A stretch of DNA of 64,000 nt from Palaeococcus pacificus DY20341 (GTDB taxonomy: Archaea > Methanobacteriota_B > Thermococci > Thermococcales > Thermococcaceae), in the NCBI RefSeq assembly GCF_000725425.1, contig NZ_CP006019.1:682001-746000 (forward strand), in the 5' to 3' direction. Made by a program: the position numbers and the translations under genes. How positions within the stretch are numbered: position 1 is the first letter of the stretch; every line of letters starts with the position of its first letter. This document shows, piece after piece, positions 1-64,000 of the stretch. The notes below the pieces were generated by a model. That model saw only the letters and a list, made by a program, of their open reading frames with translations. It did no database searches and was not told the origin of the DNA.

Positions 1-591
1 TGGATCATGGAGTGTTAGAATTGCTGTAATTCTCTCTTCCCTCGCGAGTTTTTTAATAATCCCAAGGATTTTTACCTGATTTTTGAAATCCAAATGAGCG
101 GTGGGCTCGTCAAGAAGAAGGACTTTTGGCTCTTGGACTAATGCTCTCGCTATTAAGACCAGCTGTAATTGACCTCCGCTCAGCTGGGTATATGGTCTGT
201 CTTTAAAACTCTCCATTCCCAAAAGCCTGAGCTTTTCGAGAGCTTTCTCATAATGTTCATCTTTTGGACTCTCAAAAACGCTGAGCTGAGATGCCAAGCC
301 CATAACGACGACATCTAAAACTGTGTACGGGAAAGGAGGATAATGGGATTGAGGAACATAACCAGCTAACTTAGCCCTCTCCTTTAATGATAAAGAGTGA
401 AAATCTCTGCCATCTATGAAGACGCACTTTTTCTTTGGCTTTAACAATCCATAGACATTCTTCAAAATCGTGGTTTTTCCACTGCCGTTTGGACCCAATA
501 AAGTTAAAATCTCGCCTTCTTTAACCTCAAAGCAAACATTTTCAACGCTGAAATCGCCATAACTGAATGATAATCCTTTAACTTTAAGCAT
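1..591 (-). CDS. ABC transporter ATP-binding protein, FecE/BtuD type (3' end outside the window)
   Basis: Energy-coupling ATPase of an iron-siderophore, heme or corrinoid importer on the inner face of the membrane. The 197 visible residues carry Walker A GPNGSGKTT (33-41), a Q-loop near VPQSHYPP (79-86), the ABC signature LSGGQ (137-141) and Walker B VLLLDEPTAHLD; the H-loop LTLHD falls at the last bases, so only the C-terminal tail is missing. The ATG at 591-589 lies inside the end of the permease gene, an 8-base overlap that indicates translational coupling. It is the third gene of a binding protein, permease, ATPase operon read leftwards. The class is clear; the exact substrate cannot be read from the ATPase. 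Confidence 0.93.
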   Translation of the reverse strand, partial: MLKVKGLSFSYGDFSVENVCFEVKEGEILTLLGPNGSGKTTILKNVYGLLKPKKKCVFIDGRDFHSLSLKERAKLAGYVPQSHYPPFPYTVLDVVVMGLASQLSVFESPKDEHYEKALEKLRLLGMESFKDRPYTQLSGGQLQLVLIARALVQEPKVLLLDEPTAHLDFKNQVKILGIIKKLAREERITAILTLHDP

Positions 592-1630
592 GCCAACCAC
601 CGCCCGTCTTTCTCAATAGATAGGCAAAGAAGGGTATCCCAAGTAATGTGGTTAATATCCCGATTGGAATCTCATAAGTGGTTATTGATCTCGCTAGGGT
701 GTCTGCCAAAACCATAAAAGAAGCTCCGAGGGTTATTGAGAGGGGGATTAACTTCTTATGGTCGGGTCCAAAAGCCATTCTAACCATGTGGGGAATCATT
801 AAGCCAACCCATCCAATTATTCCACAAAAAGCGACAGAAGCGGCTGTTATAAGTGAAACGATTAAGATAAAAGCAAACTTCAACTTTTCAGTCTCAACTC
901 CAACGAGCTTGGCCTCTTCTCCAAAGGATAAAACATTCAGCTGCCAGCGCATTAGAGATATTATAATGCATCCAGCAAAAATAATTGGAAATGCTACTTT
1001 AACAGAATGCCAATCGGCATTGGCAAAGCTCCCCATAAGCCAGTAAACCACACTCGCCAATTTTTCGTGCTCCATCAAAAACTTCAACAGTGAAGTTAAT
1101 GCGGAAAAGAACGCGTTAACTATAACACCGGCCAAAATTAGTGATACTGGAGTTATTCTCCCACCTATTTTAGCAAGAGACGTTGTCAAAAACACTGCAA
1201 GCAGAGCAAAAACAAATGCTAAGGGAGTAACGCCCAAACCTAACGAGAGTCCTATGGCTAATGCAGCTCCAAAAGCTGCCCCAGAGGAAATCCCTAAAAT
1301 ATAGCTATTGACAAGGGGATTTCTAAATATTGCCTGCAGAACTGCTCCAGAGACTGCTAAAGCTGAGCCAACAATCATGGCTAAAAGAACTCGGGGAAGT
1401 CTTATTTTAAAGAGAACCGTTTGATAAACGCTTGGATATGGAATTTGAACATCAAAATAAAGCTTTCCAAGGGTTATTTTAGCCAAAACACCTGAAATAA
1501 GTTGGAGAGATTTTAAGAGCACCATATTTATTATGTCAACCATCGGCATGTGATATGCCCCAATAAACAGGCTTATGAAGAATGCAAAGATTGGAGAGAC
1601 TAAAAGAAAAAGAAAGAGAAATCTTCTCAT
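584..1630 (-). CDS. FecCD-family ABC transporter permease
   Basis: Integral membrane permease for iron-siderophore, heme or cobalamin-type substrates. It has 348 residues, the usual family length, with about nine or ten hydrophobic helices; the conserved FecCD stretch AVLQAIFRNPLVNSYILG (near residues 96-113) and the cytoplasmic coupling region GIIGWVGLMIPHMVR (near 269-283) are both present. The ATG at 1630 follows GGGGTGAAAGG. It begins 4 bases after the stop of the upstream binding-protein gene and overlaps the ATPase gene by 8 bases, so the three form one operon. The substrate is inferred only at family level. Confidence 0.93.
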   Translation of the reverse strand: MRRFLFLFLLVSPIFAFFISLFIGAYHMPMVDIINMVLLKSLQLISGVLAKITLGKLYFDVQIPYPSVYQTVLFKIRLPRVLLAMIVGSALAVSGAVLQAIFRNPLVNSYILGISSGAAFGAALAIGLSLGLGVTPLAFVFALLAVFLTTSLAKIGGRITPVSLILAGVIVNAFFSALTSLLKFLMEHEKLASVVYWLMGSFANADWHSVKVAFPIIFAGCIIISLMRWQLNVLSFGEEAKLVGVETEKLKFAFILIVSLITAASVAFCGIIGWVGLMIPHMVRMAFGPDHKKLIPLSITLGASFMVLADTLARSITTYEIPIGILTTLLGIPFFAYLLRKTGGGWHA

Positions 1631-1634
1631 CCTT

Positions 1635-3740
1635 TCACCCCTCTATCTTGTAGAACTTCTGGAGTATCTCATTGTAGATTGGCTCCCAGTCGGGATAGTA
1701 TTCTGGATAAATTGCATGACCAAAGGCGTAAATTCCCGTTATGAACCTTGGTCCATAAAGAGCAGTTGCATCTTTCTTATATGAGCTCACTAATATGCCA
1801 ACGACGTTTCCTTCTTTAACTGCTTTAATCTCCTGCCAACTTGGATCGCTCTTGATTTTCTCAACTGCTTCATTAAGCCTCTCTGCTTCCCAGTCAACAA
1901 CAATTAGAATGTCGGTTTTATCTCCAAAGTATGCTATGAGCTTTTCTAAGTCAAGCTTTAGGTAAGGTCCTCCCTCATTGACGTCAAAGGCTAAGTTGTG
2001 TCCCCCAACAAGCTCAGCGGTTTCAGCATAAGCACTTCCTCTTGTAGAGACAGTTATTGTCCCTGTTGCGTATTTACCAGTAATTGATGAGCCATAAACT
2101 ATAAGCACGTTTTTCTTCTCCTCCTCTGGTATTTTGCTCGCTATTTCAAGAGCTTGATTATAATAGTGCTCCAGGAAGCTTGCCAGTTCTTCGGCTTCCC
2201 TCTCTTTATCAAAGACCTTTCCAAGCACTCTTATTATCCTAATGTTCTCATATGGCATTTCTGTTCCTGTCTTGTTTGAATCAGGAATTCCAAAGGCTAA
2301 AACTGGAATGTTAAGCTCTTCTGCTCTCTCAAATAATTCCTTTTCCTTTGGCTCAAATGAGCCCCACCACAGGCCCATTACGATCAAATCTGGCTCTAAG
2401 CCTGCAACAGTTTCCCAATTAATGCCTTTATAAACAGAGCCAATTTGCGGCTTTTGCTTAACACTATCTGGTAAGAATTGGTCCTTTGGCGTGTACTTAT
2501 CAATTCCCACGATTTTGTCATCTAAGCCTAAGCAATGTAAAACTTCAGCCCAATAACTGCTTGTAATGATGACTCTTTCGGGAACCTTTTCAAAGGTCAC
2601 CTTTCTTCCAGCAGAGTCCATTACCTCCACTTTTATCTCATAGCTAAGCCCATAGAACTTCTCAAATAATTCCTTTGCAACTGGCTTCCACTCTGGGTAA
2701 TACTCCGGATAAATTAGTCCGCCCATTTGGTAGACTCCCACGACTATCCTTGGTCCCCAGTCTAAGAATCCTTTAGAACCGGCCAAAATTCCGTAAACAT
2801 GCCCTTCCTTAACTGCTTTAATTTCTCTCCATCTTGGGTCGTTTTTTATGTCGTTCACAGCTTTTTCAAGCGTATCCTGACTGAAGGAGGTTACGATTAT
2901 AACATCAGCTTTGTCTCCCCAGTATGCAATTATCTTCTCCAAATCAAGCTTCGGCCACTGGGTGTCGAACTCTTTGTCGTAGGCTAAGTTGTGAGCACCA
3001 ACGAGCTCAACGATGCTTGCCCAAGCACTTCCCTTTGCATAAACTGTGATTGGGCCGTTTATGTCTTTGGGAGCATTTATGATAATGACGTTCTTCTTTT
3101 TATCCGCTGGAATTTGGCTGGCTATTTTGTTCACTTCTTCCAACTTGCTCTCCATCCAATTTGAAAGCTCCTCAGCTTTCTCTTCATTCCCAAAAACTTT
3201 CCCCAAAAGCTCTACAACTTTAACGTTATCCTCCACACTTTTGGCAGTTAATGCTATAACTGGAATGCCAATTTCTTCTGCTTTCTCAATCGTCTCCTTG
3301 TCCTTGTATTTGCCACCATACCAGTCAACGATTATTAAATCTGGCTCTAAACTTGCAACACTTTCCCAATTAAGACCTTTAAATGAACTCCCCACTGCTG
3401 GCTTTTGCTTAACTTCCTCGGGGATATATGGATTATTTGGAACGTACTTTCCAATGCCAACGATTTTATCATCTAAACCAAGTATGTGAAGAATCTCGGT
3501 CCAATAGCCTGTTAAAACAATTATTCGTTTGGGAACTTTCTCTAAAGTCACTTCCCTTCCTGCAAAATCTGTAACCATTATTTTTTCTTGAATTTCTGTT
3601 TGAGCATGAGATGTACTTGTTGTCTTTTCTTGGATGATTGAAGTGGATGTTGTTTCCATTGGAGTCTTTTGGACACATGCACTGCTGAATGCTAGGATAG
3701 ATATTACAAGCAGCGCCAACAACATCTTGCTACTTTTCAT
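1635..3740 (-). CDS. Lipoprotein with two tandem FepB/BtuF-type substrate-binding domains
   Basis: Extracytoplasmic binding component of the importer encoded downstream. The 701-residue product starts at ATG 3740 behind GGTGGTGAAATTT; an in-frame upstream start at 3788 would place 16 charged residues before the signal peptide and is less likely. Residues 1-22 are a lipoprotein signal ending in SSAC, so Cys22 should carry the lipid anchor, followed by a Thr/Ser-rich linker. Two homologous domains follow: about 55-365 (starting VTDFAGREVTLEKVPKRI) and about 370-700 (starting VEVMDSAGRKVTFEKVPERV). They share the motifs LGLDDKIVGI, NWE(S/T)VA.LEPDLI, GS(A)(W/Y)A, WxEIKAVKEG and IYPEYYP. Standard members of this family have a single domain, so this is a fused duplication. 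Either each domain docks one permease subunit or one acts as a reserve site. Confidence 0.9.
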   Translation of the reverse strand: MKSSKMLLALLVISILAFSSACVQKTPMETTSTSIIQEKTTSTSHAQTEIQEKIMVTDFAGREVTLEKVPKRIIVLTGYWTEILHILGLDDKIVGIGKYVPNNPYIPEEVKQKPAVGSSFKGLNWESVASLEPDLIIVDWYGGKYKDKETIEKAEEIGIPVIALTAKSVEDNVKVVELLGKVFGNEEKAEELSNWMESKLEEVNKIASQIPADKKKNVIIINAPKDINGPITVYAKGSAWASIVELVGAHNLAYDKEFDTQWPKLDLEKIIAYWGDKADVIIVTSFSQDTLEKAVNDIKNDPRWREIKAVKEGHVYGILAGSKGFLDWGPRIVVGVYQMGGLIYPEYYPEWKPVAKELFEKFYGLSYEIKVEVMDSAGRKVTFEKVPERVIITSSYWAEVLHCLGLDDKIVGIDKYTPKDQFLPDSVKQKPQIGSVYKGINWETVAGLEPDLIVMGLWWGSFEPKEKELFERAEELNIPVLAFGIPDSNKTGTEMPYENIRIIRVLGKVFDKEREAEELASFLEHYYNQALEIASKIPEEEKKNVLIVYGSSITGKYATGTITVSTRGSAYAETAELVGGHNLAFDVNEGGPYLKLDLEKLIAYFGDKTDILIVVDWEAERLNEAVEKIKSDPSWQEIKAVKEGNVVGILVSSYKKDATALYGPRFITGIYAFGHAIYPEYYPDWEPIYNEILQKFYKIEG

Positions 3741-3760
3741 AAATTTCACCACCAATTGTG

Positions 3761-3782
3761 CTACTAATTTTGATTTTAGTAG
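3761..3782. promoter_or_regulatory. Inverted repeat upstream of the importer operon (putative operator)
   Basis: CTACTAA at 3761-3767 and its exact reverse complement TTAGTAG at 3776-3782 are separated by 8 bases. The site begins 21 bases before the binding-protein start, about where transcription should begin. A 22-base dyad in that place fits a metal-dependent repressor of the DtxR type, but no regulator gene is adjacent, so that assignment is inference. Confidence 0.4.
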
Positions 3783-3898
3783 TATCATAGAAGGCTCAAA
3801 ATATCGATTTTTAACACTTTTTAAAACAGACAGTTAGCAACCAAAAGTTAACTCAAGATGTGTGAGAAAAAATAAAGTATAGTGAGGCTTGATTTGGA

Positions 3899-5038
3899 CT
3901 ATTCATAAAACACCTTCTTGTAGAGCTCTTTAATCTCTTCCACGCTCGGCTCAACTGGATTGAAGTTTATTAAAGGATCTCCGTAGGCCTTTTTGCTCAT
4001 CTCGTCAAGCTTTTCATTGAACTCCTCCTCACTTACAAGTTTGCTTAACGTTGGGACATCGAGCATCTCGTTGAGTTCTTTAACAACTTCAATTAGCTCC
4101 TGGGGAGTATTGAAGCCAAGCTCTTTGGCAATCTCGGCATAGCGCTTCCTTGCATAGTCGCTCCTCATGTTGAACTCCATCACGTATGGGAGGAATATAG
4201 CATTGAGCAAGCCATGTGGACCAATCCAAGCGGCTTTGTGACTCAAGCTGTGACAGAGGCCAAGACGAGCGTTTAAGAAAGCTATTCCCGCCATAGTTGC
4301 TGCGTAGTGCATCTCTTCTCTTGCTTTCTCATCGCCTTTAACAGAAAGTGGGAGCCACTTGAAAACGGCCTTTACCGCTTTAATAGCAAAGGCATCGCTG
4401 AAAGGTGTTGTCACATTGGTAGTGTAGGCCTCAATCGCGTGAACGAGAACATCAAGCCCGGAATTCCTCGCAACTTCTTTGGGCATTGTCCTCGGAAGGC
4501 GGGGGTCAAGGATAGCGAACTCCGGTGCAATTTCAAATGAGACAAGATTGTACTTCGCATCGCCTTTCTTAAGCACTGAAGCGGCTGAAACCTCACTTCC
4601 AGCGCCGCTTGTAGATGGAATTGCCACTAGAGGCGTTTTAAGCTTAGGGATAACCTTCGGGGGTTTTGTAAAGCGGTCAAGGAAAGCCACATCCTCAAAC
4701 CTGAGCTCCGGAGCATCATAAAAGACTTTGATAGCTTTTACCACATCTATAACGCTTCCACCGCCGAGTGCAATTAAAAGATCGGGCTTATATTCCCTCA
4801 CCCTGGGGAGAACGCTCTCTACATGCTCATAGGTGGGCTCTGCAGGAATACGCTCTATGACATCAACGTTTGCTCCTGCGTCTTCAACGTAGTTCATTGC
4901 CTCGTTGAGAAATCCATGGACTCTCATTGACTTGCTTGCAAAGATTAAAACCCTTTCATGTCTCTTTGAAACGCTCTTAATATAGCTCAAGCTCCCTTCT
5001 CCAAGAATTATGCGGGTCTTCAAGCTGAAGAACTGCAT
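3899..5038 (-). CDS. Iron-containing (group III) alcohol dehydrogenase
   Basis: Cytoplasmic NAD(P)-dependent alcohol/aldehyde oxidoreductase of the Fe-ADH family. The 379 residues include the nucleotide-binding motif GGGSVID (92-98), the PSTSGAGSEVS segment (141-151), and candidate metal ligands Asp196 and His200 in GLDVLVHAIEAYTT, His263 in LCHSLSH, and His275 in GPHG. The ATG at 5038 follows GGGTGGTAAA. It stands alone, with the importer operon to its left and the divergent thiamine operon to its right. In Thermococcales such enzymes are usually linked to removing reducing power or aldehydes in fermentation; the natural substrate here is unknown. Confidence 0.92.
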   Translation of the reverse strand: MQFFSLKTRIILGEGSLSYIKSVSKRHERVLIFASKSMRVHGFLNEAMNYVEDAGANVDVIERIPAEPTYEHVESVLPRVREYKPDLLIALGGGSVIDVVKAIKVFYDAPELRFEDVAFLDRFTKPPKVIPKLKTPLVAIPSTSGAGSEVSAASVLKKGDAKYNLVSFEIAPEFAILDPRLPRTMPKEVARNSGLDVLVHAIEAYTTNVTTPFSDAFAIKAVKAVFKWLPLSVKGDEKAREEMHYAATMAGIAFLNARLGLCHSLSHKAAWIGPHGLLNAIFLPYVMEFNMRSDYARKRYAEIAKELGFNTPQELIEVVKELNEMLDVPTLSKLVSEEEFNEKLDEMSKKAYGDPLINFNPVEPSVEEIKELYKKVFYE

Positions 5039-5081
5039 TTTACCACCCTAATTATGTAGATGCATCGAGAATAAAAGGATA

Positions 5082-5139
5082 ACCCTCAGCGATAGCTGGT
5101 ATCATCATGTCTCAGTTCCGAAACCGCTCTTCATCGGGC
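5082..5139 (-). ncRNA. Probable C/D box methylation-guide sRNA
   Basis: On the minus strand, in the non-coding gap between the alcohol dehydrogenase and thiM, the order is: terminal stem CCC (5138-5136), an imperfect box C with GATGA core (5135-5131), a 15-base guide, box D' CTGA (5115-5112), a 3-base spacer, a perfect box C' ATGATGA (5108-5102), a 12-base guide TACCAGCTATCG (5101-5090), box D CTGA (5089-5086), and GGG closing the stem. A 12-base guide and a 3-base D'-C' spacer are typical of archaeal C/D sRNAs. The D guide complements the conserved 23S rRNA stretch GATAGCTGGT, and the box D plus five rule would place the 2'-O-methyl on the A of GATA. The weak point is the first two bases of box C. 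Confidence 0.72.
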
Positions 5140-5172
5140 AATTTTAACTCTTTGGGAGGGCTTTTAAGGGTT

Positions 5173-5219
5173 GTTATAACTAAGTTTTAAAACTTAACAA
5201 AACAGTTATAAAACTTAAG
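5173..5219 (+). promoter_or_regulatory. thi operon promoter with palindromic operator
   Basis: A perfect 16-base palindrome, TAAGTTTTAAAACTTA, occupies 5181-5196, and its right half recurs as ATAAAACTTAA at 5209-5219. A TATA box (TTATAAAA, 5206-5213) lies between the two elements, about 32 bases before the thiM ATG. A palindrome directly upstream of the TATA box plus a half site across it fits a regulator of thiamine genes. Archaeal thiamine regulators of the ThiR type are known, but assigning this site to one is inference. Confidence 0.5.
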
Positions 5220-5244
5220 CGAAAATGTGGATGTGGTGAGCCAG

Positions 5245-6048
5245 ATGAGTGAGGAGTGGATAGTCCAAAGCTTGGAGAAGCTTAGGGAAAAGAAGCCCCT
5301 TGTTCAAAATATTACCAATTTTGTAGTGATGAACACCACCGCGAATGCACTCTTGGCGATAGGTGCTTCACCTGTTATGGCACATGCAGTAGATGAGATT
5401 GAGGACATGCTTAAAATAGCCGACGCTCTCGTCGTTAATATTGGGACGCTTGATGAGCACTGGATTGCTTCAATGGAAAAAGCTGTGAGGATAGCGAAGG
5501 AGATGAAAAAACCAATAGTTTTAGACCCCGTCGGAGCAGGAGCAACGAGGCTTAGGACTAAAACCTCACTTGACCTGCTTGATATCGGCACAACAATTCT
5601 AAGAGGAAACTTTGGAGAGATTAAAGCTCTTTTAGGGGAGCATGGGAAGACGAGAGGAGTCGACAGCGCGGGCTATGATGCAGGTGAGGCAAAGAACTTA
5701 GCTTTGGAGGCATCTAAAGAGTTCAATACAGTTGTCGCAGTCACGGGTCCTATTGACTATGTAAGCGATGGAAAGAGGGTTTATGCCGTTGAGAACGGCC
5801 ATCCAATGTTGGGAAGGGTTACCGGGACAGGATGTATGGCAACATCAATTATGGGCGCTTTTGTTGCGGTGGAAGAGCCTTTAAGGGCTGCTGTGAGTGC
5901 GTTAGTTGCTTTTGAAGTTGCTGCTGAAAAAGCGTATGAGGAATCTCCTTATCCCGGAAGCTTCCACATTAAGCTCTACGACTGGTTGTACAGGATTGAT
6001 GGGGAGATAATAAAAGAGAGAGCAAAGGTGAGAGAAGTTGAACCTTAA
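5245..6048 (+). CDS. thiM: Hydroxyethylthiazole kinase
   Basis: Phosphorylates 4-methyl-5-(2-hydroxyethyl)thiazole for thiamine phosphate synthesis, a salvage step. The 267 residues have the family start region VQNITNFVVMNTTANALLAI, substrate-pocket GASPVMAHA, KPIVLDPVGAGATRLR, LRGNFGEI, and the C-terminal GTGCMATS loop whose cysteine is conserved in ThiM. ATG 5245 is preferred over GTG 5227 because GGTGAG (5235-5240) sits four bases before it. First gene of a three-gene operon; its last 11 bases overlap thiE. No thiC or thi4 is in the window, so the locus looks like salvage plus condensation. Confidence 0.96.
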   Translation: MSEEWIVQSLEKLREKKPLVQNITNFVVMNTTANALLAIGASPVMAHAVDEIEDMLKIADALVVNIGTLDEHWIASMEKAVRIAKEMKKPIVLDPVGAGATRLRTKTSLDLLDIGTTILRGNFGEIKALLGEHGKTRGVDSAGYDAGEAKNLALEASKEFNTVVAVTGPIDYVSDGKRVYAVENGHPMLGRVTGTGCMATSIMGAFVAVEEPLRAAVSALVAFEVAAEKAYEESPYPGSFHIKLYDWLYRIDGEIIKERAKVREVEP

Positions 6049-6664
6049 AAAGAGACTTAGGCTCTATGTTATAACTGACAGAAGGTTTAAGGACGAGGTA
6101 AGCAGTGTACGGGAAGCATTGGAAGGTGGAGCAACAGCAATACAGCTTAGAATTAAGAATGCTCCAACGAGAGAAATGATTGAGGTTGGAAAGAAAATCA
6201 GGGAGCTAACGAGGGAATACAATGCTTTGTTCTTCGTTAATGACCGCTTAGATGTTGCACTGGCAGTTAATGCCGATGGCGTTCACGTAGGGCAGGAGGA
6301 CATGCCCGTTGAGATTGTTAAGGAGATAGCTCCAAACTTAATCGTCGGCGTATCTGCCTCGAACCTTAGAGAAGCTATTGAAGCTGAAAAAGGAGGAGCG
6401 GACTACATAGGAGCCGGAAGTGTTTTTCCAACGAAGAGTAAAGAGGATGCACGGTTTTTAGGGCTCGAAGGACTTAAGGAGATGATTGAGAGCATTAAAA
6501 TTCCCATTGTGGCTATTGGGGGCATAAATCATGAAAACGTTGGGGAAGTGCTAAAGCTCGGCGTCGATGGAGTGGCGGTAATCTCCGCCATAATAGGTGC
6601 CCCAGACGTGAAAAAAGCCACCCAAGAGATGAAGACGATTATAAATGAAGTTTTGGGTGAGTAG
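6038..6664 (+). CDS. thiE: Thiamine-phosphate synthase
   Basis: Condenses hydroxymethylpyrimidine diphosphate with thiazole phosphate to give thiamine phosphate. The 208-residue TIM-barrel protein shows LYVITDRRF at the N-terminus, TAIQLRIKN, the pyrophosphate-binding [36 protein letters not shown] and IPIVAIGGI. It starts with TTG at 6038 inside the end of thiM, behind GGTGAG with a five-base gap; no ATG is near. It is the middle gene of thiM-thiE-thiD, with only one base between its stop and the thiD start. Confidence 0.96.
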
Positions 6665-6665
6665 C

Positions 6666-7460
6666 GTGGAGGTTGCATTAACAATAGCTGGGAGCGACAG
6701 CGGAGGAGGTGCGGGGATACAAGCCGATTTAAAGACCTTCGCCGCTTTTGGTGTGCACGGTACAAGTGCCATAACTGCTGTAACGGCCCAAAACACCTTG
6801 AGAGTTCTTTCTATTTTTCCTCTTCCTCCGATAGAGGTTTACAATCAGATCAGGGCTGTTTTGGATGACTTTCATGTTGGAGCAATTAAAACAGGAATGC
6901 TGGCCGATGAAGGCATAATTAAAGCTGTCTCTCTGGCGCTTAAGGACGTTAAAGTTCCTTTAGTTGTGGATCCAATTATAGAATCCACGAGTGGGGCTAA
7001 ACTCTTAAGTGATGACGACATTGAGCTCCTCAAAAAGGAAATAATCCCAAAGGCATTCCTGGTGACACCCAACATTAGAGAGGCAGAGGTTTTGAGCGGT
7101 TTGTCTATAAAAAGTGTTGAAGATATGAGGGAAGCTGCTGTTTATATTGTGAAGGAGTTAAAGGCTAGGGCAGTACTGATAAAGGGTGGACACCTCAAAG
7201 GGGCCCGAGCGGTGGATGTGCTCTATTATAAAGGAGGAGTTAAGTTCTATTCACACCCTTTTGTGAGGGGTTGCACTCATGGGACTGGCTGTGCACTGTC
7301 CGCGGCGATAACAGCAAACTTGGCTAAAGGAAAGCCCTTGGATGAAGCCATTACCGTATCAAAGGAGTTCATAAGCATTGCCATAAAGTATGCTTCAAAG
7401 GTTGGAAAAGGGGAGTGCCCCGTGGATCCAATTGCTTGGCTTCATTTACGACGCATATAG
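6666..7460 (+). CDS. thiD: Hydroxymethylpyrimidine / phosphomethylpyrimidine kinase
   Basis: Phosphorylates hydroxymethylpyrimidine and its monophosphate, supplying the pyrimidine half of thiamine. The 264 residues follow the ribokinase-like pattern: [21 protein letters not shown] at the N-terminus, [28 protein letters not shown], and the anion hole [17 protein letters not shown] 6666 is chosen because GGTGAG (6656-6661) stands four bases before it, matching thiM; the ATG at 6645 would lie inside thiE without such a site. Some archaeal ThiD proteins carry a C-terminal ThiN domain; this one does not. It overlaps the convergent gene at 7442 by 19 bases. Confidence 0.95.
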
Positions 7461-7900
7461 GTTTTCTTTTCCGTTACTTTCCCGTCTTCGAACTTATAAA
7501 TATCGATCCTCTCAAAGCCCATAGTCTCTCTTTTGTATGCGACTAAATAATTAATTAATTCCTTGATCCCATAGCGTGTTATTGAGTCCTTAACATAGCG
7601 GTGATCATATAGGAGTATGAGTCTATCTTTGTTCTCTTTTATCCAATTGTATAGCTTTGCCCTTTCGTACTTTGGTCTTGAGATAGGATTTAAAATAATG
7701 TAACCGTCGAACTCAAAGCCCTCAAAAGGGGAGCCTATAAAGATTTGTTCCTGAAACTCATCAACTTCAAAAGGAAGGGCCTCAGCTAGGAATGTTTTTC
7801 CTGTTGAGAGCCATGCTTTGAGATATATCCTTCCAAGCTTTTTTGCATCTCCCGTTAGAAGAACAACACCTTCTTCAAGGTTTGCTATTTCTGTAAGCAT
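7442..7900 (-). CDS. Protein of unknown function
   Basis: A 152-residue soluble protein that I do not recognise. It reads as alternating strands and helices: a GVVLLTGDAKKLG start, FDGYIILNPISRPKYERAKLYNW in the middle, then DRLILLYDHRYVKDSITRYG and a basic end KKTYMRRK. There are no membrane segments or cysteines. The run of strands each ending in charged residues suggests an alpha/beta fold, perhaps a degenerate P-loop protein of the KaiC type, but no intact nucleotide motif is visible. ATG 7900 follows GGGGATGGAGG. It lies between thiD (convergent, 19-base overlap) and the divergent nucleoside-importer operon. Confidence 0.75.
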   Translation of the reverse strand: MLTEIANLEEGVVLLTGDAKKLGRIYLKAWLSTGKTFLAEALPFEVDEFQEQIFIGSPFEGFEFDGYIILNPISRPKYERAKLYNWIKENKDRLILLYDHRYVKDSITRYGIKELINYLVAYKRETMGFERIDIYKFEDGKVTEKKTYMRRK

Positions 7901-8016
7901 CCTCCATCCCCTAACTTTGAATATTACTAGGGGGTTTTAAATTCAGCGGTGAAAATTTTTCAAAAAATTTAATCGTAATTTCAGAGAATACCGCTGGTCT
8001 CCCTTTTAAACCGTAA

Positions 8017-8026
8017 GGTATATAAC
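8017..8026 (+). promoter_or_regulatory. TATA box of the nucleoside-importer operon
   Basis: GGTATATAAC lies 49 bases before the lipoprotein ATG, preceded by the BRE-like CCGTAA. Transcription should begin near 8048, leaving a leader of about 25 bases that contains the ribosome binding site GAGGTG. Confidence 0.55.
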
Positions 8027-8074
8027 ATTGATTACGCCATCTTAGGCTTGATAAACCCTTTGAGGTGTTAGCTA

Positions 8075-9319
8075 ATGAGGAAGTCAATAGTGGGAATGTT
8101 TTTAATCGGCCTAATGGCATTTGCTGTAGTGGCAAGCGGCTGTATCGGAGGAGGAGAGGAGAAGACCCAAGGTAAGATTGCCGTTGTCTACGACGTTGGT
8201 GGAAGGGGTGACTTGAGCTTCAACGATATGGCATACCTTGGTGCTTCAAAAGCAGCTAAGGACTTTAACTTGGAGCTCAAGGAAATGCAGAGCAACAGTG
8301 AGTCTGACTACTTGACAAACTTGAGGACGCTCGCAAAGAGCGGTGAGTACGACCTCATCATAGCTGTCGGTTTCATGATGACCGATGCTGTTAGCCAAGT
8401 TGCCGATGAATACCCAGACCAAAAGTTCGCAATTGTTGATGGATTCATTCCAGACAAGCCAAACGTTATGGCGATACTCTTTAAGGAAAACGAGGGTTCT
8501 GCTCTAATCGGCGCTTTGGCAGGTTTAATCGCGGCAAACGATGGAAAGGATAAAGTAGGAGCTGTTCTTGGTATTGAAATTCCAGTTCTCTATAAGTTCG
8601 AGGGTGGATATAGATTTGGTATCGATTGGGCTGAGGACTACTACAAGCAGAAGACTGGAAACGACGTTAACATTGACCTCCTCTATACGTACACCGGCTC
8701 ATTCACAGACCCTGCAAAGGGTAAGGCTGCTGCTCAAGCCCAACTCCAACAGGGTGCATGGGTTATCTACCAAATAGCCGGTGCTGTTGGTCTTGGAGTC
8801 TTTGAAGCTGTTGGTGAATATCTCGAAAGCCAAGGAAAAGAATTCGGCCCACCATTTGCCGTTGGTGTTGATTCAGCACAAGACTGGATTAAGCCAGGTG
8901 TTATAATTGCAAGCATGACCAAGAGAGTTGATGTTGGTGTTTACAAGGCCGTTGAGAGCGTAGTTAACGGCAACTTCCAAGGTGGAATAGTCGAACTCGG
9001 CCTCAAAGAAGGCGGTGTTGGAGTGAGCAGCATTGAGGATGTTAAAGAGATGTTTAACTCACTACCAGAGGAGACTCAACAGCAGAAACTCCAAGAAATG
9101 GGCTTCAACAGTGCTGATGAGCTCTTTGCCAAGCTTGAGGAGACAAGGAAGCAGGTTCCAGACTGGATCTGGGACGCTGTTAAAGAGCTCGAGGAGAAGA
9201 TCAAGAACGGCGAGGTTAAGGTTCCAATGGCCACCACTACAGACCAAATTGAGGCCATTAGGAACGCCAAGACCTGGCAAGAAATGCAAGACCTTGCAGA
9301 GCAATGGGAAAGCAGCTGA
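8075..9319 (+). CDS. BMP-family (PnrA-like) nucleoside-binding lipoprotein
   Basis: Extracytoplasmic binding protein of an ABC importer of the basic-membrane-protein family, which in characterised bacteria binds purine nucleosides. The 414-residue protein has a lipoprotein signal (MRKSIVGMFLIGLMAFAVVA) ending in SGC at Cys23. The domain follows with IAVVYDVGGRGDLSFNDMAYLGA, LIIAVGFMMTDAV, KFAIVDGFI, LGIEIPVLYKFEGGYRFG and VDSAQDW. The C-terminal 100 residues are extra helices rich in Glu, Lys and Gln. The following gap (9320-9370) is T-rich and may give partial termination, letting the binding protein be made in excess over the ATPase and permeases. Confidence 0.93.
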   Translation: MRKSIVGMFLIGLMAFAVVASGCIGGGEEKTQGKIAVVYDVGGRGDLSFNDMAYLGASKAAKDFNLELKEMQSNSESDYLTNLRTLAKSGEYDLIIAVGFMMTDAVSQVADEYPDQKFAIVDGFIPDKPNVMAILFKENEGSALIGALAGLIAANDGKDKVGAVLGIEIPVLYKFEGGYRFGIDWAEDYYKQKTGNDVNIDLLYTYTGSFTDPAKGKAAAQAQLQQGAWVIYQIAGAVGLGVFEAVGEYLESQGKEFGPPFAVGVDSAQDWIKPGVIIASMTKRVDVGVYKAVESVVNGNFQGGIVELGLKEGGVGVSSIEDVKEMFNSLPEETQQQKLQEMGFNSADELFAKLEETRKQVPDWIWDAVKELEEKIKNGEVKVPMATTTDQIEAIRNAKTWQEMQDLAEQWESS

Positions 9320-9370
9320 TCCCTTTATTTTCTTTTCAAATTTTTCACTAAAGATAAGGAGGGAGCAACG

Positions 9371-10894
9371 ATGGAAGAGGTACCAATAATAGATATGAAA
9401 GGTATCGTTAAGGTATACTCTGACGGCACTAGAGCTCTAAAAGGAGTAGATTTTTCGGTTAAAAAAGGTGAGATTCACGGTCTTTTAGGTGAGAATGGAG
9501 CTGGGAAGAGTACGTTAATGAAAATCCTTTCTGGAATGATTCATCCTACTGAGGGTGCGATTTATATCAACGGCAGGGAGGTTAAGTTTAAAAGTCCTGC
9601 TGACGCTTTGGCTAATGGTATTGGAATGGTTCACCAACATTTCACGCTCGTTGAGGTTTTTGATGGACTTCACAACATTATATTGGGAATGGAGGGACAC
9701 GGTCCATTTTCCAAAATAGATGTTAAGAAAGCGAAAGAAAAGCTTCAAAAGCTTATGGATGAGCTCAACTTCCAAGTGCCTCTTGATGTTCCTGTCGAGA
9801 ACCTCCCTGTGGGAGTTCAACAGAGGATTGAGATTTTGAAGACCCTTTATAGAGAGGTAGATGTCTTAATTTTGGACGAGCCGACTGCTGTGCTCACCCC
9901 TATTGAGGTTAAAGAGCTGTTTGGAGTTCTTAGGAAGCTTAAATCCCAAGGTAAAACGATTATTTTCATAAGCCATAAGCTCAAAGAGGTTATGGAATTA
10001 ACGGACAGAGTAACCGTCCTTAGAAAAGGAGAGCTGATAGGCACAGTGAATACAAGCGAAACTTCTCCAAAGGAGCTTGCTAGAATGATGGTTGGTAGAG
10101 ATGTTGTTCTTAGGATAGAGAAGCCTCCAAAAGAAGCTGGAGAGCCCGTCCTAAGAGTCGAAAACCTCTGGGTAAAGGGAGATAGGGGAGAAGATGCTAT
10201 CAAAGGCCTGAGCTTTGAGGTCAGAGCAGGGGAGATATTTGGTATAGCTGGTGTTGAGGGTAATGGACAAACAGAGCTAATAGAGGCCATAAGCGGACTA
10301 AGGAAGGTTGAAAAAGGTAAAATCTTCCTCAATGGAAAGGATATAACCAATAGGTCACCAAGGGAGCTCTACGACTTGGGAATGGCTCACATACCAGAGG
10401 ATAGGATAAGATTGGGTCTTGTTGTTGACATGAGCGTAACTGAGAATTCTATACTAGGGCTTCACTGGAGAGAAAAGTTTAGGGGTCCATTGAGCTCAAT
10501 AAAATGGAGCAAAGTGAGGGAGCACGCAAAGGCCTTGGTGGAGAAGTTTGAAGTATCTGTTCCGAGTTTGGAAGCCCCAGCTAAGAGTTTGAGTGGAGGA
10601 AACCAGCAGAAGCTCATAGTGGCGAGAGAGGTGAGCAAGGAGCCGGAATTCATACTCGCATCGCAACCTACAAGGGGAGTTGATGTCGCTTCGACGGAGT
10701 ACATAAGGAACTATCTCGTCAAGCTCAGGAATGAGAACAAGGCCGTTCTTTTGGTCTCTGCTGATTTAGATGAGGTTACGCAACTGAGCGATAGGATGGC
10801 AATAATCTATGAGGGTGAGTTTGTGGATATAGTAAAGCCAGAAAAGGTTACCGAAGAGCAGATAGGACTTATGATGGGAGGGGTTAAAGCATGA
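9371..10894 (+). CDS. Nucleoside ABC transporter, double ATP-binding protein (NupA/YufO type)
   Basis: A 507-residue protein with two fused ABC domains, as in sugar and nucleoside importers of the CUT2/BMP class. The N-terminal domain is complete: Walker A GENGAGKST, signature LPVGVQQR, Walker B VLILDEPTA and H-loop FISHKLKEV. The C-terminal domain has a degenerate Walker A, GVEGNGQTE, with no lysine, a good signature LSGGNQQK and a weak Walker B (LASQPTRGVD). This asymmetry is normal for the family. The ATG at 9371 follows AGGAGGGAGC, and the stop overlaps the next start by four bases. Confidence 0.95.
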   Translation: MEEVPIIDMKGIVKVYSDGTRALKGVDFSVKKGEIHGLLGENGAGKSTLMKILSGMIHPTEGAIYINGREVKFKSPADALANGIGMVHQHFTLVEVFDGLHNIILGMEGHGPFSKIDVKKAKEKLQKLMDELNFQVPLDVPVENLPVGVQQRIEILKTLYREVDVLILDEPTAVLTPIEVKELFGVLRKLKSQGKTIIFISHKLKEVMELTDRVTVLRKGELIGTVNTSETSPKELARMMVGRDVVLRIEKPPKEAGEPVLRVENLWVKGDRGEDAIKGLSFEVRAGEIFGIAGVEGNGQTELIEAISGLRKVEKGKIFLNGKDITNRSPRELYDLGMAHIPEDRIRLGLVVDMSVTENSILGLHWREKFRGPLSSIKWSKVREHAKALVEKFEVSVPSLEAPAKSLSGGNQQKLIVAREVSKEPEFILASQPTRGVDVASTEYIRNYLVKLRNENKAVLLVSADLDEVTQLSDRMAIIYEGEFVDIVKPEKVTEEQIGLMMGGVKA

Positions 10895-11913
10895 AAAACA
10901 CTAAATCACTCATGAAGCCTTTTGTGGAGAGTCTCGCGGCTATCTTGATAGGTCTAATTGTAGGAGCTTTGATACTCATATTTTCAGGCTATAATCCGGT
11001 TGAAGCTTATTTAGCGCTCTTTGGAGAAGCTTTCACCGTGGATGGCTTTGCAAGGGCTCTAGCTGAAGCAACTCCAATAATACTCACTGCCCTTACATTT
11101 GCTTTAGGAGCAAGGACAGGCCTTTTCAACATAGGAGGGGAAGGTACAGTCTACTTCGGAGCTATAATGGCCATTGTGCTCACTAATGTGTGGGGAAACG
11201 TCTTAATGGGAATTCTAGGTGGAATCTTAGCTGGTGCTGTTTGGATGGCAATCCCAGCGGTTCTAAAAGTGGTTAGAGGTGTCAATGAGGTCGTTTCCAC
11301 CATCATGCTCAACTGGATAGCTTGGAACGTTGGACTTTACCTCCTCCTCAGGCTCCAAGACCCAAAGAGTGCATACAAAACGATATCCGTCCCAGAGGGA
11401 GCAAGGCTTCCTCTCCTTGTATCAAAGAGTGAGCTCTCTATAGCCTTTATACTAGCTGTTTTAGTGGCTGTTTTAGCTTACTACCTGCTCTGGCACACAA
11501 CTTTAGGATATGAGCTTAGGGTTAGCGGACTTAACGAGAGTGCAGCTAGGTATGGAGGAATAAACCCGAAAAAGGCTGTCATGTGGTCCTTCATTATTGG
11601 AGGAATCACAAGCGGACTAGCAGGTGCGCTTGAAGTCATGGGCAAGCCACCATCCTACGCGATAACTCAAGGACTTGGGAACGTCTACGGCTATGGATTC
11701 GATGGAATAGGCGTAGCTTTAGTTGGAAGAAATCACCCCTTGGGCGTAATTTTGAGTGGAATATTCTTTGGAATGCTTAAAGCAGGAGCTACAGCCATGC
11801 AGTTTGAGGCAGATGTTCCATTGGAGATGGTTAAAGTAGTTCAAGGAGTCATAATCGTGGCTGTTGCTATCCCCGGAATTCTTGACCTTCTAAGAAAGGT
11901 GGTGAGAAAATGA
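10891..11913 (+). CDS. Nucleoside ABC transporter permease 1 (NupB/YufP type)
   Basis: A 340-residue integral membrane protein of the BPD_transp_2 family with roughly eight to ten helices. Typical motifs are TPIILTALTFALGARTGLFNIGGEG near the N-terminus, VNEVVSTIMLNWIAW in the middle and GFDGIGVALVGRNHPLG toward the end. It overlaps both neighbours by ATGA and pairs with the next gene to form the heterodimeric channel. Confidence 0.94.
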   Translation: MKNTKSLMKPFVESLAAILIGLIVGALILIFSGYNPVEAYLALFGEAFTVDGFARALAEATPIILTALTFALGARTGLFNIGGEGTVYFGAIMAIVLTNVWGNVLMGILGGILAGAVWMAIPAVLKVVRGVNEVVSTIMLNWIAWNVGLYLLLRLQDPKSAYKTISVPEGARLPLLVSKSELSIAFILAVLVAVLAYYLLWHTTLGYELRVSGLNESAARYGGINPKKAVMWSFIIGGITSGLAGALEVMGKPPSYAITQGLGNVYGYGFDGIGVALVGRNHPLGVILSGIFFGMLKAGATAMQFEADVPLEMVKVVQGVIIVAVAIPGILDLLRKVVRK

Positions 11914-12818
11914 TGGAGACAATACTCGCCCTCATATTTGGTGCCCTGACTGCAATGGTTCCAGTAGTTTTGACGAGTGTAGGAGCTGCAGTAAGCGAGA
12001 GAGCTGGTATAGTTAACATAGGTTACGAGGGCATACTCTTAATGAGTGCATTTTTTGGTGCAATGTTCGCAGAGATGAGCGGAAATCCGTGGATAGGCTT
12101 GTTAGGGGGAGCATTTGTGGGGATGCTCTTAGGCATGCTCCACGGATTTATTACAGTTTACTTAAAAGGTGATCACGTTATTCCGGGTATAGGTGTTAAC
12201 CTACTCGCCTTAGGTGTTGTTGCCTTTGGCCTTCCCGCTTACTGGGGGACTGCTGGACAGCACGTGGTTCCAAACACTGTAAGAATAGAACCCATAATAA
12301 GTTTGGCACAGGGAATTTCTCTAAGTCCAATGGTGATTGTAACAATTTTGATAACCCTCGTAACCCACTGGGTGCTCTTTAGAACACCACTCGGCCTAAG
12401 AATTCGTGCGGTGGGTGAAAATCCAGAAGCAGCTGATGCTCTTGGTCTCAACGTAGAGAAATACAGATTTTTAGCCACAGTCTACGGTGCGGTGTTAGCC
12501 GGCATTGGCGGAGCTTATATGAGTGTGGATTGGCTGGGTACGGTTACAAAAACGGTTTCAAACGGTAGAGGATTCATAGCTCTGGCAAACATGGTCTTCA
12601 GCGGCTGGAATCCACTAAGAGCCCTTGGAGGAGGCTTCATGTTTGGATTCTTTGACTACCTATCCTCGTGGGTGGCCACTAACCCAAGCATTAAACAAGT
12701 CATCCCAGAGCAGTTCATAGCAACGCTTCCATACATAGTGACCCTAATAGTAGTTTCTGGTATAATAGGAAAAGTGAGGGCACCAAAGGCAGATGGAAAG
12801 CCCTACAAGAGGGAGTGA
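11910..12818 (+). CDS. Nucleoside ABC transporter permease 2 (NupC/YufQ type)
   Basis: A 302-residue membrane protein, shorter than its partner as usual for the second permease of BMP importers. The family pattern is clear: AVSERAGIVNIGYEGILLMSAFFG, GDHVIPGIGVNLLALG, RTPLGLRIRAVGENPEAAD and RGFIALANMVFSGWNP. Last gene of the operon; a convergent small gene ends five bases further on. Together with the binding protein and the ATPase it completes a purine or pyrimidine nucleoside uptake system; the exact nucleoside is unknown. Confidence 0.94.
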   Translation: MMETILALIFGALTAMVPVVLTSVGAAVSERAGIVNIGYEGILLMSAFFGAMFAEMSGNPWIGLLGGAFVGMLLGMLHGFITVYLKGDHVIPGIGVNLLALGVVAFGLPAYWGTAGQHVVPNTVRIEPIISLAQGISLSPMVIVTILITLVTHWVLFRTPLGLRIRAVGENPEAADALGLNVEKYRFLATVYGAVLAGIGGAYMSVDWLGTVTKTVSNGRGFIALANMVFSGWNPLRALGGGFMFGFFDYLSSWVATNPSIKQVIPEQFIATLPYIVTLIVVSGIIGKVRAPKADGKPYKRE

Positions 12819-12822
12819 TTCC

Positions 12823-13035
12823 CTACCCTTTTCGTTTTATTTTCACATTGAGCCTGTAAAAGCCGCCTTCTTCTATGATATAGCCCCTCTTTTCAGCGAG
12901 CTTTATTAGAGGCTTCAGCTCTATAAACTTGAGGCCATAGTCGCTAGCCCTGTTGACAATTAACGGCCAGCTCGCATCTTCACCTAAATCTTCAATCATC
13001 TTTAACAAAGCTCTAAGTTTTGGACTTTGGGTCAT
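12823..13035 (-). CDS. Small basic protein, possible winged helix
   Basis: A 70-residue protein starting at ATG 13035, behind GGTGA with a short gap; an in-frame GTG at 13044 would be inside that ribosome binding site. The pattern SPKLRALLKMIEDLG, WPLIVNRASDYGLKFIELKPLIKLAEKRGYIIEEGGFYRLNV looks like three helices followed by a two-strand wing, so a small winged-helix DNA-binding protein is plausible. A TATA-like TTTTTATAAATT lies on the minus strand near 13063-13074. Function unknown. It ends convergently against the nucleoside-importer operon. Confidence 0.7.
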   Translation of the reverse strand: MTQSPKLRALLKMIEDLGEDASWPLIVNRASDYGLKFIELKPLIKLAEKRGYIIEEGGFYRLNVKIKRKG

Positions 13036-13119
13036 TATTTTCACCCAAAAGCTGTATTAATGTAAATTTATAAAAAGAAATAATTAAACCTTTTGCTGGA
13101 ACAATAGAAAAGAAGAGAA

Positions 13120-14130
13120 TCAGCAGACCCTTGGAACAGGGTCTCCCAAAGGAGGCTCTAAAAAGCGCTTTCCTCCAATGCCCGTCTCCAAAATGACCTT
13201 TCCTTTGTACTGTTCAACGACTTCCCCAATTATTGCCGCGTTCTCTCCATACTTTGTTCTCTTCATTGCCTCAAGAGCTTCTTCAGCATATTCACGCTTT
13301 ACTATCATAACAACCTTACCCTCGTTAGCAACGTCGTATGGACTTATACCGAGCATGTCGCTTGCCGCTTTAACCTCAGACCTTATTGGAATGTCGCTCT
13401 CTTTGACTAAAATGCCCACATCCGCTTTTTTAGCCATCTCGTTTAGTGCATTGCTGAGCCCACCGCGGGTTGGGTCTTTCATGGCATGTATGTTTTCCCA
13501 CCCTATTGCATCTGCAACACTCTCAACAACACTCCATATAGGCGCAACATCGCTCTTCAGCTCTGTCTCAAATGCTATCCCCTCGCGGTGGCTCATTATG
13601 GCTATGCCGTGGTCTCCAACGGTGCCGCTTACAAGAACGACGTCACCCACTTGAGCACCGCTATCGCTTATTGGTCTCTCAGCTATGCCTATACCAGCGG
13701 TTATTACAAAGATGCCTATGTTGTCTTCTACTACTTTGGTGTCACCGGTTACAATTGAAACAGGCACTTCGTTGGCTGTTTCGTCCATAGCCTTAAGGAT
13801 AGCCTCAAAGCTCTCTCCATCAAATCCTTCTTGGATTATCATTGAATTTGCTAATGCCAAAGGTTTAGCGCCCATTACTGCCAAATCATTGACAGTTCCG
13901 CTAATTGCCAGCCTCCCTATGTTCCCACCAGGGAAAAATATTGGCTTTACGGTGTGGCCATCTATTGTGAAAACGAGATGCTTGTCTCCAAAGGGGATTG
14001 ATGCTCCATCATCAAGGGCATCTAACCCAATTCCTCCAACAGATTTTAAAGTGAGGCTTTTTAGTATGACATCCCTAATTAACTCTTCCATCATCTCTCC
14101 GCCAGCGCCATGTTCAAGCTTAATCTTCAT
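13120..14130 (-). CDS. hypE: Hydrogenase maturation protein HypE
   Basis: Dehydrates the thiocarbamate that HypF places on its C-terminal cysteine, making the thiocyanate used to build the CN ligands of [NiFe] hydrogenase. The 336-residue protein has the family N-terminus LEHGAGGEMMEELI, DDGASIPFG, LVFTIDGHTVKPIFFPGGNIG, VTGDTKVVE, MKDPTRGGLSNALNEMA and the required C-terminal end DPVPRVC with the acceptor cysteine as the last residue. ATG 14130 follows GGTGGTGCT. No other hyp gene lies in the window. Thermococcales depend on several [NiFe] hydrogenases, so the gene should be important. Confidence 0.96.
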   Translation of the reverse strand: MKIKLEHGAGGEMMEELIRDVILKSLTLKSVGGIGLDALDDGASIPFGDKHLVFTIDGHTVKPIFFPGGNIGRLAISGTVNDLAVMGAKPLALANSMIIQEGFDGESFEAILKAMDETANEVPVSIVTGDTKVVEDNIGIFVITAGIGIAERPISDSGAQVGDVVLVSGTVGDHGIAIMSHREGIAFETELKSDVAPIWSVVESVADAIGWENIHAMKDPTRGGLSNALNEMAKKADVGILVKESDIPIRSEVKAASDMLGISPYDVANEGKVVMIVKREYAEEALEAMKRTKYGENAAIIGEVVEQYKGKVILETGIGGKRFLEPPLGDPVPRVC

Positions 14131-14244
14131 AGCACCACCACTCTAAGTGTAGCTTAATCCTTTAAAAGTTAAACCCAAACTAAGGGTTTAAAACCTCGCA
14201 AAAGCTAAATAGCTTAAGGAGTAAAATAGGGTAGAGGTGAGGAA

Positions 14245-15045
14245 ATGAGGATTGAAGACCACGTAATGTTCACGGCAAAGCATGGAAAATGGGAAGTTGG
14301 AGAAAAGCTCTTAGTGATGGATGACAAGCACGTCGCACACTTTCTTGCGAGGGTCTCCAACACAGTTAATGGGAAAATAGGTGAATATTTGGGGAATATT
14401 ATGAACGTCCCGGGAATTATTTCGCTTGCTGAGGAAATTGCAGAAAAAGATGACCCTAAGGAAGTTTTTAAAGCTCTTAAATCGCCAAGTGCATCAAGAA
14501 AACTCGGCAAACTGGTTTTTGAAACCGATAAAAAAGCTAAAAAGCTTGTAGTTGATGTCGCAAAGGCATTTTTGGTTAGAGAAACCCTCGTTAGGGCCAA
14601 ATTTAAGATAGACTATCCTGAGGAGCCAATAAGCGAGTTGAGGGTGGTGTTCCCGTACCAAAGTGAGCATATAAACTTCACGGCCAAATACGGAAAGTGG
14701 ATAGTGGTTAAGCGCTTGATGATTGATGATAAAACTCCAATGGCAGACATAGCAAGAATATTGGCGAGCATAAATGAGACGGCTACATTAAAGATTGCTG
14801 CTTATGCAGGGATTGATGTGAAAGGGATCAGCAGCTACTTCAAGGGCATCAGCAAGAAAACAAAGGGGGATGAACTCGGAATAGCTGTGGAGAAGTATCT
14901 CCACTTTAAAGGGGAGAACTATGCTCCGGAGGAATTTGTGGAGCATGCTAAAGTTTATGCTTTGAGGATATTCCTCGAAAAACTTGGGCTAAACCTTGAC
15001 ATTCCAGCCAAGAGCTTAGAAAAATATTTGGAAAAGAAAGCTTAG
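14245..15045 (+). CDS. Protein of unknown function with internal duplication (possibly DUF2666)
   Basis: A 266-residue soluble protein built of two related halves: HVMFTAKHGKWEVGEKLLVMDD (7-28) with a following helical part resembles HINFTAKYGKWIVVKRLMIDD (144-164) with its helical part. The middle and C-terminus are Lys/Glu-rich helices. It resembles the archaeal family DUF2666 by general appearance, but I could not confirm this. ATG 14245 follows GAGGTGAGGAA. It is divergent from hypE, and its stop overlaps the convergent helical-repeat gene by four bases. Confidence 0.8.
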   Translation: MRIEDHVMFTAKHGKWEVGEKLLVMDDKHVAHFLARVSNTVNGKIGEYLGNIMNVPGIISLAEEIAEKDDPKEVFKALKSPSASRKLGKLVFETDKKAKKLVVDVAKAFLVRETLVRAKFKIDYPEEPISELRVVFPYQSEHINFTAKYGKWIVVKRLMIDDKTPMADIARILASINETATLKIAAYAGIDVKGISSYFKGISKKTKGDELGIAVEKYLHFKGENYAPEEFVEHAKVYALRIFLEKLGLNLDIPAKSLEKYLEKKA

Positions 15046-16346
15046 CTTTCCCACAGTGTTTTTTCTTCTTTTGCCTTTTTCTCGAGGTCGTTTTCTATTT
15101 CCTGCTCCTTAGCCATTTCGAGTATCTTTATCAGCAGTTCTTCCATCAGCCAAGAGCTCCACTTTGGATGCTTTACCTCGAGGGCTATTTCTAACGCCCT
15201 GTCCACATTGCCTTCTTTTAGAAGATTCACGGCTATGCTTCCAAATGCGAGAGAGCGCAGATAGTTGTCGCTTATGCGCTGTGCTAAATGGATGGACTTT
15301 TGATACTTCCCCAGCTTTGAGTAGAATGTCACAACTTTTGTCAAAAGGGCTTCATCCATGCTCTTGCTCCCTACAATCTCAACTACTCCGAGGTATTCCT
15401 CTGCAGGATTCTCCAAAAGCCTATCCATCACAAATTTACCTACTTTAGCGAAGAGTTCGTCGTCGATGTTTTTCATGATTTCTTTAAGGATCTTTGGTTC
15501 GTGTATGACTCTGGCTGTAAGCTCTATGAGCACTGAAGCTCGCTTTTTTAGGGGGAGAGAGTACAGAATGTTTAAGGCAAACTCAACTTCCCCTACAATG
15601 CCAAATCCAATTAGAAGGTTTTTAAGAACCTCTTCCCCATAATTTTCTGACATATTCTTAGCTATGTATATAAACTTCTCTAACGTTGCTCTAGGAGCTC
15701 CCTGCTTTTTTAGATAGATTGCAGTTTCTCTCATGCCTTCTGACAGCCAGTAGGGATTTTTTATGGTGCTCAGAACTTTTATAGCACTTCCGTATTCTTC
15801 TCTTTTTAAGTGTACCTTTAAAGTTTCAATAGCAGCTATTGATCTCCAAGGCTCATCGTCAAGGTGGTTTATGATAAAATGCGCTTTTCTCATTTTCCCT
15901 ACTTTCAAGTAATAGTTTAAGAGCTTTAGAAAATTGTCGTTTCTTTTGATTTTGTCCTCAAGCTCTATAGCATAGTAGAGGGCCTCGTCATATTCTTTCA
16001 GCTCTATAAGCGTTTGAATAATCTCTTCGGTAAGCTCATCTTTGAGTGATGAAGAAAATTGCTTTGTCATCTCAAAAGCTTGGTAGAAAACTTTTTTATA
16101 AGCCGGAATACGGCATTTTGCGAGGTATTTAGCTATTTCAATCAAACTCCTAATTAACGCCTGAGGATTGTCTATCTCCTTCGTCGCTTCAACTGCTTTT
16201 GTAAATGCCTCTTTGTATCTCTTATTTTGAACTCCATAAAGCTCATATGCCATTTTAGCATACGCTATAGATCTAAAATACGGGTCTCTGATTATACTCG
16301 CCACTTTAAATGATTCATTAATAACATGGTCTGGAATGATTTCCAT
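15042..16346 (-). CDS. Helical-repeat (HEAT/TPR-like) protein of unknown function
   Basis: A 434-residue, almost entirely helical protein composed of repeated pairs of helices about 35 to 40 residues long, with recurring patterns such as ARSIAYAKMAYELY, PQALIRSLIEIAKYLAK, PYWLSEGMRETAIYLKK and YLRSLAFGSIAVNLLKEG. Such solenoids usually scaffold protein complexes. No signal peptide or catalytic motif. Start chosen at ATG 16346 (MEIIPDHVINES) because GGGATG stands just before it; ATG 16352 is the alternative. Its last four bases overlap the convergent 266-residue gene. Confidence 0.8.
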   Translation of the reverse strand: MEIIPDHVINESFKVASIIRDPYFRSIAYAKMAYELYGVQNKRYKEAFTKAVEATKEIDNPQALIRSLIEIAKYLAKCRIPAYKKVFYQAFEMTKQFSSSLKDELTEEIIQTLIELKEYDEALYYAIELEDKIKRNDNFLKLLNYYLKVGKMRKAHFIINHLDDEPWRSIAAIETLKVHLKREEYGSAIKVLSTIKNPYWLSEGMRETAIYLKKQGAPRATLEKFIYIAKNMSENYGEEVLKNLLIGFGIVGEVEFALNILYSLPLKKRASVLIELTARVIHEPKILKEIMKNIDDELFAKVGKFVMDRLLENPAEEYLGVVEIVGSKSMDEALLTKVVTFYSKLGKYQKSIHLAQRISDNYLRSLAFGSIAVNLLKEGNVDRALEIALEVKHPKWSSWLMEELLIKILEMAKEQEIENDLEKKAKEEKTLWES

Positions 16347-16498
16347 AGGCATCCCTTTGTAACTAGCTCTCAGAACTATTTAACTATTGTCTACCTGAGA
16401 CATAGTTGGAAGTTAATGATGCGTTCGATAGAAATTCCAAGGAATGATGCAAAATTAAAATAGAATGTCAAAGTAAAAAACTTCGCGTAAAAACGAAA

Positions 16499-16708
16499 TT
16501 AGCTTATATCATCATATACTACACTAACAACTTCTCCATCGTCAAGTGATACAAAACTGACCTTAACTTTTTTGCCTGTTTTTGGATCTATAACGACGAA
16601 ATCAGGCTCCTTTAAGTATTGACTTTTTGGAAGTCTCCAGACATCGTCGTAATATCTCCGTAATCCTCTCATAAACTTCTTAACATCTTTCTTAACTATC
16701 GTTGTCAT
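16499..16708 (-). CDS. Small protein of unknown function (69 residues)
   Basis: A short protein with a basic helical N-terminal third (TTIVKKDVKKFMRGLRRYYDDVW) and a strand-rich remainder that includes VVIDPKTGKKVKVSFVSLDDGEVVSVVYDD. Start ATG 16708 lies five bases after GGTGA; an in-frame ATG at 16720 is inside the leader. The reading frame, ribosome binding site and AT-rich promoter region upstream support a real gene. It might be an antitoxin-like or nucleic-acid-binding protein, but there is no toxin-like partner beside it. Confidence 0.6.
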   Translation of the reverse strand: MTTIVKKDVKKFMRGLRRYYDDVWRLPKSQYLKEPDFVVIDPKTGKKVKVSFVSLDDGEVVSVVYDDIS

Positions 16709-16824
16709 AGACATCACCATTATAATATACTACTTCAAAATATAAAAGGCTTTCTAATCGTCTTTCGTTAAAGATAATATCGTCAATTGTCGATTAAAAA
16801 GCATAACAAAAATTGTGAAAAACA

Positions 16825-17679
16825 TCAGAGTCTTGTGCAGAGCATAGAACCTTGCGGAACATTGAGTTCCCTAGCGACAGGTGCGCATTTAGCTTTCAGC
16901 AGGAAGAATATCCTATCATCCTTAAGCTCGCTCAGGACTTCAAAGTTCCCTTGACCTTTTGCTATAACAACATCCGCTCTCTCGAATATCCTCTTAAACT
17001 CTTCATTAGCGTACTCCAATGGGGCTCCCACAATCCTAGAGCCCGTTGAGATTAGTTTGCCGACTTCTTGAAGTCCCGCTTCTTTGAGGTCTTCTATTGT
17101 TGCATCGTTTATTATTGCTCCATCTTTTGCAGCAATATATATCTCCAACTGAGGATATTCTTTCTTTATCTTTTCCAAAAATAGCTTATCGAAGTATATC
17201 TCCCCGCAGTTATCTGTTAGATATAACAAAACACTGGCATTGTTAAGGGCACTGAAAAGCTCATCACTATGGTCGATATAGAGATTTTCATTGAGGAGTG
17301 AGATTATATCCCCTTCAATTTTTTGCGGGTCATATCCAACAGCGAAGTCTATTAAGTTCCCTGCGATGGCTAGTTTTAAGGCGGTTTTCAGATCAATATG
17401 GAGAGTCATTTTTAGATCCTCAACCACGCGCTTTGCGAGTGAGTTTGACACTTCTTTATAATTTTTGAATGGATCATCATTGTTTAACAACTTATATATC
17501 TCCAAAAATAAGAGGCTGGCATCTATAGCAGGAATAGACTCCTCTCTATAATATTTGCCAACTAGCTGGGCAACGTTTAGCATAGCTTCTCTTCTCTTTT
17601 TGATATCCTTTGTTGCCAACTCACTAGCTTTTTGAGCTTGGGTAATCATACATGATAGGCACTCATAGTGAACCTTCAT
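16825..17679 (-). CDS. DUF89 / damage-control phosphatase family protein
   Basis: Metal-dependent phosphatase of the DUF89 (ARMT1-like) fold, whose studied members remove damaged or surplus phosphometabolites. The 284 residues include an N-terminal CLSC motif (archaeal DUF89 proteins often begin this way), a helical half, and the catalytic half with LYLTDNCGEIYFDKLFLE, AAKDGAIINDATIEDL, STGSRIVGAP and DVVIAKGQGNFEVLSEL; the Asn and Asp residues of these motifs should hold the metal. ATG 17679 follows GGTGGTTAAA. It is divergent from rnhB with a 53-base gap. Physiological substrate unknown. Confidence 0.88.
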   Translation of the reverse strand: MKVHYECLSCMITQAQKASELATKDIKKRREAMLNVAQLVGKYYREESIPAIDASLLFLEIYKLLNNDDPFKNYKEVSNSLAKRVVEDLKMTLHIDLKTALKLAIAGNLIDFAVGYDPQKIEGDIISLLNENLYIDHSDELFSALNNASVLLYLTDNCGEIYFDKLFLEKIKKEYPQLEIYIAAKDGAIINDATIEDLKEAGLQEVGKLISTGSRIVGAPLEYANEEFKRIFERADVVIAKGQGNFEVLSELKDDRIFFLLKAKCAPVARELNVPQGSMLCTRL

Positions 17680-17732
17680 TTTAACCACCAAAGCTTTTAA
17701 TTCCCTCTCGGCTTATATGCTTTGGGATTGCT

Positions 17733-18422
17733 ATGAAGTTGGGAGGAATTGATGAAGCTGGGAGAGGACCAGTTATAGGGCCATTGGTTATTGCTACGGT
17801 AGTGGTGGATGAAAAGAATTTAGACAGACTTAGGGAACTCAATGTGAGAGACTCCAAGAAAATAAGCCCCAAACGAAGGGAAGAGCTCTTTAATAAAATA
17901 ATTGAAATTTTGGATGATTATGTAGTTATTGAACTATGGCCGGAGGAGATTGATAATAGGAATGGCACTTTAAACGAGTTTGAAGTTGAGAACTTCATAA
18001 AAGCTCTAAATTCGCTAAAGATTAAACCAGAGGTGCTATATATAGATGCAGCTGACGTCAAGGAAGAGCGGTTTGGTGAAGTGATTAAAAAGAAGCTGGA
18101 CTTTTCTCCAAAGATAGTCTCGGAGCACAAAGCGGATGATAAGTACCTGCCGGTTTCCGCTGCATCTATTTTAGCTAAAGTAACTCGTGATAGGGCAATT
18201 GAAAAACTGAAAGAAGAGTATGGGGAGATTGGCAGTGGATATCCAAGCGATCCAAGAACAAGGAAGTTCTTGGAAGAATATTACCTCAAGTATGGCGATT
18301 TTCCCCCGATAGCTAGGAGAACATGGAAAACCCTAAAAAAGCTTGAAGAGAAGTTAAAACCCAAGCTCCAAAAAAGCTCCAAAAAAGATGGTCAACTCAA
18401 TATCACGGAGTTCCTGCGTTGA
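17733..18422 (+). CDS. rnhB: Ribonuclease HII
   Basis: Removes ribonucleotides from DNA and RNA-DNA hybrids. The 229-residue protein carries GGIDEAGRGPVIGPLVIA at the N-terminus (Asp-Glu of the active site), RDSKKISPKRRE, YIDAADVKEERF with the third acidic residue, and SEHKADDKYLPVSAASILAKVTRDR with the fourth. The C-terminal end GQLNITEFLR fits a PCNA-interacting peptide (Q..I..FL), as found in other archaeal RNases HII. A TATA-like CTTATATGC lies about 20 bases before the ATG, so the leader is very short. Confidence 0.96.
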   Translation: MKLGGIDEAGRGPVIGPLVIATVVVDEKNLDRLRELNVRDSKKISPKRREELFNKIIEILDDYVVIELWPEEIDNRNGTLNEFEVENFIKALNSLKIKPEVLYIDAADVKEERFGEVIKKKLDFSPKIVSEHKADDKYLPVSAASILAKVTRDRAIEKLKEEYGEIGSGYPSDPRTRKFLEEYYLKYGDFPPIARRTWKTLKKLEEKLKPKLQKSSKKDGQLNITEFLR

Positions 18423-18564
18423 GGACTTTACTTCTCCTCTTACCCTTGCAAGCTCACATTTCTTGGTATTGTTATGTATTTTAAGCTTCTATGACTTCTA
18501 TGTATATCAAAAGGTTGGGAAAAGCGACTATTACTTTAGGTTAGAAAAGGCTGGAAGAAAATTT

Positions 18565-18642
18565 TGGCGGACCGGCGGGGATTCGAACCCCGGACCCTCG
18601 GCTTAGGAGGCCGATGCCCTATCCTGGCTAGGCTACCGGTCC
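18565..18642 (-). tRNA. tRNA-Arg (anticodon CCT)
   Basis: Read on the minus strand, 78 bases fold as a full cloverleaf: acceptor GGACCGG/CCGGTCC, D arm GCCT/GGGC, anticodon stem TCGGC/GCCGA around the loop CTCCTAA (anticodon CCT, reading AGG), a five-base variable loop, and T arm CGGGG TTCGAAT CCCCG. Discriminator base G, and the 3' CCA is encoded. No intron. The TATA element near 18677-18688 also faces the lrp gene on the other strand. Confidence 0.97.
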
Positions 18643-18676
18643 ACAACTCGTGGCCATGATTGTGTGAAAAGAGAAG

Positions 18677-18688
18677 GATATTTAAAGT
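18677..18688. promoter_or_regulatory. Shared bidirectional TATA region (tRNA-Arg / Lrp regulator)
   Basis: GGATATTTAAAG reads as a TATA box on both strands. Rightwards it sits about 36 bases before the lrp ATG, giving a leader of roughly ten bases; leftwards it is about 40 bases before the tRNA 5' end. Confidence 0.45.
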
Positions 18689-18718
18689 TTACGGTTGAGT
18701 AGCGATGAGGGGAAGGAG

Positions 18719-19162
18719 ATGATAGATGAGTTGGATAGGAAAATTTTAAGGCTACTTCAAAAAGACGCTCGGTTATCTTACAGAGAAATTGCTAAGGAGC
18801 TGAATATTGCTGTTGGTACGGTGCACAATAGAATAAAGCGTATGGAAGAAAATGGTGTTCTTAAAGCCTTCTATCCAAAAGTAGATTATGAAAAAATAGG
18901 CTATGGACTAACAGCGATAATAGGCATACAGGCACAGGGAAAAAAGATAGTGGAAATTGAAAAGCAAATCGCAAAGGATTCTCATGTAATGTGTGTTTAT
19001 GACGTCACGGGGGATTACGATATAATTATCGTGGCGAAGTTTAGGAATAGAGAGGACATGAACCGCTTTGTAAAGAGTGTTTTGGCGATAGATGGCGTTG
19101 AGAAGACTACCACACACGTGGCAATGCAGATTGTTAAAGAAGAGTTTACACTCGAGCCTTAA
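18719..19162 (+). CDS. Lrp/AsnC-family transcriptional regulator
   Basis: A 147-residue feast/famine regulator. The N-terminal winged helix-turn-helix reads IDELDRKILRLLQKDARLSYREIAKELNIAVGTVHNRIKRMEENGVLKAF, and the C-terminal RAM ligand-binding domain includes ALTAIIGIQAQ-like strands, CVYDVTGDYDIIIVAKF and the gating segment VEKTTTHVAMQIVKE. Length and domain order match Pyrococcus LrpA. ATG 18719 gives the canonical MIDELD start; the TTG at 18695 would add eight residues. It overlaps the convergent zinc-finger gene by four bases. Effector amino acid unknown. Confidence 0.92.
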   Translation: MIDELDRKILRLLQKDARLSYREIAKELNIAVGTVHNRIKRMEENGVLKAFYPKVDYEKIGYGLTAIIGIQAQGKKIVEIEKQIAKDSHVMCVYDVTGDYDIIIVAKFRNREDMNRFVKSVLAIDGVEKTTTHVAMQIVKEEFTLEP

Positions 19163-19614
19163 TGGATTACATAGTAGGAGCCGTTTACGGAGAGAAATCT
19201 CGTTGAAAAGTCTTTCATGCTCTCAGCAGGTAGTTTTACTCTTTTTCCATTCAAATAACCTTCAAATATTAGTGGTTTATCTTCCTTGGATTCTTCGAGA
19301 AATGCTTCAAATTCTGAAAGAGCTCCAAAAGCTAGAGCCTTTGTAACTATATACTCCCTAAAGCTTACCACCTTAATGACTCCAGATAAATGAATCTCTT
19401 TTTTGCACTCTTCTTCTGAACAAAAAAATGTAAAATGGTGGTTTAGAAGTGCTTTCACCATTATGCTCATTCCGTTGACGTTATAAATCATAAATCTATC
19501 GATTTTTTCTAATTCTCTAAGCTCATCCGCACTAAGTACCCTCTCGAAGGTTACATGCTCTTTTAAATGCTGGGTGAGGTCTTTTGTTTCCTTCCCGCAA
19601 ATTGGGCACTTCAT
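19159..19614 (-). CDS. Zinc-finger protein of unknown function
   Basis: A 151-residue protein beginning with a single C2H2-like finger, CPICGKETKDLTQHLKEH (residues 3-20), followed by a strand-rich domain containing FMIYNVNGMSIMVKALL, a second cysteine (FFCSEEECKKEIHLSG) and FEGYLNGKRVKLPAESM. No known catalytic motif. It resembles small archaeal zinc proteins thought to bind nucleic acid. It is followed upstream by gfcR in the same direction (21-base gap), so the two may be one transcript. Confidence 0.8.
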   Translation of the reverse strand: MKCPICGKETKDLTQHLKEHVTFERVLSADELRELEKIDRFMIYNVNGMSIMVKALLNHHFTFFCSEEECKKEIHLSGVIKVVSFREYIVTKALAFGALSEFEAFLEESKEDKPLIFEGYLNGKRVKLPAESMKDFSTRFLSVNGSYYVIH

Positions 19615-19635
19615 TGAGGACTCCCCTTATAGCAA

Positions 19636-20349
19636 TTACAATTGTATGAGCACATCGACATCTATGTTGTATTCCTCCTTCAGCTTTTCAATGTTATCAC
19701 CAACGCTGATGAGGAAGAACATTCCTACAGGTTTTGCTCCCGCTTGCTTGCATAATTCGATAAGCGCCTTCTGTGTTTCGCCGCTCCTTATTACGTCATC
19801 AACTATTAGCACTTTTTCTCCTCTTTTTAAGGCCCAATGCGGCAGATAAAGGGTGGATACACTTCCGGAGGCACTTGGGATATAGTTTACTTCGTAGAAC
19901 TTTTCTATGCCCACCTCTTTTTTCTTTTTGGCGTAAATAATGTCGATGTTAAGCTCGTTCGCTATGTGGACAGCTAGGGGAATACCATCGGTAGCTGCTG
20001 TTAGCACCTTGTCGATATCTTTGCTTAGATATCTCGATGCAATATTCTCAGCTATGAGAGTCATCAATGCGGTATCGCTGAGAATAGACATGTTGTCGAA
20101 CAATCCGTGTTCATCAAACTTAATCCTCTTCTTAACTTCTTCTTCGACATTTACATATGGAGCGAGCACTTGAAGAAGTTCTTTAGCCCTCTTAGTGCTT
20201 GGAAGAACTTTACCTCTAACATATCTGTTTAGCACAGTAATTGGGAGTCCTGTCATTTTTGATAATTCTTCGTAAGTATAAGTCTTTTTCAATAATTTAA
20301 GTACTCTTACAACTCTCAATTTCTCTTTTACAGCCTCAATTTGGCTCAT
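19636..20349 (-). CDS. gfcR: PRPP-binding transcriptional regulator GfcR (orotate phosphoribosyltransferase-like)
   Basis: A 237-residue protein pairing an N-terminal helix-turn-helix (KTYTYEELSKMTGLPITVLNRYVRGKVLPSTKRA, about 23-56) with a C-terminal type I phosphoribosyltransferase domain. The PRPP loop VLIVDDVIRSGETQKAL (about 183-199) is intact, and DKVLTAATDGIPLAVHIA and SGSVSTLYLP match the fold. GfcR proteins in other archaea act as metabolite-sensing regulators; in haloarchaea it controls sugar metabolism genes. The target genes here are unknown. Minus-strand TATA box TTTATACA at 20387-20394, and ribosome binding site GGAGGG before ATG 20349. Confidence 0.9.
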   Translation of the reverse strand: MSQIEAVKEKLRVVRVLKLLKKTYTYEELSKMTGLPITVLNRYVRGKVLPSTKRAKELLQVLAPYVNVEEEVKKRIKFDEHGLFDNMSILSDTALMTLIAENIASRYLSKDIDKVLTAATDGIPLAVHIANELNIDIIYAKKKKEVGIEKFYEVNYIPSASGSVSTLYLPHWALKRGEKVLIVDDVIRSGETQKALIELCKQAGAKPVGMFFLISVGDNIEKLKEEYNIDVDVLIQL

Positions 20350-20781
20350 TTTTCATCCCTCCTTAAAGATATGATTGACAAGAAAATGTATAAATATGTT
20401 TCGGTGTTTTGAGTATCACCATAGTTTTGGCTATTTTTATACTACTCCATTTGTTGTCCTAGAGTCCCTGATTGACCATGAGATGTACATAACCCAAAAG
20501 TTCAGAAACATTTTTTACTTTTTGAATGCCAAATGTGCACTTTTGTTCACTAAAGAGCGTGGACGAATTAAACACATAATATGAAGTATCTTTCAACTCA
20601 CTAGAAATCAAAAGGCATCATGGGGGAAATTTTTGGAATTCTAACGTATATTAAGGTTCTTTTTTGAATTTTTTCGCTCCAAAAAACTTTATATGTGCAG
20701 AGGAGCTACAAGAAGTCGCGTTTGAGAACAAGGTGTTGACATACGTAAAGAATAGTGTATCGCGAAAAAGGAGGTGTTTTG
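20350..20781. promoter_or_regulatory. 432-base divergent promoter region between gfcR and the OPT transporter
   Basis: The left end holds the gfcR TATA box (minus strand, 20387-20394). The right end holds CTTTATATG at 20687-20695, a TATA box for the transporter, giving a leader of about 60 bases with GGAGGTG before ATG 20782. The middle (about 20400-20680) is AT-rich; a 69-codon plus-strand frame there has no ribosome binding site or family likeness. GATGTACATAAC at 20482-20493 recurs at 23379-23390, beyond the far end of the OPT locus. Confidence 0.5.
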
Positions 20782-22530
20782 ATGGAAAAATATCAAGAAG
20801 TTGCTCCAAGCGTCAGCAGGGGTGGAATAGAGGAAAAGTACCGTGAAATAACACCTGCCGCTGTGATATTGGGAGTTCTTTGGGGAGCCTTTATGGCAGC
20901 GAGCTTTACCTATGCTGGAATGATAATGGGATTCACATCAGGAGGTTCAGCAATTGCCGCCATCGTTGGCTGGGGAATTTTGAGAGGAGTGCTAAAGAAA
21001 GGAACAGTTGTTGAGAACAACATTGTCCAAACAATAGCATCAGCAGTGAACATCTCAGTTTCAGGTGTTATATTCACAATTCCAGCACTCTATATAATGG
21101 GCCTCCACGAGGAGATAAACACACTCTACTTCGTTTTGGCAACTGCAGCTGGTGCTCTATTAGGAATAACCTTCATGATTCCACTTAGGAAGCAGATGAT
21201 TGAAATTGACAGACTAAAGTTCCCAACAGGAACAGCTGTTGCTACAGTGCTTAAAACACCCGGAAGCGGTATTGAAAAGGCAAGGATACTCTTTGCGGGT
21301 ATGATATTGAGTGCAGTGGTTTACTTGATACAGCAGTTCCCAGTTTTTGGACTTCCACACATAATTCCAGAAGTAGTTGATTTGGGCAGCATGCTACACC
21401 TCCCATCATGGATTAACTTAACAATTGCCCTCTCATTAATGGTATTTGGTATGGGTCTCATTACAGGAAGGAACGGTTTAATAGTCTTAGCTGGTGGAGT
21501 GCTCTCATACTACATCATCACTCCAGTCGTTAAGGCCCTAGGGTGGATCCCAAGCGATGTGCAAGGCGCTGCAATAAGCTCATTCGTCTACGGTAACATG
21601 ACAAGGCCCTTGGGTATTGGAATGCTCTTAGGAGGTTCAATTGCTGGGTTGTTGCTCTCACTCCCAGTTATTGCAGTGGCCATAAAAAGCCTAGCACAAG
21701 CGAGCAAAGGTGCTGACAGCAACAGTAATGAAGAGTTGCCAGTCAAATACCTCTACATCGGTGCTGGTTTAGCATTCTTGTTGCTCTTCATAACAACATA
21801 CAAGCTTGGCAACCTTGGCGTCGGAAGGAGCTTGCTCACCGCTTTAGTCGGTGTCATCTGGATATTCATAGCCTCACTCTTAGTAGCAATGTCCACAGGA
21901 ATGACCGATTGGAGCCCTGTCTCTGGACTCTCATTGGTGTCCGTCATGATCCTCCTCTACCTAACGAGCAAGAACATCCCATTGACAATATTGCTGGGTG
22001 CTACAGTTGGTGTCGCTATCTCAGGTGCAGCTGATATGATGCAAGACCTCAAGACAGGTCACTTAGTGGGTGGAATTCCATCAAGGCAGCAAAAGGTGGA
22101 GATACTAACATCCTGGATTGGCCCACTCATAGCAATCACAGTCGTTGGGCTCATTTGGAAGGCATACGGAATTGGAAACGATATGGTTCCAGCTCCGCAA
22201 GCAATGGCATTGAAGTCAATGGTTGACGCTATCTTGGGAGGAAGCGTTCCAGTTGACAAGTTCCTCGCTGGAGGACTCATTGGATTTGCACTTTCACTAA
22301 GCGGTGTTCCAGGATTAGGAGTTTTAGTTGGTCTCTCAATGTACCTACCAATACTCTACATCATCCCATACGGTATCGGATGTGTTGTCAATGAGATAAC
22401 AAAGAAGAGGAAGGGACACGAGTTCATAACAGAGAAGGTATTGCCATTCGCCGCTGGACTGATGGTTGGAGAAGCTGCAATGACGCTGCTCTTCGCAGTG
22501 CTCACCGTAGCTGGAGTGCTACACCCATGA
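20782..22530 (+). CDS. OPT-family oligopeptide transporter
   Basis: Proton-coupled peptide (or metal-chelate) importer of the OPT superfamily. The 582 residues form about 14 to 16 hydrophobic helices, with family motifs SFTYAGMIMGFTSGGSAIAA, MIPLRKQMIEIDRLKFPTGTAVA (the conserved KFPSGTA-type element) and SGAADMMQDLKTGHLVGGIPSRQQ in the second half. Start chosen at ATG 20782, eight bases after GGAGGTG; the frame opens further upstream without support. A membrane protein gene follows after a 10-base gap. In peptide-fermenting Thermococcales such carriers feed amino-acid catabolism. Confidence 0.94.
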   Translation: MEKYQEVAPSVSRGGIEEKYREITPAAVILGVLWGAFMAASFTYAGMIMGFTSGGSAIAAIVGWGILRGVLKKGTVVENNIVQTIASAVNISVSGVIFTIPALYIMGLHEEINTLYFVLATAAGALLGITFMIPLRKQMIEIDRLKFPTGTAVATVLKTPGSGIEKARILFAGMILSAVVYLIQQFPVFGLPHIIPEVVDLGSMLHLPSWINLTIALSLMVFGMGLITGRNGLIVLAGGVLSYYIITPVVKALGWIPSDVQGAAISSFVYGNMTRPLGIGMLLGGSIAGLLLSLPVIAVAIKSLAQASKGADSNSNEELPVKYLYIGAGLAFLLLFITTYKLGNLGVGRSLLTALVGVIWIFIASLLVAMSTGMTDWSPVSGLSLVSVMILLYLTSKNIPLTILLGATVGVAISGAADMMQDLKTGHLVGGIPSRQQKVEILTSWIGPLIAITVVGLIWKAYGIGNDMVPAPQAMALKSMVDAILGGSVPVDKFLAGGLIGFALSLSGVPGLGVLVGLSMYLPILYIIPYGIGCVVNEITKKRKGHEFITEKVLPFAAGLMVGEAAMTLLFAVLTVAGVLHP

Positions 22531-22540
22531 GGTGATGAAA

Positions 22541-23065
22541 ATGAAGAAGCTCATTGGAAACGGTTTACTTACAATAGGTTTGATTGGAGGAGCTATAAGC
22601 GCAGCGAGAATACCTCCAATGTGGGGCGGAGTCATTGGCTCCCTCGCCGTCATGGGGGTTGGAATCTTCCTAAGAAGACAGGGTGAGAAGGAAGAGCTCC
22701 ACAAGGCAAAGCAAAGCGGAACCGGAGGAAAAGAGGAACTTGAGAGAATACTCAAGACGGCATTAAATGACCTCGAGTCTTTGGTTGAGGCAAGGGATTC
22801 ATTGGACATCAAGACTCTTAGAGCCAGGTTGGACAAAATCCTCGAAGAGCTCGAGAAGTTCCCAGAAAAGGCACAACCACTAAGGATTGAGGGAATGAGA
22901 GCCTATGGTGAGATTATGACTGCATTCAGCAGTGCTGAGAGAAGGTTAAACAGGGCATGGAGTGCTTATGCAGATGGCTACAAAGGCGAGGGAGATACTT
23001 ACTTAGAGCTTGGATTAGAAAGCTTAAAGAACACTTTGAAAGTTTTGCATGCGTTAAAGCTTTGA
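22541..23065 (+). CDS. Membrane-anchored coiled-coil protein linked to the OPT transporter
   Basis: A 174-residue protein with two short N-terminal hydrophobic segments (about 5-20 and 25-42, GGVIGSLAVMGVGIFLRR) followed by a soluble helical domain rich in Glu, Lys and Leu that looks like a coiled coil or four-helix bundle (LERILKTALNDLESLVEARD, LRARLDKILEELEKFP). The start at ATG 22541 lies six bases after GGTG, which itself begins right after the transporter stop. The tight spacing suggests an accessory subunit. I recognise no named family. Confidence 0.8.
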   Translation: MKKLIGNGLLTIGLIGGAISAARIPPMWGGVIGSLAVMGVGIFLRRQGEKEELHKAKQSGTGGKEELERILKTALNDLESLVEARDSLDIKTLRARLDKILEELEKFPEKAQPLRIEGMRAYGEIMTAFSSAERRLNRAWSAYADGYKGEGDTYLELGLESLKNTLKVLHALKL

Positions 23066-23111
23066 TGTCTCTTTTTATCTTTATTTTGAAAATTCTAAAG
23101 AAAAGAAGCGA

Positions 23112-23228
23112 TTATGCGTTGTTTTTGAGCTCTTCAACAAGCTCCATTTCTTCAACAACTGGTTTCTTTCTCCTCCTCTCAAACTCCATGACATGCATAT
23201 AACCATGAAGCATGACTAGCCATTCCAT
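23112..23228 (-). CDS. Unannotated small protein (38 residues)
   Basis: An open frame on the minus strand from ATG 23228 to TAA 23112, with a strong ribosome binding site GGAGGTG at an ideal distance (six bases, GGAGAA) before the start. The product begins MEWLVMLHGYMHVMEF, a short amphipathic or membrane-touching helix, then RRRKKP and an acidic helix ending EELKNNA. No family recognised. It sits just after, and convergent with, the OPT operon. The ribosome binding site and the charge pattern are the case for it; its shortness is the main doubt. Confidence 0.5.
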   Translation of the reverse strand: MEWLVMLHGYMHVMEFERRRKKPVVEEMELVEELKNNA

Positions 23229-23539
23229 TTCTCCCACCTCCGCTCTTTAATTAATCTTTTTCGTTATATCCTAAGCTAATGTGGGATTTAAAAGCTTTGT
23301 GAGCTCTACTATGATTGTAAATGCTAATTTTAGGACAGAATTCGTTTAAAAACGGTCTAATGCTGCTTTTTGAAAATTGATGTACATAACGTTACATAGG
23401 GAAGGAACTATTTCCGTCTAATTTTTTATGATGTGTGCATTTGAACACTGAAATCTTTTTGTCAAATGTAAAGTCGCCCCTAAAACACTCTACCTAAGGG
23501 TTATAAACCTCTGCCTCAGTCTTTTAATAGGTGGTGAAA
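23229..23539. other. 311-base intergenic region before srp54
   Basis: AT-rich, no open frame of note. The last bases before srp54 contain AAGGGTTATAAACC (about 23497-23510), a likely TATA box that gives a leader of roughly ten bases. GATGTACATAAC occurs at 23379-23390. I see no clear RNA gene. Confidence 0.4.
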
Positions 23540-24895
23540 GTGGCATTAGAGAATTTAGGAAAGGCTTTGAATAGCGCCCTAAAAAAACTTGCGCGATCTA
23601 ACGTTGTCGATGAGGCCGTAATAAAAGAGGTAGTGAGAGATATTCAAAGAGCCTTAATCATGAGTGATGTTAATGTTCGCTTAGTCCTTGATTTGACAAA
23701 AAGGATTCAAAAGCGAGCCTTAGAGGAGAAACTCCCTCCTGGAATCTCAAGGAAGGAGCACATCATAAAAATAGTCTATGAGGAACTTACCAACTTCCTC
23801 GGAAAGGAGGCCAAGTCCATAGAAATTAAAGAAAAGCCCACAGTCCTCTTAACTGTTGGTATTCAGGGTTCAGGTAAAACCACAAGCATTGCCAAGCTCG
23901 CCCGCTATTTCCAAAAGAGGGGTTATAATGTGGGGCTCGTCTGTACTGACACCTGGCGCCCTGGAGCCTATTACCAACTAAAGCAGCTTGTCGAGCCTTT
24001 TAACATTGAGGTGTTTGGGGATCCAGAGGAGAAAGATGCCATAAAGCTTGCGAGAGAGGGAGTGAGCTACTTCAAAGAGAAGAACGTTGATATCATTATA
24101 GTGGACTCGGCTGGAAGGCACAAGGAGGAGAAAGGGCTAATCGAGGAGATGAGGCAGATAAGTGAGGCTATAAACCCCCACGAAGTGATACTTGTCATAG
24201 ATGGGACTATCGGACAGCAGGCTTATAATCAAGCTCTGGCATTTAAAGAGGCCACACCGATAGGCTCTATAATTGTTACAAAGCTCGACGGTAGCGCTAA
24301 AGGTGGAGGTGCCTTGTCAGCTGTTGTAGCCACAGGAGCTCCAATAAAATTCATAGGTGTTGGTGAGAGAGTAGAAGACTTAGAGCCCTTTGATCCAAAG
24401 CGCTTTGTCTCGAGGCTTTTGGGGCTTGGAGATATACAAGGCCTTCTGGAGAAGTTTGAGGAGCTTAGCAAAGAGCATGAGTTTAAGGAAGAAGATATGG
24501 AAAAGTTCCTCAAAGGGAAATTCAACCTCAAGGATATGTATGCCCAATTGGAGGCAATGCAAAAGATGGGGCCTCTAAAGCAGATACTCCAAATGATTCC
24601 CGGTATGGGATATTCGCTTCCTGATGAATTCGTCCAAGTTGGGGAGCAAAGGCTTAAGAAGTTTAAGGTCATAATGGATTCGATGACTGAAGAAGAGCTG
24701 GAAAAGCCTGATATTATCAACTACTCAAGGATAAAGAGAATTGCAAGGGGGTCAGGAACCTCCGTTAGAGATGTTAGGGAACTTTTACAACAATACAATC
24801 AAATGAAGAAGTTCTTTAAGGGTATGAATAAGAGAAAGCTCTCCAGATTGGCTAAGAAGCTTGGTGGAATGAACTTTGGAGGGTTTGGAATATGA
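23540..24895 (+). CDS. srp54: Signal recognition particle 54 kDa protein
   Basis: GTPase of the archaeal SRP that binds signal sequences and 7S RNA and docks with FtsY. The 451 residues show the N domain, G1 [19 protein letters not shown]2 [15 protein letters not shown]3 [17 protein letters not shown]4 [14 protein letters not shown], and the methionine-rich M domain from about residue 320 ([25 protein letters not shown]). Start GTG 23540 gives [10 protein letters not shown], aligning with the Pyrococcus start. It overlaps the following RAM-domain gene by four bases. The receptor gene ftsY is at 48145 in the same window. Confidence 0.97.
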
Positions 24896-25137
24896 TGGAG
24901 GCCTTTGTTTTGATTATAGTAAAACCTGGAAATGAGGAGAGAGTTTATCAAGCTTTGGAAGGGCATCACCAAGTTAAAGAGATCTACAAGGTCTATGGGG
25001 AATACGATATAATTGTGAGAGTCGAAGTTGGAAATATTAAGGAATTGGATGACTTTCATGATAAAGTTTTGAGAAAGATTAGAGAAGTAGAAATGACAGA
25101 AACTTTAATAGCAAGCTCTTACACCGTGAAGGGGTGA
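24892..25137 (+). CDS. Stand-alone Lrp/AsnC ligand-binding (RAM) domain protein
   Basis: An 81-residue protein consisting only of the alpha-beta RAM domain of Lrp regulators, with no helix-turn-helix: [67 protein letters not shown]. Such solo RAM proteins can form octamers or mix with full-length Lrp proteins and sense amino acids. It overlaps the srp54 stop (ATGA) and is followed by a YkgJ-type gene after four bases, so the three are co-transcribed. Confidence 0.9.
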
Positions 25138-25141
25138 TGCG

Positions 25142-25669
25142 ATGGGCATAAGAGACGCGAAGAAGCTCGTCGCAACGATTCATTTGGACACTTTGAGGGT
25201 CGATTTTGACCCCCATTTTAAATTTAAGTGTCTCGAAAACTGTGCGAAGTGCTGTTTTGAGCTTGATATCCCACTAAGGGATGAGGATATTATAAAAATC
25301 GAAGATCTCGGCTACAATGCCTGGGAGTTCGTGGATTACAGCAAAATGTTCTATAAGAGAGACAAATTTGTCGGCTATGCCCTTAAAAAGCGGCCCTTCG
25401 ATGGTGGATGCCCCTTCCTCATGGATGACGGGAGATGTAAAATCTACGCTCACAGGCCTTTAGCTTGCAAGCTATACCCCTTCCTGCTCGTTAAGCATGG
25501 GAATGTCATAGATGTTTATGTTAGAGACACAGACTGTCCTGGAATTGATCATCCTGAGGGTTCCCATGTAGATTATGTCTTTGTGTTAGAGTACTTTAAA
25601 GATGTAGTTGACGAGTACAGAAAAAAGCTAGGGTACTTTGATATTCACTCCTCTGGGCAGAGAACTTAA
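25142..25669 (+). CDS. YkgJ-type cysteine-cluster protein
   Basis: A 175-residue protein with the CxxCxxCC-type cluster: KCLENCAKCCFELDIPL (about 34-50), then CPFLMDDGRCKIYAHRPLACKLYPF and DCPGID. Conserved cysteines probably bind zinc or an Fe-S cluster; the molecular role of this family is not established. ATG 25142 follows GGGGTGATGCG. Third gene of the srp54 operon and followed closely by the 5S rRNA. Confidence 0.88.
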   Translation: MGIRDAKKLVATIHLDTLRVDFDPHFKFKCLENCAKCCFELDIPLRDEDIIKIEDLGYNAWEFVDYSKMFYKRDKFVGYALKKRPFDGGCPFLMDDGRCKIYAHRPLACKLYPFLLVKHGNVIDVYVRDTDCPGIDHPEGSHVDYVFVLEYFKDVVDEYRKKLGYFDIHSSGQRT

Positions 25670-25689
25670 TCATTGCCTCAACCGAAAAG

Positions 25690-25700
25690 CTTATAAATAC
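25690..25700 (+). promoter_or_regulatory. TATA box of the 5S rRNA gene
   Basis: CTTATAAATAC lies about 27 bases before the 5S rRNA 5' end, the spacing expected of an archaeal promoter. It shows that this 5S copy is transcribed on its own and not from an rRNA operon. Confidence 0.65.
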
Positions 25701-25721
25701 TTCACTGAGAGTATGTATCGG

Positions 25722-25846
25722 CACGGCGGTCACAGCGGCGGGGCCACACCCGGACTCGTTTCGACCCCGGAAGTTAAGCCCGCCAGCGATCCCGGTTGTA
25801 CTGCCTTCCGAGAGGGGGCGGGAAGCCGGGGACGCCGCCGGCCACT
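25722..25846 (+). rRNA. 5S ribosomal RNA (isolated gene)
   Basis: About 125 bases matching the Thermococcales 5S pattern: terminal helix ACGGCGGTC pairing with GACGCCGCC, CACACCCGG, CGGAAGTTAAGCCCGCC, GATCCCGGTTGTACTGCC and GGGCGGGAAGCCGGGG. No 16S or 23S sequence is adjacent, in keeping with Thermococcales where a 5S gene can be unlinked. Ends are set by the terminal helix and are accurate to a few bases. Confidence 0.95.
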
Positions 25847-25999
25847 AAAACGTTTCTAAAACACTTAATATAAGTCGAATGCTATCAGTATTGTATTTTC
25901 CAAATGATGCTGATTTTTTCGAAAGAGAACCCACTTAAAAAGATTTTAACCCTTTTTATGCTTAAATTGCTCCCAAAGATAAAGTGAAAAAAGAAAAGC

Positions 26000-27367
26000 T
26001 CACTTTTGACAGCACTTTTCTCTCTTTTCAACAGGTAAAATTTCCTTAAAGCCTGTGTACTCCCAGAGGGCCTTTGGTATCTTAACGGTTCCATCCTCCT
26101 CTTGGAAGTTCTCAAGGATTGCTACCATTGCTCTTGAAGTGGCTATTGCTGTTGAGTTAAGCGTGTGCACGAACTTCGGCTTCTCATGCGTCTTGTCTCT
26201 ATACCTTATATTCAAACGCCTAGCTTGCCACTCCGTACAGTTTGAACAGCTCACTACCTCCCTAAACTTCCCTTGGGCGCTCATCCACGCCTCTATGTCG
26301 TACTTTTTAGCTGCGACATAGCCCAAATCTCCCGTACAAATGTTCACCACTCTGTAGGGGATTTCGAGAGCTTGGAATATCTCCTCTGCGTTTTGGAGAA
26401 GCTTTTCATGCCACTCCCAGCTTTCCTCTGGTCTTGCATAGACAAACTGCTCTACCTTGTGGAACTGGTGCACTCTAAAGATTCCCTTAGTATCTTTTCC
26501 AGCCGTTCCCGCTTCCTTCCTAAAGCAGGGGCTGACACCTGCGTAAAGGAGTGGTAAATCGCTTCCATCAAGTATTTCGTTCGCATGAAGTCCAGCTAGG
26601 GGGTGTTCGGCTGTTGGGATTAGGTATAAGTCTTCGCCTTCAATCTTGTAAATGACATCCTCAAAGTCATCGAATATCGTTGCACCCTTTTCAATGAAGC
26701 TCCTCACCATATAGGGTGGATTTACTGGTGTGAAACCCTTCTCAATGAGCTTGTCGAGAGCGAATCTTATCAAAGCTAAGTCGAGTATAACTAGCTCATT
26801 CATTAAGTAGAAGAATCTTGAACCGCTGACTTTTGCTGCCCTTTCGAGGTCGGCACCGCCTATTATGGGCAATAAATCAGCGTGGAGCTTTGGCTTCCAC
26901 TCTATAACCTCGTATTCCATCTTACCTTGGCTCTGTTCAAGGAAGCGCTCCAAATCTCCTCTGTAAACCTTTGCCTTACCCCAAAACCTTATTGGGACAT
27001 TCTCAGTGTCATCCTTGCCAATTGGTACGCTTTCGTGGGTAATGTTAGGCAAGCGCCAGAGGTAGTAATTGATTTTCTCTTCAATGAGCTGGTTTTCTTT
27101 CTCAATTGCTTCAATCTTCTTAACTATTTCCTTGCTCTTTTTAAAAAGCTCGCTTGCGTCTTCTCCAGCTTTTTTCCTCTTCCCTATTTCAACTGCTATC
27201 TTATTGCGCTCCCTTCTAAGGACATTAATTTGCTTCAAATTTTCCCTCCACTTTGCATCAAGCTCAAGAATCTCATCTATCCATTTGAGCTTTTCAATTT
27301 CGCCTCTCTTAAGAAGGTCAGCCCTTACGATATCGGGGTTTTCACGGATAAGCTTCAGACTCAGCAT
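26000..27367 (-). CDS. serS: Seryl-tRNA synthetase
   Basis: Class II aminoacyl-tRNA synthetase charging tRNA-Ser. The 455-residue protein begins with an antiparallel coiled-coil arm (about 25-105, rich in Lys and Glu) that contacts the tRNA long arm, then motif 2 (SPCFRKEAGTAGKDTKGIFRVHQFHK) and motif 3 (LNSTAIATSRAMVAILENFQ). The C-terminus ends in EKCCQK. Start ATG 27367 (MLSLKLIRENPD) fits the Pyrococcus sequence and lies behind GGTGAAAAAG; the GTG at 27376 is inside that site. This is the standard bacterial/eukaryal-type SerRS, not the rare methanogen form. Confidence 0.97.
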   Translation of the reverse strand: MLSLKLIRENPDIVRADLLKRGEIEKLKWIDEILELDAKWRENLKQINVLRRERNKIAVEIGKRKKAGEDASELFKKSKEIVKKIEAIEKENQLIEEKINYYLWRLPNITHESVPIGKDDTENVPIRFWGKAKVYRGDLERFLEQSQGKMEYEVIEWKPKLHADLLPIIGGADLERAAKVSGSRFFYLMNELVILDLALIRFALDKLIEKGFTPVNPPYMVRSFIEKGATIFDDFEDVIYKIEGEDLYLIPTAEHPLAGLHANEILDGSDLPLLYAGVSPCFRKEAGTAGKDTKGIFRVHQFHKVEQFVYARPEESWEWHEKLLQNAEEIFQALEIPYRVVNICTGDLGYVAAKKYDIEAWMSAQGKFREVVSCSNCTEWQARRLNIRYRDKTHEKPKFVHTLNSTAIATSRAMVAILENFQEEDGTVKIPKALWEYTGFKEILPVEKREKCCQK

Positions 27368-27433
27368 CTTTTTCACCTAAAAACTGTAAAGAAGGTAAGG
27401 GCTTAAAACATTTTTCTTAGCATTTTAGCAAAG

Positions 27434-27441
27434 AATATAAG
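27434..27441 (+). promoter_or_regulatory. TATA box of the gal operon
   Basis: AATATAAG stands 33 to 40 bases before the galK ATG; the leader should be about ten bases. A second AT-rich stretch (CTTATAAC, 27452-27459) lies closer to the start. No glycolytic-motif palindrome TATCAC-N5-GTGATA is present, so this operon appears not to be under that regulator. Confidence 0.45.
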
Positions 27442-27473
27442 TAAAGTTCACCTTATAACATTAAGGGATTGAG

Positions 27474-28535
27474 ATGTACACTACAGTTTCTCCAGGAAGA
27501 GTCAACCTCATTGGTGAGCATACTGATTACAGCTTTGGTTATGTGATGCCAATGGCTGTGAACCTTTATACACAGATTGAAGGCGACGCTTTTGAGCATG
27601 TTGAACTTTATTCGAAGCACTTTGAAGAAACTAAGTCCTTCAAGCTTGACCAAATCAAAAAAGAAGACTCGTGGATAGATTACGTCAAGGCCATTTATTG
27701 GGTGCTTATTAGGGAGGGGCTGACCCCAAAAGGTATTAAAGGGAGGATTGGTGGAAATTTGCCCATTGGCTCCGGTTTAAGCTCTTCTGCAAGCTTTGAA
27801 CTCGCTGTAATATCTCTTTTGAACGAAATTTATAAGCTGGGGCTCTCTCCTAAGGACATGGCACTTTTGGCTCAGAGAGCTGAAAACGAATTTATTGGAG
27901 TTCCTTGTGGTATAATGGATCAGTTCATAATTGCTTTGGGAAAAGAAGATCATGCAATGTTCTTAGACACTGAAACGCTTGAATATGAGTATGTTCCGAT
28001 TCCAAAGGATATCCAGATTTTGGTTTTTCACACTGGTGTTAGGAGGATGTTAACCGGCTCTGCTTATGCAGATAGGCGGAAAATGGTAGTGGAGGTTCTC
28101 AGAAGAATCAGCAAGAAGTCCTCAAAGCATGTAGAAGAAAAAGACCTTAAAGGTCTCCCTGGGATATACAAAAGGCGCTTTGGTTACATAATAAGGGAAA
28201 ATAAGCGCGTATTGAATGCTCGGGATGCTCTAAAATCAGGAGACGTAGAAACTTTTGGGAAGATTCTAACTGAGGCCCATTTAGACATAGCGAGGAACTA
28301 TGGGGTAAGCTGCGGGGAGCTTGACTACATCGTAAGGAAAGCTGTTGAATTTGGGGCATATGGGGCAAGGCTGACGGGAGCGGGCTTTGGAGGTGCCGCT
28401 ATAGCAGTTGTAGATAGAGAGAAAGGGAAAGAGATTGGCGATAGGCTTTTGCTCGAATACTCTAGGGCATTCAGGTGGAAGGCTAAATACTTTTTAGTTG
28501 AGGCATCACAGGGCGTTGAAGTTTTTAGGGGGTGA
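27474..28535 (+). CDS. galK: Galactokinase
   Basis: ATP-dependent phosphorylation of galactose at C1, first step of the Leloir pathway. The 353 residues carry all GHMP-kinase signatures: PGRVNLIGEHTDYSFGYV (7-24, galactokinase signature), GGNLPIGSGLSSSASFELA, VPCGIMDQF and the C-terminal ARLTGAGFGGAAIAVV. Length matches other Thermococcales enzymes. It leads an operon with a GH57 alpha-galactosidase four bases downstream; galT is at the far end of the island. Confidence 0.97.
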   Translation: MYTTVSPGRVNLIGEHTDYSFGYVMPMAVNLYTQIEGDAFEHVELYSKHFEETKSFKLDQIKKEDSWIDYVKAIYWVLIREGLTPKGIKGRIGGNLPIGSGLSSSASFELAVISLLNEIYKLGLSPKDMALLAQRAENEFIGVPCGIMDQFIIALGKEDHAMFLDTETLEYEYVPIPKDIQILVFHTGVRRMLTGSAYADRRKMVVEVLRRISKKSSKHVEEKDLKGLPGIYKRRFGYIIRENKRVLNARDALKSGDVETFGKILTEAHLDIARNYGVSCGELDYIVRKAVEFGAYGARLTGAGFGGAAIAVVDREKGKEIGDRLLLEYSRAFRWKAKYFLVEASQGVEVFRG

Positions 28536-28539
28536 ACTC

Positions 28540-29625
28540 TTGCACGCCCTTGTTTTTCACGGCAATCTGCAGTATGCTGAGATTCCAAAGGGTGAAATTT
28601 CGAGAGTGATTGAAAAATCATACTTCCCAACGATAAGGGAGCTTTTGAAAAGCGAGATTCCATTTGCTTTGAATATAACTGGTTTTTCCCTCCAATTTCT
28701 GCCGCAGGAGCTTATAAACACCATTAAAGAAGGCATTGAAAGTGGATTAATCGAAATTACTGGCACTGCGTATACCCATGCAATCCTTCCGCTTTTGCCG
28801 CTTGATAGGGTTGAAGCTCAAGTGGTGAGGGACAGAACATTAAAAGAGGAAATTTTTGAGGTCTCTCCTAAAGGCTTTTGGCTTCCTGAGCTGGCTTATG
28901 ACCCAATAATCCCCGCGATTTTAAAGGACTGCGGCTATGAGGAAGTGTTCATTGATGGTGAGGCTTTACTCTTTTCGAATCACCTGAACTCTGAGATAAA
29001 GCCAATAAAGCCACTTTATCCACACTTAATTAAAGCGCAAAGGGGAGAAGGCCTCGTTTATCTCAACTATTTGTGGGGTCTTAGAGAGCTTAGAAAAGCA
29101 CTAAAGCTGACTTTTGGCGGAAAGGTTACTCTTAAGGCAGTTAAAACTATAAACGCTATTCCTGTATGGGTGGCCGTAAATACAATCGCCATGCTTGGAG
29201 TTGGCGGTTTTCCCTTGATGAGCGTTAAAAAAGCTGCAAAGTGGCTAAGAGGAATGGACAATGTTCTTCTTTACGGCACGGACATAGAGTTCTTCGGATA
29301 CCGTGATTTGGCGGGCTATACCTTGGAGGTCAGGAAAATTGTCGAGCTCATAGAGGAACTCAACACTGATATAATTTTCCCAAGTAAGCTAAAGCATAGT
29401 GGAAGAAAACTTTACCTAAGGACTTCGAGCTGGGCACCTGATAAGAGCCTTAATATTTGGACTAAAGACGAAGGTAATCGGAGGTTGAACACGCTCTCTT
29501 ATGAGTTAAATGGAGAAAACGCATTTTTGGCTGAAAACAGCGACGCCCGTGGATGGGAGCCTTTAGCGGAGCGCAGGCTGGATGCTTTTAAAGCTATTTA
29601 TAACGCTTGGAGGGATGAAGAGTGA
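28540..29625 (+). CDS. galA: GH57 alpha-galactosidase
   Basis: Intracellular hydrolase releasing galactose from alpha-galactosides. The 361-residue product matches the GH57-type alpha-galactosidase first described beside galK in Pyrococcus furiosus. The N-terminal motif FHGNLQYAEIPKGE replaces the HxHQP motif of amylopullulanases, and PKGFWLPELAYDP puts a glutamate at residue 117, the position reported as catalytic nucleophile in the P. furiosus enzyme. LLYGTDIEFFGYRD near residues 247-260 is the likely acid/base region. Start is TTG 28540 behind GGGGGTGA; there is no ATG nearby, and this start reproduces the Glu117 numbering. Its stop overlaps the permease start (GTGA). Confidence 0.92.
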   Translation: MHALVFHGNLQYAEIPKGEISRVIEKSYFPTIRELLKSEIPFALNITGFSLQFLPQELINTIKEGIESGLIEITGTAYTHAILPLLPLDRVEAQVVRDRTLKEEIFEVSPKGFWLPELAYDPIIPAILKDCGYEEVFIDGEALLFSNHLNSEIKPIKPLYPHLIKAQRGEGLVYLNYLWGLRELRKALKLTFGGKVTLKAVKTINAIPVWVAVNTIAMLGVGGFPLMSVKKAAKWLRGMDNVLLYGTDIEFFGYRDLAGYTLEVRKIVELIEELNTDIIFPSKLKHSGRKLYLRTSSWAPDKSLNIWTKDEGNRRLNTLSYELNGENAFLAENSDARGWEPLAERRLDAFKAIYNAWRDEE

Positions 29626-30965
29626 AGAATTTAAGGCGCAGAGCATCGATTGTTTTACTGGTTTTGATGGCTGCTTTTTTGATGGCTGATCAAAATCTTC
29701 TACCTCCCAACTATCAGCAGATTATGGCCGAGTTTGGTATAAGCGAAACTCAAATGGGTCTCGTTTCAACGATTTTCGTTGCTACAAGTGCTTTGATAAC
29801 CCTAATTTGGGGTTTTCTATCGGACATTAAGCGGAGAAAGCAGCTGTTGGTGGTTGGCGTTCTTTTAGGAGAAATTCCATGTTTTTTAACGGCGTTCGTC
29901 CAAAGCTATCCTCAACTTTTGCTCATGCGCCTCTTCACGGGCATTGGAGTTGGCTCAATAATTCCAATTGGATACTCCTTGATAGCAGATATGTTTGAAG
30001 AGGAGCACAGGGGAAGAGGGTACGCTTACATACAAACAGCCTTTGGCTTTGGAACGCTTTTTGGCATGGTTATCGCAGGATTAATAGTGAGCTGGAGGCC
30101 TCCTTTCATAATTGCATCTGTCCCAAACTTTATCCTCGCACCTCTATTCTATTTGATAGCAGAAGAGCCAAAGCGCGGTCAAAGCGAAAAGGAGCTTAAA
30201 GAAGTCCTTGAGAAAGGCTACGAATATGAGTATCGCTTAAGCTGGGATGCTGTAAAGAAGTCCTTTCAAACGAGGACAAACATATTAATATTTATCCAAG
30301 GCCTCTTTGGCACTGTTCCATGGGGAGTGCTCATGTACTGGCTCGTCTCGTTCCTTATCGTATCCAGAGGTATGGCCAAGGACACCGCTACATTTGTTCT
30401 CTTAATTCTGGGGATAGCGACGGTTATAGGAACGCTCTTCGGTGGATTCGTTGGAGACTACTTCGAAAAGAGGATGAAGGGAGGAAGGGCAGTAGCAACG
30501 GGACTGGCAGTATTCCTAGGCATGCTCGCTGCTTTAGGAATAGTAATATACCCCCTGCCAAGTGAGCTCACCGCTAAAGGCTGGATTGCTCTCGCAGTGT
30601 ACTCGTTCCTCTTTCTCCAGCTCGTAACATTTGCGGGTCCCAATGTAACTGCAATAATCTCACAAGTTAATCTCCCTGAAGACAGAGGAACTGTTTTTGG
30701 GGTTTTCAACATTATAGATAACGTTGGAAAAGCTTTTGGGCCTTTATTGGGGGGCTTTTTAATAGAGACCCTGCGAAGTGCGGGCTATACAAATACGCTC
30801 GCTTATGAGTATGCCATTATAATAGGCTCGCTCTTTTGGCTGCCCTGTGCACTCGTATGGATTTGGATAAGAAAGCAGTACCCTGAGGATAGGGAAAATA
30901 TTGGAGAAATCCTAAGGAAAAGAGCGGAGGAAATTCTGCGGAGGGAGGCGCATGATGCCTTTTGA
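29622..30965 (+). CDS. Major facilitator superfamily permease, probable galactoside carrier
   Basis: A 447-residue membrane protein with 12 predicted helices. MFS hallmarks are GFLSDIKRRKQLLVVGV (motif A loop after helix 2), LMRLFTGIGVGSIIPIGYSLIADMF and the second-half loop GFVGDYFEKRMKGGRAVA. GTG 29622 overlaps the stop of the alpha-galactosidase gene by four bases. Position within the gal operon suggests uptake of galactose or short galactosides; the neighbouring deacetylase allows an N-acetylated sugar as well. The transported sugar cannot be read from sequence. Confidence 0.92.
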   Translation: MKNLRRRASIVLLVLMAAFLMADQNLLPPNYQQIMAEFGISETQMGLVSTIFVATSALITLIWGFLSDIKRRKQLLVVGVLLGEIPCFLTAFVQSYPQLLLMRLFTGIGVGSIIPIGYSLIADMFEEEHRGRGYAYIQTAFGFGTLFGMVIAGLIVSWRPPFIIASVPNFILAPLFYLIAEEPKRGQSEKELKEVLEKGYEYEYRLSWDAVKKSFQTRTNILIFIQGLFGTVPWGVLMYWLVSFLIVSRGMAKDTATFVLLILGIATVIGTLFGGFVGDYFEKRMKGGRAVATGLAVFLGMLAALGIVIYPLPSELTAKGWIALAVYSFLFLQLVTFAGPNVTAIISQVNLPEDRGTVFGVFNIIDNVGKAFGPLLGGFLIETLRSAGYTNTLAYEYAIIIGSLFWLPCALVWIWIRKQYPEDRENIGEILRKRAEEILRREAHDAF

Positions 30966-31776
30966 AATGCTAAACAAGATGTTGGGGAGTTTAGATGACT
31001 TGGACGCCCTCAAGGCACTAATCCAAAGGTTCTTTGGTATAGACTTCGATGATCCGTTTAGAGATGTTAAAAAGGTTCTCTGTGTTCAACCGCATCCAGA
31101 TGACTGCGAAGTGGCAATTGGGGGAATATTAGCAAAGCTTTATCTTGAAGGAAAGGATATAGCTTACTTAACACTAACTGATGGCTCTATGGGAAGCCAC
31201 GACATAAGCTTAGAGCCAAAGGCTCTTGCGGAGATTAGGAAGGAGGAACAGGCGAGAGCTGCAAAGATAATTGGCGTGAAAAAGCTTATATGGCTTGATT
31301 ATATGGATACAGAGCTTCCATACTCCCCAGAAGTGAGGAACAAAATAATAAGCACGATTAGAGAAGAAAAGCCAGATATGGTTTTAGCCCCTGACCCTTG
31401 GCTTCCCTACGAAGTTCATCCTGACCACAGAAACGCTGGCCTCTTAGCGATGGAAGCCACATTCTTCGCGTCTTTCCCACATATAAACAAAGGCGACCTG
31501 GAGAACGGCCTAAAGCCGCACGATGTTCCTTTAGTTGGGCTTTACTACACAGCGAGACCTAACTACATTGAGGATATAACGGACATCTTTGAAGTCAAGC
31601 TCAAAGCTTTAAGAGAGCATAAAAGTCAGTTCGAAGCTAATTGGCAACAGTGGGAGATTTTCTTCAAATCTATGGCTCTATTCTATGGCAAAAGGATAAA
31701 TGCGATGTATGGGGAGGGACTTAAAATCCTTCCAAAAATGCTCCTTCACATCACTCCCTTCGCTGAGGTGATTTGA
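30952..31776 (+). CDS. PIG-L/LmbE-family N-acetylglucosaminide deacetylase (Dac-like)
   Basis: Zinc-dependent deacetylase of the family that includes diacetylchitobiose deacetylase of Pyrococcus and Thermococcus. The 274 residues contain the metal motif PHPDD (47-51; His48, Asp51), LTDGSMGSHD and the third zinc ligand in EVHPDHRNAG (about 143-152). The N-terminal 35 residues are a helical extension, as in archaeal Dac. It overlaps the permease by 14 bases and the GH4 gene by one base. Its place in a galactoside operon rather than a chitin operon suggests a disaccharide containing both galactose and an N-acetylhexosamine; this is inference. Confidence 0.88.
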   Translation: MMPFEMLNKMLGSLDDLDALKALIQRFFGIDFDDPFRDVKKVLCVQPHPDDCEVAIGGILAKLYLEGKDIAYLTLTDGSMGSHDISLEPKALAEIRKEEQARAAKIIGVKKLIWLDYMDTELPYSPEVRNKIISTIREEKPDMVLAPDPWLPYEVHPDHRNAGLLAMEATFFASFPHINKGDLENGLKPHDVPLVGLYYTARPNYIEDITDIFEVKLKALREHKSQFEANWQQWEIFFKSMALFYGKRINAMYGEGLKILPKMLLHITPFAEVI

Positions 31777-33086
31777 TGAGGATAGCCTTCATCGGTGCAG
31801 GGAGCATCTTCACTCCTTTAGCCCTCTACACAGTAGCGAACAGCGATGTTTTGGCTGATGCAGAAATTTATCTCATTGATGTGGATGGGGAGAGGCTGAA
31901 GTTTATTGAAGCTGTGGGGAGAAAAATAGGCAGGATTTTCAAAAAGGAGCTTAAAATTCAAGCCTTCACAGATGTAAAAAATCTACAAAATGTGGGTATT
32001 GACTATGCTGTTATCTCAGTGGAAAAGGAGAGGTATAAGCGCTGGCACTTGGATTTTGAAATCCCACATAAATACGGCATAAAGCAGGTCTTAGGGGAGA
32101 ACGGCGGCATCGGTGGGCTTAGCCACACTTTAAGGGTCGTTCCTTTGGTTTTAAGCATCGCTGAGGTTATTGGAGACATAAACAAAGATGCCTATACATT
32201 TATCTATTCAAATCCAGAGCCGAGGGTTACCTATGCTGTGAACAACTACGCAAAGCTAAAGAACGTTTATGGTTTGTGTACTGGTTACTTAGAGCGTAAA
32301 GAGAGCCTAGCTACTCTTTTAAACGTTAAGGAGAATGAGATAACCTTTACTGCCGCTGGGCTTAATCACTTCACTTGGCTTAAAGAGCTTAGCGTTAAAG
32401 GGAAAGATGGCTATCCAATCTTGGATGAAGTCCTAAAGAAGAGCCCTTCCTTTGAACCACTTTCCCAGCTCCTCTACAAAATCTATGGTCTCCTTCCATC
32501 GCCGAGCGACAACCACATAGGTGAATACCTACCATTCGCTTGGGAGTTAGTGCCTGAGGAAAAGAAGGGCTTAAAGTGGATTGAGCGGACGAGAAAAGAA
32601 GGGGAAGAGGTTAGGAAGCTCTTGAGGCTGTTTTTAAAAGGTTTAGTGCCGAAGCTTGCTTTCAATAAGTTCATCAAAAACCCAGACGTTGCGATGAGCA
32701 TCGTTGAGGGGCTTGAAGGCAAAGAAAAGCTTCAAGAGGCGATAAACGTCCCAAATGATGGCCACATAAACGGCCTTCCAAAGAGCACCATAGTTGAAGT
32801 TCCGGCTAAAACCTCACCTAAGGGGGTAAAGCCCCTTAGAGTTGAGCTCCCAAGGGAGATAATAGCCTTATTGAGAACACAAGCAGAGATTCAAAAACTT
32901 AGCGCAGAAGCTGCAGGCGAGGGAAGCATAGAAAAAGTTGCTAAAGCAGTTCTTCTCGACCCTGTCGTGAACAATGCGGAGAATGGACTTAGGGCGATGG
33001 CTGAGCTGATGAAGGTTCATTTGGATATGCTGCCTCAGTTTGACGAGAGGGATATCGAGGAAATAGAGAGAATAATAAAGAGCTAA
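31776..33086 (+). CDS. GH4-family NAD-dependent glycosidase
   Basis: GH4 enzymes cleave glycosides by transient oxidation at C3 with NAD and a divalent metal. The 436 residues start with a Rossmann IAFIGAGSIFTPLAL, then GENGGIGGLSHTLRVVP, the YSNPEPRVTYA loop, and the metal ligands Cys168 (GLCTGYLER) and His198 (AGLNHFTWLKEL), spaced as in characterised members. The CHSVQ-type sequence of alpha-glucosidases/galactosidases is replaced here by CTGYLE, closer to the phospho-beta-glucosidase side. ATG 31776 follows GAGGTGA and overlaps the deacetylase stop by one base. GH4 is uncommon in archaea. Substrate unknown. Confidence 0.88.
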   Translation: MRIAFIGAGSIFTPLALYTVANSDVLADAEIYLIDVDGERLKFIEAVGRKIGRIFKKELKIQAFTDVKNLQNVGIDYAVISVEKERYKRWHLDFEIPHKYGIKQVLGENGGIGGLSHTLRVVPLVLSIAEVIGDINKDAYTFIYSNPEPRVTYAVNNYAKLKNVYGLCTGYLERKESLATLLNVKENEITFTAAGLNHFTWLKELSVKGKDGYPILDEVLKKSPSFEPLSQLLYKIYGLLPSPSDNHIGEYLPFAWELVPEEKKGLKWIERTRKEGEEVRKLLRLFLKGLVPKLAFNKFIKNPDVAMSIVEGLEGKEKLQEAINVPNDGHINGLPKSTIVEVPAKTSPKGVKPLRVELPREIIALLRTQAEIQKLSAEAAGEGSIEKVAKAVLLDPVVNNAENGLRAMAELMKVHLDMLPQFDERDIEEIERIIKS

Positions 33087-34351
33087 AGATTCTCCAATCC
33101 ATGCTTTTCAATCAGCTCATCACTTATTTCCCTGCTCTTTGCTATTTCTCCATAAATATATGCGCTCCTTCTCGGCCTTCTTTCAAAAGTCTTGTAGTCA
33201 ACTTCAACAAGCCCAAATCTCGGCTCAAAGCCCTCTGCCCACTCGAAGTTGTCCATGAGCGACCAGTAGAAGTAACCTCTAACATCGTAGCTTTCTTTTA
33301 AAGCTTTGTGGACGTATTGAAGGTGCTGAATTATGAACTCTATGCGCCACTCATCGTCGAGTGTAGCTATGCCATTTTCAGTTATGTAAATAGGCTTCTT
33401 ATAGCGGCTTTGAACATTTGTTATCGCTTCATAGAGGCCTTTTGGATAGATGCTCCAGCCCATCAACGTCTTGCGCTCGCTTAAATCGGCCAATTTGGCT
33501 TCAAAGAAGAACTTTAGGGGATTCCAGCTATGCTTGACTTCTGATGCTGTATAATAATTAACTCCGATGAAGTCGACATCGCTCTTCGGGACATCATAAG
33601 TTTTTAGAGGGGTTTTCACTTTTCCACTCCAAATCGCATCGAGAAAGTTCCAGTTGAAGAGATTATCTACTCTATCTCTCGCTTTCTTGTCACGCTCGCT
33701 TTCGCTTGCAGGAATGAAAATCGGAATGTTCTTAACGATTCCAACTTTGAAGTTTCGCCCATTCAAAATTTCATAAGCTATAGCGTGGGCTTTAAGCAGA
33801 TTTGCCTCAACCTTTCCAGCATTTAGGGGATTTTTAACGAAAGGCGGCCAATACCCTTGGATGTAGCTCATCATAACGTATACCATAGGCTCGTTGAAGG
33901 TTGCTATTAGCTCAACACCTTCCAAGTTCTCGGCTATTGTTTTTACATAGATTTCCCAGTACCTCAAGTTCTCCTCTTTCGCAAAGCCACCTTTCTTCAT
34001 GAACCACATTGGGCTTGTAAAGTGGTGGAGTGTAACCATTGGAGTAATGCCCCTTTCATTGAGCAGATTTACAATTTCTTGATATCTCTGGAGGGCTTTT
34101 TCATTGAACTCCTTCTCCTTCGGAAAGATACGGCTCCATTCTATGGAGAAGCGATAAGCGTTGTAGCCGAGCATGGCCATAAGATCAATATCCTCTTTGT
34201 AGAGCTCCCAATGGTTGCAGGCTTTTCCAGATTTGTATTTTAGCTTTCCCTTCTGCTCATAAAACCACCAATCATTGAAGATATTGTTCCCTTCAATTTG
34301 GTGGGAGGAGGTTGCAGTCCCAAAAAGGAAACTCCGGGGAAATCTGAACAT
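33083..34351 (-). CDS. GH1 beta-glycosidase
   Basis: Retaining beta-glycosidase (beta-galactosidase/glucosidase). The 422 residues show FLFGTATSSHQIEG, ITPMVTLHHFTSPMWF, the acid/base TFNEPMVYV, and the nucleophile in PIYITENGIATLDD; the C-terminal WSLMDNFEWAEGFEPRFGLVEVDY is also typical. At 422 residues it belongs to the short archaeal subgroup (Pyrococcus horikoshii has a 423-residue member), not the 470 to 510-residue CelB type. Start ATG 34351 (MFRFPRSFLFG) is preferred over GTG 34360. Convergent with GH4 (four-base overlap), so it has its own promoter near 34380-34390. Confidence 0.94.
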   Translation of the reverse strand: MFRFPRSFLFGTATSSHQIEGNNIFNDWWFYEQKGKLKYKSGKACNHWELYKEDIDLMAMLGYNAYRFSIEWSRIFPKEKEFNEKALQRYQEIVNLLNERGITPMVTLHHFTSPMWFMKKGGFAKEENLRYWEIYVKTIAENLEGVELIATFNEPMVYVMMSYIQGYWPPFVKNPLNAGKVEANLLKAHAIAYEILNGRNFKVGIVKNIPIFIPASESERDKKARDRVDNLFNWNFLDAIWSGKVKTPLKTYDVPKSDVDFIGVNYYTASEVKHSWNPLKFFFEAKLADLSERKTLMGWSIYPKGLYEAITNVQSRYKKPIYITENGIATLDDEWRIEFIIQHLQYVHKALKESYDVRGYFYWSLMDNFEWAEGFEPRFGLVEVDYKTFERRPRRSAYIYGEIAKSREISDELIEKHGLENL

Positions 34352-34487
34352 GCATGACACCCATTACCCAGATATGTGGCGATATATTAATAAACTTTGG
34401 CACAGGAATATAAACAAATAGAAACCATTGACTTTGCTTTAGTCAATAGTTTTGGGGACTTTAATTGTTCTATGGAAAATTTTGGAT
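34352..34487. promoter_or_regulatory. Divergent promoter region with inverted repeat
   Basis: Leftward TATA-like TTAATATA (about 34383-34390, minus strand) serves the GH1 gene. Rightward AATATAAAC at 34407-34415 serves the C13-like gene, with transcription expected near 34436. That point is covered by the inverted repeat ATTGACT (34427-34433) / AGTCAAT (34441-34447), seven bases apart, placed as a repressor site would be. Confidence 0.45.
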
Positions 34488-36680
34488 GTGAGAAGGTTGA
34501 AAAGAGGTTTGATACTGCTGGCCGTTCTGGCTGGTCTTGTGGTGGCGGCGCCTTTTATGGAGGCCCACTTTGACCCGCCCGGTCAGCCTGCGGTTCAGGT
34601 AAATGTGTACTTTATAGGCATGTCCCTGAGCGAGGATATGGACGACGGTGCAAACGGATACGCGGACATAATCGGCAGATATAAGGTCACGCACAGCGGG
34701 CACAGTACCAGAGACGGAAAAATCAGCATGTTCTACTACGACTGGGACACATTGAAGGGACAGGCGGGCTATATAAAAAAGCAGCTGTTGTACAGCCATA
34801 AGGAATGCTCCCCAGTGACGCCGATAAATGTTGAGGTCAGCATGGAGGAGTACAATACCATTTTTTCAAACACACAGCTCGGCTCGGGCTCCATAACGAT
34901 CACAAAACCTGGAATATATGAGATAAAACTGGATAAGGGGAAGGCTATCATAGAGGTCAAAGTGACTCCTGCGGTTCTGTACTCTGAAAAATGCTCCTAC
35001 TTCTACGACCAGCCAGAGGACTATGCGAGCAGCATTGTGACAAGCTCTGGGGGGTATGTTTACGACTGGCAACTTGCAAACATGATGAAGATGTGGATAG
35101 CCAACAGAACGGGCTATGCGAATATGGTCTTCATCTTCAACCAGTGCTTTGGCGGAGGAATGATTGATGACCTTAAAGAAAAGCTAAAAGGGACGGGGGA
35201 TGCGGCCTTTTTGAGCGCTTCCAAGCATAATGAAACATCTTGGGGTCTTGCTGATGGCTACACACCAGCCAGCTGGCCTGAAATGGGGAAAAGGGGATTC
35301 ACCCGGCCCGAAGGCTACTACCCAAAGGAAGTTGGAGAGGAGTTAGAAAGGACAGGTAAAGATGCCCCCACAATGAAAGAGATGGCCAAAAGAGCCGAGC
35401 AACAGGATGCACGTGGCCCTTACGGGTTGGGCTTCAAGGAAACCCCTCAGTACACTTCGGTGGGAAATGGAGATAATATTAAGATAGGAAAGAAAGTTGA
35501 TGGTTCAGATGTTGCAAGCAAGCATGCCATCCTTTTTGCTGGAGATGCTGACAGCAAAAGACACTGGAACAATCTAGATAGGGCATATAAAGCACTTAAA
35601 AAGCAGGGTTTCACCGATGGAGACATAATAGCTCTGGCTGGAAATGGGAAAACCATGCCAGACGGTACAAATGTCCCAAACTATGTGGATGGACCAGGTA
35701 CAAAAAAGGCCCTTTTTGAGGCTATTATAAATGTAAGCAAAAAAATGAACAAAAACGAGCAGCTCATATTTTGGGTCTCTGATCATGGGAATAGAGAAAG
35801 GACAGAAACAGCCCTTGATAAAGCGATAAAAGATCCCGTAAAGCAGACGGTGCCCCCAAGAGAGACTGCCAAAAGAACCGGACAAATTTCTTGGGATCTG
35901 GATGAGGAATTTTTAAAAGTGATAAAGCTCGATCCGAACAACCAGCCTTATGTGAGCATACTCGTTGAAGCAACTCCTGTGGTTATTGAATATGGAGAGT
36001 ATTTCCTTGAGAATATAAAACTCTACGTAAATGAGAACGAGTTGGAGTTAGAGCTAATCGAGCCCATCATTGCATATGATGAGGAACCGGATTTGGATGC
36101 CTATGAACTTGTGTATCTTGTGGATGAGAGGATTCTGGGAGAAGAAAACCTCATTGAGGTTGAATGGTCAGGGGATGCAGAAATGTTCGTTGAGTACAAT
36201 ATAATGGGGCTCATGATAAGCACAGGAGGCATAAATGAGCTTGAACCTGAACTCATTGAAGTTGTTGAGGAGCAAACTCTCTTTGACCTTCTGAGAGAAT
36301 ATGTGCCCATATACAATGAAAATGCCGATAATCTGCCAGGATTTATCAAAAGAATAGCTGGAAATGAGAGGATAGACCTCGAGATAACGCTTGAAAACGA
36401 AAGCATCCTCACCATAGGCGTCGTGACGGAAAATGGCCGCATAGTGGAATTTTCAAAAGGCAAAATTTCAGAGCCGACGATGAGGGCATGGACAAGCGAA
36501 GATGTTGCCAGGAGGATCATAAACTCTGAAGACCCCGTGAGCACGGGAGTAAACGCCCTAAAAATGGGCGAGATAAGATACAGCGGCGTTGGATTTAGGA
36601 GAACTCTAAGAGTTTTTGCAGTGAAGATAGTCATAAAAGTGTACAGAGTAGTGGAGGTCATAGGAGACCTCTTTGGCTGA
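34488..36680 (+). CDS. Secreted protein with two legumain-like (C13 / caspase-fold) segments and split catalytic residues
   Basis: A 730-residue protein with an N-terminal signal segment (RRLKRGLILLAVLAGLVVAA). Segment 1 (about 183-255) matches the second half of a C13 peptidase: a helix, the strand NMVFIFNQCFGGGM with Cys220 (codon 35145), then SASKHNETSWG, which parallels the legumain ATTASN.ESSW element. Segment 2 (about 344-500) matches the first half and more: KHAILFAGDADS, YKALKKQGFTDGDIIAL, and LIFWVSDHG with His433 (codon 35784), parallel to YFTDHG; its own cysteine position reads VEAT (Thr496). Thus Cys and His lie in different segments and in reversed order. A strand-rich C-terminal domain follows, with a hydrophobic end. 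The start is uncertain: GTG 34488 gives a clean signal peptide; TTG 34452 is the alternative. Base composition changes near 35460. Confidence 0.75.
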   Translation: MRRLKRGLILLAVLAGLVVAAPFMEAHFDPPGQPAVQVNVYFIGMSLSEDMDDGANGYADIIGRYKVTHSGHSTRDGKISMFYYDWDTLKGQAGYIKKQLLYSHKECSPVTPINVEVSMEEYNTIFSNTQLGSGSITITKPGIYEIKLDKGKAIIEVKVTPAVLYSEKCSYFYDQPEDYASSIVTSSGGYVYDWQLANMMKMWIANRTGYANMVFIFNQCFGGGMIDDLKEKLKGTGDAAFLSASKHNETSWGLADGYTPASWPEMGKRGFTRPEGYYPKEVGEELERTGKDAPTMKEMAKRAEQQDARGPYGLGFKETPQYTSVGNGDNIKIGKKVDGSDVASKHAILFAGDADSKRHWNNLDRAYKALKKQGFTDGDIIALAGNGKTMPDGTNVPNYVDGPGTKKALFEAIINVSKKMNKNEQLIFWVSDHGNRERTETALDKAIKDPVKQTVPPRETAKRTGQISWDLDEEFLKVIKLDPNNQPYVSILVEATPVVIEYGEYFLENIKLYVNENELELELIEPIIAYDEEPDLDAYELVYLVDERILGEENLIEVEWSGDAEMFVEYNIMGLMISTGGINELEPELIEVVEEQTLFDLLREYVPIYNENADNLPGFIKRIAGNERIDLEITLENESILTIGVVTENGRIVEFSKGKISEPTMRAWTSEDVARRIINSEDPVSTGVNALKMGEIRYSGVGFRRTLRVFAVKIVIKVYRVVEVIGDLFG

Positions 36681-36743
36681 CTTTTTTATTTTGCACCGAA
36701 AGAAAAATTAAGCCCGAGCCAATATTTTTTCTTTGGTGAGAGA

Positions 36744-37730
36744 ATGAGAGAGCTCCGCTATAACCCCTTAACAGGCCAATGGATAATGGTTTCTGCTGTG
36801 AGAAAAAAGAGACCCTGGCGCCCTAAGAATTTTTGTCCTTTTTGTCCGGGAAGTGAAGAAACGGGCTTTGGCTGGGAAGTTCTGCTTTTGCCAAATAGAT
36901 TCCCAATGCTTGATTTCAAAGCGGAAAAGCCTCAAAATGAAGGTTTTTACAAAAAAGCGGGAGCGATTGGGCAGTGCAGCGTTATAGTGGAAACGCCGGA
37001 GCATAATTTGAGGGATTTGGACGAGCTTTCTCCTGAGCAGATGGTTAAGGTTGTTGAATTATGGAAAAGTGTAACTATGGAATTAAAGGATAATCCCCAC
37101 GTTGCTTATCTTGCCATCTTTCGAAATAAAGGCGAAGAAATTGGTGTGAGCTTAACTCACCCTCACGGCCAGCTCTATGCTTTGCCATTCATCCCTCTAA
37201 AGGTTCGTTTGAAAATTGAGAACTCAAGGAAACATTACAAGCGCTTTAACGAGTGCCTCTTTTGCCGCATCCTGGAGGAGGAGATGAAAGGGGAGAGGGT
37301 TATTTACGAGAACGAAAGCTTTGTTCTCTTCATGCCATTCTATGCGAACTGGCCTTTTGAGGTGCACATTTATCCTAAGTGTCATATACAGTGGCTGACA
37401 CAATTGAATAAAGAAGAGATTGAAGATTTAGCGGATGTTTTGAGGGTTGCAACGGCAACACTTAACGCTCTCTTTGACAGGCAGATGCCCTATGTTATGA
37501 ACATCTTTCAAGCACCGTTTAAGGGCCAGTATAATTTTTATCACCTGCACATCGAGTTTTATCCCATGCTGAGGGACAAAGACAAGCTTAAATATGCGGC
37601 TGGAATTGAAATGGGTACTTGGGAGTTCACTTACGATGGGATTCCCGAGGAGAACGCCCAAAAGCTTAGAGAAGCGTGCAAAAAGGTAAAAGAGATGCTT
37701 GGGGCAAGAGGAGAGTGTTTTACTCCCTGA
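36744..37730 (+). CDS. galT: Galactose-1-phosphate uridylyltransferase
   Basis: Exchanges UDP between glucose and galactose in the Leloir pathway. The 328 residues include YNPLTGQWIMVSAVRKKRPW, a zinc site CPFCPGS, the active-site HPHGQLYALPFIP (the histidine before GQ is the nucleophile), a second C.FCR cluster, and EVHIYPKCHIQ and FYHLHIEFYP metal ligands. ATG 36744 follows GGTGAGAG. It has its own leader after the C13-like gene, and its stop overlaps rqcH by 11 bases convergently. With galK it completes conversion of galactose to UDP-galactose. Confidence 0.96.
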   Translation: MRELRYNPLTGQWIMVSAVRKKRPWRPKNFCPFCPGSEETGFGWEVLLLPNRFPMLDFKAEKPQNEGFYKKAGAIGQCSVIVETPEHNLRDLDELSPEQMVKVVELWKSVTMELKDNPHVAYLAIFRNKGEEIGVSLTHPHGQLYALPFIPLKVRLKIENSRKHYKRFNECLFCRILEEEMKGERVIYENESFVLFMPFYANWPFEVHIYPKCHIQWLTQLNKEEIEDLADVLRVATATLNALFDRQMPYVMNIFQAPFKGQYNFYHLHIEFYPMLRDKDKLKYAAGIEMGTWEFTYDGIPEENAQKLREACKKVKEMLGARGECFTP

Positions 37731-39669
37731 TTTCCTCCACATCCCCATTCCCCGGCGGTAGAATGGCCATCAAGTCCTCTTCGCTCACCTTGTAGCCCCA
37801 CTTCTCCAAAATATGCTTGAGCTTCTTCACGAGCTCGCTCTTCTTCAGGCGGCCGGGCCTTATCACAATATAGCGGTTCGTGTGAGCTTTCACGGCATCA
37901 ACGGGCCCGCACATTGGTAATTCCTCATCTTCATACTTCACTATCCCGACGGCGAGCTTTAGGGGAAGTCCGTGCATCCAATTTCTCTTGCCGTATACCA
38001 TAAAGGCCCCTTTACCCAAATACTCGCCGCTCGGCGCTTGCTTTGTTACTTGGCTCGGGTCTGCATAATAGGCATCTTCGCTGAACACTCCCCTCGACCA
38101 TGCCTTTGACATTGAAACAGCAAACTGACAGGCCTCAAAAAGCGTTTTTTCGCTCGCTTTCTTTCCTTCTTTAATAACCACATGGGGAGCACCGTAAACG
38201 TCGGCGTGACAGTACCAGTCGTTTTCGCTCATGTATTTTTTAACCACCATCTCGTTGGTCGTGGCATCTTTTCCACCTATCACCAAAAAGCCTTCGCTGC
38301 TTATGAACCAGCGGAACTTCTCGAACCACTTCTTCTTTCTCCTTTCGAGCTTCTTGACGTTTATCTCCTTCTTAAGCTCCTCTTCTATGAGCTTCTCGAC
38401 CTCCTGAATCTTCTTGAGCGTCTTCTTGTATGCCTCTTTGGCACCTTCAAGCTTGTGCTTTGCTTTTTTAGCCTTTTCGTAGTAGAGCTCCGCATTTTCC
38501 CCTATGCTCCTGTCGAGATAGAGCGTGATTTTTTGACCATTGAGCTCTATGGTTACGGCCTTGTCCTTGGGATTAACGCCCTTCACCATCATGGCCACTT
38601 TGTTGCCCGCCTTCTTTCCCTCTTCTATTCTGCGCTTAAACTCGTCCCAGCCGAGCTTTTCAACGGCTTTTTTAAACTCACTGAGGAGGTTCTCAACGAG
38701 CATGAAGTTTGCATATATTAAGTCCCCAAGGGCTTGGTTTTTCTCAGCCTGTGCCTCAAAGCCCTTCATCATCTCTTCTTGGCGCTTAAGTGTGTGCAGA
38801 AGAGAGCGCTTCTTATCCTCAAGCCTCTTTGTGAGCTCTTTCTTTGCCTCATCAACGGTGATCTTTCCAAAGTATTCATCCAATGCCTCGCTGAACGTCT
38901 CGAAGTACTTCTTTTCCAGGCTTTCGTACTGCTTCAGCTCGATTGGGAGGACATCAAAGAGCTCACCATCTTTGTAGACTATCTGGGCCTTTTTGGGGGC
39001 GCTGAACACCTCTTTCATCTTCTCAAAGATGAGTTTGAGCTCCTCCTCGCTTAGCTCTTTGGCCGTTCTCGTCTTCTCAATTCCAGCCCTGAGGAGAATC
39101 TCTTCCGCAAAAAGGCCGCCCATGTTAAACTTTCTGGCGAGGGCCCTTACTACCTCCACCTCTTCTTCGAGGAGCAGCTCCTTAAAGCGCTCCCATTCCA
39201 CGTCTACAGGGCTCTCCCTAGCCGGAGGAAGCTTGTACTCGTGTCCGGGCTTTATAGCTCTATCTTTGAACTCCTCATACCTCAAAGCTCCCAAAATTTT
39301 GCTCTCACCATCAATTAAAACAACGTTTCCCCTCTTAAAGAGCTCCGCTATGAGTGTGTACTCACCAACCTTGAGCTTAACAATCCTATCGAAGTCGTAC
39401 TGCTCTATTCCATCTAAGAAGCGGCCGCTCAGGTGCTTTCTTAAAAGCATCGCGAACGATGAAGGGGAAGGGCTCTCCTTGATGTATGTCGTTAGATGAA
39501 CCCTCTTGCCAGCTTGAATGAGCAAATCTTTCCTCCCCTCGCCTGCCTTGTGGAGTTTAACCCTTAAAATATTTCCATCGTGATAGACCTTATCAATTCT
39601 CGCACCTACGAGTGACTGCAGCTCTTCCACGATATACTTTATGTCAACGCTACTCATCTCAGTCTTCAT
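37720..39669 (-). CDS. rqcH: RqcH/NEMF-family ribosome quality-control protein (NFACT)
   Basis: Binds obstructed large ribosomal subunits with peptidyl-tRNA; family members (bacterial RqcH, eukaryotic Rqc2/NEMF) add C-terminal tails to stalled chains. The 649 residues run NFACT-N (from SSVDIKYIVEELQSLVGARIDKVYHDGNILRVKL), a helix-hairpin region, a long coiled coil (about 280-450, KK/EE-rich), and NFACT-R (KWFEKFRWFISSEGFLVIGGKDATTNEMVVKKY with SENDWYCHADVYGAPHVVI). ATG 39669 follows GGTGAGAGGG; the longer frame begins in the promoter. It lies upstream of no partner; the next gene on this strand is rfcL, 86 bases away. Confidence 0.92.
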   Translation of the reverse strand: MKTEMSSVDIKYIVEELQSLVGARIDKVYHDGNILRVKLHKAGEGRKDLLIQAGKRVHLTTYIKESPSPSSFAMLLRKHLSGRFLDGIEQYDFDRIVKLKVGEYTLIAELFKRGNVVLIDGESKILGALRYEEFKDRAIKPGHEYKLPPARESPVDVEWERFKELLLEEEVEVVRALARKFNMGGLFAEEILLRAGIEKTRTAKELSEEELKLIFEKMKEVFSAPKKAQIVYKDGELFDVLPIELKQYESLEKKYFETFSEALDEYFGKITVDEAKKELTKRLEDKKRSLLHTLKRQEEMMKGFEAQAEKNQALGDLIYANFMLVENLLSEFKKAVEKLGWDEFKRRIEEGKKAGNKVAMMVKGVNPKDKAVTIELNGQKITLYLDRSIGENAELYYEKAKKAKHKLEGAKEAYKKTLKKIQEVEKLIEEELKKEINVKKLERRKKKWFEKFRWFISSEGFLVIGGKDATTNEMVVKKYMSENDWYCHADVYGAPHVVIKEGKKASEKTLFEACQFAVSMSKAWSRGVFSEDAYYADPSQVTKQAPSGEYLGKGAFMVYGKRNWMHGLPLKLAVGIVKYEDEELPMCGPVDAVKAHTNRYIVIRPGRLKKSELVKKLKHILEKWGYKVSEEDLMAILPPGNGDVEEIRE

Positions 39670-39700
39670 CCCTCTCACCCCAGAGGATTTGCATTCTACA

Positions 39701-39742
39701 GAATATAAATTTAGTCGAGATTTATATTCCCCAGAATATAAA
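39701..39742 (-). promoter_or_regulatory. rqcH promoter with repeated TATA-like elements
   Basis: GAATATAAAT (39701-39710) and its exact reverse complement ATTTATATTC (39720-39729) form a dyad with a nine-base spacer, and a third copy, AGAATATAAAA, follows at 39733-39743. The copy nearest the gene, read on the minus strand, is a TATA box about 32 bases before ATG 39669. Confidence 0.45.
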
Positions 39743-39755
39743 ATGAAAAATGGCG

Positions 39756-41222
39756 TCACTTCTTCTTGATGAAGTCAAAGAGCGTGGCCTGCTTTGGCTT
39801 CTTTTCTTCTTTTGCTGTTTCTTCGCTTTTTTCCTCTTCTTTGGGTTTTTCTTCCTCAATCTCCTTTTTGGGCTCTTTAGGCTCTTTCTTTCCTACGGTC
39901 TCTTGGGTTTCCTCGACTTCTTTGACTTTTTCTTGCTCTTTTTCCTCTTTCTCGACTTTTACCTCCTCTCCCGGCTCGGTTTTTTTGAGCTCTTTATGTA
40001 TGACCATCATTTTGCCCTTTATGCTCTTGGCCTTTTCTTTATCTTCCGTTAAAAACTCAATTTCTTTGTCTCCAAGCTCTAAGAAAACAGCAATGTGTGC
40101 GGCTTTTTCTGGATTGTACTGGAATATTCCTTTGAAAATAGCCATCGTCTCAATAGCCTCCAGCTTGCTCATGTGCATCCCTTTCATAATCTTCCTGATT
40201 ATTGAATCCCTAATCCCGCGCTCTTCCTTGGAATCACGGAGTATCTTAAGTGTCTTCGGTGGATAAAACCTCAAAAAGCCCTTTTTCTTGGTGCCCGCAA
40301 CAGCTACCCCCGCTGTCATCATATCTATAGCGTATTTCCAAAGGCCGTAGTTCCCGCTCCTATTGGCTCTTCCAAAGTATATATCGGCCCTGCTTATGGC
40401 TTCGTAAGCTTGGGCTATCTCTTCGGGCTTAGTGTATATGTAGGGGATGTTCTCATCTATCCAAAGCAAAAGCTCATCTGGTGTTTTGTCCACGTTCCAC
40501 ATTGCCATCCTCGCTTTTTTGGTGCTGTCGCTTGCGAATATTCCACCTAATGCTTGGAAAACGCTCTTTTCAACATCTCTATAAGCCAAAAGCTGCTCTG
40601 CATCCTCGGGACTAACTGCTACTGTCTGCAAATCATTAATAGCGGCCCTTAAATCACCGTTCGCCCTTTGGGCTATTAGCTTTATAACTTCCTTTGGCAC
40701 CTCAAGATGCTCGGCCTTAACAATGCGCCACAGTCCGGCCATAATATCCCTTTGAGTGAGCTTTTTGTATTCGATGAGCTCTGCTTTGCTTCTAATGGCT
40801 TGGGGGACTTGCCAATACTTGTTCGCAGAGAGTATTATTGGATTCCTCGCTTTCTCTATAAGCTTGGCTATCTCATATGCCCCGCTTGGCTCCATGTTGT
40901 CGGCTTCATCCATGAAAATAAGCTTCCTTTTTCGTCCAAAGACGTCCATTGTATATGCCGCTTGGATGTATCGGCTCACCTTTTCGTAAGTCCTCTCATC
41001 ACTTGCGTTAAGCTCTATAACCTCAAATCCATATTCATTAGCCAAAGCATAAGCTGTAGCGGTTTTTCCTACTCCCGGAGGACCGTATAGGAGGATGGCT
41101 TTCTTTTTAGGTCTCCCCTTTAGCCACTCTTCTACCCAAGCCTTAACCTTGGGGAGGGCTTTCTCTTGATTCACAAGTTCACTGAGCCGTTTTGGACGGT
41201 ACTTTTCCACCCATGGTAGCAT
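39756..41222 (-). CDS. rfcL: Replication factor C large subunit
   Basis: Clamp loader subunit that, with RfcS, loads PCNA onto primed DNA. The 488 residues have Walker [16 protein letters not shown], Walker [10 protein letters not shown], sensor 1 and a long C-terminal tail (about 415-475) of Lys and Glu that ends with the PCNA-binding peptide [14 protein letters not shown] 41222 ([13 protein letters not shown]) lies behind GGTGAGCGAA and matches Pyrococcus; the GTG at 41231 overlaps that site. Operon partner rfcS ends 14 bases upstream. No intein. Confidence 0.97.
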
Positions 41223-41235
41223 TTCGCTCACCTAA

Positions 41236-42213
41236 TTACTTCCCCAAAAGCGTGAACTGCGCCAAAAGGGCTTCAAGCTGAATCATCTCGTGCGCCCCTT
41301 CAACAAGCCTAAAGTTGTACTCACCTATTTTATCCGCGAGCTTAACCTTCTTGGGTTCGCTTATTGGCAAGTTAAACACTTCCTTATGCATCTGAATTAG
41401 AACATCCTCTCCGCTTAAGCCCTGCTTGAGGAGTATTTCCCTGAGCTTGTCCCTTGCCTTAAGGAAGTTGCCCTCTAAAGCGAGCACCATCATCTCTCTA
41501 ACGTCCTCTGGCCTAGCCCTGCTTGCAACGATAAAGACGTTTTCATCAGTTATTTTAGTGTCCAATGCAGCAGCAGCTTGGAGAACGTTTATTGCCCTTC
41601 TCATATCGCCTTCGGCAACGTAGAGGAGTGCTTGAAGACCGTCTTCTGTAAGTTCAAGTCCTTCGTTCTCAGCTATATACCTCAAGCGCTTCGCGACGTC
41701 CTCGTCGTTGAGGGGCCTAAACCTAAAAATAGCGCATCTGCTTTGTATAGGCTCTATAATCTTTGAGGAGTAGTTACAGCTTAAGATGAAGCGAACGTTG
41801 TTCGAGAACATCTCCATGGTTCTCCTTAAGGCTTGCTGGGCGTCCTGTGTTAAAGCGTCACTCTCATCGAGAAAGATTATCTTAAAGCTTGCCCCTCCAA
41901 TAGGTTTAGTGCGCGCAAACTCTTTTACTTTTTCTCTAATAACATTAATACCTCTTTCATCGCTGGCATTTAGCTCTAAAAAGTTCTGCCTCCAGTGCTC
42001 GCCGTATATCTCTTTAGCTAAGCATAAAGCTGCAGTTGTCTTTCCAACACCGGGGGGCCCGGCGAATAAAAGATGGGGCATGGAACTTGTTTTAACATAA
42101 TGCGTTAACCTCTTGACTATGTGCTCTTGACCTACGATATCGTTGAGCTTTTCAGGCCTGTACTTCTCAACCCACGGTTTTTCAAGGATTTTAACTTCTT
42201 TGACTTCACTCAT
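41236..42213 (-). CDS. rfcS: Replication factor C small subunit
   Basis: AAA+ clamp-loader subunit, present in several copies per RFC. The 325 residues carry [20 protein letters not shown], Walker [15 protein letters not shown], Walker [13 protein letters not shown] (Ser in place of the Ala of DEAD), the arginine finger motif [11 protein letters not shown] and the collar domain. Several Thermococcales carry an intein in this gene; here the frame is uninterrupted. ATG 42213 follows GGTGATGAAG. A TATA-like ATTATATG on the minus strand near 42255-42262 gives a leader of about 15 bases. Confidence 0.97.
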
Positions 42214-42381
42214 CTTCATCACCTTGACCTTGATAAACTTAAAACGCAGCCCACATATAATAATCTTGCCGTGAATATCTTAAATCCCTTTCAGCACGTA
42301 TATTAGTGTTTCTGGTCTCTATTGCATTCGGGCTAACCTACATATAGTTAAGTTCAAGATCAATAAATAAAAGCCTCTCAG

Positions 42382-42834
42382 TCACTCTTTCTCAAAATTG
42401 AGCTCTAATCCAGTATGCTCTCTCTTAATACGCTCCACGACTTTGGTTATCTCTTCACTGAGTTCTTTTAATTTATTAGAAAGCCTGCTTAGCTCTTCAA
42501 TTGCTATCTCTAAAGCCTTTTCACGCTCTTCTACTTCTTCCATAGCTCTAGCAAGCTTTTCTTCTTCATCCTTTTTATAGACCTCAATTTTCACTCCATC
42601 GTAGTTCCAGTGAATAAGCCCTTCTTTAACCTCAAAAGGTGCTTGTATCCTTATTACGTCTTCTTTTTCCACACCCAGTTCTTGGAATTTCTTAAAGATG
42701 TAGCGGTTTAATTCTCCTGCGGCTCTTACAACCTCTTCGGGTTTGACGCTTCCCTTAGTGATGGCAAAAAGAACCTTCCTAACTTTATTTGCATACCCAC
42801 TTGCCCTTACAAAGCCGGTTAGAAGCTTTGCCAT
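42382..42834 (-). CDS. Coiled-coil protein, probably DUF2258 family
   Basis: A 150-residue protein: N-terminal domain beginning MAKLLTGFVRASGYANKVRKVLFAITKG, then VIRIQAPFEVKEGLIHWNYDGVKIEVYKK, and a C-terminal coiled coil of about 55 residues rich in Glu, Leu and Lys. The pattern fits DUF2258, a conserved archaeal family with no assigned function, recalled rather than checked. ATG 42834 follows GGTGATGCCC. It is divergent from adk with a 56-base gap. Confidence 0.82.
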   Translation of the reverse strand: MAKLLTGFVRASGYANKVRKVLFAITKGSVKPEEVVRAAGELNRYIFKKFQELGVEKEDVIRIQAPFEVKEGLIHWNYDGVKIEVYKKDEEEKLARAMEEVEEREKALEIAIEELSRLSNKLKELSEEITKVVERIKREHTGLELNFEKE

Positions 42835-42890
42835 GGGCATCACCGAATTCTTTTTATGGTTTTAAACCCTAAAACATTATTGGTGATAAA

Positions 42891-43568
42891 ATGAACGTAC
42901 TAATTTTTGGACCTCCTGGAAGTGGAAAAACGACCCATTCAAAGACGATAATTGAAAGATATGGACTTTTTTACATATCCTCGGGGGATTTAATTAGGGC
43001 GGAGATAACCAAACGGACGGAACTTGGAAAGGAGATGGAGAAGTTCCTGAAAAAGGGGGATTTAATCCCTGATACAATAATAAATGTCCTTGTTTTGAGT
43101 AAGTTGAGAAGAGTGAGGAACAATTTTATTATAGATGGCTATCCTCGTAGCGCTGAGCAAGTTTTAGCGCTTGAAAACTATCTCTACGATCATGGAATAA
43201 AGCTTGAACTCGCTTTGGATATTTTCATCCCAAAGGAACTCAGCATAGAGAGAATAAGCGGTAGAAGGATATGCAGTAAATGTGGGGCGGTTTACCATGT
43301 TAAGTACAGCCCTCCAAAGGTAGATGGAAAATGCGATATCTGTGGGGGAGATGTGATCCAAAGGGAAGATGATAAGCCGGAGATAGTTGCTAAAAGATAT
43401 GATATCTACATAAAAAACATGAAGCCTATCATAAAGTTTTACAAAAAGCAGGGAATTTACGTTAAAATAAATGGGAATGGTAGTGTAGGGGACGTTTGGG
43501 AGAGGATAAGGCCGCTTTTGGACTTCATTCACAACAGAGAGGAGAAGAGAAGGGAGCACGAGCTTTAA
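42891..43568 (+). CDS. adk: Adenylate kinase
   Basis: Interconverts ATP + AMP and 2 ADP. The 225-residue protein has the P-loop FGPPGSGKTTHSK, YISSGDLIRAEI, FIIDGYPRSAEQ (AMP-lid Arg), and a zinc lid with C..C...C..C (CSKCGAVYH, CDICGGDV). This is the long form similar to bacterial Adk, not the trimeric AdkA of methanogens. ATG 42891 lies behind GGTGATAAA. A membrane-protein gene begins 26 bases after it. Confidence 0.95.
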   Translation: MNVLIFGPPGSGKTTHSKTIIERYGLFYISSGDLIRAEITKRTELGKEMEKFLKKGDLIPDTIINVLVLSKLRRVRNNFIIDGYPRSAEQVLALENYLYDHGIKLELALDIFIPKELSIERISGRRICSKCGAVYHVKYSPPKVDGKCDICGGDVIQREDDKPEIVAKRYDIYIKNMKPIIKFYKKQGIYVKINGNGSVGDVWERIRPLLDFIHNREEKRREHEL

Positions 43569-43594
43569 CATTGATTTATTTGAGGGTCGTGGCA

Positions 43595-44353
43595 ATGTTT
43601 GGCAGTGAACTCTATTCAAGAGGCCGCTTTTGGGAGGTGGATTTTGCAAGAGGCGTTGGTATAATCATGATGGTTATTTCAAACTTTGTTACTGACTTGC
43701 AATATTTCCTAAACTACTCCGGGCATCCACTCTTTTGGAAGCTTTTTGCTTACACTACTGCATCCATCTTTGTGTTCATCTCGGGCCTGTCCTTTTGGAT
43801 AAGCTACTCTAGAAGCATAAAGAAGAGCCCAAGGCCATATGGGAAGTATTTTCGACGCTTTGGAAAGCTCTTTGGGATTGGATTGGTGATTACGATTGTT
43901 ACTTATCTATTTTTAAGTGACGGTACAATTTACTTTGGAATTCTACATTTCTTGGGGCTGGCAAGCATTCTAGCAATTCCTTTCTACTCCTTTGGAAAGA
44001 AAAATGTACTTTTCGCTATTTTCTTCATTTTCGGGTCTTTACTTGTCTCTAGAATACATGCAAACACTTTACTTTTCCTTCCGCTCGGCATAACTCCACA
44101 AAGCTTCTTTACCCTTGATTATTTTCCCATATTCCCCTGGTTTGGTGTTTACCTCCTTGGTTTAGCCGTAGGTTCCTTTGCATACCCTAAAGGTGAAAGA
44201 AGCTTTGAAGTAGCTTTTCCAAGTTTTATTCCCGTGGAGTTTATATGCTTTGCAGGGAGACACACTTTAAAGATTTATGTAGCTCATCAGCCTATTTTGG
44301 TGGGCCTGCTCTTTTTACTCCATGGTGGCTTACCTAACTTGACTATTCCCTAA
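43595..44353 (+). CDS. DUF1624 (HGSNAT catalytic-like) membrane protein
   Basis: A 252-residue membrane protein with about seven helices. The N-terminal stretch RFWEVDFARGVGIIMMVISNFVTDLQYF is characteristic of DUF1624/heparan-alpha-glucosaminide N-acetyltransferase catalytic domains, which in eukaryotes move acetyl from acetyl-CoA across a membrane; an archaeal role is unknown. LHFLGLASILAIPF and DYFPIFPWFGVYLLGLAVG repeat the family pattern, and GRHTLKIYVAHQPILVGLLFLLHG ends it. Start chosen at ATG 43595; the longer frame overlaps adk. Confidence 0.85.
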   Translation: MFGSELYSRGRFWEVDFARGVGIIMMVISNFVTDLQYFLNYSGHPLFWKLFAYTTASIFVFISGLSFWISYSRSIKKSPRPYGKYFRRFGKLFGIGLVITIVTYLFLSDGTIYFGILHFLGLASILAIPFYSFGKKNVLFAIFFIFGSLLVSRIHANTLLFLPLGITPQSFFTLDYFPIFPWFGVYLLGLAVGSFAYPKGERSFEVAFPSFIPVEFICFAGRHTLKIYVAHQPILVGLLFLLHGGLPNLTIP

Positions 44354-44396
44354 AATATTAAATAGCCTTTCGATGCATATCTTAACGGTGGTTGGA

Positions 44397-45710
44397 ATGC
44401 TTGAACTTTTAAAAGAACTTGTAGCGTTTGAAACAGTTAACGACCCTTCAAAGGGGAAGAGACCATCGAAGGAGTGTCCATTGTTTATCAAAGACACTCT
44501 TGAAAGCTGGGGAATAGAAAGTGAGCTTGCTGAGAGGGAGGGTTATTATGCAGTGTACGGCGAAATTGGAGTAGGGGAGCCAAAAATTATGTTTATGGCC
44601 CACTTTGATGTCGTCCCAGTGAACTTGGAAGAGTGGAAGACGGACCCATTTAAGCTCACTATAATCGGGGACAGGACTTATGGGAGAGGGAGCGCAGATG
44701 ACAAGGGAAATGTCGCGGCTGTTATGCTCGCCCTAAAAGAACTCGCTAGAAAGGACTTAAAGGGCAAAGTGCTCTTTGCTTTTACAGGTGATGAAGAGAT
44801 CGGCGGAAGAATGGCTATGCACATGGCTGAGATGCTGAAAGAAGAAGGAAATCTTCCTAAATATCAAATCAACGCTGATGGAATTGGGATGAACCCAATA
44901 ATAAGGCGCAGAAAGGGTTTTGGGGCTGTTGTAGAGGTTCCCCCGGGGAGAGTAAAGATCAAAGGAGGGCTTAAGGAGAGGACATTTAAAATAAGCACCC
45001 CCATCGTGGAGACAAGGCACGCAGCCTACTTTCTCCCAGGCGTAGATGCTCATCCACTAATAGCACTCTCGCACTTCTTGAGAAGCTCCAATGCCTTAGC
45101 TGTTAAGATTGAAGGCAAGTTTTTAAAGTCCAACGTTGTTCCGAGCGAAGTTACTCTAACATACGTAGAGCCCAATGGTGCCGATGAAATTGAGGCGGAT
45201 TTGGGGTTAACGACGCTTTTAAAGACTGTCGTCCCTCTCGTTAGGACACCAATAAAGGCAGAGAAGTACAGCGACTATGGGGTTTCAATTACACCCAACA
45301 TCTACCGCTTTGAAGACGGAATGCACAAGCTCTACATCGACGTTAGAGCGATGAGCCACTCTCCGGAGAATATTAAGAGTGCATTTGAGGAGGTTTTAAA
45401 GTTCAACCTACCAAATGCCAGGCTCATCTTTAAGAACAATCCAAGAGCGGGATACTTGTTTACATCCCCTGAATCACCCCTCGTCAAAGCCATTCTCAAA
45501 ACCTTGGAGGGCTTTGGAGAAAGAGTAAAGCTTATAGAAGGGCCTGGTGCTTCGGACTCACGCTATTTCACTCCCTACGGTGTTGAGGCAATAGACTTTG
45601 GGCCAAGGGGCGGAAACATTCACGGACCAAATGAATACGCTGAGGTGAAGTCTCTAAAGATTCTTCCAAAGGTTTACGAAAAAATTGCGCTCGAGCTTTT
45701 GAGGGCTTAA
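44397..45710 (+). CDS. M20-family metallopeptidase / deacylase
   Basis: Cytoplasmic di-zinc hydrolase of the ArgE/DapE/carboxypeptidase G2 group. The 437 residues show AHFDVVPVNLEEWKTDPF (first His/Asp), GRGSADDKGNVAAVMLAL (bridging Asp), TGDEEIGGRMAM (Glu pair), and the C-terminal PRGGNIHGPNEY with the last His. A domain of unusual sequence (RRRKGFGAVVEVPPGRVKIKGG) interrupts at about 170-210. It may act on acylated amino acids or peptides. ATG 44397 follows GGTGG. A TatD gene follows after 39 bases. Confidence 0.9.
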   Translation: MLELLKELVAFETVNDPSKGKRPSKECPLFIKDTLESWGIESELAEREGYYAVYGEIGVGEPKIMFMAHFDVVPVNLEEWKTDPFKLTIIGDRTYGRGSADDKGNVAAVMLALKELARKDLKGKVLFAFTGDEEIGGRMAMHMAEMLKEEGNLPKYQINADGIGMNPIIRRRKGFGAVVEVPPGRVKIKGGLKERTFKISTPIVETRHAAYFLPGVDAHPLIALSHFLRSSNALAVKIEGKFLKSNVVPSEVTLTYVEPNGADEIEADLGLTTLLKTVVPLVRTPIKAEKYSDYGVSITPNIYRFEDGMHKLYIDVRAMSHSPENIKSAFEEVLKFNLPNARLIFKNNPRAGYLFTSPESPLVKAILKTLEGFGERVKLIEGPGASDSRYFTPYGVEAIDFGPRGGNIHGPNEYAEVKSLKILPKVYEKIALELLRA

Positions 45711-45749
45711 CTTTATATTTCTCCTCTTCTCTCTTGGTTTGGTGGTGCT

Positions 45750-46508
45750 ATGATAGATGCTCACGCTCATATTGAGATGTTTAAGAGAGATGCTCCGCTT
45801 ATTATAGAGGAGAGCCGAAGGAGCCTTAAGGCAGTAGTGGACTCTATAACGGAGTACCGGAAGTTCCACGTTTGGAAGAGCTGGGAGCTCCTTAAAGAGC
45901 ACTTTGACTTTGTTAAACCTACGCTCGGCTACGCTCCAAATGAGGCTAGAAGAGGCAACTGGGAGAAAGTGAAAAAAGTGGATGCTTTTATTTTGGAACA
46001 TTCGGATGAGATTTACGCCATTGGCGAGATAGGTTTAGACTTTTACTATGCTAAGAGCGAGGCTGAAAGGAAAGCTCAGAGGGAGATATTTCACCACTTC
46101 CTCAACTTAGCGGTTGAGCTTGATAAACCAGTTGTGCTCCACGCGAGAGAAGCCGAAAAGGAGGTTTTTGAAGCCATCCAACGAGCTGGCGTGAAGGCTT
46201 ATTTCCACTCCTACAGCGGCGATGTCCTCTTAGCGAGAGAGATAGCAGAGAATGGACATTATATAGGCATAAACACGGGAATAGCATTTATTCCCGAGGT
46301 TAGGGAAGCAGCTGAAAAGGTAGAGCTTGAGGGCATATTGGTGGAGACAGATGCTCCTTATATGAGCCCAGTTAAAGGCGAAAGAAATAAGCCTTGGAAC
46401 GTGAGCTTTGCTATAAGGGAAGTCGCTACTCTCAAGGGGCTTAGCTTTGAAGAAGTTGAGCAAAAAACTGAAGAGAATACGGTGAAATTCTTTGGACTTA
46501 AACTTTAA
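45750..46508 (+). CDS. TatD-family metal-dependent hydrolase
   Basis: A 252-residue TIM-barrel hydrolase of the TatD group (DNase or deacylase-type activities in studied members). Metal ligands are MIDAHAHIEMF (His-x-His), GEIGLDFYYAKSE (Glu), VVLHAREAEKE (His), YFHSYSGD (His) and VETDAPYMSP (Asp). GGTGGT precedes the ATG. The sequence is shorter at the N-terminus than bacterial TatD but complete in motifs. It may share a transcript with the M20 gene. Confidence 0.92.
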   Translation: MIDAHAHIEMFKRDAPLIIEESRRSLKAVVDSITEYRKFHVWKSWELLKEHFDFVKPTLGYAPNEARRGNWEKVKKVDAFILEHSDEIYAIGEIGLDFYYAKSEAERKAQREIFHHFLNLAVELDKPVVLHAREAEKEVFEAIQRAGVKAYFHSYSGDVLLAREIAENGHYIGINTGIAFIPEVREAAEKVELEGILVETDAPYMSPVKGERNKPWNVSFAIREVATLKGLSFEEVEQKTEENTVKFFGLKL

Positions 46509-46532
46509 TTCTTTAATTAAATAATTCAATTT

Positions 46533-47126
46533 TTATGCAATTATGCATAAAATGTCAAAAACTACAGCCCCAATCCAGTGGAGGAGAAAGCTCGGGAGGA
46601 AGCTCTCGCTCTTCAAGTCCATTTTCGCAAAAACTATACCTGCTATGAATGAGTAAGGGAGCTCAAGTGGTGGTTTTCCGATATGGATAAGCGTATATGG
46701 AATATTCTGTGCTAGAATTCCCATCCATTCGTTTTTCTTAGCTAAGGGAAAGAGGAGAATTCCTCTGTAGAATGCCTCATGAGAGAGCATTATCGCTCCG
46801 ATAAGCAACTCTTTTAGGAGAAAATCTCTCCATGACGAGTAGGTAAAAATGGGGTAAAAGTTCTTAAAGCTCTCTAGAGTGGAGGCATAAATGCTCAGGG
46901 GGAGCGTTAAAAAGAATAAAGCCAAAGCCCACTTGTATCCTTCTCTATTTCCAAGTTTAAAACCGAGCTCCTTTGGTTTGAAGCCGAGGAGATATGCTAA
47001 AATTAAGGGTAAAGCCAAGTAGAAGAGTGTATCATAAAAAGCCCACTCGTAGATGTTCTTACCGAGACGCCAGTTTAATGCTATGAAAATGAGCGAGACT
47101 GCGTAGAGGACATAGGTCTTCGACAT
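46533..47126 (-). CDS. CPBP-family intramembrane metalloprotease
   Basis: A 197-residue membrane protein with about six helices. The CPBP/Rce1 (Abi) catalytic motifs appear as SHEAFYRGILLFPL, where the usual EExxxR is HExxxR, and YTLIHIGKPPLELPYSFIAGIVFA, with a further His in the last helix (LLHWIGAVVF). The His for the first Glu is a departure that could weaken metal binding. The related archaeal enzyme from Methanococcus is an Rce1 homologue. Convergent with the TatD gene. Confidence 0.85.
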   Translation of the reverse strand: MSKTYVLYAVSLIFIALNWRLGKNIYEWAFYDTLFYLALPLILAYLLGFKPKELGFKLGNREGYKWALALFFLTLPLSIYASTLESFKNFYPIFTYSSWRDFLLKELLIGAIMLSHEAFYRGILLFPLAKKNEWMGILAQNIPYTLIHIGKPPLELPYSFIAGIVFAKMDLKSESFLPSFLLHWIGAVVFDILCIIA

Positions 47127-47210
47127 AACCCTCTATAAGGGGGAACTTTCCTAAAAATCTTTCCCTTTAGAAAAGCAACTCAATATTAAGAAGAGTAGAA
47201 AAAGGGAAAA

Positions 47211-48056
47211 TCACTCTTCTTTCTCTTCAGCTTCCTCTTCCTTCTTTTCGGCTTCTTCAGCTTCTTTTGGCTCTTCCTGCACTTCTTCTTTGATCTCTTC
47301 GACCTTTTGCTCTTCCTTGGGCTCCTCTTGGGCTTCCTCTGTTTCTTCGGCTTCCACTTGAAGTTCTGGTGGTTTCAATAGGTCCTCAACTGTTGGCTTG
47401 AACTCTATCTTCTCGTAGCCCAAAGCCTTGAGGTCCGCCTCTAGGAGTATTTCGCCCAGAGCCATGTGTCTTGGGTCTGTAGCTTGTTCTCCAAAGTCGA
47501 TTATGACTTCCTTCTCGCCGACTTCGATTTGCACCTTCTCCATGTCAATCTTTGGCAATCTTAGGTCTATCATGGCCTTAACTTGCTCAATTGGGTCGTC
47601 CACCTTCTCTGTAATCTCGACCTCATAGACGAGGGTCTTTCCAGCTAAGGGGTGGTTGAAGTCTACCCTCACCCTTCCGCTTGAAACGCTTAAAACCCTC
47701 GCTCTTTTTCCATCAATCTCGACCTCAAGGCCGGGGAATGGGTAAACCCCGTGCTTCTTGAATTGTCCCAAAGTGAGAGTCTTTATGAGCTTGAAGTCTC
47801 TCTTTCCAAAGCCCTTCTCAGGAGGAACCTCTATCTCATACTTTTTGCCGACTTCTAAGCCTTCCAAAGCCTCGTCGAGGCCCTTTAAAACGTGTCCAGC
47901 CCCTATAATTATGGGCACTGGTCCATAAACTCCGCCCTCTTTGTAGATTCCAGCTTCCTTTGCAACCTCTTCGCTCGTGGTGTCAAAGACTTCGCCAGTC
48001 TCTTTAACTTTACCTGTGTATTGGAGCCTTACAACATCTCCTTTTGCCACTTTCAT
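47211..48056 (-). CDS. FKBP-type peptidyl-prolyl isomerase, long archaeal form
   Basis: Folding helper. The 281 residues comprise an N-terminal FKBP domain (KGDVVRLQYTGKVKETGEVFDTTS... VPIIIGAGHVLKGLDEALEGLEVGKKYEIEVPPEKGFGKRD), an inserted IF domain typical of SlyD-like FKBPs, and a C-terminal region of about 60 residues almost wholly Glu, Lys and Ala. This is the 26 to 30 kDa archaeal class. Start ATG 48056 gives MKVAKGD; ATG 48062 has an overly close GGAGG. It faces ftsY and shares its TATA region (48105-48117). Confidence 0.92.
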   Translation of the reverse strand: MKVAKGDVVRLQYTGKVKETGEVFDTTSEEVAKEAGIYKEGGVYGPVPIIIGAGHVLKGLDEALEGLEVGKKYEIEVPPEKGFGKRDFKLIKTLTLGQFKKHGVYPFPGLEVEIDGKRARVLSVSSGRVRVDFNHPLAGKTLVYEVEITEKVDDPIEQVKAMIDLRLPKIDMEKVQIEVGEKEVIIDFGEQATDPRHMALGEILLEADLKALGYEKIEFKPTVEDLLKPPELQVEAEETEEAQEEPKEEQKVEEIKEEVQEEPKEAEEAEKKEEEAEEKEE

Positions 48057-48104
48057 GAGCATAACCTCCTTCTTTTTAAACCCATAGCCAATTGAATGAG
48101 AGAG

Positions 48105-48117
48105 CTTATAAATATTT
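48105..48117. promoter_or_regulatory. Bidirectional TATA element (FKBP / ftsY)
   Basis: CTTATAAATATTT reads as a TATA box in both directions: about 30 bases before the ftsY ATG at 48145, and about 50 bases before the FKBP ATG at 48056. Confidence 0.5.
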
Positions 48118-48144
48118 TTGCAATCCTTCTATGGGGGATGTGAA

Positions 48145-49050
48145 ATGTTTGGAAAGCTAAAGGAAAAGTTAAACTCATTCGTTGATAAGGTTGCTCAAAC
48201 AGAAATAAGTGAGAAAGACGTTAATAATGCTTTAGATGAACTTGAATGGGAGCTTTTGGAGGCAGATGTTGCATTTGAGGTTGTTGAAGAGCTTAAAGAG
48301 AGAATTAAATCAGAGCTTGTCGGCCGGAAGGTGAAAATTGGAACAAATAAAAGAAAGATAGTTGAAGATGCCGTTGAAAAAGCCGTGCTTGATGTTCTGA
48401 CACCTCAAAGGAAGATAAACATCATTGAAGAGATAAGGAGCAAAACTGAGAAACCCTATGTTATAGCCTTCGTTGGGTTCAACGGAAGCGGAAAAACCAC
48501 TACAATAGCGAAGCTCGCCAACTATCTAAGGAAGCATGGGTTGAGCGTTGTCATAGCAGCGAGCGACACGTTTAGAGCTGGTGCAATAGAGCAAGTTGAG
48601 GAGCACGCAAAGAGAGTTGGTGTGAGGGTAATCAAGCACCGTTATGGAGCGGACCCAACTGCGGTAGCTTATGATGCCATTCACCACGCAAAGGCGAAGG
48701 GAATTGATGTTGTGTTAATAGACACTGCAGGAAGAAACGAGCTCAACAGAAACCTCATGGATGAGATGAAGAAGATAGTTAGAGTTACAAAGCCTGATTT
48801 GGTGATTTTTGTAGGTGATGCTCTGGCTGGAAATGCTATAATCGAGCAGGCGAGACAATTTAACGAAGCAGTGAAAATTGATGGAGTAGTGCTTACCAAA
48901 CTCGACGCCGATGCAAGGGGCGGTGCCGCTTTGAGCATAGGACACGCAATTGGTGCTCCAATACTCTTCATAGGTGTTGGTCAGGGCTATGATGACCTAA
49001 AGGAGTATGATGAGAAGTGGATGCTTGAGAAGATATTTGGAGAGAGCTGA
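48145..49050 (+). CDS. ftsY: SRP receptor FtsY
   Basis: Membrane-associated GTPase receptor of the signal recognition particle. The 301 residues lack the long acidic N-terminal domain of bacterial FtsY, as usual in archaea. The N domain is followed by G1 [18 protein letters not shown]2 [19 protein letters not shown]3 [18 protein letters not shown] and G4 [19 protein letters not shown] 48145 (MFGKLKEKL) follows GGGGGATGTGAA. Partner srp54 is at 23540. Confidence 0.96.
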
Positions 49051-49068
49051 TTTCTCTCAACTATTTTT

Positions 49069-49623
49069 CTAGTCCAGTTTTATTACCCTCCTAACCCCTT
49101 CTTTGGCAGCCTCAAGTGTTCTCGGAACCTCCTTTGGGTGCTCTAAAATTATTACTCCCTCATCTCTAAGCGCTTCTAAGTGCTCCAAGTCCACTTTTCT
49201 CGGGTAAATCATAAAGACTTGGCCGTTTGGTGCCCTCGTTTCCACGATGTGCTTTGAGTCTGTCGGGACTAAAATTAGAGGAACTTTGCTCTTCAGTGCC
49301 TGCGATGCACAGCACGAGAGGAGAGAGTCGGCTATTCCAAGGCGGATCTTTGCTACTGTGTTTGAAGTTGCAGGGGATATCACAAAAACGTCAAACCTCT
49401 TTAGGTTGAAGGCACCGCAGGGCGGAAAAGCAAAACCCTGTTTTGATTCCCTGACAATAGGAAAATCTCCTATTTGCTCCAATACACCGTACATCCTGGC
49501 AACCTCTTCACCAGCCCGGGAGAGGAAAACTTTTACTTCGTGCTTCCCGCTGAGCGTTTCCATAACCTCAATGCTCTCCTTTAAGAGGTGGCCTGCGCCG
49601 CTTATGCCCCACGCAATCCTCAT
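49069..49623 (-). CDS. Archaeoflavoprotein AfpA-like FMN-binding protein
   Basis: A 184-residue flavoprotein of the HFCD (homo-oligomeric flavin-containing decarboxylase-like) fold. Motifs: MRIAWGISGAGHLLKESIEVM at the start, FDVFVISPATSNTVAKIRLGIADSLLSCCASQALKSKVPLILVPTD in the middle, as in the flavoproteins of methanogens and Archaeoglobus that take electrons from ferredoxin. ATG 49623 follows GGTGATAGT. It is divergent from a HAD gene with a 62-base gap. Partner unknown. Related families include phosphopantothenoylcysteine decarboxylase, but the substrate motif of that enzyme is missing. Confidence 0.82.
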   Translation of the reverse strand: MRIAWGISGAGHLLKESIEVMETLSGKHEVKVFLSRAGEEVARMYGVLEQIGDFPIVRESKQGFAFPPCGAFNLKRFDVFVISPATSNTVAKIRLGIADSLLSCCASQALKSKVPLILVPTDSKHIVETRAPNGQVFMIYPRKVDLEHLEALRDEGVIILEHPKEVPRTLEAAKEGVRRVIKLD

Positions 49624-49685
49624 ACTATCACCTGATTTTGGATAAACCTTAAGACCCTTTAAATCCTTCTCTATGTGGTGATAGC

Positions 49686-50132
49686 ATGGAGATCCCAAAC
49701 TATGGAAAAATTGAGGCTAAAGCTGTGCTCTTCGATTTAAACGGAACTTTAGGGGTTGAGGGAAGGATAAGTGAGGAAGTGAAGAGGCTCTTAGAGCGGC
49801 TCAGCGAAAGATACACCGTTGTGGTCTTAAGTGCAGACACATTTGGAACGCTTGAAAAAGAATTTAAGGGCCTCAACGTTAAAATCGAGCGTGTTAGGAG
49901 TGGAGAAGACAAAAAGGAGAAGGCTGAAAAATATGCCCCATATATAGCCGTTGGAAACGGCAATAACGACGTTGGAATGCTTGAAATGAGCGAGCTCGGC
50001 ATTTGCGTTATCGGTGAAGAAGGAGCAAGCGTTGATGCTCTCTTGGCGAGCGATATTGTTGTAAAAGACGTAAAAGATGCTATGGCTCTGCTGCTCAATG
50101 AGAAAAAGCTCATAGCCACGCTTAGGGGATAA
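49686..50132 (+). CDS. HAD-family phosphatase (small, P-type-ATPase-like)
   Basis: A 148-residue HAD-superfamily protein: motif I DLNGTLGVEG (one nucleophilic Asp, with Asn in place of the second Asp), motif II VVLSADTFG, and motif IV GNGNNDVGMLEMSELGICV. It lacks a cap domain, like the soluble modules of COG4087. The D-x-N change resembles P-type ATPases and could favour autophosphorylation over phosphatase turnover. Start ATG 49686 follows GTGATAGC. Confidence 0.88.
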   Translation: MEIPNYGKIEAKAVLFDLNGTLGVEGRISEEVKRLLERLSERYTVVVLSADTFGTLEKEFKGLNVKIERVRSGEDKKEKAEKYAPYIAVGNGNNDVGMLEMSELGICVIGEEGASVDALLASDIVVKDVKDAMALLLNEKKLIATLRG

Positions 50133-50147
50133 AGGGAATAGTGAAAT

Positions 50148-52817
50148 TTACTCCTTCAAAGCCTTTTCCCAAATCTTTATCGCTTGCCATTTATCAAGAA
50201 ACTCATTGAACGTGCCGCACTTAGGTGAATAGACGCAGAGAGGACAGCCATCCCTGCATTGACACTTTTTAAGATGCTCAAAACTCCGCTCCATCAGCTT
50301 TTCGACATTCTCATACAAAATCTCAGCTAAGCCAAAGCCGCCTTCATTGCCGTCGTAAATAAATACGAGAGGCCTCCCAACATGAGGTGGATTTGGAAAG
50401 CTCTCATAGCTGTAGCCGCCAAGCTCTCTCGAATCAACATAGGTGAAAATCGGAGCAATTTTAATCATGTTGTGCTCTATCGCATGCAGTCCGTTCCCAA
50501 TGCCGTCCTTGCTGTCAATCATCTTCTTTACTGCTAAAACCAGCTCCTCATCTTCATTTTTAGCCTTTTTCAACGCTTCGCCTATTGTTTTCCTTATGTA
50601 GTAAGTCGTTGCTCCCAACAGCTCCGGAAAGAGCTTTTTTCTGTCTAAGTGCTCATAAAGGCCAAAGGCTAAATCGCCTTTATCTCGCTCCACGGCAAAG
50701 TTGAGGAACTCATGAAATTCTTCTCTCACAACTTCCCTAATCCCGTCCGGGAAGATGAGCCAAATTCCATCCGTCTCAAACTCCCTCTCCAATGGCGTAT
50801 CAAACTCAACCTTAGCGAAGAGCTCCCAGTTGAGTATGCTCCACTCCTCTTCATCCATACTTTCCCCTTCACCCATAAGGGGCGAGTAAATTTCTCCTTT
50901 CAAAATACCCTCCTCTTTGAGTTTGCTCAGCTCTTGAAGATAAAGCGGAACGCTTTTTCCCTTAACAACATAGCCCCAATAGATATGCTTTACCCTTAAG
51001 CGGCCGATATGAATCTCAACGCCTTTGTAAAGCTTTTTGTCGTAAACTTGAAGAATCTCGACTTCTTCTCTCTTTGAGGCAAACGTTTCAACCTCCCAAA
51101 AGCGATTGAGCTTTTTAGCAAATATGAAGTGGAACTTCCCAATGCTCAGCTTGTCTTTGACCATATACAGCTCGCCTCTTGAGAAGTAGGCCATTCCCGG
51201 AAGGAGAGAGCGGTAGTATTCGGGCTTGTCAACCTCTTCAATGATGTATCCCTTCATCTTGAGCCAGTTTATGAAGCGGAGGAGCTCACTCATGCTTCCC
51301 TTCTCCAACAGATTATACCTTATCCAGTGCTCATCTAAAATGAGGTAATAGCTCTCATCGCTCGCTGTTCTGATTGATGAATAGCTAAAAACAGGCCTCA
51401 AAATTCTAAGTTCCTTCTTCTGCGTTAGCGGATTGTGATAAATCTTTGCCTTCTTTTCCTTTATGAGTTCTTCAGCAACCTCTTTTTCAAAATCTGTTAG
51501 CTCATCCCAGTCGAGGACTTTAAGCTCGCTCAGGAGGTAATGGAGGTGCTTCTTGACAACCAAACGGTTCTTCAAATTGACCGGCATGTATTCAATTATT
51601 CCATTTTCCAATCGCTCAACGAGCTCGTCCAAGTGCTCTTTATAATAATAGTCAAGGCCGTTCTTTCTCAAAACGATGCCGTTTATAGCCTCCCTCTCCT
51701 TTGAGCGGCCAGCTCTTCCAAACCTCTGGATTAGGGAGAAAAGCCCGTCTGGAGGGATTCCATAGTTGATGACAGCATCTAAATCGCCGATGTCTATGCC
51801 TAATTCGAGGGCATTTGTCGTGAGCAAAACTAAGAGCTTTCCTTCTTTAAAGTCGCGCTCAATCTCCCAGCGGATGTTTTTTGGCAGAGTTCCTTTGTAT
51901 GTTGAGGTCTTGTAAACTGCTGGAGAGGAGAGAAGGAAGCGCATTAGCTTTTCAGTGCCCCTCCTTGAATCGAAGAAAACGAGGGTTTTAATCCCCTTCT
52001 CAGCAAGCTTTTCTACAACGGCCCTTAAAAGCTGCATTTCATTCAATCTCCTGGGCTCAAAGAGGATTAAATGGCGCCTAGGAAATGGGTTGGTCGCTTT
52101 GGTTATCGCTTCAAAAGGCATGCCAAAAAAGTTCTCAGCGAATTCTTTAGGGTTTCTAAGTGTTGCTGAGAGAGCTATGATTTGGAACTTTGTGTTGAAG
52201 TGTTTTAACGCCTTTAAAAGCCGCCTAAAGACGTAAGCAGCATTCGTTCCAAAGACGCCGCGGTAGATGTGAAGCTCATCGACAACGAGAAACCTCAGGT
52301 TTTTCAAAAGCCAGTCGTACTGCTTTTGGTTCTTAAGGATGTTGTAATGCAGCATGTCTGGCGTTGTAAAAATTACCCTTGGCTTTTCTCTTAAGAGTGC
52401 TTTTCTCTCGCTCCACTCTACATCTCCCGTGAGAATTTTAGCTTTTATCATCTTCCCCGTTGTTTGAAAGAAGTGGAAGTTCTCGAGAGAAAACTTCTCA
52501 TACTGGTTGTTTATCAAAGCCCTCGTTGGATAAACAAGGAGGTAAGTATTGGAGGGATTGGAGAGGTAGTTGTCAAAAATAGATAAGCGAAATATCTCAC
52601 TTTTCCCACTGGCTGTTGGGGTTGTAACGACGATGTTCTTTCCAGAATAGAGAGCGTTTAAAGCTTCAGCTTGGTGTTTATAGAGTTTGAAACCTAAATT
52701 CCGGACTAGCTGGTTTACTTGGGGATTTTTAAAGTTGAACTCATCGTAAGCAGCTTCCTTTGGTGGAAACTCCTTGAGAGCTGCGAGCTCGCTTTTTAAG
52801 TCTTTGATTATGTGCAT
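50148..52817 (-). CDS. Hrq1/MrfA-type DEAD/DEAH-box helicase with C-terminal zinc-binding domain
   Basis: An 889-residue SF2 helicase. Q-motif region KLYKHQAEALNAL, motif I TTPTASGKSE, motif Ia YPTRALINNQ, motif II VVDELHIYRG (DELH), motif III LSATLRNP, motif IV VFFDSRRGTEK, motif V LLTTNALELGIDIGDLDAVINYG and motif VI QRFGRAGR all appear in the first 400 residues. The end carries CQCRDGCPLCVYSPKCG, the four-cysteine metal site of the MZB (DUF1998) domain that marks Hrq1/MrfA. Bacterial MrfA repairs mitomycin damage; the archaeal member has not, to my knowledge, been studied. There is a 300-residue middle region without a recognised domain. Confidence 0.88.
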   Translation of the reverse strand: MHIIKDLKSELAALKEFPPKEAAYDEFNFKNPQVNQLVRNLGFKLYKHQAEALNALYSGKNIVVTTPTASGKSEIFRLSIFDNYLSNPSNTYLLVYPTRALINNQYEKFSLENFHFFQTTGKMIKAKILTGDVEWSERKALLREKPRVIFTTPDMLHYNILKNQKQYDWLLKNLRFLVVDELHIYRGVFGTNAAYVFRRLLKALKHFNTKFQIIALSATLRNPKEFAENFFGMPFEAITKATNPFPRRHLILFEPRRLNEMQLLRAVVEKLAEKGIKTLVFFDSRRGTEKLMRFLLSSPAVYKTSTYKGTLPKNIRWEIERDFKEGKLLVLLTTNALELGIDIGDLDAVINYGIPPDGLFSLIQRFGRAGRSKEREAINGIVLRKNGLDYYYKEHLDELVERLENGIIEYMPVNLKNRLVVKKHLHYLLSELKVLDWDELTDFEKEVAEELIKEKKAKIYHNPLTQKKELRILRPVFSYSSIRTASDESYYLILDEHWIRYNLLEKGSMSELLRFINWLKMKGYIIEEVDKPEYYRSLLPGMAYFSRGELYMVKDKLSIGKFHFIFAKKLNRFWEVETFASKREEVEILQVYDKKLYKGVEIHIGRLRVKHIYWGYVVKGKSVPLYLQELSKLKEEGILKGEIYSPLMGEGESMDEEEWSILNWELFAKVEFDTPLEREFETDGIWLIFPDGIREVVREEFHEFLNFAVERDKGDLAFGLYEHLDRKKLFPELLGATTYYIRKTIGEALKKAKNEDEELVLAVKKMIDSKDGIGNGLHAIEHNMIKIAPIFTYVDSRELGGYSYESFPNPPHVGRPLVFIYDGNEGGFGLAEILYENVEKLMERSFEHLKKCQCRDGCPLCVYSPKCGTFNEFLDKWQAIKIWEKALKE

Positions 52818-52874
52818 AATAATAAGTAGTATGAAAACCTTAAAACATCAACGGAACAATTTCTAGTGGTGGGT

Positions 52875-53492
52875 ATGGAGGGCTATAGAACACTCAAAGG
52901 AATCGGAACTGTTGAAAAAACTTTCAAAGATTCGGTCTTCATAGGTTATGCCTCGCCAGCTAAGAGCGAAGAGGAAGCAAAGGCATTCATAGCAAAGATT
53001 AAAGCTTACCACAGCGACGCTACACATAACGTTTCGGCATATCTAATTAATGATGGATCGAAGTTTGCGGTGCGCTATGACGATGATGGAGAGCCAAAGG
53101 GAAGTGCAGGGAAGCCTGTTCTCAAGGTTATTCAAAATAAAGGCCTCAGCAATGTTGTTGTCGTTGTGACGCGATACTTTGGTGGGACTAAGCTCGGCTA
53201 TGGCGGTTTGGTTAAGGCATATTCAGAGACAGCGAGCGGGGCAATAGAAAATGCTGGAATTCTTGAGGTCTATGAGAAGGAATACTTTGAGGTGCGCTTT
53301 CCTTACAGCCTGTTTCACACTGTTAAAAGCACCCTTGAAGGTAAAGGAGAAGTCGTGGAGGAGCACTACGACGAGTTCGTTACTTTTAAAGTGGCTATAA
53401 GAAAAGGGGAAGCTGATGGGTTGATTGAGACCATTGTAAATGTCACGAAGGGGAAAGCAAGGGTTAGAAAGTTATGGTGGGAGAAACCCTAA
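52875..53492 (+). CDS. YigZ/IMPACT-family protein (UPF0029)
   Basis: A 205-residue protein: IMPACT domain with FIGYASPAKSEEEAKAFIAKIKAYHSDATHNVSAYLI, DDDGEPKGSAGKPVLKVI and VVVVTRYFGGTKLGYGGLVKAY, then a ferredoxin-like DUF1949-type C-terminal domain. The eukaryotic IMPACT protein regulates GCN2, but the molecular role in archaea and bacteria is unknown. ATG 52875 is chosen on family start (MEGYRTLKGIG). It is the last gene before the CRISPR leader. Confidence 0.88.
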   Translation: MEGYRTLKGIGTVEKTFKDSVFIGYASPAKSEEEAKAFIAKIKAYHSDATHNVSAYLINDGSKFAVRYDDDGEPKGSAGKPVLKVIQNKGLSNVVVVVTRYFGGTKLGYGGLVKAYSETASGAIENAGILEVYEKEYFEVRFPYSLFHTVKSTLEGKGEVVEEHYDEFVTFKVAIRKGEADGLIETIVNVTKGKARVRKLWWEKP

Positions 53493-53976
53493 CTGAAGGT
53501 TTTTCGATGCAAGCTCTAAATTTTTGTTTTTCTCGACTCTAGCTATTCTGGTTATATTTTAATGAATAAGACTCTAAAAATACATTGTGAGTGTTTAGTA
53601 ATTCAAGGTTATTAAATCACTTTTTGGTATAAATCTCATCGATTTTTATAACGTTTTAAATATATACATTTGAAACCGGGGGTTGAGAGAGCTCTTTTTA
53701 TAGACATCCTCATAAAAAACTGGCCTTTTTTAATTTCAGGACTTTCTAAATGATATTGCTGAGCTTAGGCCTTTGTTTGGCCGTTGGAAGTCTTATGAAC
53801 ATTCTCGTTCATTATTCTAAAGGCTTTTTTTGAAATTTTAGCTTTTACATTGGCGATTATATAATGTTTGAATTTGGAGCCACTTAGAGCTTAATTTTTT
53901 ACCCCTTTGCCATAAGACTTTTATAGTTAAAGCCCATTTAGTTCCCTATTAGAGATTTAAAGGAAAATCTGCTCCT
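53493..53976 (+). promoter_or_regulatory. CRISPR leader
   Basis: 484 bases without a gene, AT-rich with many T and A runs (such as TTTTTATAACGTTTTAAATATATA near 53640). CTTTTATAGTTAA at 53918-53930 is a likely TATA box, placing the start of pre-crRNA about 25 bases before the first repeat at 53977. It is on the side opposite the truncated terminal repeat, which fits a leader. Leaders of Thermococcales arrays are about this length. Confidence 0.75.
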
Positions 53977-56900
53977 GTTCCAATAAGACTTTAGAAGTAT
54001 TGAAAGTTGGGGAAAAAGAAGAGTTCAAAGAAGAAGAACAGCGTTCCAATAAGACTTTAGAAGTATTGAAAGTTTTAATAATGTCTAGCTCTTTGAATTG
54101 TTCAAAAGAGTTCCAATAAGACTTTAGAAGTATTGAAAGTTGTAGAGACTTCTAGTTCACTGTCGGCTTTTGAAAGTTCCAATAAGACTTTAGAAGTATT
54201 GAAAGAACGCGGAGAACTTTGTGGAATTTTTAGGAATTTCGAGGTTCCAATAAGACTTTAGAAGTATTGAAAGATCGGGCAGGTTGCGGAGTGGGTAGTT
54301 GAAAAAGTGGTTCCAATAAGACTTTAGAAGTATTGAAAGCTCTGGCGTGAGAGGTGCAAAGTTTGCAAAGATATTAGTTCCAATAAGACTTTAGAAGTAT
54401 TGAAAGCACTCAAGGCGTTGCAGCACATTGAGATTGAGATCCGGTTCCAATAAGACTTTAGAAGTATTGAAAGTCATCTTTAGCATGAAGTAGCTCAAAG
54501 GAGTGTTTGGTTCCAATAAGACTTTAGAAGTATTGAAAGGACAACATTAAGTGCCTCCCTCGTTTTAGTATAGATCGTTCCAATAAGACTTTAGAAGTAT
54601 TGAAAGTCGTAATCATAGAGATAAAACGTTCCTGTCCATGATGGAGAGTTCCAATAAGACTTTAGAAGTATTGAAAGCGTATCTAAGCACGTCTTGAGGA
54701 TTATCGGCGCTCTTGAGGTTCCAATAAGACTTTAGAAGTATTGAAAGTAAAGTCTTCGTTTTTGCTAAAAAGCCTATCATGCTGTTCCAATAAGACTTTA
54801 GAAGTATTGAAAGACATTTGTCGTTACAACTGCGAAGTTCTCAAATGAGAGTTCCAATAAGACTTTAGAAGTATTGAAAGGGCTTTTGATCCTGCTACTA
54901 TGCCATAGCTAACTAAGTTCCAATAAGACTTTAGAAGTATTGAAAGGGCTGAAACCAGGCTCATAGTCTTTGGCCAGGTTGCTGTTCCAATAAGACTTTA
55001 GAAGTATTGAAAGAGGGAAATGGTAGCTGAGCCTGCCCCTGCTGTGCAGCAGGTTCCAATAAGACTTTAGAAGTATTGAAAGCACAAGGACGAATGCGAG
55101 GAATTTTGGGACTTGGATGTTCCAATAAGACTTTAGAAGTATTGAAAGAATTGTAGAGGGCGCACAACTGCGCTCTTGAGGAGAGGAAGGGTTCCAATAA
55201 GACTTTAGAAGTATTGAAAGCGAAGAATTGAAGCTAAAGAACACGCAAGCGCACTATGTTCCAATAAGACTTTAGAAGTATTGAAAGGGGGACATGATTA
55301 TGTTTCTGAATGGACAGGCAGAACGTTCCAATAAGACTTTAGAAGTATTGAAAGAAAGACATATTAGAAGGATTATTAAGGCGTTTGAAGGTTCCAATAA
55401 GACTTTAGAAGTATTGAAAGCTCATCAGAGCACTATGAGGAGGAGTTCAAGGCTGCGTTCCAATAAGACTTTAGAAGTATTGAAAGAAGATGAAGGTTGA
55501 AAGAAAAGATTTGATTGGGTTGGTTCCAATAAGACTTTAGAAGTATTGAAAGAGATATTCCTAACTCTTTTGCTATTTGTGATGCTGAGTTCCAATAAGA
55601 CTTTAGAAGTATTGAAAGAGATTAATTGAGAAAGTCCCAAAAATTGAGAGAAAGTTCCAATAAGACTTTAGAAGTATTGAAAGACAATAGAAGAAGCGGT
55701 CGAGTGGCTTAAGGAAAAGGTTCCAATAAGACTTTAGAAGTATTGAAAGCTGGCGAATACACCCACAGAGATGGCGAGGTACATGGTTCCAATAAGACTT
55801 TAGAAGTATTGAAAGCTCATTGTGGAGAAGTTAATTGAAGTTTCAGCAGGTTCCAATAAGACTTTAGAAGTATTGAAAGTTTTATGGCTCTTGGACTACT
55901 AGCGAGGAGGAGTTTGGTTCCAATAAGACTTTAGAAGTATTGAAAGTCTGGAACATTCACGCTGATAACTGAGCGTGTGAACGTTCCAATAAGACTTTAG
56001 AAGTATTGAAAGAGCTTGATTAGAGTTGAAAAGCAGATTGCGGGGCTTAGTTCCAATAAGACTTTAGAAGTATTGAAAGCTCAGGATTAAGACGAGGAGG
56101 CTCCTCTTCTTCCCAGTTCCAATAAGACTTTAGAAGTATTGAAAGCTGAGAGTTCAAGAGTATCTAAAAGTTCAAAGCGTGTTCCAATAAGACTTTAGAA
56201 GTATTGAAAGCGCCGCAGGAGCTCGATTATGATTTGTTCTGGTTTTTCGTTCCAATAAGACTTTAGAAGTATTGAAAGACGCGGGCGGAGCGGGCTAATT
56301 ATCTTTTAAGACGTGTTCCAATAAGACTTTAGAAGTATTGAAAGACTGCTTTCTCAAGCTCCTTCACGAACTTCAACTCCTCGTTCCAATAAGACTTTAG
56401 AAGTATTGAAAGATACGGGTTTCATGAAGCAGAGAAAGGAAGCGCAAGGTTCCAATAAGACTTTAGAAGTATTGAAAGTTACAGCTGATGGAATCAATAA
56501 TGAACTCAATACAAAGTTCCAATAAGACTTTAGAAGTATTGAAAGTTACAGCTGATGGAATCAATAATGAACTCAATACAAAGTTCCAATAAGACTTTAG
56601 AAGTATTGAAAGTTACAGCTGATGGAATCAATAATGAACTCAATACAAAGTTCCAATAAGACTTTAGAAGTATTGAAAGTTCACCACCTCCTTAACGGCT
56701 CTCACGCTCCTTCTTCTGTTCCAATAAGACTTTAGAAGTATTGAAAGGCATTTAGACTAATCACTGCTGAAACTATCCACCAAGTTCCAATAAGACTTTA
56801 GAAGTATTGAAAGCAAAGAGGAAGGAGGGCGATAGCATGAGTAGATTTGTTCCAATAAGACTTTAGAAGTATTGAAAGCTTGCAAGAGGGAAGCTCTTCA

Positions 56901-57464
56901 TCATACGTTGAGCCTGGTTCCAATAAGACTTTAGAAGTATTGAAAGTGGAGTGTTTTGTTTCAAGAGTGGCAAGAATCTGAGGTTCCAATAAGACTTTAG
57001 AAGTATTGAAAGTATTTCGTTGGTTGGCTACCAGCACAGCTTATCTTTGGGTTCCAATAAGACTTTAGAAGTATTGAAAGTACATTCTTCTCATTGAGTT
57101 GTATAGGCTCTATCGAGTTCCAATAAGACTTTAGAAGTATTGAAAGCAGTGCAATGTTTGTAGGTCTAAGAGAGCAATGGACTGTTCCAATAAGACTTTA
57201 GAAGTATTGAAAGGCTGGAATGGATGCAGTTAATAGCGTTGTTTTGAAAGTTCCAATAAGACTTTAGAAGTATTGAAAGACTGTCGTCGATGAACAGGAA
57301 ATGATCTTACTTCAATGGTTCCAATAAGACTTTAGAAGTATTGAAAGTGCTGCCTCCTCTACATCCTCCATTTCGAGAATTGGAGTTCCAATAAGACTTT
57401 AGAAGTATTGAAAGTCTGATGATACTCAATCATCGGGTGGGGGGGCAACAAAGTTCCAATAAGA
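53977..57464 (+). CRISPR. CRISPR array: 52 complete repeats plus one truncated terminal repeat
   Basis: A 30-base repeat starts GTTCCAATAAGACTT and ends AGAAGTATTGAAAG. I counted 52 complete copies starting from 53977 to 57385, and a final partial copy at 57453-57464 that keeps only GTTCCAATAAGA. Spacers are mostly 36 to 38 bases, up to 42. All full copies I read were identical. Three consecutive spacers at 56479-56515, 56546-56582 and 56613-56649 are the same sequence. Leader on the left and degenerate repeat on the right give transcription in the plus direction. There are no cas genes in the window, so the type cannot be told here; the GTTCCAATAAGAC...GAATTGAAAG-like repeat is typical of Pyrococcus/Thermococcus arrays served by type I and III systems. 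Confidence 0.98.
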
Positions 57465-57507
57465 TTACTCCCCAGTGTGCTGTTAAGGTTCAGGAACTAA
57501 AGATGCA

Positions 57508-57515
57508 TTTATAAG
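57508..57515 (+). promoter_or_regulatory. TATA box of the M20 peptidase gene
   Basis: TTTATAAG, 32 bases before the TTG start; it lies right after the truncated repeat and marks the end of the CRISPR locus. Confidence 0.5.
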
Positions 57516-57546
57516 CTTTTAAAGCAATCCAATTTTGGTGAGTAGG

Positions 57547-58602
57547 TTGAAAGCTGAGAGAGCGAAGGAAATTTTGGTACATCTTTTAGAAATTCCCTCC
57601 CCGTCTGGACATGAAGATAGAGTTGCACTCCACATAATGGAGTTCCTCCACAAGCTCGATTACGATGTTCATATAGAGAGTGACGGCGAGATAATAGATT
57701 TGGTTGTAAACCCTGATGCTGAGCTTTTCTTTGAGGTGCACATGGACACCATACCCATTAGAATTAAACCCTTTGTGAGGGGAAATATGGTCTATGGAAC
57801 TGGAGCGAGCGACATAAAAGGCGGCATAGCAAGTGTTCTCCTAATGCTCGAAAACCTAAGAAGGCTCAAACAAGACCTAAACGTTGGAGTGGTCTTCGTA
57901 AGCGACGAAGAGCATGGGGGTAGGGGAAGCGCACTTTTCATGGAGCGCTATAAACCCAAAATGGCTGTTGTTTTAGAGCCTACTGACTTAGAAGTGCATA
58001 TAGCCCATGCCGGGAATATAGAGGCTTACTTCGAGGTTGATGGCAAAGAGGCTCACGGTGCTTGTCCAGAGAGTGGTGAAAACGCTATAGAGCTAACTTA
58101 CAAGATGCTTGAGAAGCTCAAAGCTTTAGAGCCATTTAAGAAGAGGGGCAAGTATTTTGATCCGCATGTAGGCCTGCAGGAGCTCATATGTGAGAACCCT
58201 TACTACTTAATACCCAGCCTCTGCAAAGGGCGTTTAGAGGCCCGTCTCCTCCCGGATCAAGAAGTTGAGGATGTTTTAGACCTCTTCGAACCAATTTTAG
58301 AGGAATACACTCTAAGATATGAGTACACAGAGATATGGGATGGCTATGAGCTTGAGGATGATGAGGAGATAGTGCAAATAGCAAAGCAGGCGATGGAAAG
58401 AACAGGCTTAGATGAATTTGGTGCTATGAGAAGCTGGACCGATGCAATAAACTTCGTATACAACGGCACGAGAACAATAGTTTTTGGGCCCGGCAATTTG
58501 GACATCTCCCACACGAAGAACGAGCACATAGACGTTAGGGACATCGTGAGCGCGAGCGAGTTTTTAATGGAAATAAATGAAATATATGGGAAGGGAAGAT
58601 AG
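57547..58602 (+). CDS. M20-family peptidase (LysK/ArgE-like)
   Basis: A 351-residue zinc hydrolase. Motifs: IPSPSGHEDRVA, EVHMDTIPI (His/Asp), GTGASDIKGGIASVLLML, FVSDEEHGGRGSALF (catalytic Glu pair), and the C-terminal ISHTKNEHIDVRD (His). This length and pattern match archaeal [LysW]-lysine/ornithine hydrolases, yet no lys cluster is near. Start TTG 57547 is preferred because GGTGAG stands four bases before it, the spacing seen in the thi operon. Confidence 0.88.
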   Translation: MKAERAKEILVHLLEIPSPSGHEDRVALHIMEFLHKLDYDVHIESDGEIIDLVVNPDAELFFEVHMDTIPIRIKPFVRGNMVYGTGASDIKGGIASVLLMLENLRRLKQDLNVGVVFVSDEEHGGRGSALFMERYKPKMAVVLEPTDLEVHIAHAGNIEAYFEVDGKEAHGACPESGENAIELTYKMLEKLKALEPFKKRGKYFDPHVGLQELICENPYYLIPSLCKGRLEARLLPDQEVEDVLDLFEPILEEYTLRYEYTEIWDGYELEDDEEIVQIAKQAMERTGLDEFGAMRSWTDAINFVYNGTRTIVFGPGNLDISHTKNEHIDVRDIVSASEFLMEINEIYGKGR

Positions 58603-58603
58603 C

Positions 58604-59863
58604 TCAGCTTTCTTCATTTTCTTCATCTTCGTCCTCTTCATCCTCTTTTTCGCCATGTTTGTTCTCTTCCATGTGCTCTCTGCCCTTCTTATGCTTTTCC
58701 ATCTCTTCGTATTCCTTCTTCTCTTTCCATTTCATTCTCAAAGTGAGCTTCTCCTTGTGCAGCCTCTCCTTTATAATGTCTTTAAGCTCATCTAAGGTCT
58801 GGAGTGCGGTTTGGTAATCCCCGCTCTCGTATGCCTCTTCTGCTTTTTCGAGGAGTGCCTTCTCGACAGTAACATTTAGGCCAAACTCTTCCATAGTGTC
58901 TATTATTTCTTCAAGCTTTTCAAGCTGTATTTCGATTTTCGCTGTTTGGTTTGTTTTGAGTACCTTCTCCACGTGCTCGTTTGCGAACCTTATGACAATC
59001 TCTGCGTGGCTCTTTGCCGCTGTGGCTAAACCGTATGCCCTGCCATACTTGCCTTCATCATAAGCTTCTTTTGCTTCTTCAAGCTTTTCTTCCGCTAGAT
59101 CGAGCAGCCTCTCCGCACTTGGGATGTCTATCTCATCGACAAGTGTTTTAGCGAGCATCGTTTTGTTCTCGGCTATTTCAATTGCCTCCCATGCCACATC
59201 AGCTGTGATATTAGCCATGTCCTCGGTTATGTTGGCCTTAATCTCCTTTTCGATTTCGACTTCAACTTCTTTTGTAACGTTCTCTGAAAGTGGAGTCTTG
59301 ATTATAATTACGTGGCTAACTTTGATGACAGCCAGTATCTTAATCTGTTCTTCTGTGTTATCATCGTTAACATACACAGGTATTACCATCTTTGAAATTT
59401 TTACTTTCTTTATTGCCCCAAAGTCGTTCCCATGAGCTATTACTATTTTGACGTTCTCCAACAGGTCGGGGTAGTTCTCTATTATATACTGGAGCACTGC
59501 AATGTTTGTTTCAAACCTGTTCTTTCCCCAGAGTCTCGCATAGGAGATTCCCACTTCATCTAAATCCTCCTCATACGCCTTTGGAACTGCAGCTGGACCG
59601 CCTATAATCAGCACCTCGTCGGGGCTGGCGGTGACTAGCTCCGCTGTGACGTTTGGGTTGTAAATCCCCCATGGAGTCACCACGACGGAGACGTTCAAGC
59701 TTTCAGCGAGCTTTTCTGCTAATGTATAATCGGCTTCATTATCACTCACGAGGATTATCAGATTTAAGCTGTTTGTCTGTGTGCTCTGGGCCTTGATGAG
59801 TGGCACTGAACTCGCTAAAACCAAAACTCCAAACACGAATGCTATCACTTTTTTCCACACCAT
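58604..59863 (-). CDS. Secreted CWB2-type surface protein with helical domain
   Basis: A 419-residue exported protein. Signal peptide VWKKVIAFVFGVLVLASSVPLIKAQ (cleavage near residue 26). About 35-130 resembles one cell-wall-binding repeat 2: LNLIILVSDNEADYTLAEKLAESL, DEVLIIGGPAAVPKAYEEDL and RLWGKNRFETNIAVLQYII, the hallmark of this domain. Then comes a helical region (VDEIDIPSAERLLDLAEEKLEEAKEAYDEG and a similar LLEKAEEAYESGDYQTALQTLDEL pair) and a C-terminal His/Lys/Glu tail. CWB2 domains are best known from bacterial S-layer proteins; here it must act on the archaeal S-layer or cell surface. ATG 59863 follows GAGGTGATAAGT. Confidence 0.85.
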   Translation of the reverse strand: MVWKKVIAFVFGVLVLASSVPLIKAQSTQTNSLNLIILVSDNEADYTLAEKLAESLNVSVVVTPWGIYNPNVTAELVTASPDEVLIIGGPAAVPKAYEEDLDEVGISYARLWGKNRFETNIAVLQYIIENYPDLLENVKIVIAHGNDFGAIKKVKISKMVIPVYVNDDNTEEQIKILAVIKVSHVIIIKTPLSENVTKEVEVEIEKEIKANITEDMANITADVAWEAIEIAENKTMLAKTLVDEIDIPSAERLLDLAEEKLEEAKEAYDEGKYGRAYGLATAAKSHAEIVIRFANEHVEKVLKTNQTAKIEIQLEKLEEIIDTMEEFGLNVTVEKALLEKAEEAYESGDYQTALQTLDELKDIIKERLHKEKLTLRMKWKEKKEYEEMEKHKKGREHMEENKHGEKEDEEDEDEENEES

Positions 59864-60156
59864 ACTTATCACCTCACTTTATTCCTATGAAAAACTCTTA
59901 TTTAAGCTTTTTTCACGAAATCGTCAACAAAAATTCATGTTTGTTTAAATAAAAGCATTCTTCATGCTTTTTTGCCTTCCAACTGTTAAAGAAAGTTTTT
60001 CAACGTTTATTAACGTTTAAACTCCATGGATAAATCTTGAGATTTGAAAATATGACATCAATATGCTGCTTTTTTATGTCACTGGACAGTTAAACCATTA
60101 ACATCCTCCAACAAGTTTAAATTTTTCAATGGAGAGGCTTTTTGGAGGTGGTGAGA
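59864..60156. other. 293-base intergenic region
   Basis: AT-rich, no open frame of note. It has AACGTT twice with a four-base spacer (near 60002-60017) making a dyad, and a TATA-like CAAGTTTAAATTTT (about 60111-60124) about 35 bases before the mtnA start. GGAGGTGGTGAGA is the ribosome binding site. Otherwise nothing recognised. Confidence 0.35.
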
Positions 60157-61218
60157 ATGAAGTACAAGCCCGAAGAGCTTACAAAGCTTCCGAGGAGTGT
60201 TCAGTTTAGGGAAGGTAAAGTCGTGCTCATAGACCAGCTCTTACTCCCAAGAGAGTTTAAAACTGTAGCATTGGAAACTGTTGATGAAGTAGCGAGAGCC
60301 ATAAAAACGCTTCAAGTTAGAGGTGCCCCAGCTATTGGAGCGGCAGCTGCTTATGGATTAGCACTTTTAGCTGAGACGAGTAAGGCAAAAAACAAGGATG
60401 AATTTTTTGATGAATTTTACAGAGCTTATGAGGTTCTCAAGAATACGAGACCAACAGCTGTAAATCTCTTTTGGGCTTTGAATAGGGTGAAAAAGGTTGT
60501 GGAAGAGCACCGTGAAGATTCCTTGGAGAGCATTAAACGCTTAATTGTTAGCGAAGCCCACAAAATAGCGGATGAAGACGTTGATGCGAATCTCAAGATG
60601 GGGCATTACGGAGCTGAGATCCTTGACGAAGGTAATGTTTTAACTCACTGTAACGCTGGAAGCTTAGCAACAGTTCACTTGGGAACCGTGGGAGCTGTCC
60701 TTAGAGTTATGCACAAAGAGGGGAAGCTCAAGCTTTTATGGGTTGATGAGACGAGGCCAGTTTTGCAGGGCGCTCGCCTTTCGGCTTGGGAGTATCACTA
60801 TGATGGGATTAGGCTAAAGCTCATAAGCGACAACATGGCTGGCTTTGTGATGCAGCAGGGGAAGGTAGACTACATCATAGTCGGTGCTGATAGAGTCGTT
60901 GCCAACGGTGATTTTGCTAATAAGATTGGCACATATTCCTTGGCGGTTTTGGCTAAAGAGCATGGAATTCCATTCTTTGTGGTTGCGCCAACGTCAACCA
61001 TTGACATGAGCCTCAAAAGTGGAAAGGAAATACCAATTGAAGAGAGGCCAAAGGAGGAAGTGCTAACTTGTGGAGGATGCAGAATAGCCCCCGATGTGGA
61101 TGTTTATAATCCCGCATTTGACGTCACACCCCACAAATACCTGACGGGTATAATAACGGAAAAAGGCGTTGTTTATCCACCATTTGAGAGGAATTTAAAG
61201 AGGCTTTTCAGGTCGTGA
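60157..61218 (+). CDS. mtnA: Methylthioribose-1-phosphate isomerase
   Basis: Converts 5-methylthioribose 1-phosphate to the ribulose form in methionine salvage; the fold is that of eIF2B-alpha. The 353 residues carry VRGAPAIGAAAAYGLAL, LTHCNAGSLATVHLGTVGAVL (catalytic Cys), DETRPVLQGARLSAWE, GADRVVANGDFANKIGTYSLA (catalytic Asp) and the C-terminal PAFDVTPHKYLTGIITEKGV. Distinct from the ribose-1,5-bisphosphate isomerase of archaeal AMP metabolism, which lacks some of these. ATG 60157 lies behind GGAGGTGGTGAGA. Confidence 0.93.
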   Translation: MKYKPEELTKLPRSVQFREGKVVLIDQLLLPREFKTVALETVDEVARAIKTLQVRGAPAIGAAAAYGLALLAETSKAKNKDEFFDEFYRAYEVLKNTRPTAVNLFWALNRVKKVVEEHREDSLESIKRLIVSEAHKIADEDVDANLKMGHYGAEILDEGNVLTHCNAGSLATVHLGTVGAVLRVMHKEGKLKLLWVDETRPVLQGARLSAWEYHYDGIRLKLISDNMAGFVMQQGKVDYIIVGADRVVANGDFANKIGTYSLAVLAKEHGIPFFVVAPTSTIDMSLKSGKEIPIEERPKEEVLTCGGCRIAPDVDVYNPAFDVTPHKYLTGIITEKGVVYPPFERNLKRLFRS

Positions 61219-61237
61219 CCTTATCCTTTTTAACTGT

Positions 61238-61278
61238 GCCGCCTGCAGATTGAAAAACTGGGGGCGGCTTTTGTTTTT
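61238..61278 (+). terminator. Hairpin terminator after mtnA
   Basis: GCCGCCTGCAG (61238-61248) pairs with CTGGGGGCGGC (61258-61268) through ten base pairs (one of them T-G) with a single mismatch and a nine-base loop, followed directly by TTTTGTTTTT (61269-61278). It begins 19 bases after the mtnA stop. Archaeal terminators usually need only T runs, so this stable hairpin is unusual. It stands before the next promoter, which fits a terminator rather than a leader element. Confidence 0.6.
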
Positions 61279-61296
61279 AAACTTTTCCGGCAAGGC

Positions 61297-61306
61297 TTAT
61301 ATAACT
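61297..61306 (+). promoter_or_regulatory. TATA box of the TIP26-like gene
   Basis: CTTATATAAC ends 30 bases before the ATG at 61337 and gives a leader of about ten bases with GGTGGTGATAG as ribosome binding site. Confidence 0.55.
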
Positions 61307-61336
61307 TCAAAACGAGTAGCACTTAGGTGGTGATAG

Positions 61337-62029
61337 ATGGGATACGAACAGCTGAGTCAAGAGCTGAAAAATGCCTATGTCAACGTTAGGAGCTTGGACG
61401 ACTATAGATGGGATTTATTTGAGGATAAAATTATCGGTGTGCACAAAAAGAGTGAGCTGCCGATTAGGATAAGGTTCGCTTCCGGTAGGGAAGAGGCTGA
61501 AAAGATGAGTGAGAATAAAGAAGGGTTTGGAATTGATGTCATTGTAGTTCCCAATAGAAGAACTTTTTATATTGACAACGGGGCATTCATATTGAGTGTT
61601 AACTACTTGCGTTCTCTCTTGGTGGATATAAACGACCACATAGTCTGGCATGGATTTAAGGTTATAGAAAAGGATGGGAACCTCGTCCAGGAGGACTTTT
61701 ATGAGTATCTAGGCGGCTTAATGGTGAGCCACATAAAGAACAATATGATAAGCGGGCAGGATTATCTTCTTTGGCAGTTCTATAAATGCGAGCACTGCGG
61801 AAAGTATGTTGATATAGACAGTGTTGCAAAGCACATGGAAGGGCACGGTGTCAGCTTAACGGATAAGAGCGAGGAGAAATACGAAGTCTTTGAGCTCAAC
61901 TTCATTAAGGGTAAAGTTTTCAACAAGTTCGGGAAGGAGGTTAAGGAGAGCGAGTTCAGCAGCGAAGCCAAGGCCTTCCTAAAAGATATGTTCAAAGATG
62001 TTCAACCCATAGAAGAGGAAGACTTTTAG
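61337..62029 (+). CDS. Probable TBP-interacting protein (TIP26-like)
   Basis: A 230-residue protein. The N-terminal part has alternating strands (RIRFASGREEAEKMSENK, IDVIVVPNRRTFYIDNGAF) like the nuclease-like fold of Thermococcus TIP26, and a short zinc finger CEHCGKYVDIDSVAKHMEGH at about 153-172. The acidic C-terminus ends EEEDF. TIP26 of T. kodakarensis binds TBP and blocks its binding to TATA DNA. Length and order fit, but I rely on memory of this family, so this is a moderate call. Confidence 0.6.
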   Translation: MGYEQLSQELKNAYVNVRSLDDYRWDLFEDKIIGVHKKSELPIRIRFASGREEAEKMSENKEGFGIDVIVVPNRRTFYIDNGAFILSVNYLRSLLVDINDHIVWHGFKVIEKDGNLVQEDFYEYLGGLMVSHIKNNMISGQDYLLWQFYKCEHCGKYVDIDSVAKHMEGHGVSLTDKSEEKYEVFELNFIKGKVFNKFGKEVKESEFSSEAKAFLKDMFKDVQPIEEEDF

Positions 62030-62120
62030 TATTCCTTCCCCCTTTTCAAACTTAAATCACTTTACGTTAGAAAACGAAGCTCTTTTAAATAGTTATGTAA
62101 GACTCTATTAAGGGGCACCG

Positions 62121-62864
62121 ATGGATAGGGGTGAGATTAAAGTTGTGGAGAGTATTTTTGGCGATAAGATAATGAGAGATTCAATAATTACAATTGTTTA
62201 TGACAAATTCTCATCAGCTTGGGCCTTAAGCTTGGCTCTAATGGCAGAGTACATTGAGCAGAATTCTTTTGGCATCATCTCCAACTACAACTTTCCACTT
62301 CAAAAGATGTTTAGAACTTTTTCATTTATCGGTTTGGACTTGGAGAAAGAACTGAATAAAGAGAATATTGCTATTATAGACGTCTTTGGTTCTAAATATG
62401 GACGAAGGGAGGACGTGAAAAACGTCTTTTACCTCGATACTGTGGACCCTGAAACCATAAATCCAAAAATATCTCTAATATACTCCACCCTAAAAGCAAA
62501 AATTGAAGGAAAAGAGGTCGTGAGGCTGGTCTATACGTTGGATGGGGTATCACTAATGCTCGGCGAGAAAGAAACTTTAAAGCTTCTCAATCAAACAATT
62601 GCCCAAAGGAGTATTGATGCTCTAGGCTCCACACTCATACTTCCAATAAACCAGGATGTTGTTTCGGAGCGCTTTGTAGCCTGGGTGACGGGTATAAGTG
62701 ACTATGTTCTCCTAGGAACTTCAAAGCTCACCTCGGAAGGCATCGTGGAGAGACTCCACCTGATAAAATCGCCTCTCGAAGGATTTGAGCCAACAACCTA
62801 TGAGCTTCAAGTAACAAAAGGAAGAAAAGTTGAGAGGCTAAAAGCCAAAAAGCTCAGCCCCTGA
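62121..62864 (+). CDS. RecA-superfamily-like protein without a P-loop
   Basis: A 247-residue protein patterned like KaiC/RadA-type ATPases: an N-terminal strand-loop-helix ([24 protein letters not shown]) where a Walker A would sit, [14 protein letters not shown] at the Walker B position (IIDVFG), and a later [24 protein letters not shown]. GxxxxGKT is replaced by YDKFSSAW, so ATP binding by the usual P-loop is not expected. Function unknown; possibly a structural partner of a KaiC-like protein. It overlaps the end of thrS by 11 bases, convergently. Confidence 0.75.
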
Positions 62865-64000
62865 ACTTTGGCCTCTTTGAGAGGAGCAATGGGAGAGGCC
62901 TTGGCTTGTATGGGAAGCTTTCGGTCTTTTGCCTTATCTCTCTTATGAGCTCTTCGAGCTGCATCTCGTACTGTTTTCCGTCTTCCCTCTTTCTAACGGT
63001 TATCACGTTTTGTTCCTTCTCTTTCTCGCCAACCACGATGATGTATGGGATCCACTCCTTTTCAGCTCTCCTTATCTTCTTGTTCAAGCGCTCATTCATG
63101 TCATCAACGTCCACTCTAATCTTTGCTCCTTCGAGCTTTCCTGCGACATAAAGAGCATAGTCTAGGTATTGCTCGCTTATGGGGATAACTCTAACCTGAA
63201 TTGGGGCCAACCAAAGTGGGAACATCGCCTTCTTGCCCTTGGCTTGGAGCTTTGCCTGCTTTTCGAGCATAGCGTACATTACCCTCTCTATGGCACCGCT
63301 GGGCGAGCAGTGGAGGATTAATGGGTATTCCTCTTTTCCTTCCTCGTTGTAGAATGTAACGCCATAGCGTTTGGCGTTTTCAACATCAATTTGGACGGTA
63401 CTCAAAGCAGCTGCTTTGTCGAGCGTATCAACGAAGTTGAACTCGAATTTGAGCACAAAGTAGAAGAACCTCTGCTTCCACATCTCTATTAAGACTGGCT
63501 TTCCTATTATCTTTGCAAGCTCAACTATGAACTCCTTGTTCTCGTTCCAAAAGTCCTCCGTGAATCTTATTGCAACTTCATAGTCCTCTGGTGTAAGTCC
63601 CACTCCTTTGAGGACTTCCATGCTGAGCTTGTACTGCTTCTTGAATTCGGCTTTAGCCTGCTCCATGTCCTTTGCAACCGTGTGCATATCGGGCATTGTG
63701 AATGCTCTCAAACGCCTAAGGCCGCTCAGCTCACCGCGCTTCTCTCTTCTAAATGAGTACCTCGTTAATTCGTACATTCTCAAAGGAAGGTGTCTGTAGC
63801 TTATTGTAGCATCTTTCTTCATTAAGAACTGACCGAAACAAGCGGCAAACCTAAGGAAGAACTTCTTATCACCGCTCAAAACGATGTACTGGCGAGCAGG
63901 GAAGCGGTTGAGGTAGCTCTTCAAAGCTGGATGTTCGAAGTCGTACATAATTGGCGTCTCAACTTCCATTGCGCCGTACTCTATAACGCGCTCCGTGACG
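62854..64000 (-). CDS. thrS: Threonyl-tRNA synthetase, 3' part (5' end outside the window)
   Basis: Class II synthetase for threonine; the visible 381 C-terminal residues run from [21 protein letters not shown] to the end. Catalytic core: [63 protein letters not shown] (motif 2), and [17 protein letters not shown] (motif 3). The anticodon-binding domain follows: [46 protein letters not shown]. The wide spacing and sequence fit archaeal ThrRS with the N2-like editing domain, which would lie beyond the edge. No start codon is visible before the window ends. Confidence 0.96.

Follow-up and report, generated by a model that had tools for sequence, protein, structure and literature searches.

A secreted multi-domain protein of Palaeococcus pacificus whose catalytic core is very likely a naturally circularly permuted peptidase C13 domain

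In clan CD peptidases, the catalytic histidine precedes the catalytic cysteine along the chain (PMC12445089, PMC7804941). A gene in the 64,000-nucleotide stretch of the Palaeococcus pacificus DY20341 chromosome analyzed here (the window) encodes a legumain-like protein in which the cysteine comes first, raising the question of how such a chain could build a C13 active site. The first-pass annotation had offered two answers, a circularly permuted peptidase or two tandem domains with complementary loss. We consider it very likely that the product is secreted, comprises several domains, and has as its catalytic core a natural circular permutant of the peptidase C13 (legumain-like, clan CD) domain, and that the Cys-His order is reversed because of this permutation. 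The permutation itself is well supported by sequence comparison; the active site, the activity, and the specificity are what we infer.

The whole gene (34488..36677, forward strand) comprises 730 codons counted from a GTG at 34488 and is followed by a stop codon at 36678-36680; the open reading frame on the forward strand, which opens at 34452, has the limits 34452/34488-36680. The protein likely starts at the GTG at 34488 or at the TTG at 34497, the position where relatives carry Met, and the TTG at 34452 is also a possible start. All residue numbers of the window protein are counted from the GTG at 34488. Residues 1-26 (34488..34565, +) are a predicted signal peptide on the basis of the sequence and the alignment of homologues, in which Ala26, at the likely cleavage site, never varies. 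The open reading frame 34488-36680 is real, and Cys220 and His433 lie where the first-pass annotation had put them. Cys220, the predicted nucleophile (codon 35145-35147, +), is found within YANMVFIFNQCFGGGM, and His433 of the DHG motif, the predicted catalytic base (codon 35784-35786, +), within LIFWVSDHG. The annotated order, Cys half before His half, was borne out and recurs in the 18 aligned full-length homologues; every member has Cys220 and then His433, and none shows the His-then-Cys order of clan CD. An assembly error or local fusion was ruled out because the same arrangement recurs across many genomes from two lineages of archaea.

The whole window protein was compared with the Pfam profile PF01650 (Peptidase_C13) and scored 29.0 bits (E 9.7e-7, cut-off 22.8), the match falling into two pieces arranged in reversed order. 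Residues 187-254 correspond to profile positions 128-190, and the His half searched alone to positions 2-41. Each half thus scores against PF01650, as the C13 assignment had implied, and chance is far exceeded. When the same residues were put in canonical order, the score of the window protein rose from 29.0 to 44.0 bits, and those of two further members rose from 33.4 to 48.1 and from 31.8 to 42.0 bits. The family is found weakly by ordinary profile searches because the domain is permuted, and NCBIfam has no family for the window protein. Matches of the reordered profile to BURRH, which are scattered across many short repeats, were set aside.

The order of the segments was also analyzed using a doubled reference, in which the catalytic domain of a Muribaculaceae protein (L037) was written twice. 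The doubled domain aligned with the window protein in a single colinear stretch covering residues 191-434, with a score of 161 compared with 104 for the single L037 domain and a maximum of 64 among 500 shuffles. The path of this alignment starts at the post-His segment, continues through the Cys half, passes over the junction of the old C- and N-termini, and ends at the His. In a cut-point scan, 13 canonical domains (an archaea-free set) were used to build profiles with the permutation point moved in steps of four positions. The window protein reached its highest single-domain score, 39.2 bits, at position 120, compared with 20.3 bits in native order; this optimum falls at the catalytic His loop, directly after DHGGTTDYD, and residues 186-439 then span nearly the whole model. 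A member from the Archaeoglobales peaks at the same cut point (49.0 versus 21.9 bits in native order). In a control with a nine-sequence model, canonical proteins outside the model score highest uncut, and most archaeal family members score highest with a cut at positions 60-120; five of the 18 members are indiscriminate in this control, L023 and L028 favoring no cut point and L058-L060 showing only a slight preference. In profile-profile comparison (hhalign), the Cys half matched the canonical family with a probability of 97.1% and the His half with one of 96.5%. The doubled domain, the cut-point scan, the profile-profile comparison, and the Pfam gain all support the circular permutation that had been proposed.

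Pfam, the doubled-domain alignment, the cut-point scan, and hhalign together delimit the two halves of the permuted domain. The Cys half (residues 186-339, 35043..35504, +) contains, in canonical naming, the post-His hairpin, helix 3, strand 4, strand 5, and the C-terminal helix, and the His half (residues 340-439, 35505..35804, +) contains strands 1-3. The join between the old termini was placed at residues 326-346 (35463..35525, +) by the doubled-domain alignment; there, the TPQY..VGxGD of canonical relatives represents the old C-terminus and strand 1, KHAILFAGD, the old N-terminus. The full-length AF2 model, made with seven alignment rows, had a pLDDT of 56 and a poor core, and a separate core model reached a pTM of 0.74 and a pLDDT of 66 with nine rows, two of which were halves of a canonical protein. 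The elements of the core model, named from the sequence alignment, follow the order hairpin, helix 3, strand 4, helix 4, strand 5, helices, and a short strand, and then strand 1, helix 1, strand 2, helix 2, and strand 3. The caspase-type sheet of C13 and clan CD has six strands in the order 2-1-3-4-5-6; at this modest pLDDT of 66, the predicted secondary structure elements would be compatible with a permuted order. A Foldseek search with the core model returned no significant match; Foldseek aligns in sequence order only.

The same comparisons bear on the tandem alternative, in which two C13 domains have each lost one catalytic residue and their faces rebuild one site. Permutations are thought to arise via tandem duplication, and the helix-strand unit at residues 469-496 looks, on superficial inspection, like the Cys unit. 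However, the N-terminal domain, the tail 440-510, and the region 466-590 reached at most 0.3% probability against the canonical C13 profile in hhalign, and internal comparisons (the Cys unit with the tail, the N-terminal domain with the His half) were not consistently above shuffles. A single permuted domain, moreover, spans nearly the whole canonical model. A separate canonical partner was also considered, and no second C13 match was found in the same genome. Two details of the first-pass annotation failed. The stretch SSIVTSSGG, suggested as the His strand of the first segment, corresponds in the alignments to the hairpin located after the catalytic His of canonical relatives; Thr496, suggested as the Cys position of the second, lies in the tail that scored 0.3% against C13, varies among T, P, and L, and sits on a strand of the beta-rich domain at residues 466-594. 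The tandem model is unsupported because a second copy of either half is undetectable, and we regard it as highly improbable.

Could the core be permuted and yet inactive, serving as a C13-like binding or structural module? Activity is known for no member, five of the 18 have different S1 residues or weaker profile scores, and the protein carries several accessory domains. Against this, Q219, C220, H247, D432, H433, and G434 are invariant in the 18 homologues from Thermococcales and Archaeoglobi, as are neighbors of Cys220, His433, and Gly434, and the invariance of the catalytic residues extends to homologues with 42% identity. The His-Gly and Cys motifs of C13 and clan CD enzymes are thereby present as His433-Gly434 and Cys220 in all of them. 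The core is under strong purifying selection and is the most constrained region of the protein, with 31% invariant columns and a dN/dS of about 0.04-0.08 for the sequence pairs that allowed computation. The mature protein has only three cysteines (C107, C169, and C220) in all but one of the 18 homologues; C107 and C169 perhaps form a disulfide, and a third, probably unpaired cysteine is retained. An inactive module is therefore unlikely. A different alternative concerns the general base, which could be His247 rather than His433, making the dyad local to the Cys half and leaving the working order unreversed. His247 is invariant in 18 of 18 members, and most canonical bacterial relatives have other residues there, but His433 is equally invariant and lies in the DHG motif that aligns with the catalytic His of C13 enzymes, so that we hold this assignment to be highly improbable. 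As an observation in its own right, His247 (35226-35228) belongs to the strand-5 motif ASKH and is missing from most canonical relatives.

The permuted domain is probably enzymatically active, as a cysteine peptidase or transpeptidase, because none of its parts is missing or duplicated and its catalytic residues are conserved. In the proposed course of events, the old termini would have been fused and the chain opened anew in the loop that links the catalytic His strand to helix 3, which would give a dyad in the order Cys220, then His433. The permuted chain would refold to the usual sheet, where Cys220 and His433 could meet as in a cysteine peptidase or transpeptidase. Arg358-His359 (35559..35564, +), identified by conservation and by alignment with the Arg-His of plant peptide ligases, is a candidate S1-type pair; an Arg-His pair of the Arg44-His45 type lines the S1 pocket of legumain (PMC4357240). 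The alignment with this legumain-type pair suggests a preference for Asn/Asp, and the pair may form a legumain-like pocket of this kind in Thermococcales. Arg-His is found in 15 of the 18 members, and Tyr-Asp in three, all from Archaeoglobi.

The domains flanking the core look C2-like and SCP2-like in the predicted models. The N-terminal beta domain (residues 27-166, 34566..34985, +) was assigned a C2-like fold by Foldseek, which matched many C2 domains (best E 4e-6, TM-score to the target 0.4-0.6), and this region of the full-length model has a pLDDT of mostly 66-90. It has conserved acidic loops, MDDGxNGxAD (51-60) and YDxD (84-87), and no C2 sequence match was found for it in Pfam or among PDB sequences. 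The core is followed by a beta-rich domain and linker (residues 466-594, 35883..36269, +), delimited by the secondary structure of the model and lacking C13 similarity in hhalign. The C-terminal domain (residues 595-730, 36270..36677, +), with a long terminal helix, appears SCP2-like from Foldseek matches to 3bn8 and 3cnu, AF1534 (E 4e-5 to 6e-5, 18-21% identity), and gave nothing significant against SCP2 profiles or the sequences of structures. The enzyme could be held at the cell surface or on lipid by the C2-like and SCP2-like domains, the former of which may depend on calcium. It is conceivable, if very unlikely, that the C2-like and lipid-carrier-like domains make the reversed-dyad clan CD enzyme a calcium-dependent transpeptidase of the surface, which might, for instance, attach proteins to a lipid in the manner of GPI transamidase, a C13 member.

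Two further observations concern these flanking domains. The SCP2-like C-terminal domain recurs in other secreted Archaeoglobi proteins (L061, L064, and L066), in one case following a dockerin, with a cohesin-like protein beside it. Synonymous sites of the C2-like domain (34566-34985) are saturated in comparison with L002, L003, and L005 (ps about 0.85), with values of 0.3-0.4 in the core, and the domain is close to L004 and L006. Because the C2-like domain is saturated and the core is not, yet the domain stays near L004 and L006, we take this as a sign of recombination within the gene.

The full-length homologues from Thermococcales show 61-88% identity, those from Archaeoglobi 55% and 42-43%. 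Matches were obtained in 16 of the 115 genomes of the window's class, one of them a frameshift-split copy and one a remnant; among Archaeoglobi, five of 59 genomes encode full-length members. The split gene, which lies in two overlapping frames, and the remnant, the only trace in another genome (L024 and L012), indicate that the gene is dispensable in some strains. No member was found in 23 and 152 genomes of two other archaeal phyla, none beyond Archaeoglobi in 394 genomes of their phylum, where the weak matches L091, L097, and L098 were left aside, and no relative in three scans of viral contigs. In the genome-contig scan, the sole match outside Thermococcales and Archaeoglobi was the Muribaculaceae protein L037 (883 aa), which has the normal order and one continuous C13 match of 59.1 bits. 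Caspase/C13-like secreted proteins in canonical order also occur in the same archaeal class (L017, L016, L030, and L018).

The large subunit of caspases holds both catalytic residues, so the permuted caspase cpCasp2 retains the dyad order there. Circularly permuted caspases are known as engineered enzymes, and cpCasp2, in which the large and small subunits are exchanged, has a clan CD fold that was made functional with swapped segments (PMC7760212); in the literature searched here, permuted caspases were encountered only in engineered form. However, cpCasp2 is man-made and cut between subunits, whereas the archaeal family is natural and cut between His and Cys. Naturally permuted papain-like peptidases (PMC10318531) share with it a natural permutation in a cysteine peptidase, but they belong to clan CA and have another fold. 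With C13 itself (legumain, vacuolar processing enzymes, and peptide asparaginyl ligases of clan CD), the family shares a PF01650 score above the cut-off, the DHG and Cys motifs, the Arg-His S1 pair in most members, and the alignment of both halves with solved C13 enzymes; unlike C13, the archaeal, secreted window protein has the Cys half first and C2-like and SCP2-like flanks. The closest normal-order relatives found are the Muribaculaceae C13-like proteins (L037, L076-L088), which have the GQC/NQC, GGxIDDL, TPQY, and DHG motifs in common with the archaeal family; the latter has a replacement for the acidic DxDGNG loop that precedes their last helix. A comparative review (PMC4357240) does not mention permutation, and our search of the open-licence literature turned up no account of a natural permutant in clan CD, which leaves novelty unproven. 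A conserved natural permutant cut between the catalytic residues would mean that the clan CD fold tolerates termini there, and it would provide a thermostable scaffold with which to examine whether folding and zymogen control depend on the His-Cys order.

The gene lies amid sugar genes (28498-37730) for a GH57, an MFS transporter, a PIG-L deacetylase, a GH4, a divergent GH1, and a galactose-1-phosphate uridylyltransferase. GH4 and/or GH1 adjoin the gene in several Thermococcales relatives, and neither does at the Archaeoglobus locus L035. Elsewhere in the window, Rfam models identified the C/D-box RNA sR28 at 5084-5138 (-), a tRNA at 18568-18642 (-), and a 5S rRNA at 25722-25843 (+). A CRISPR array at 53967-57450 (end approximate) holds about 52 copies of the 30-base repeat GTTCCAATAAGACTTTAGAAGTATTGAAAG at a spacing of 64-72 bases.
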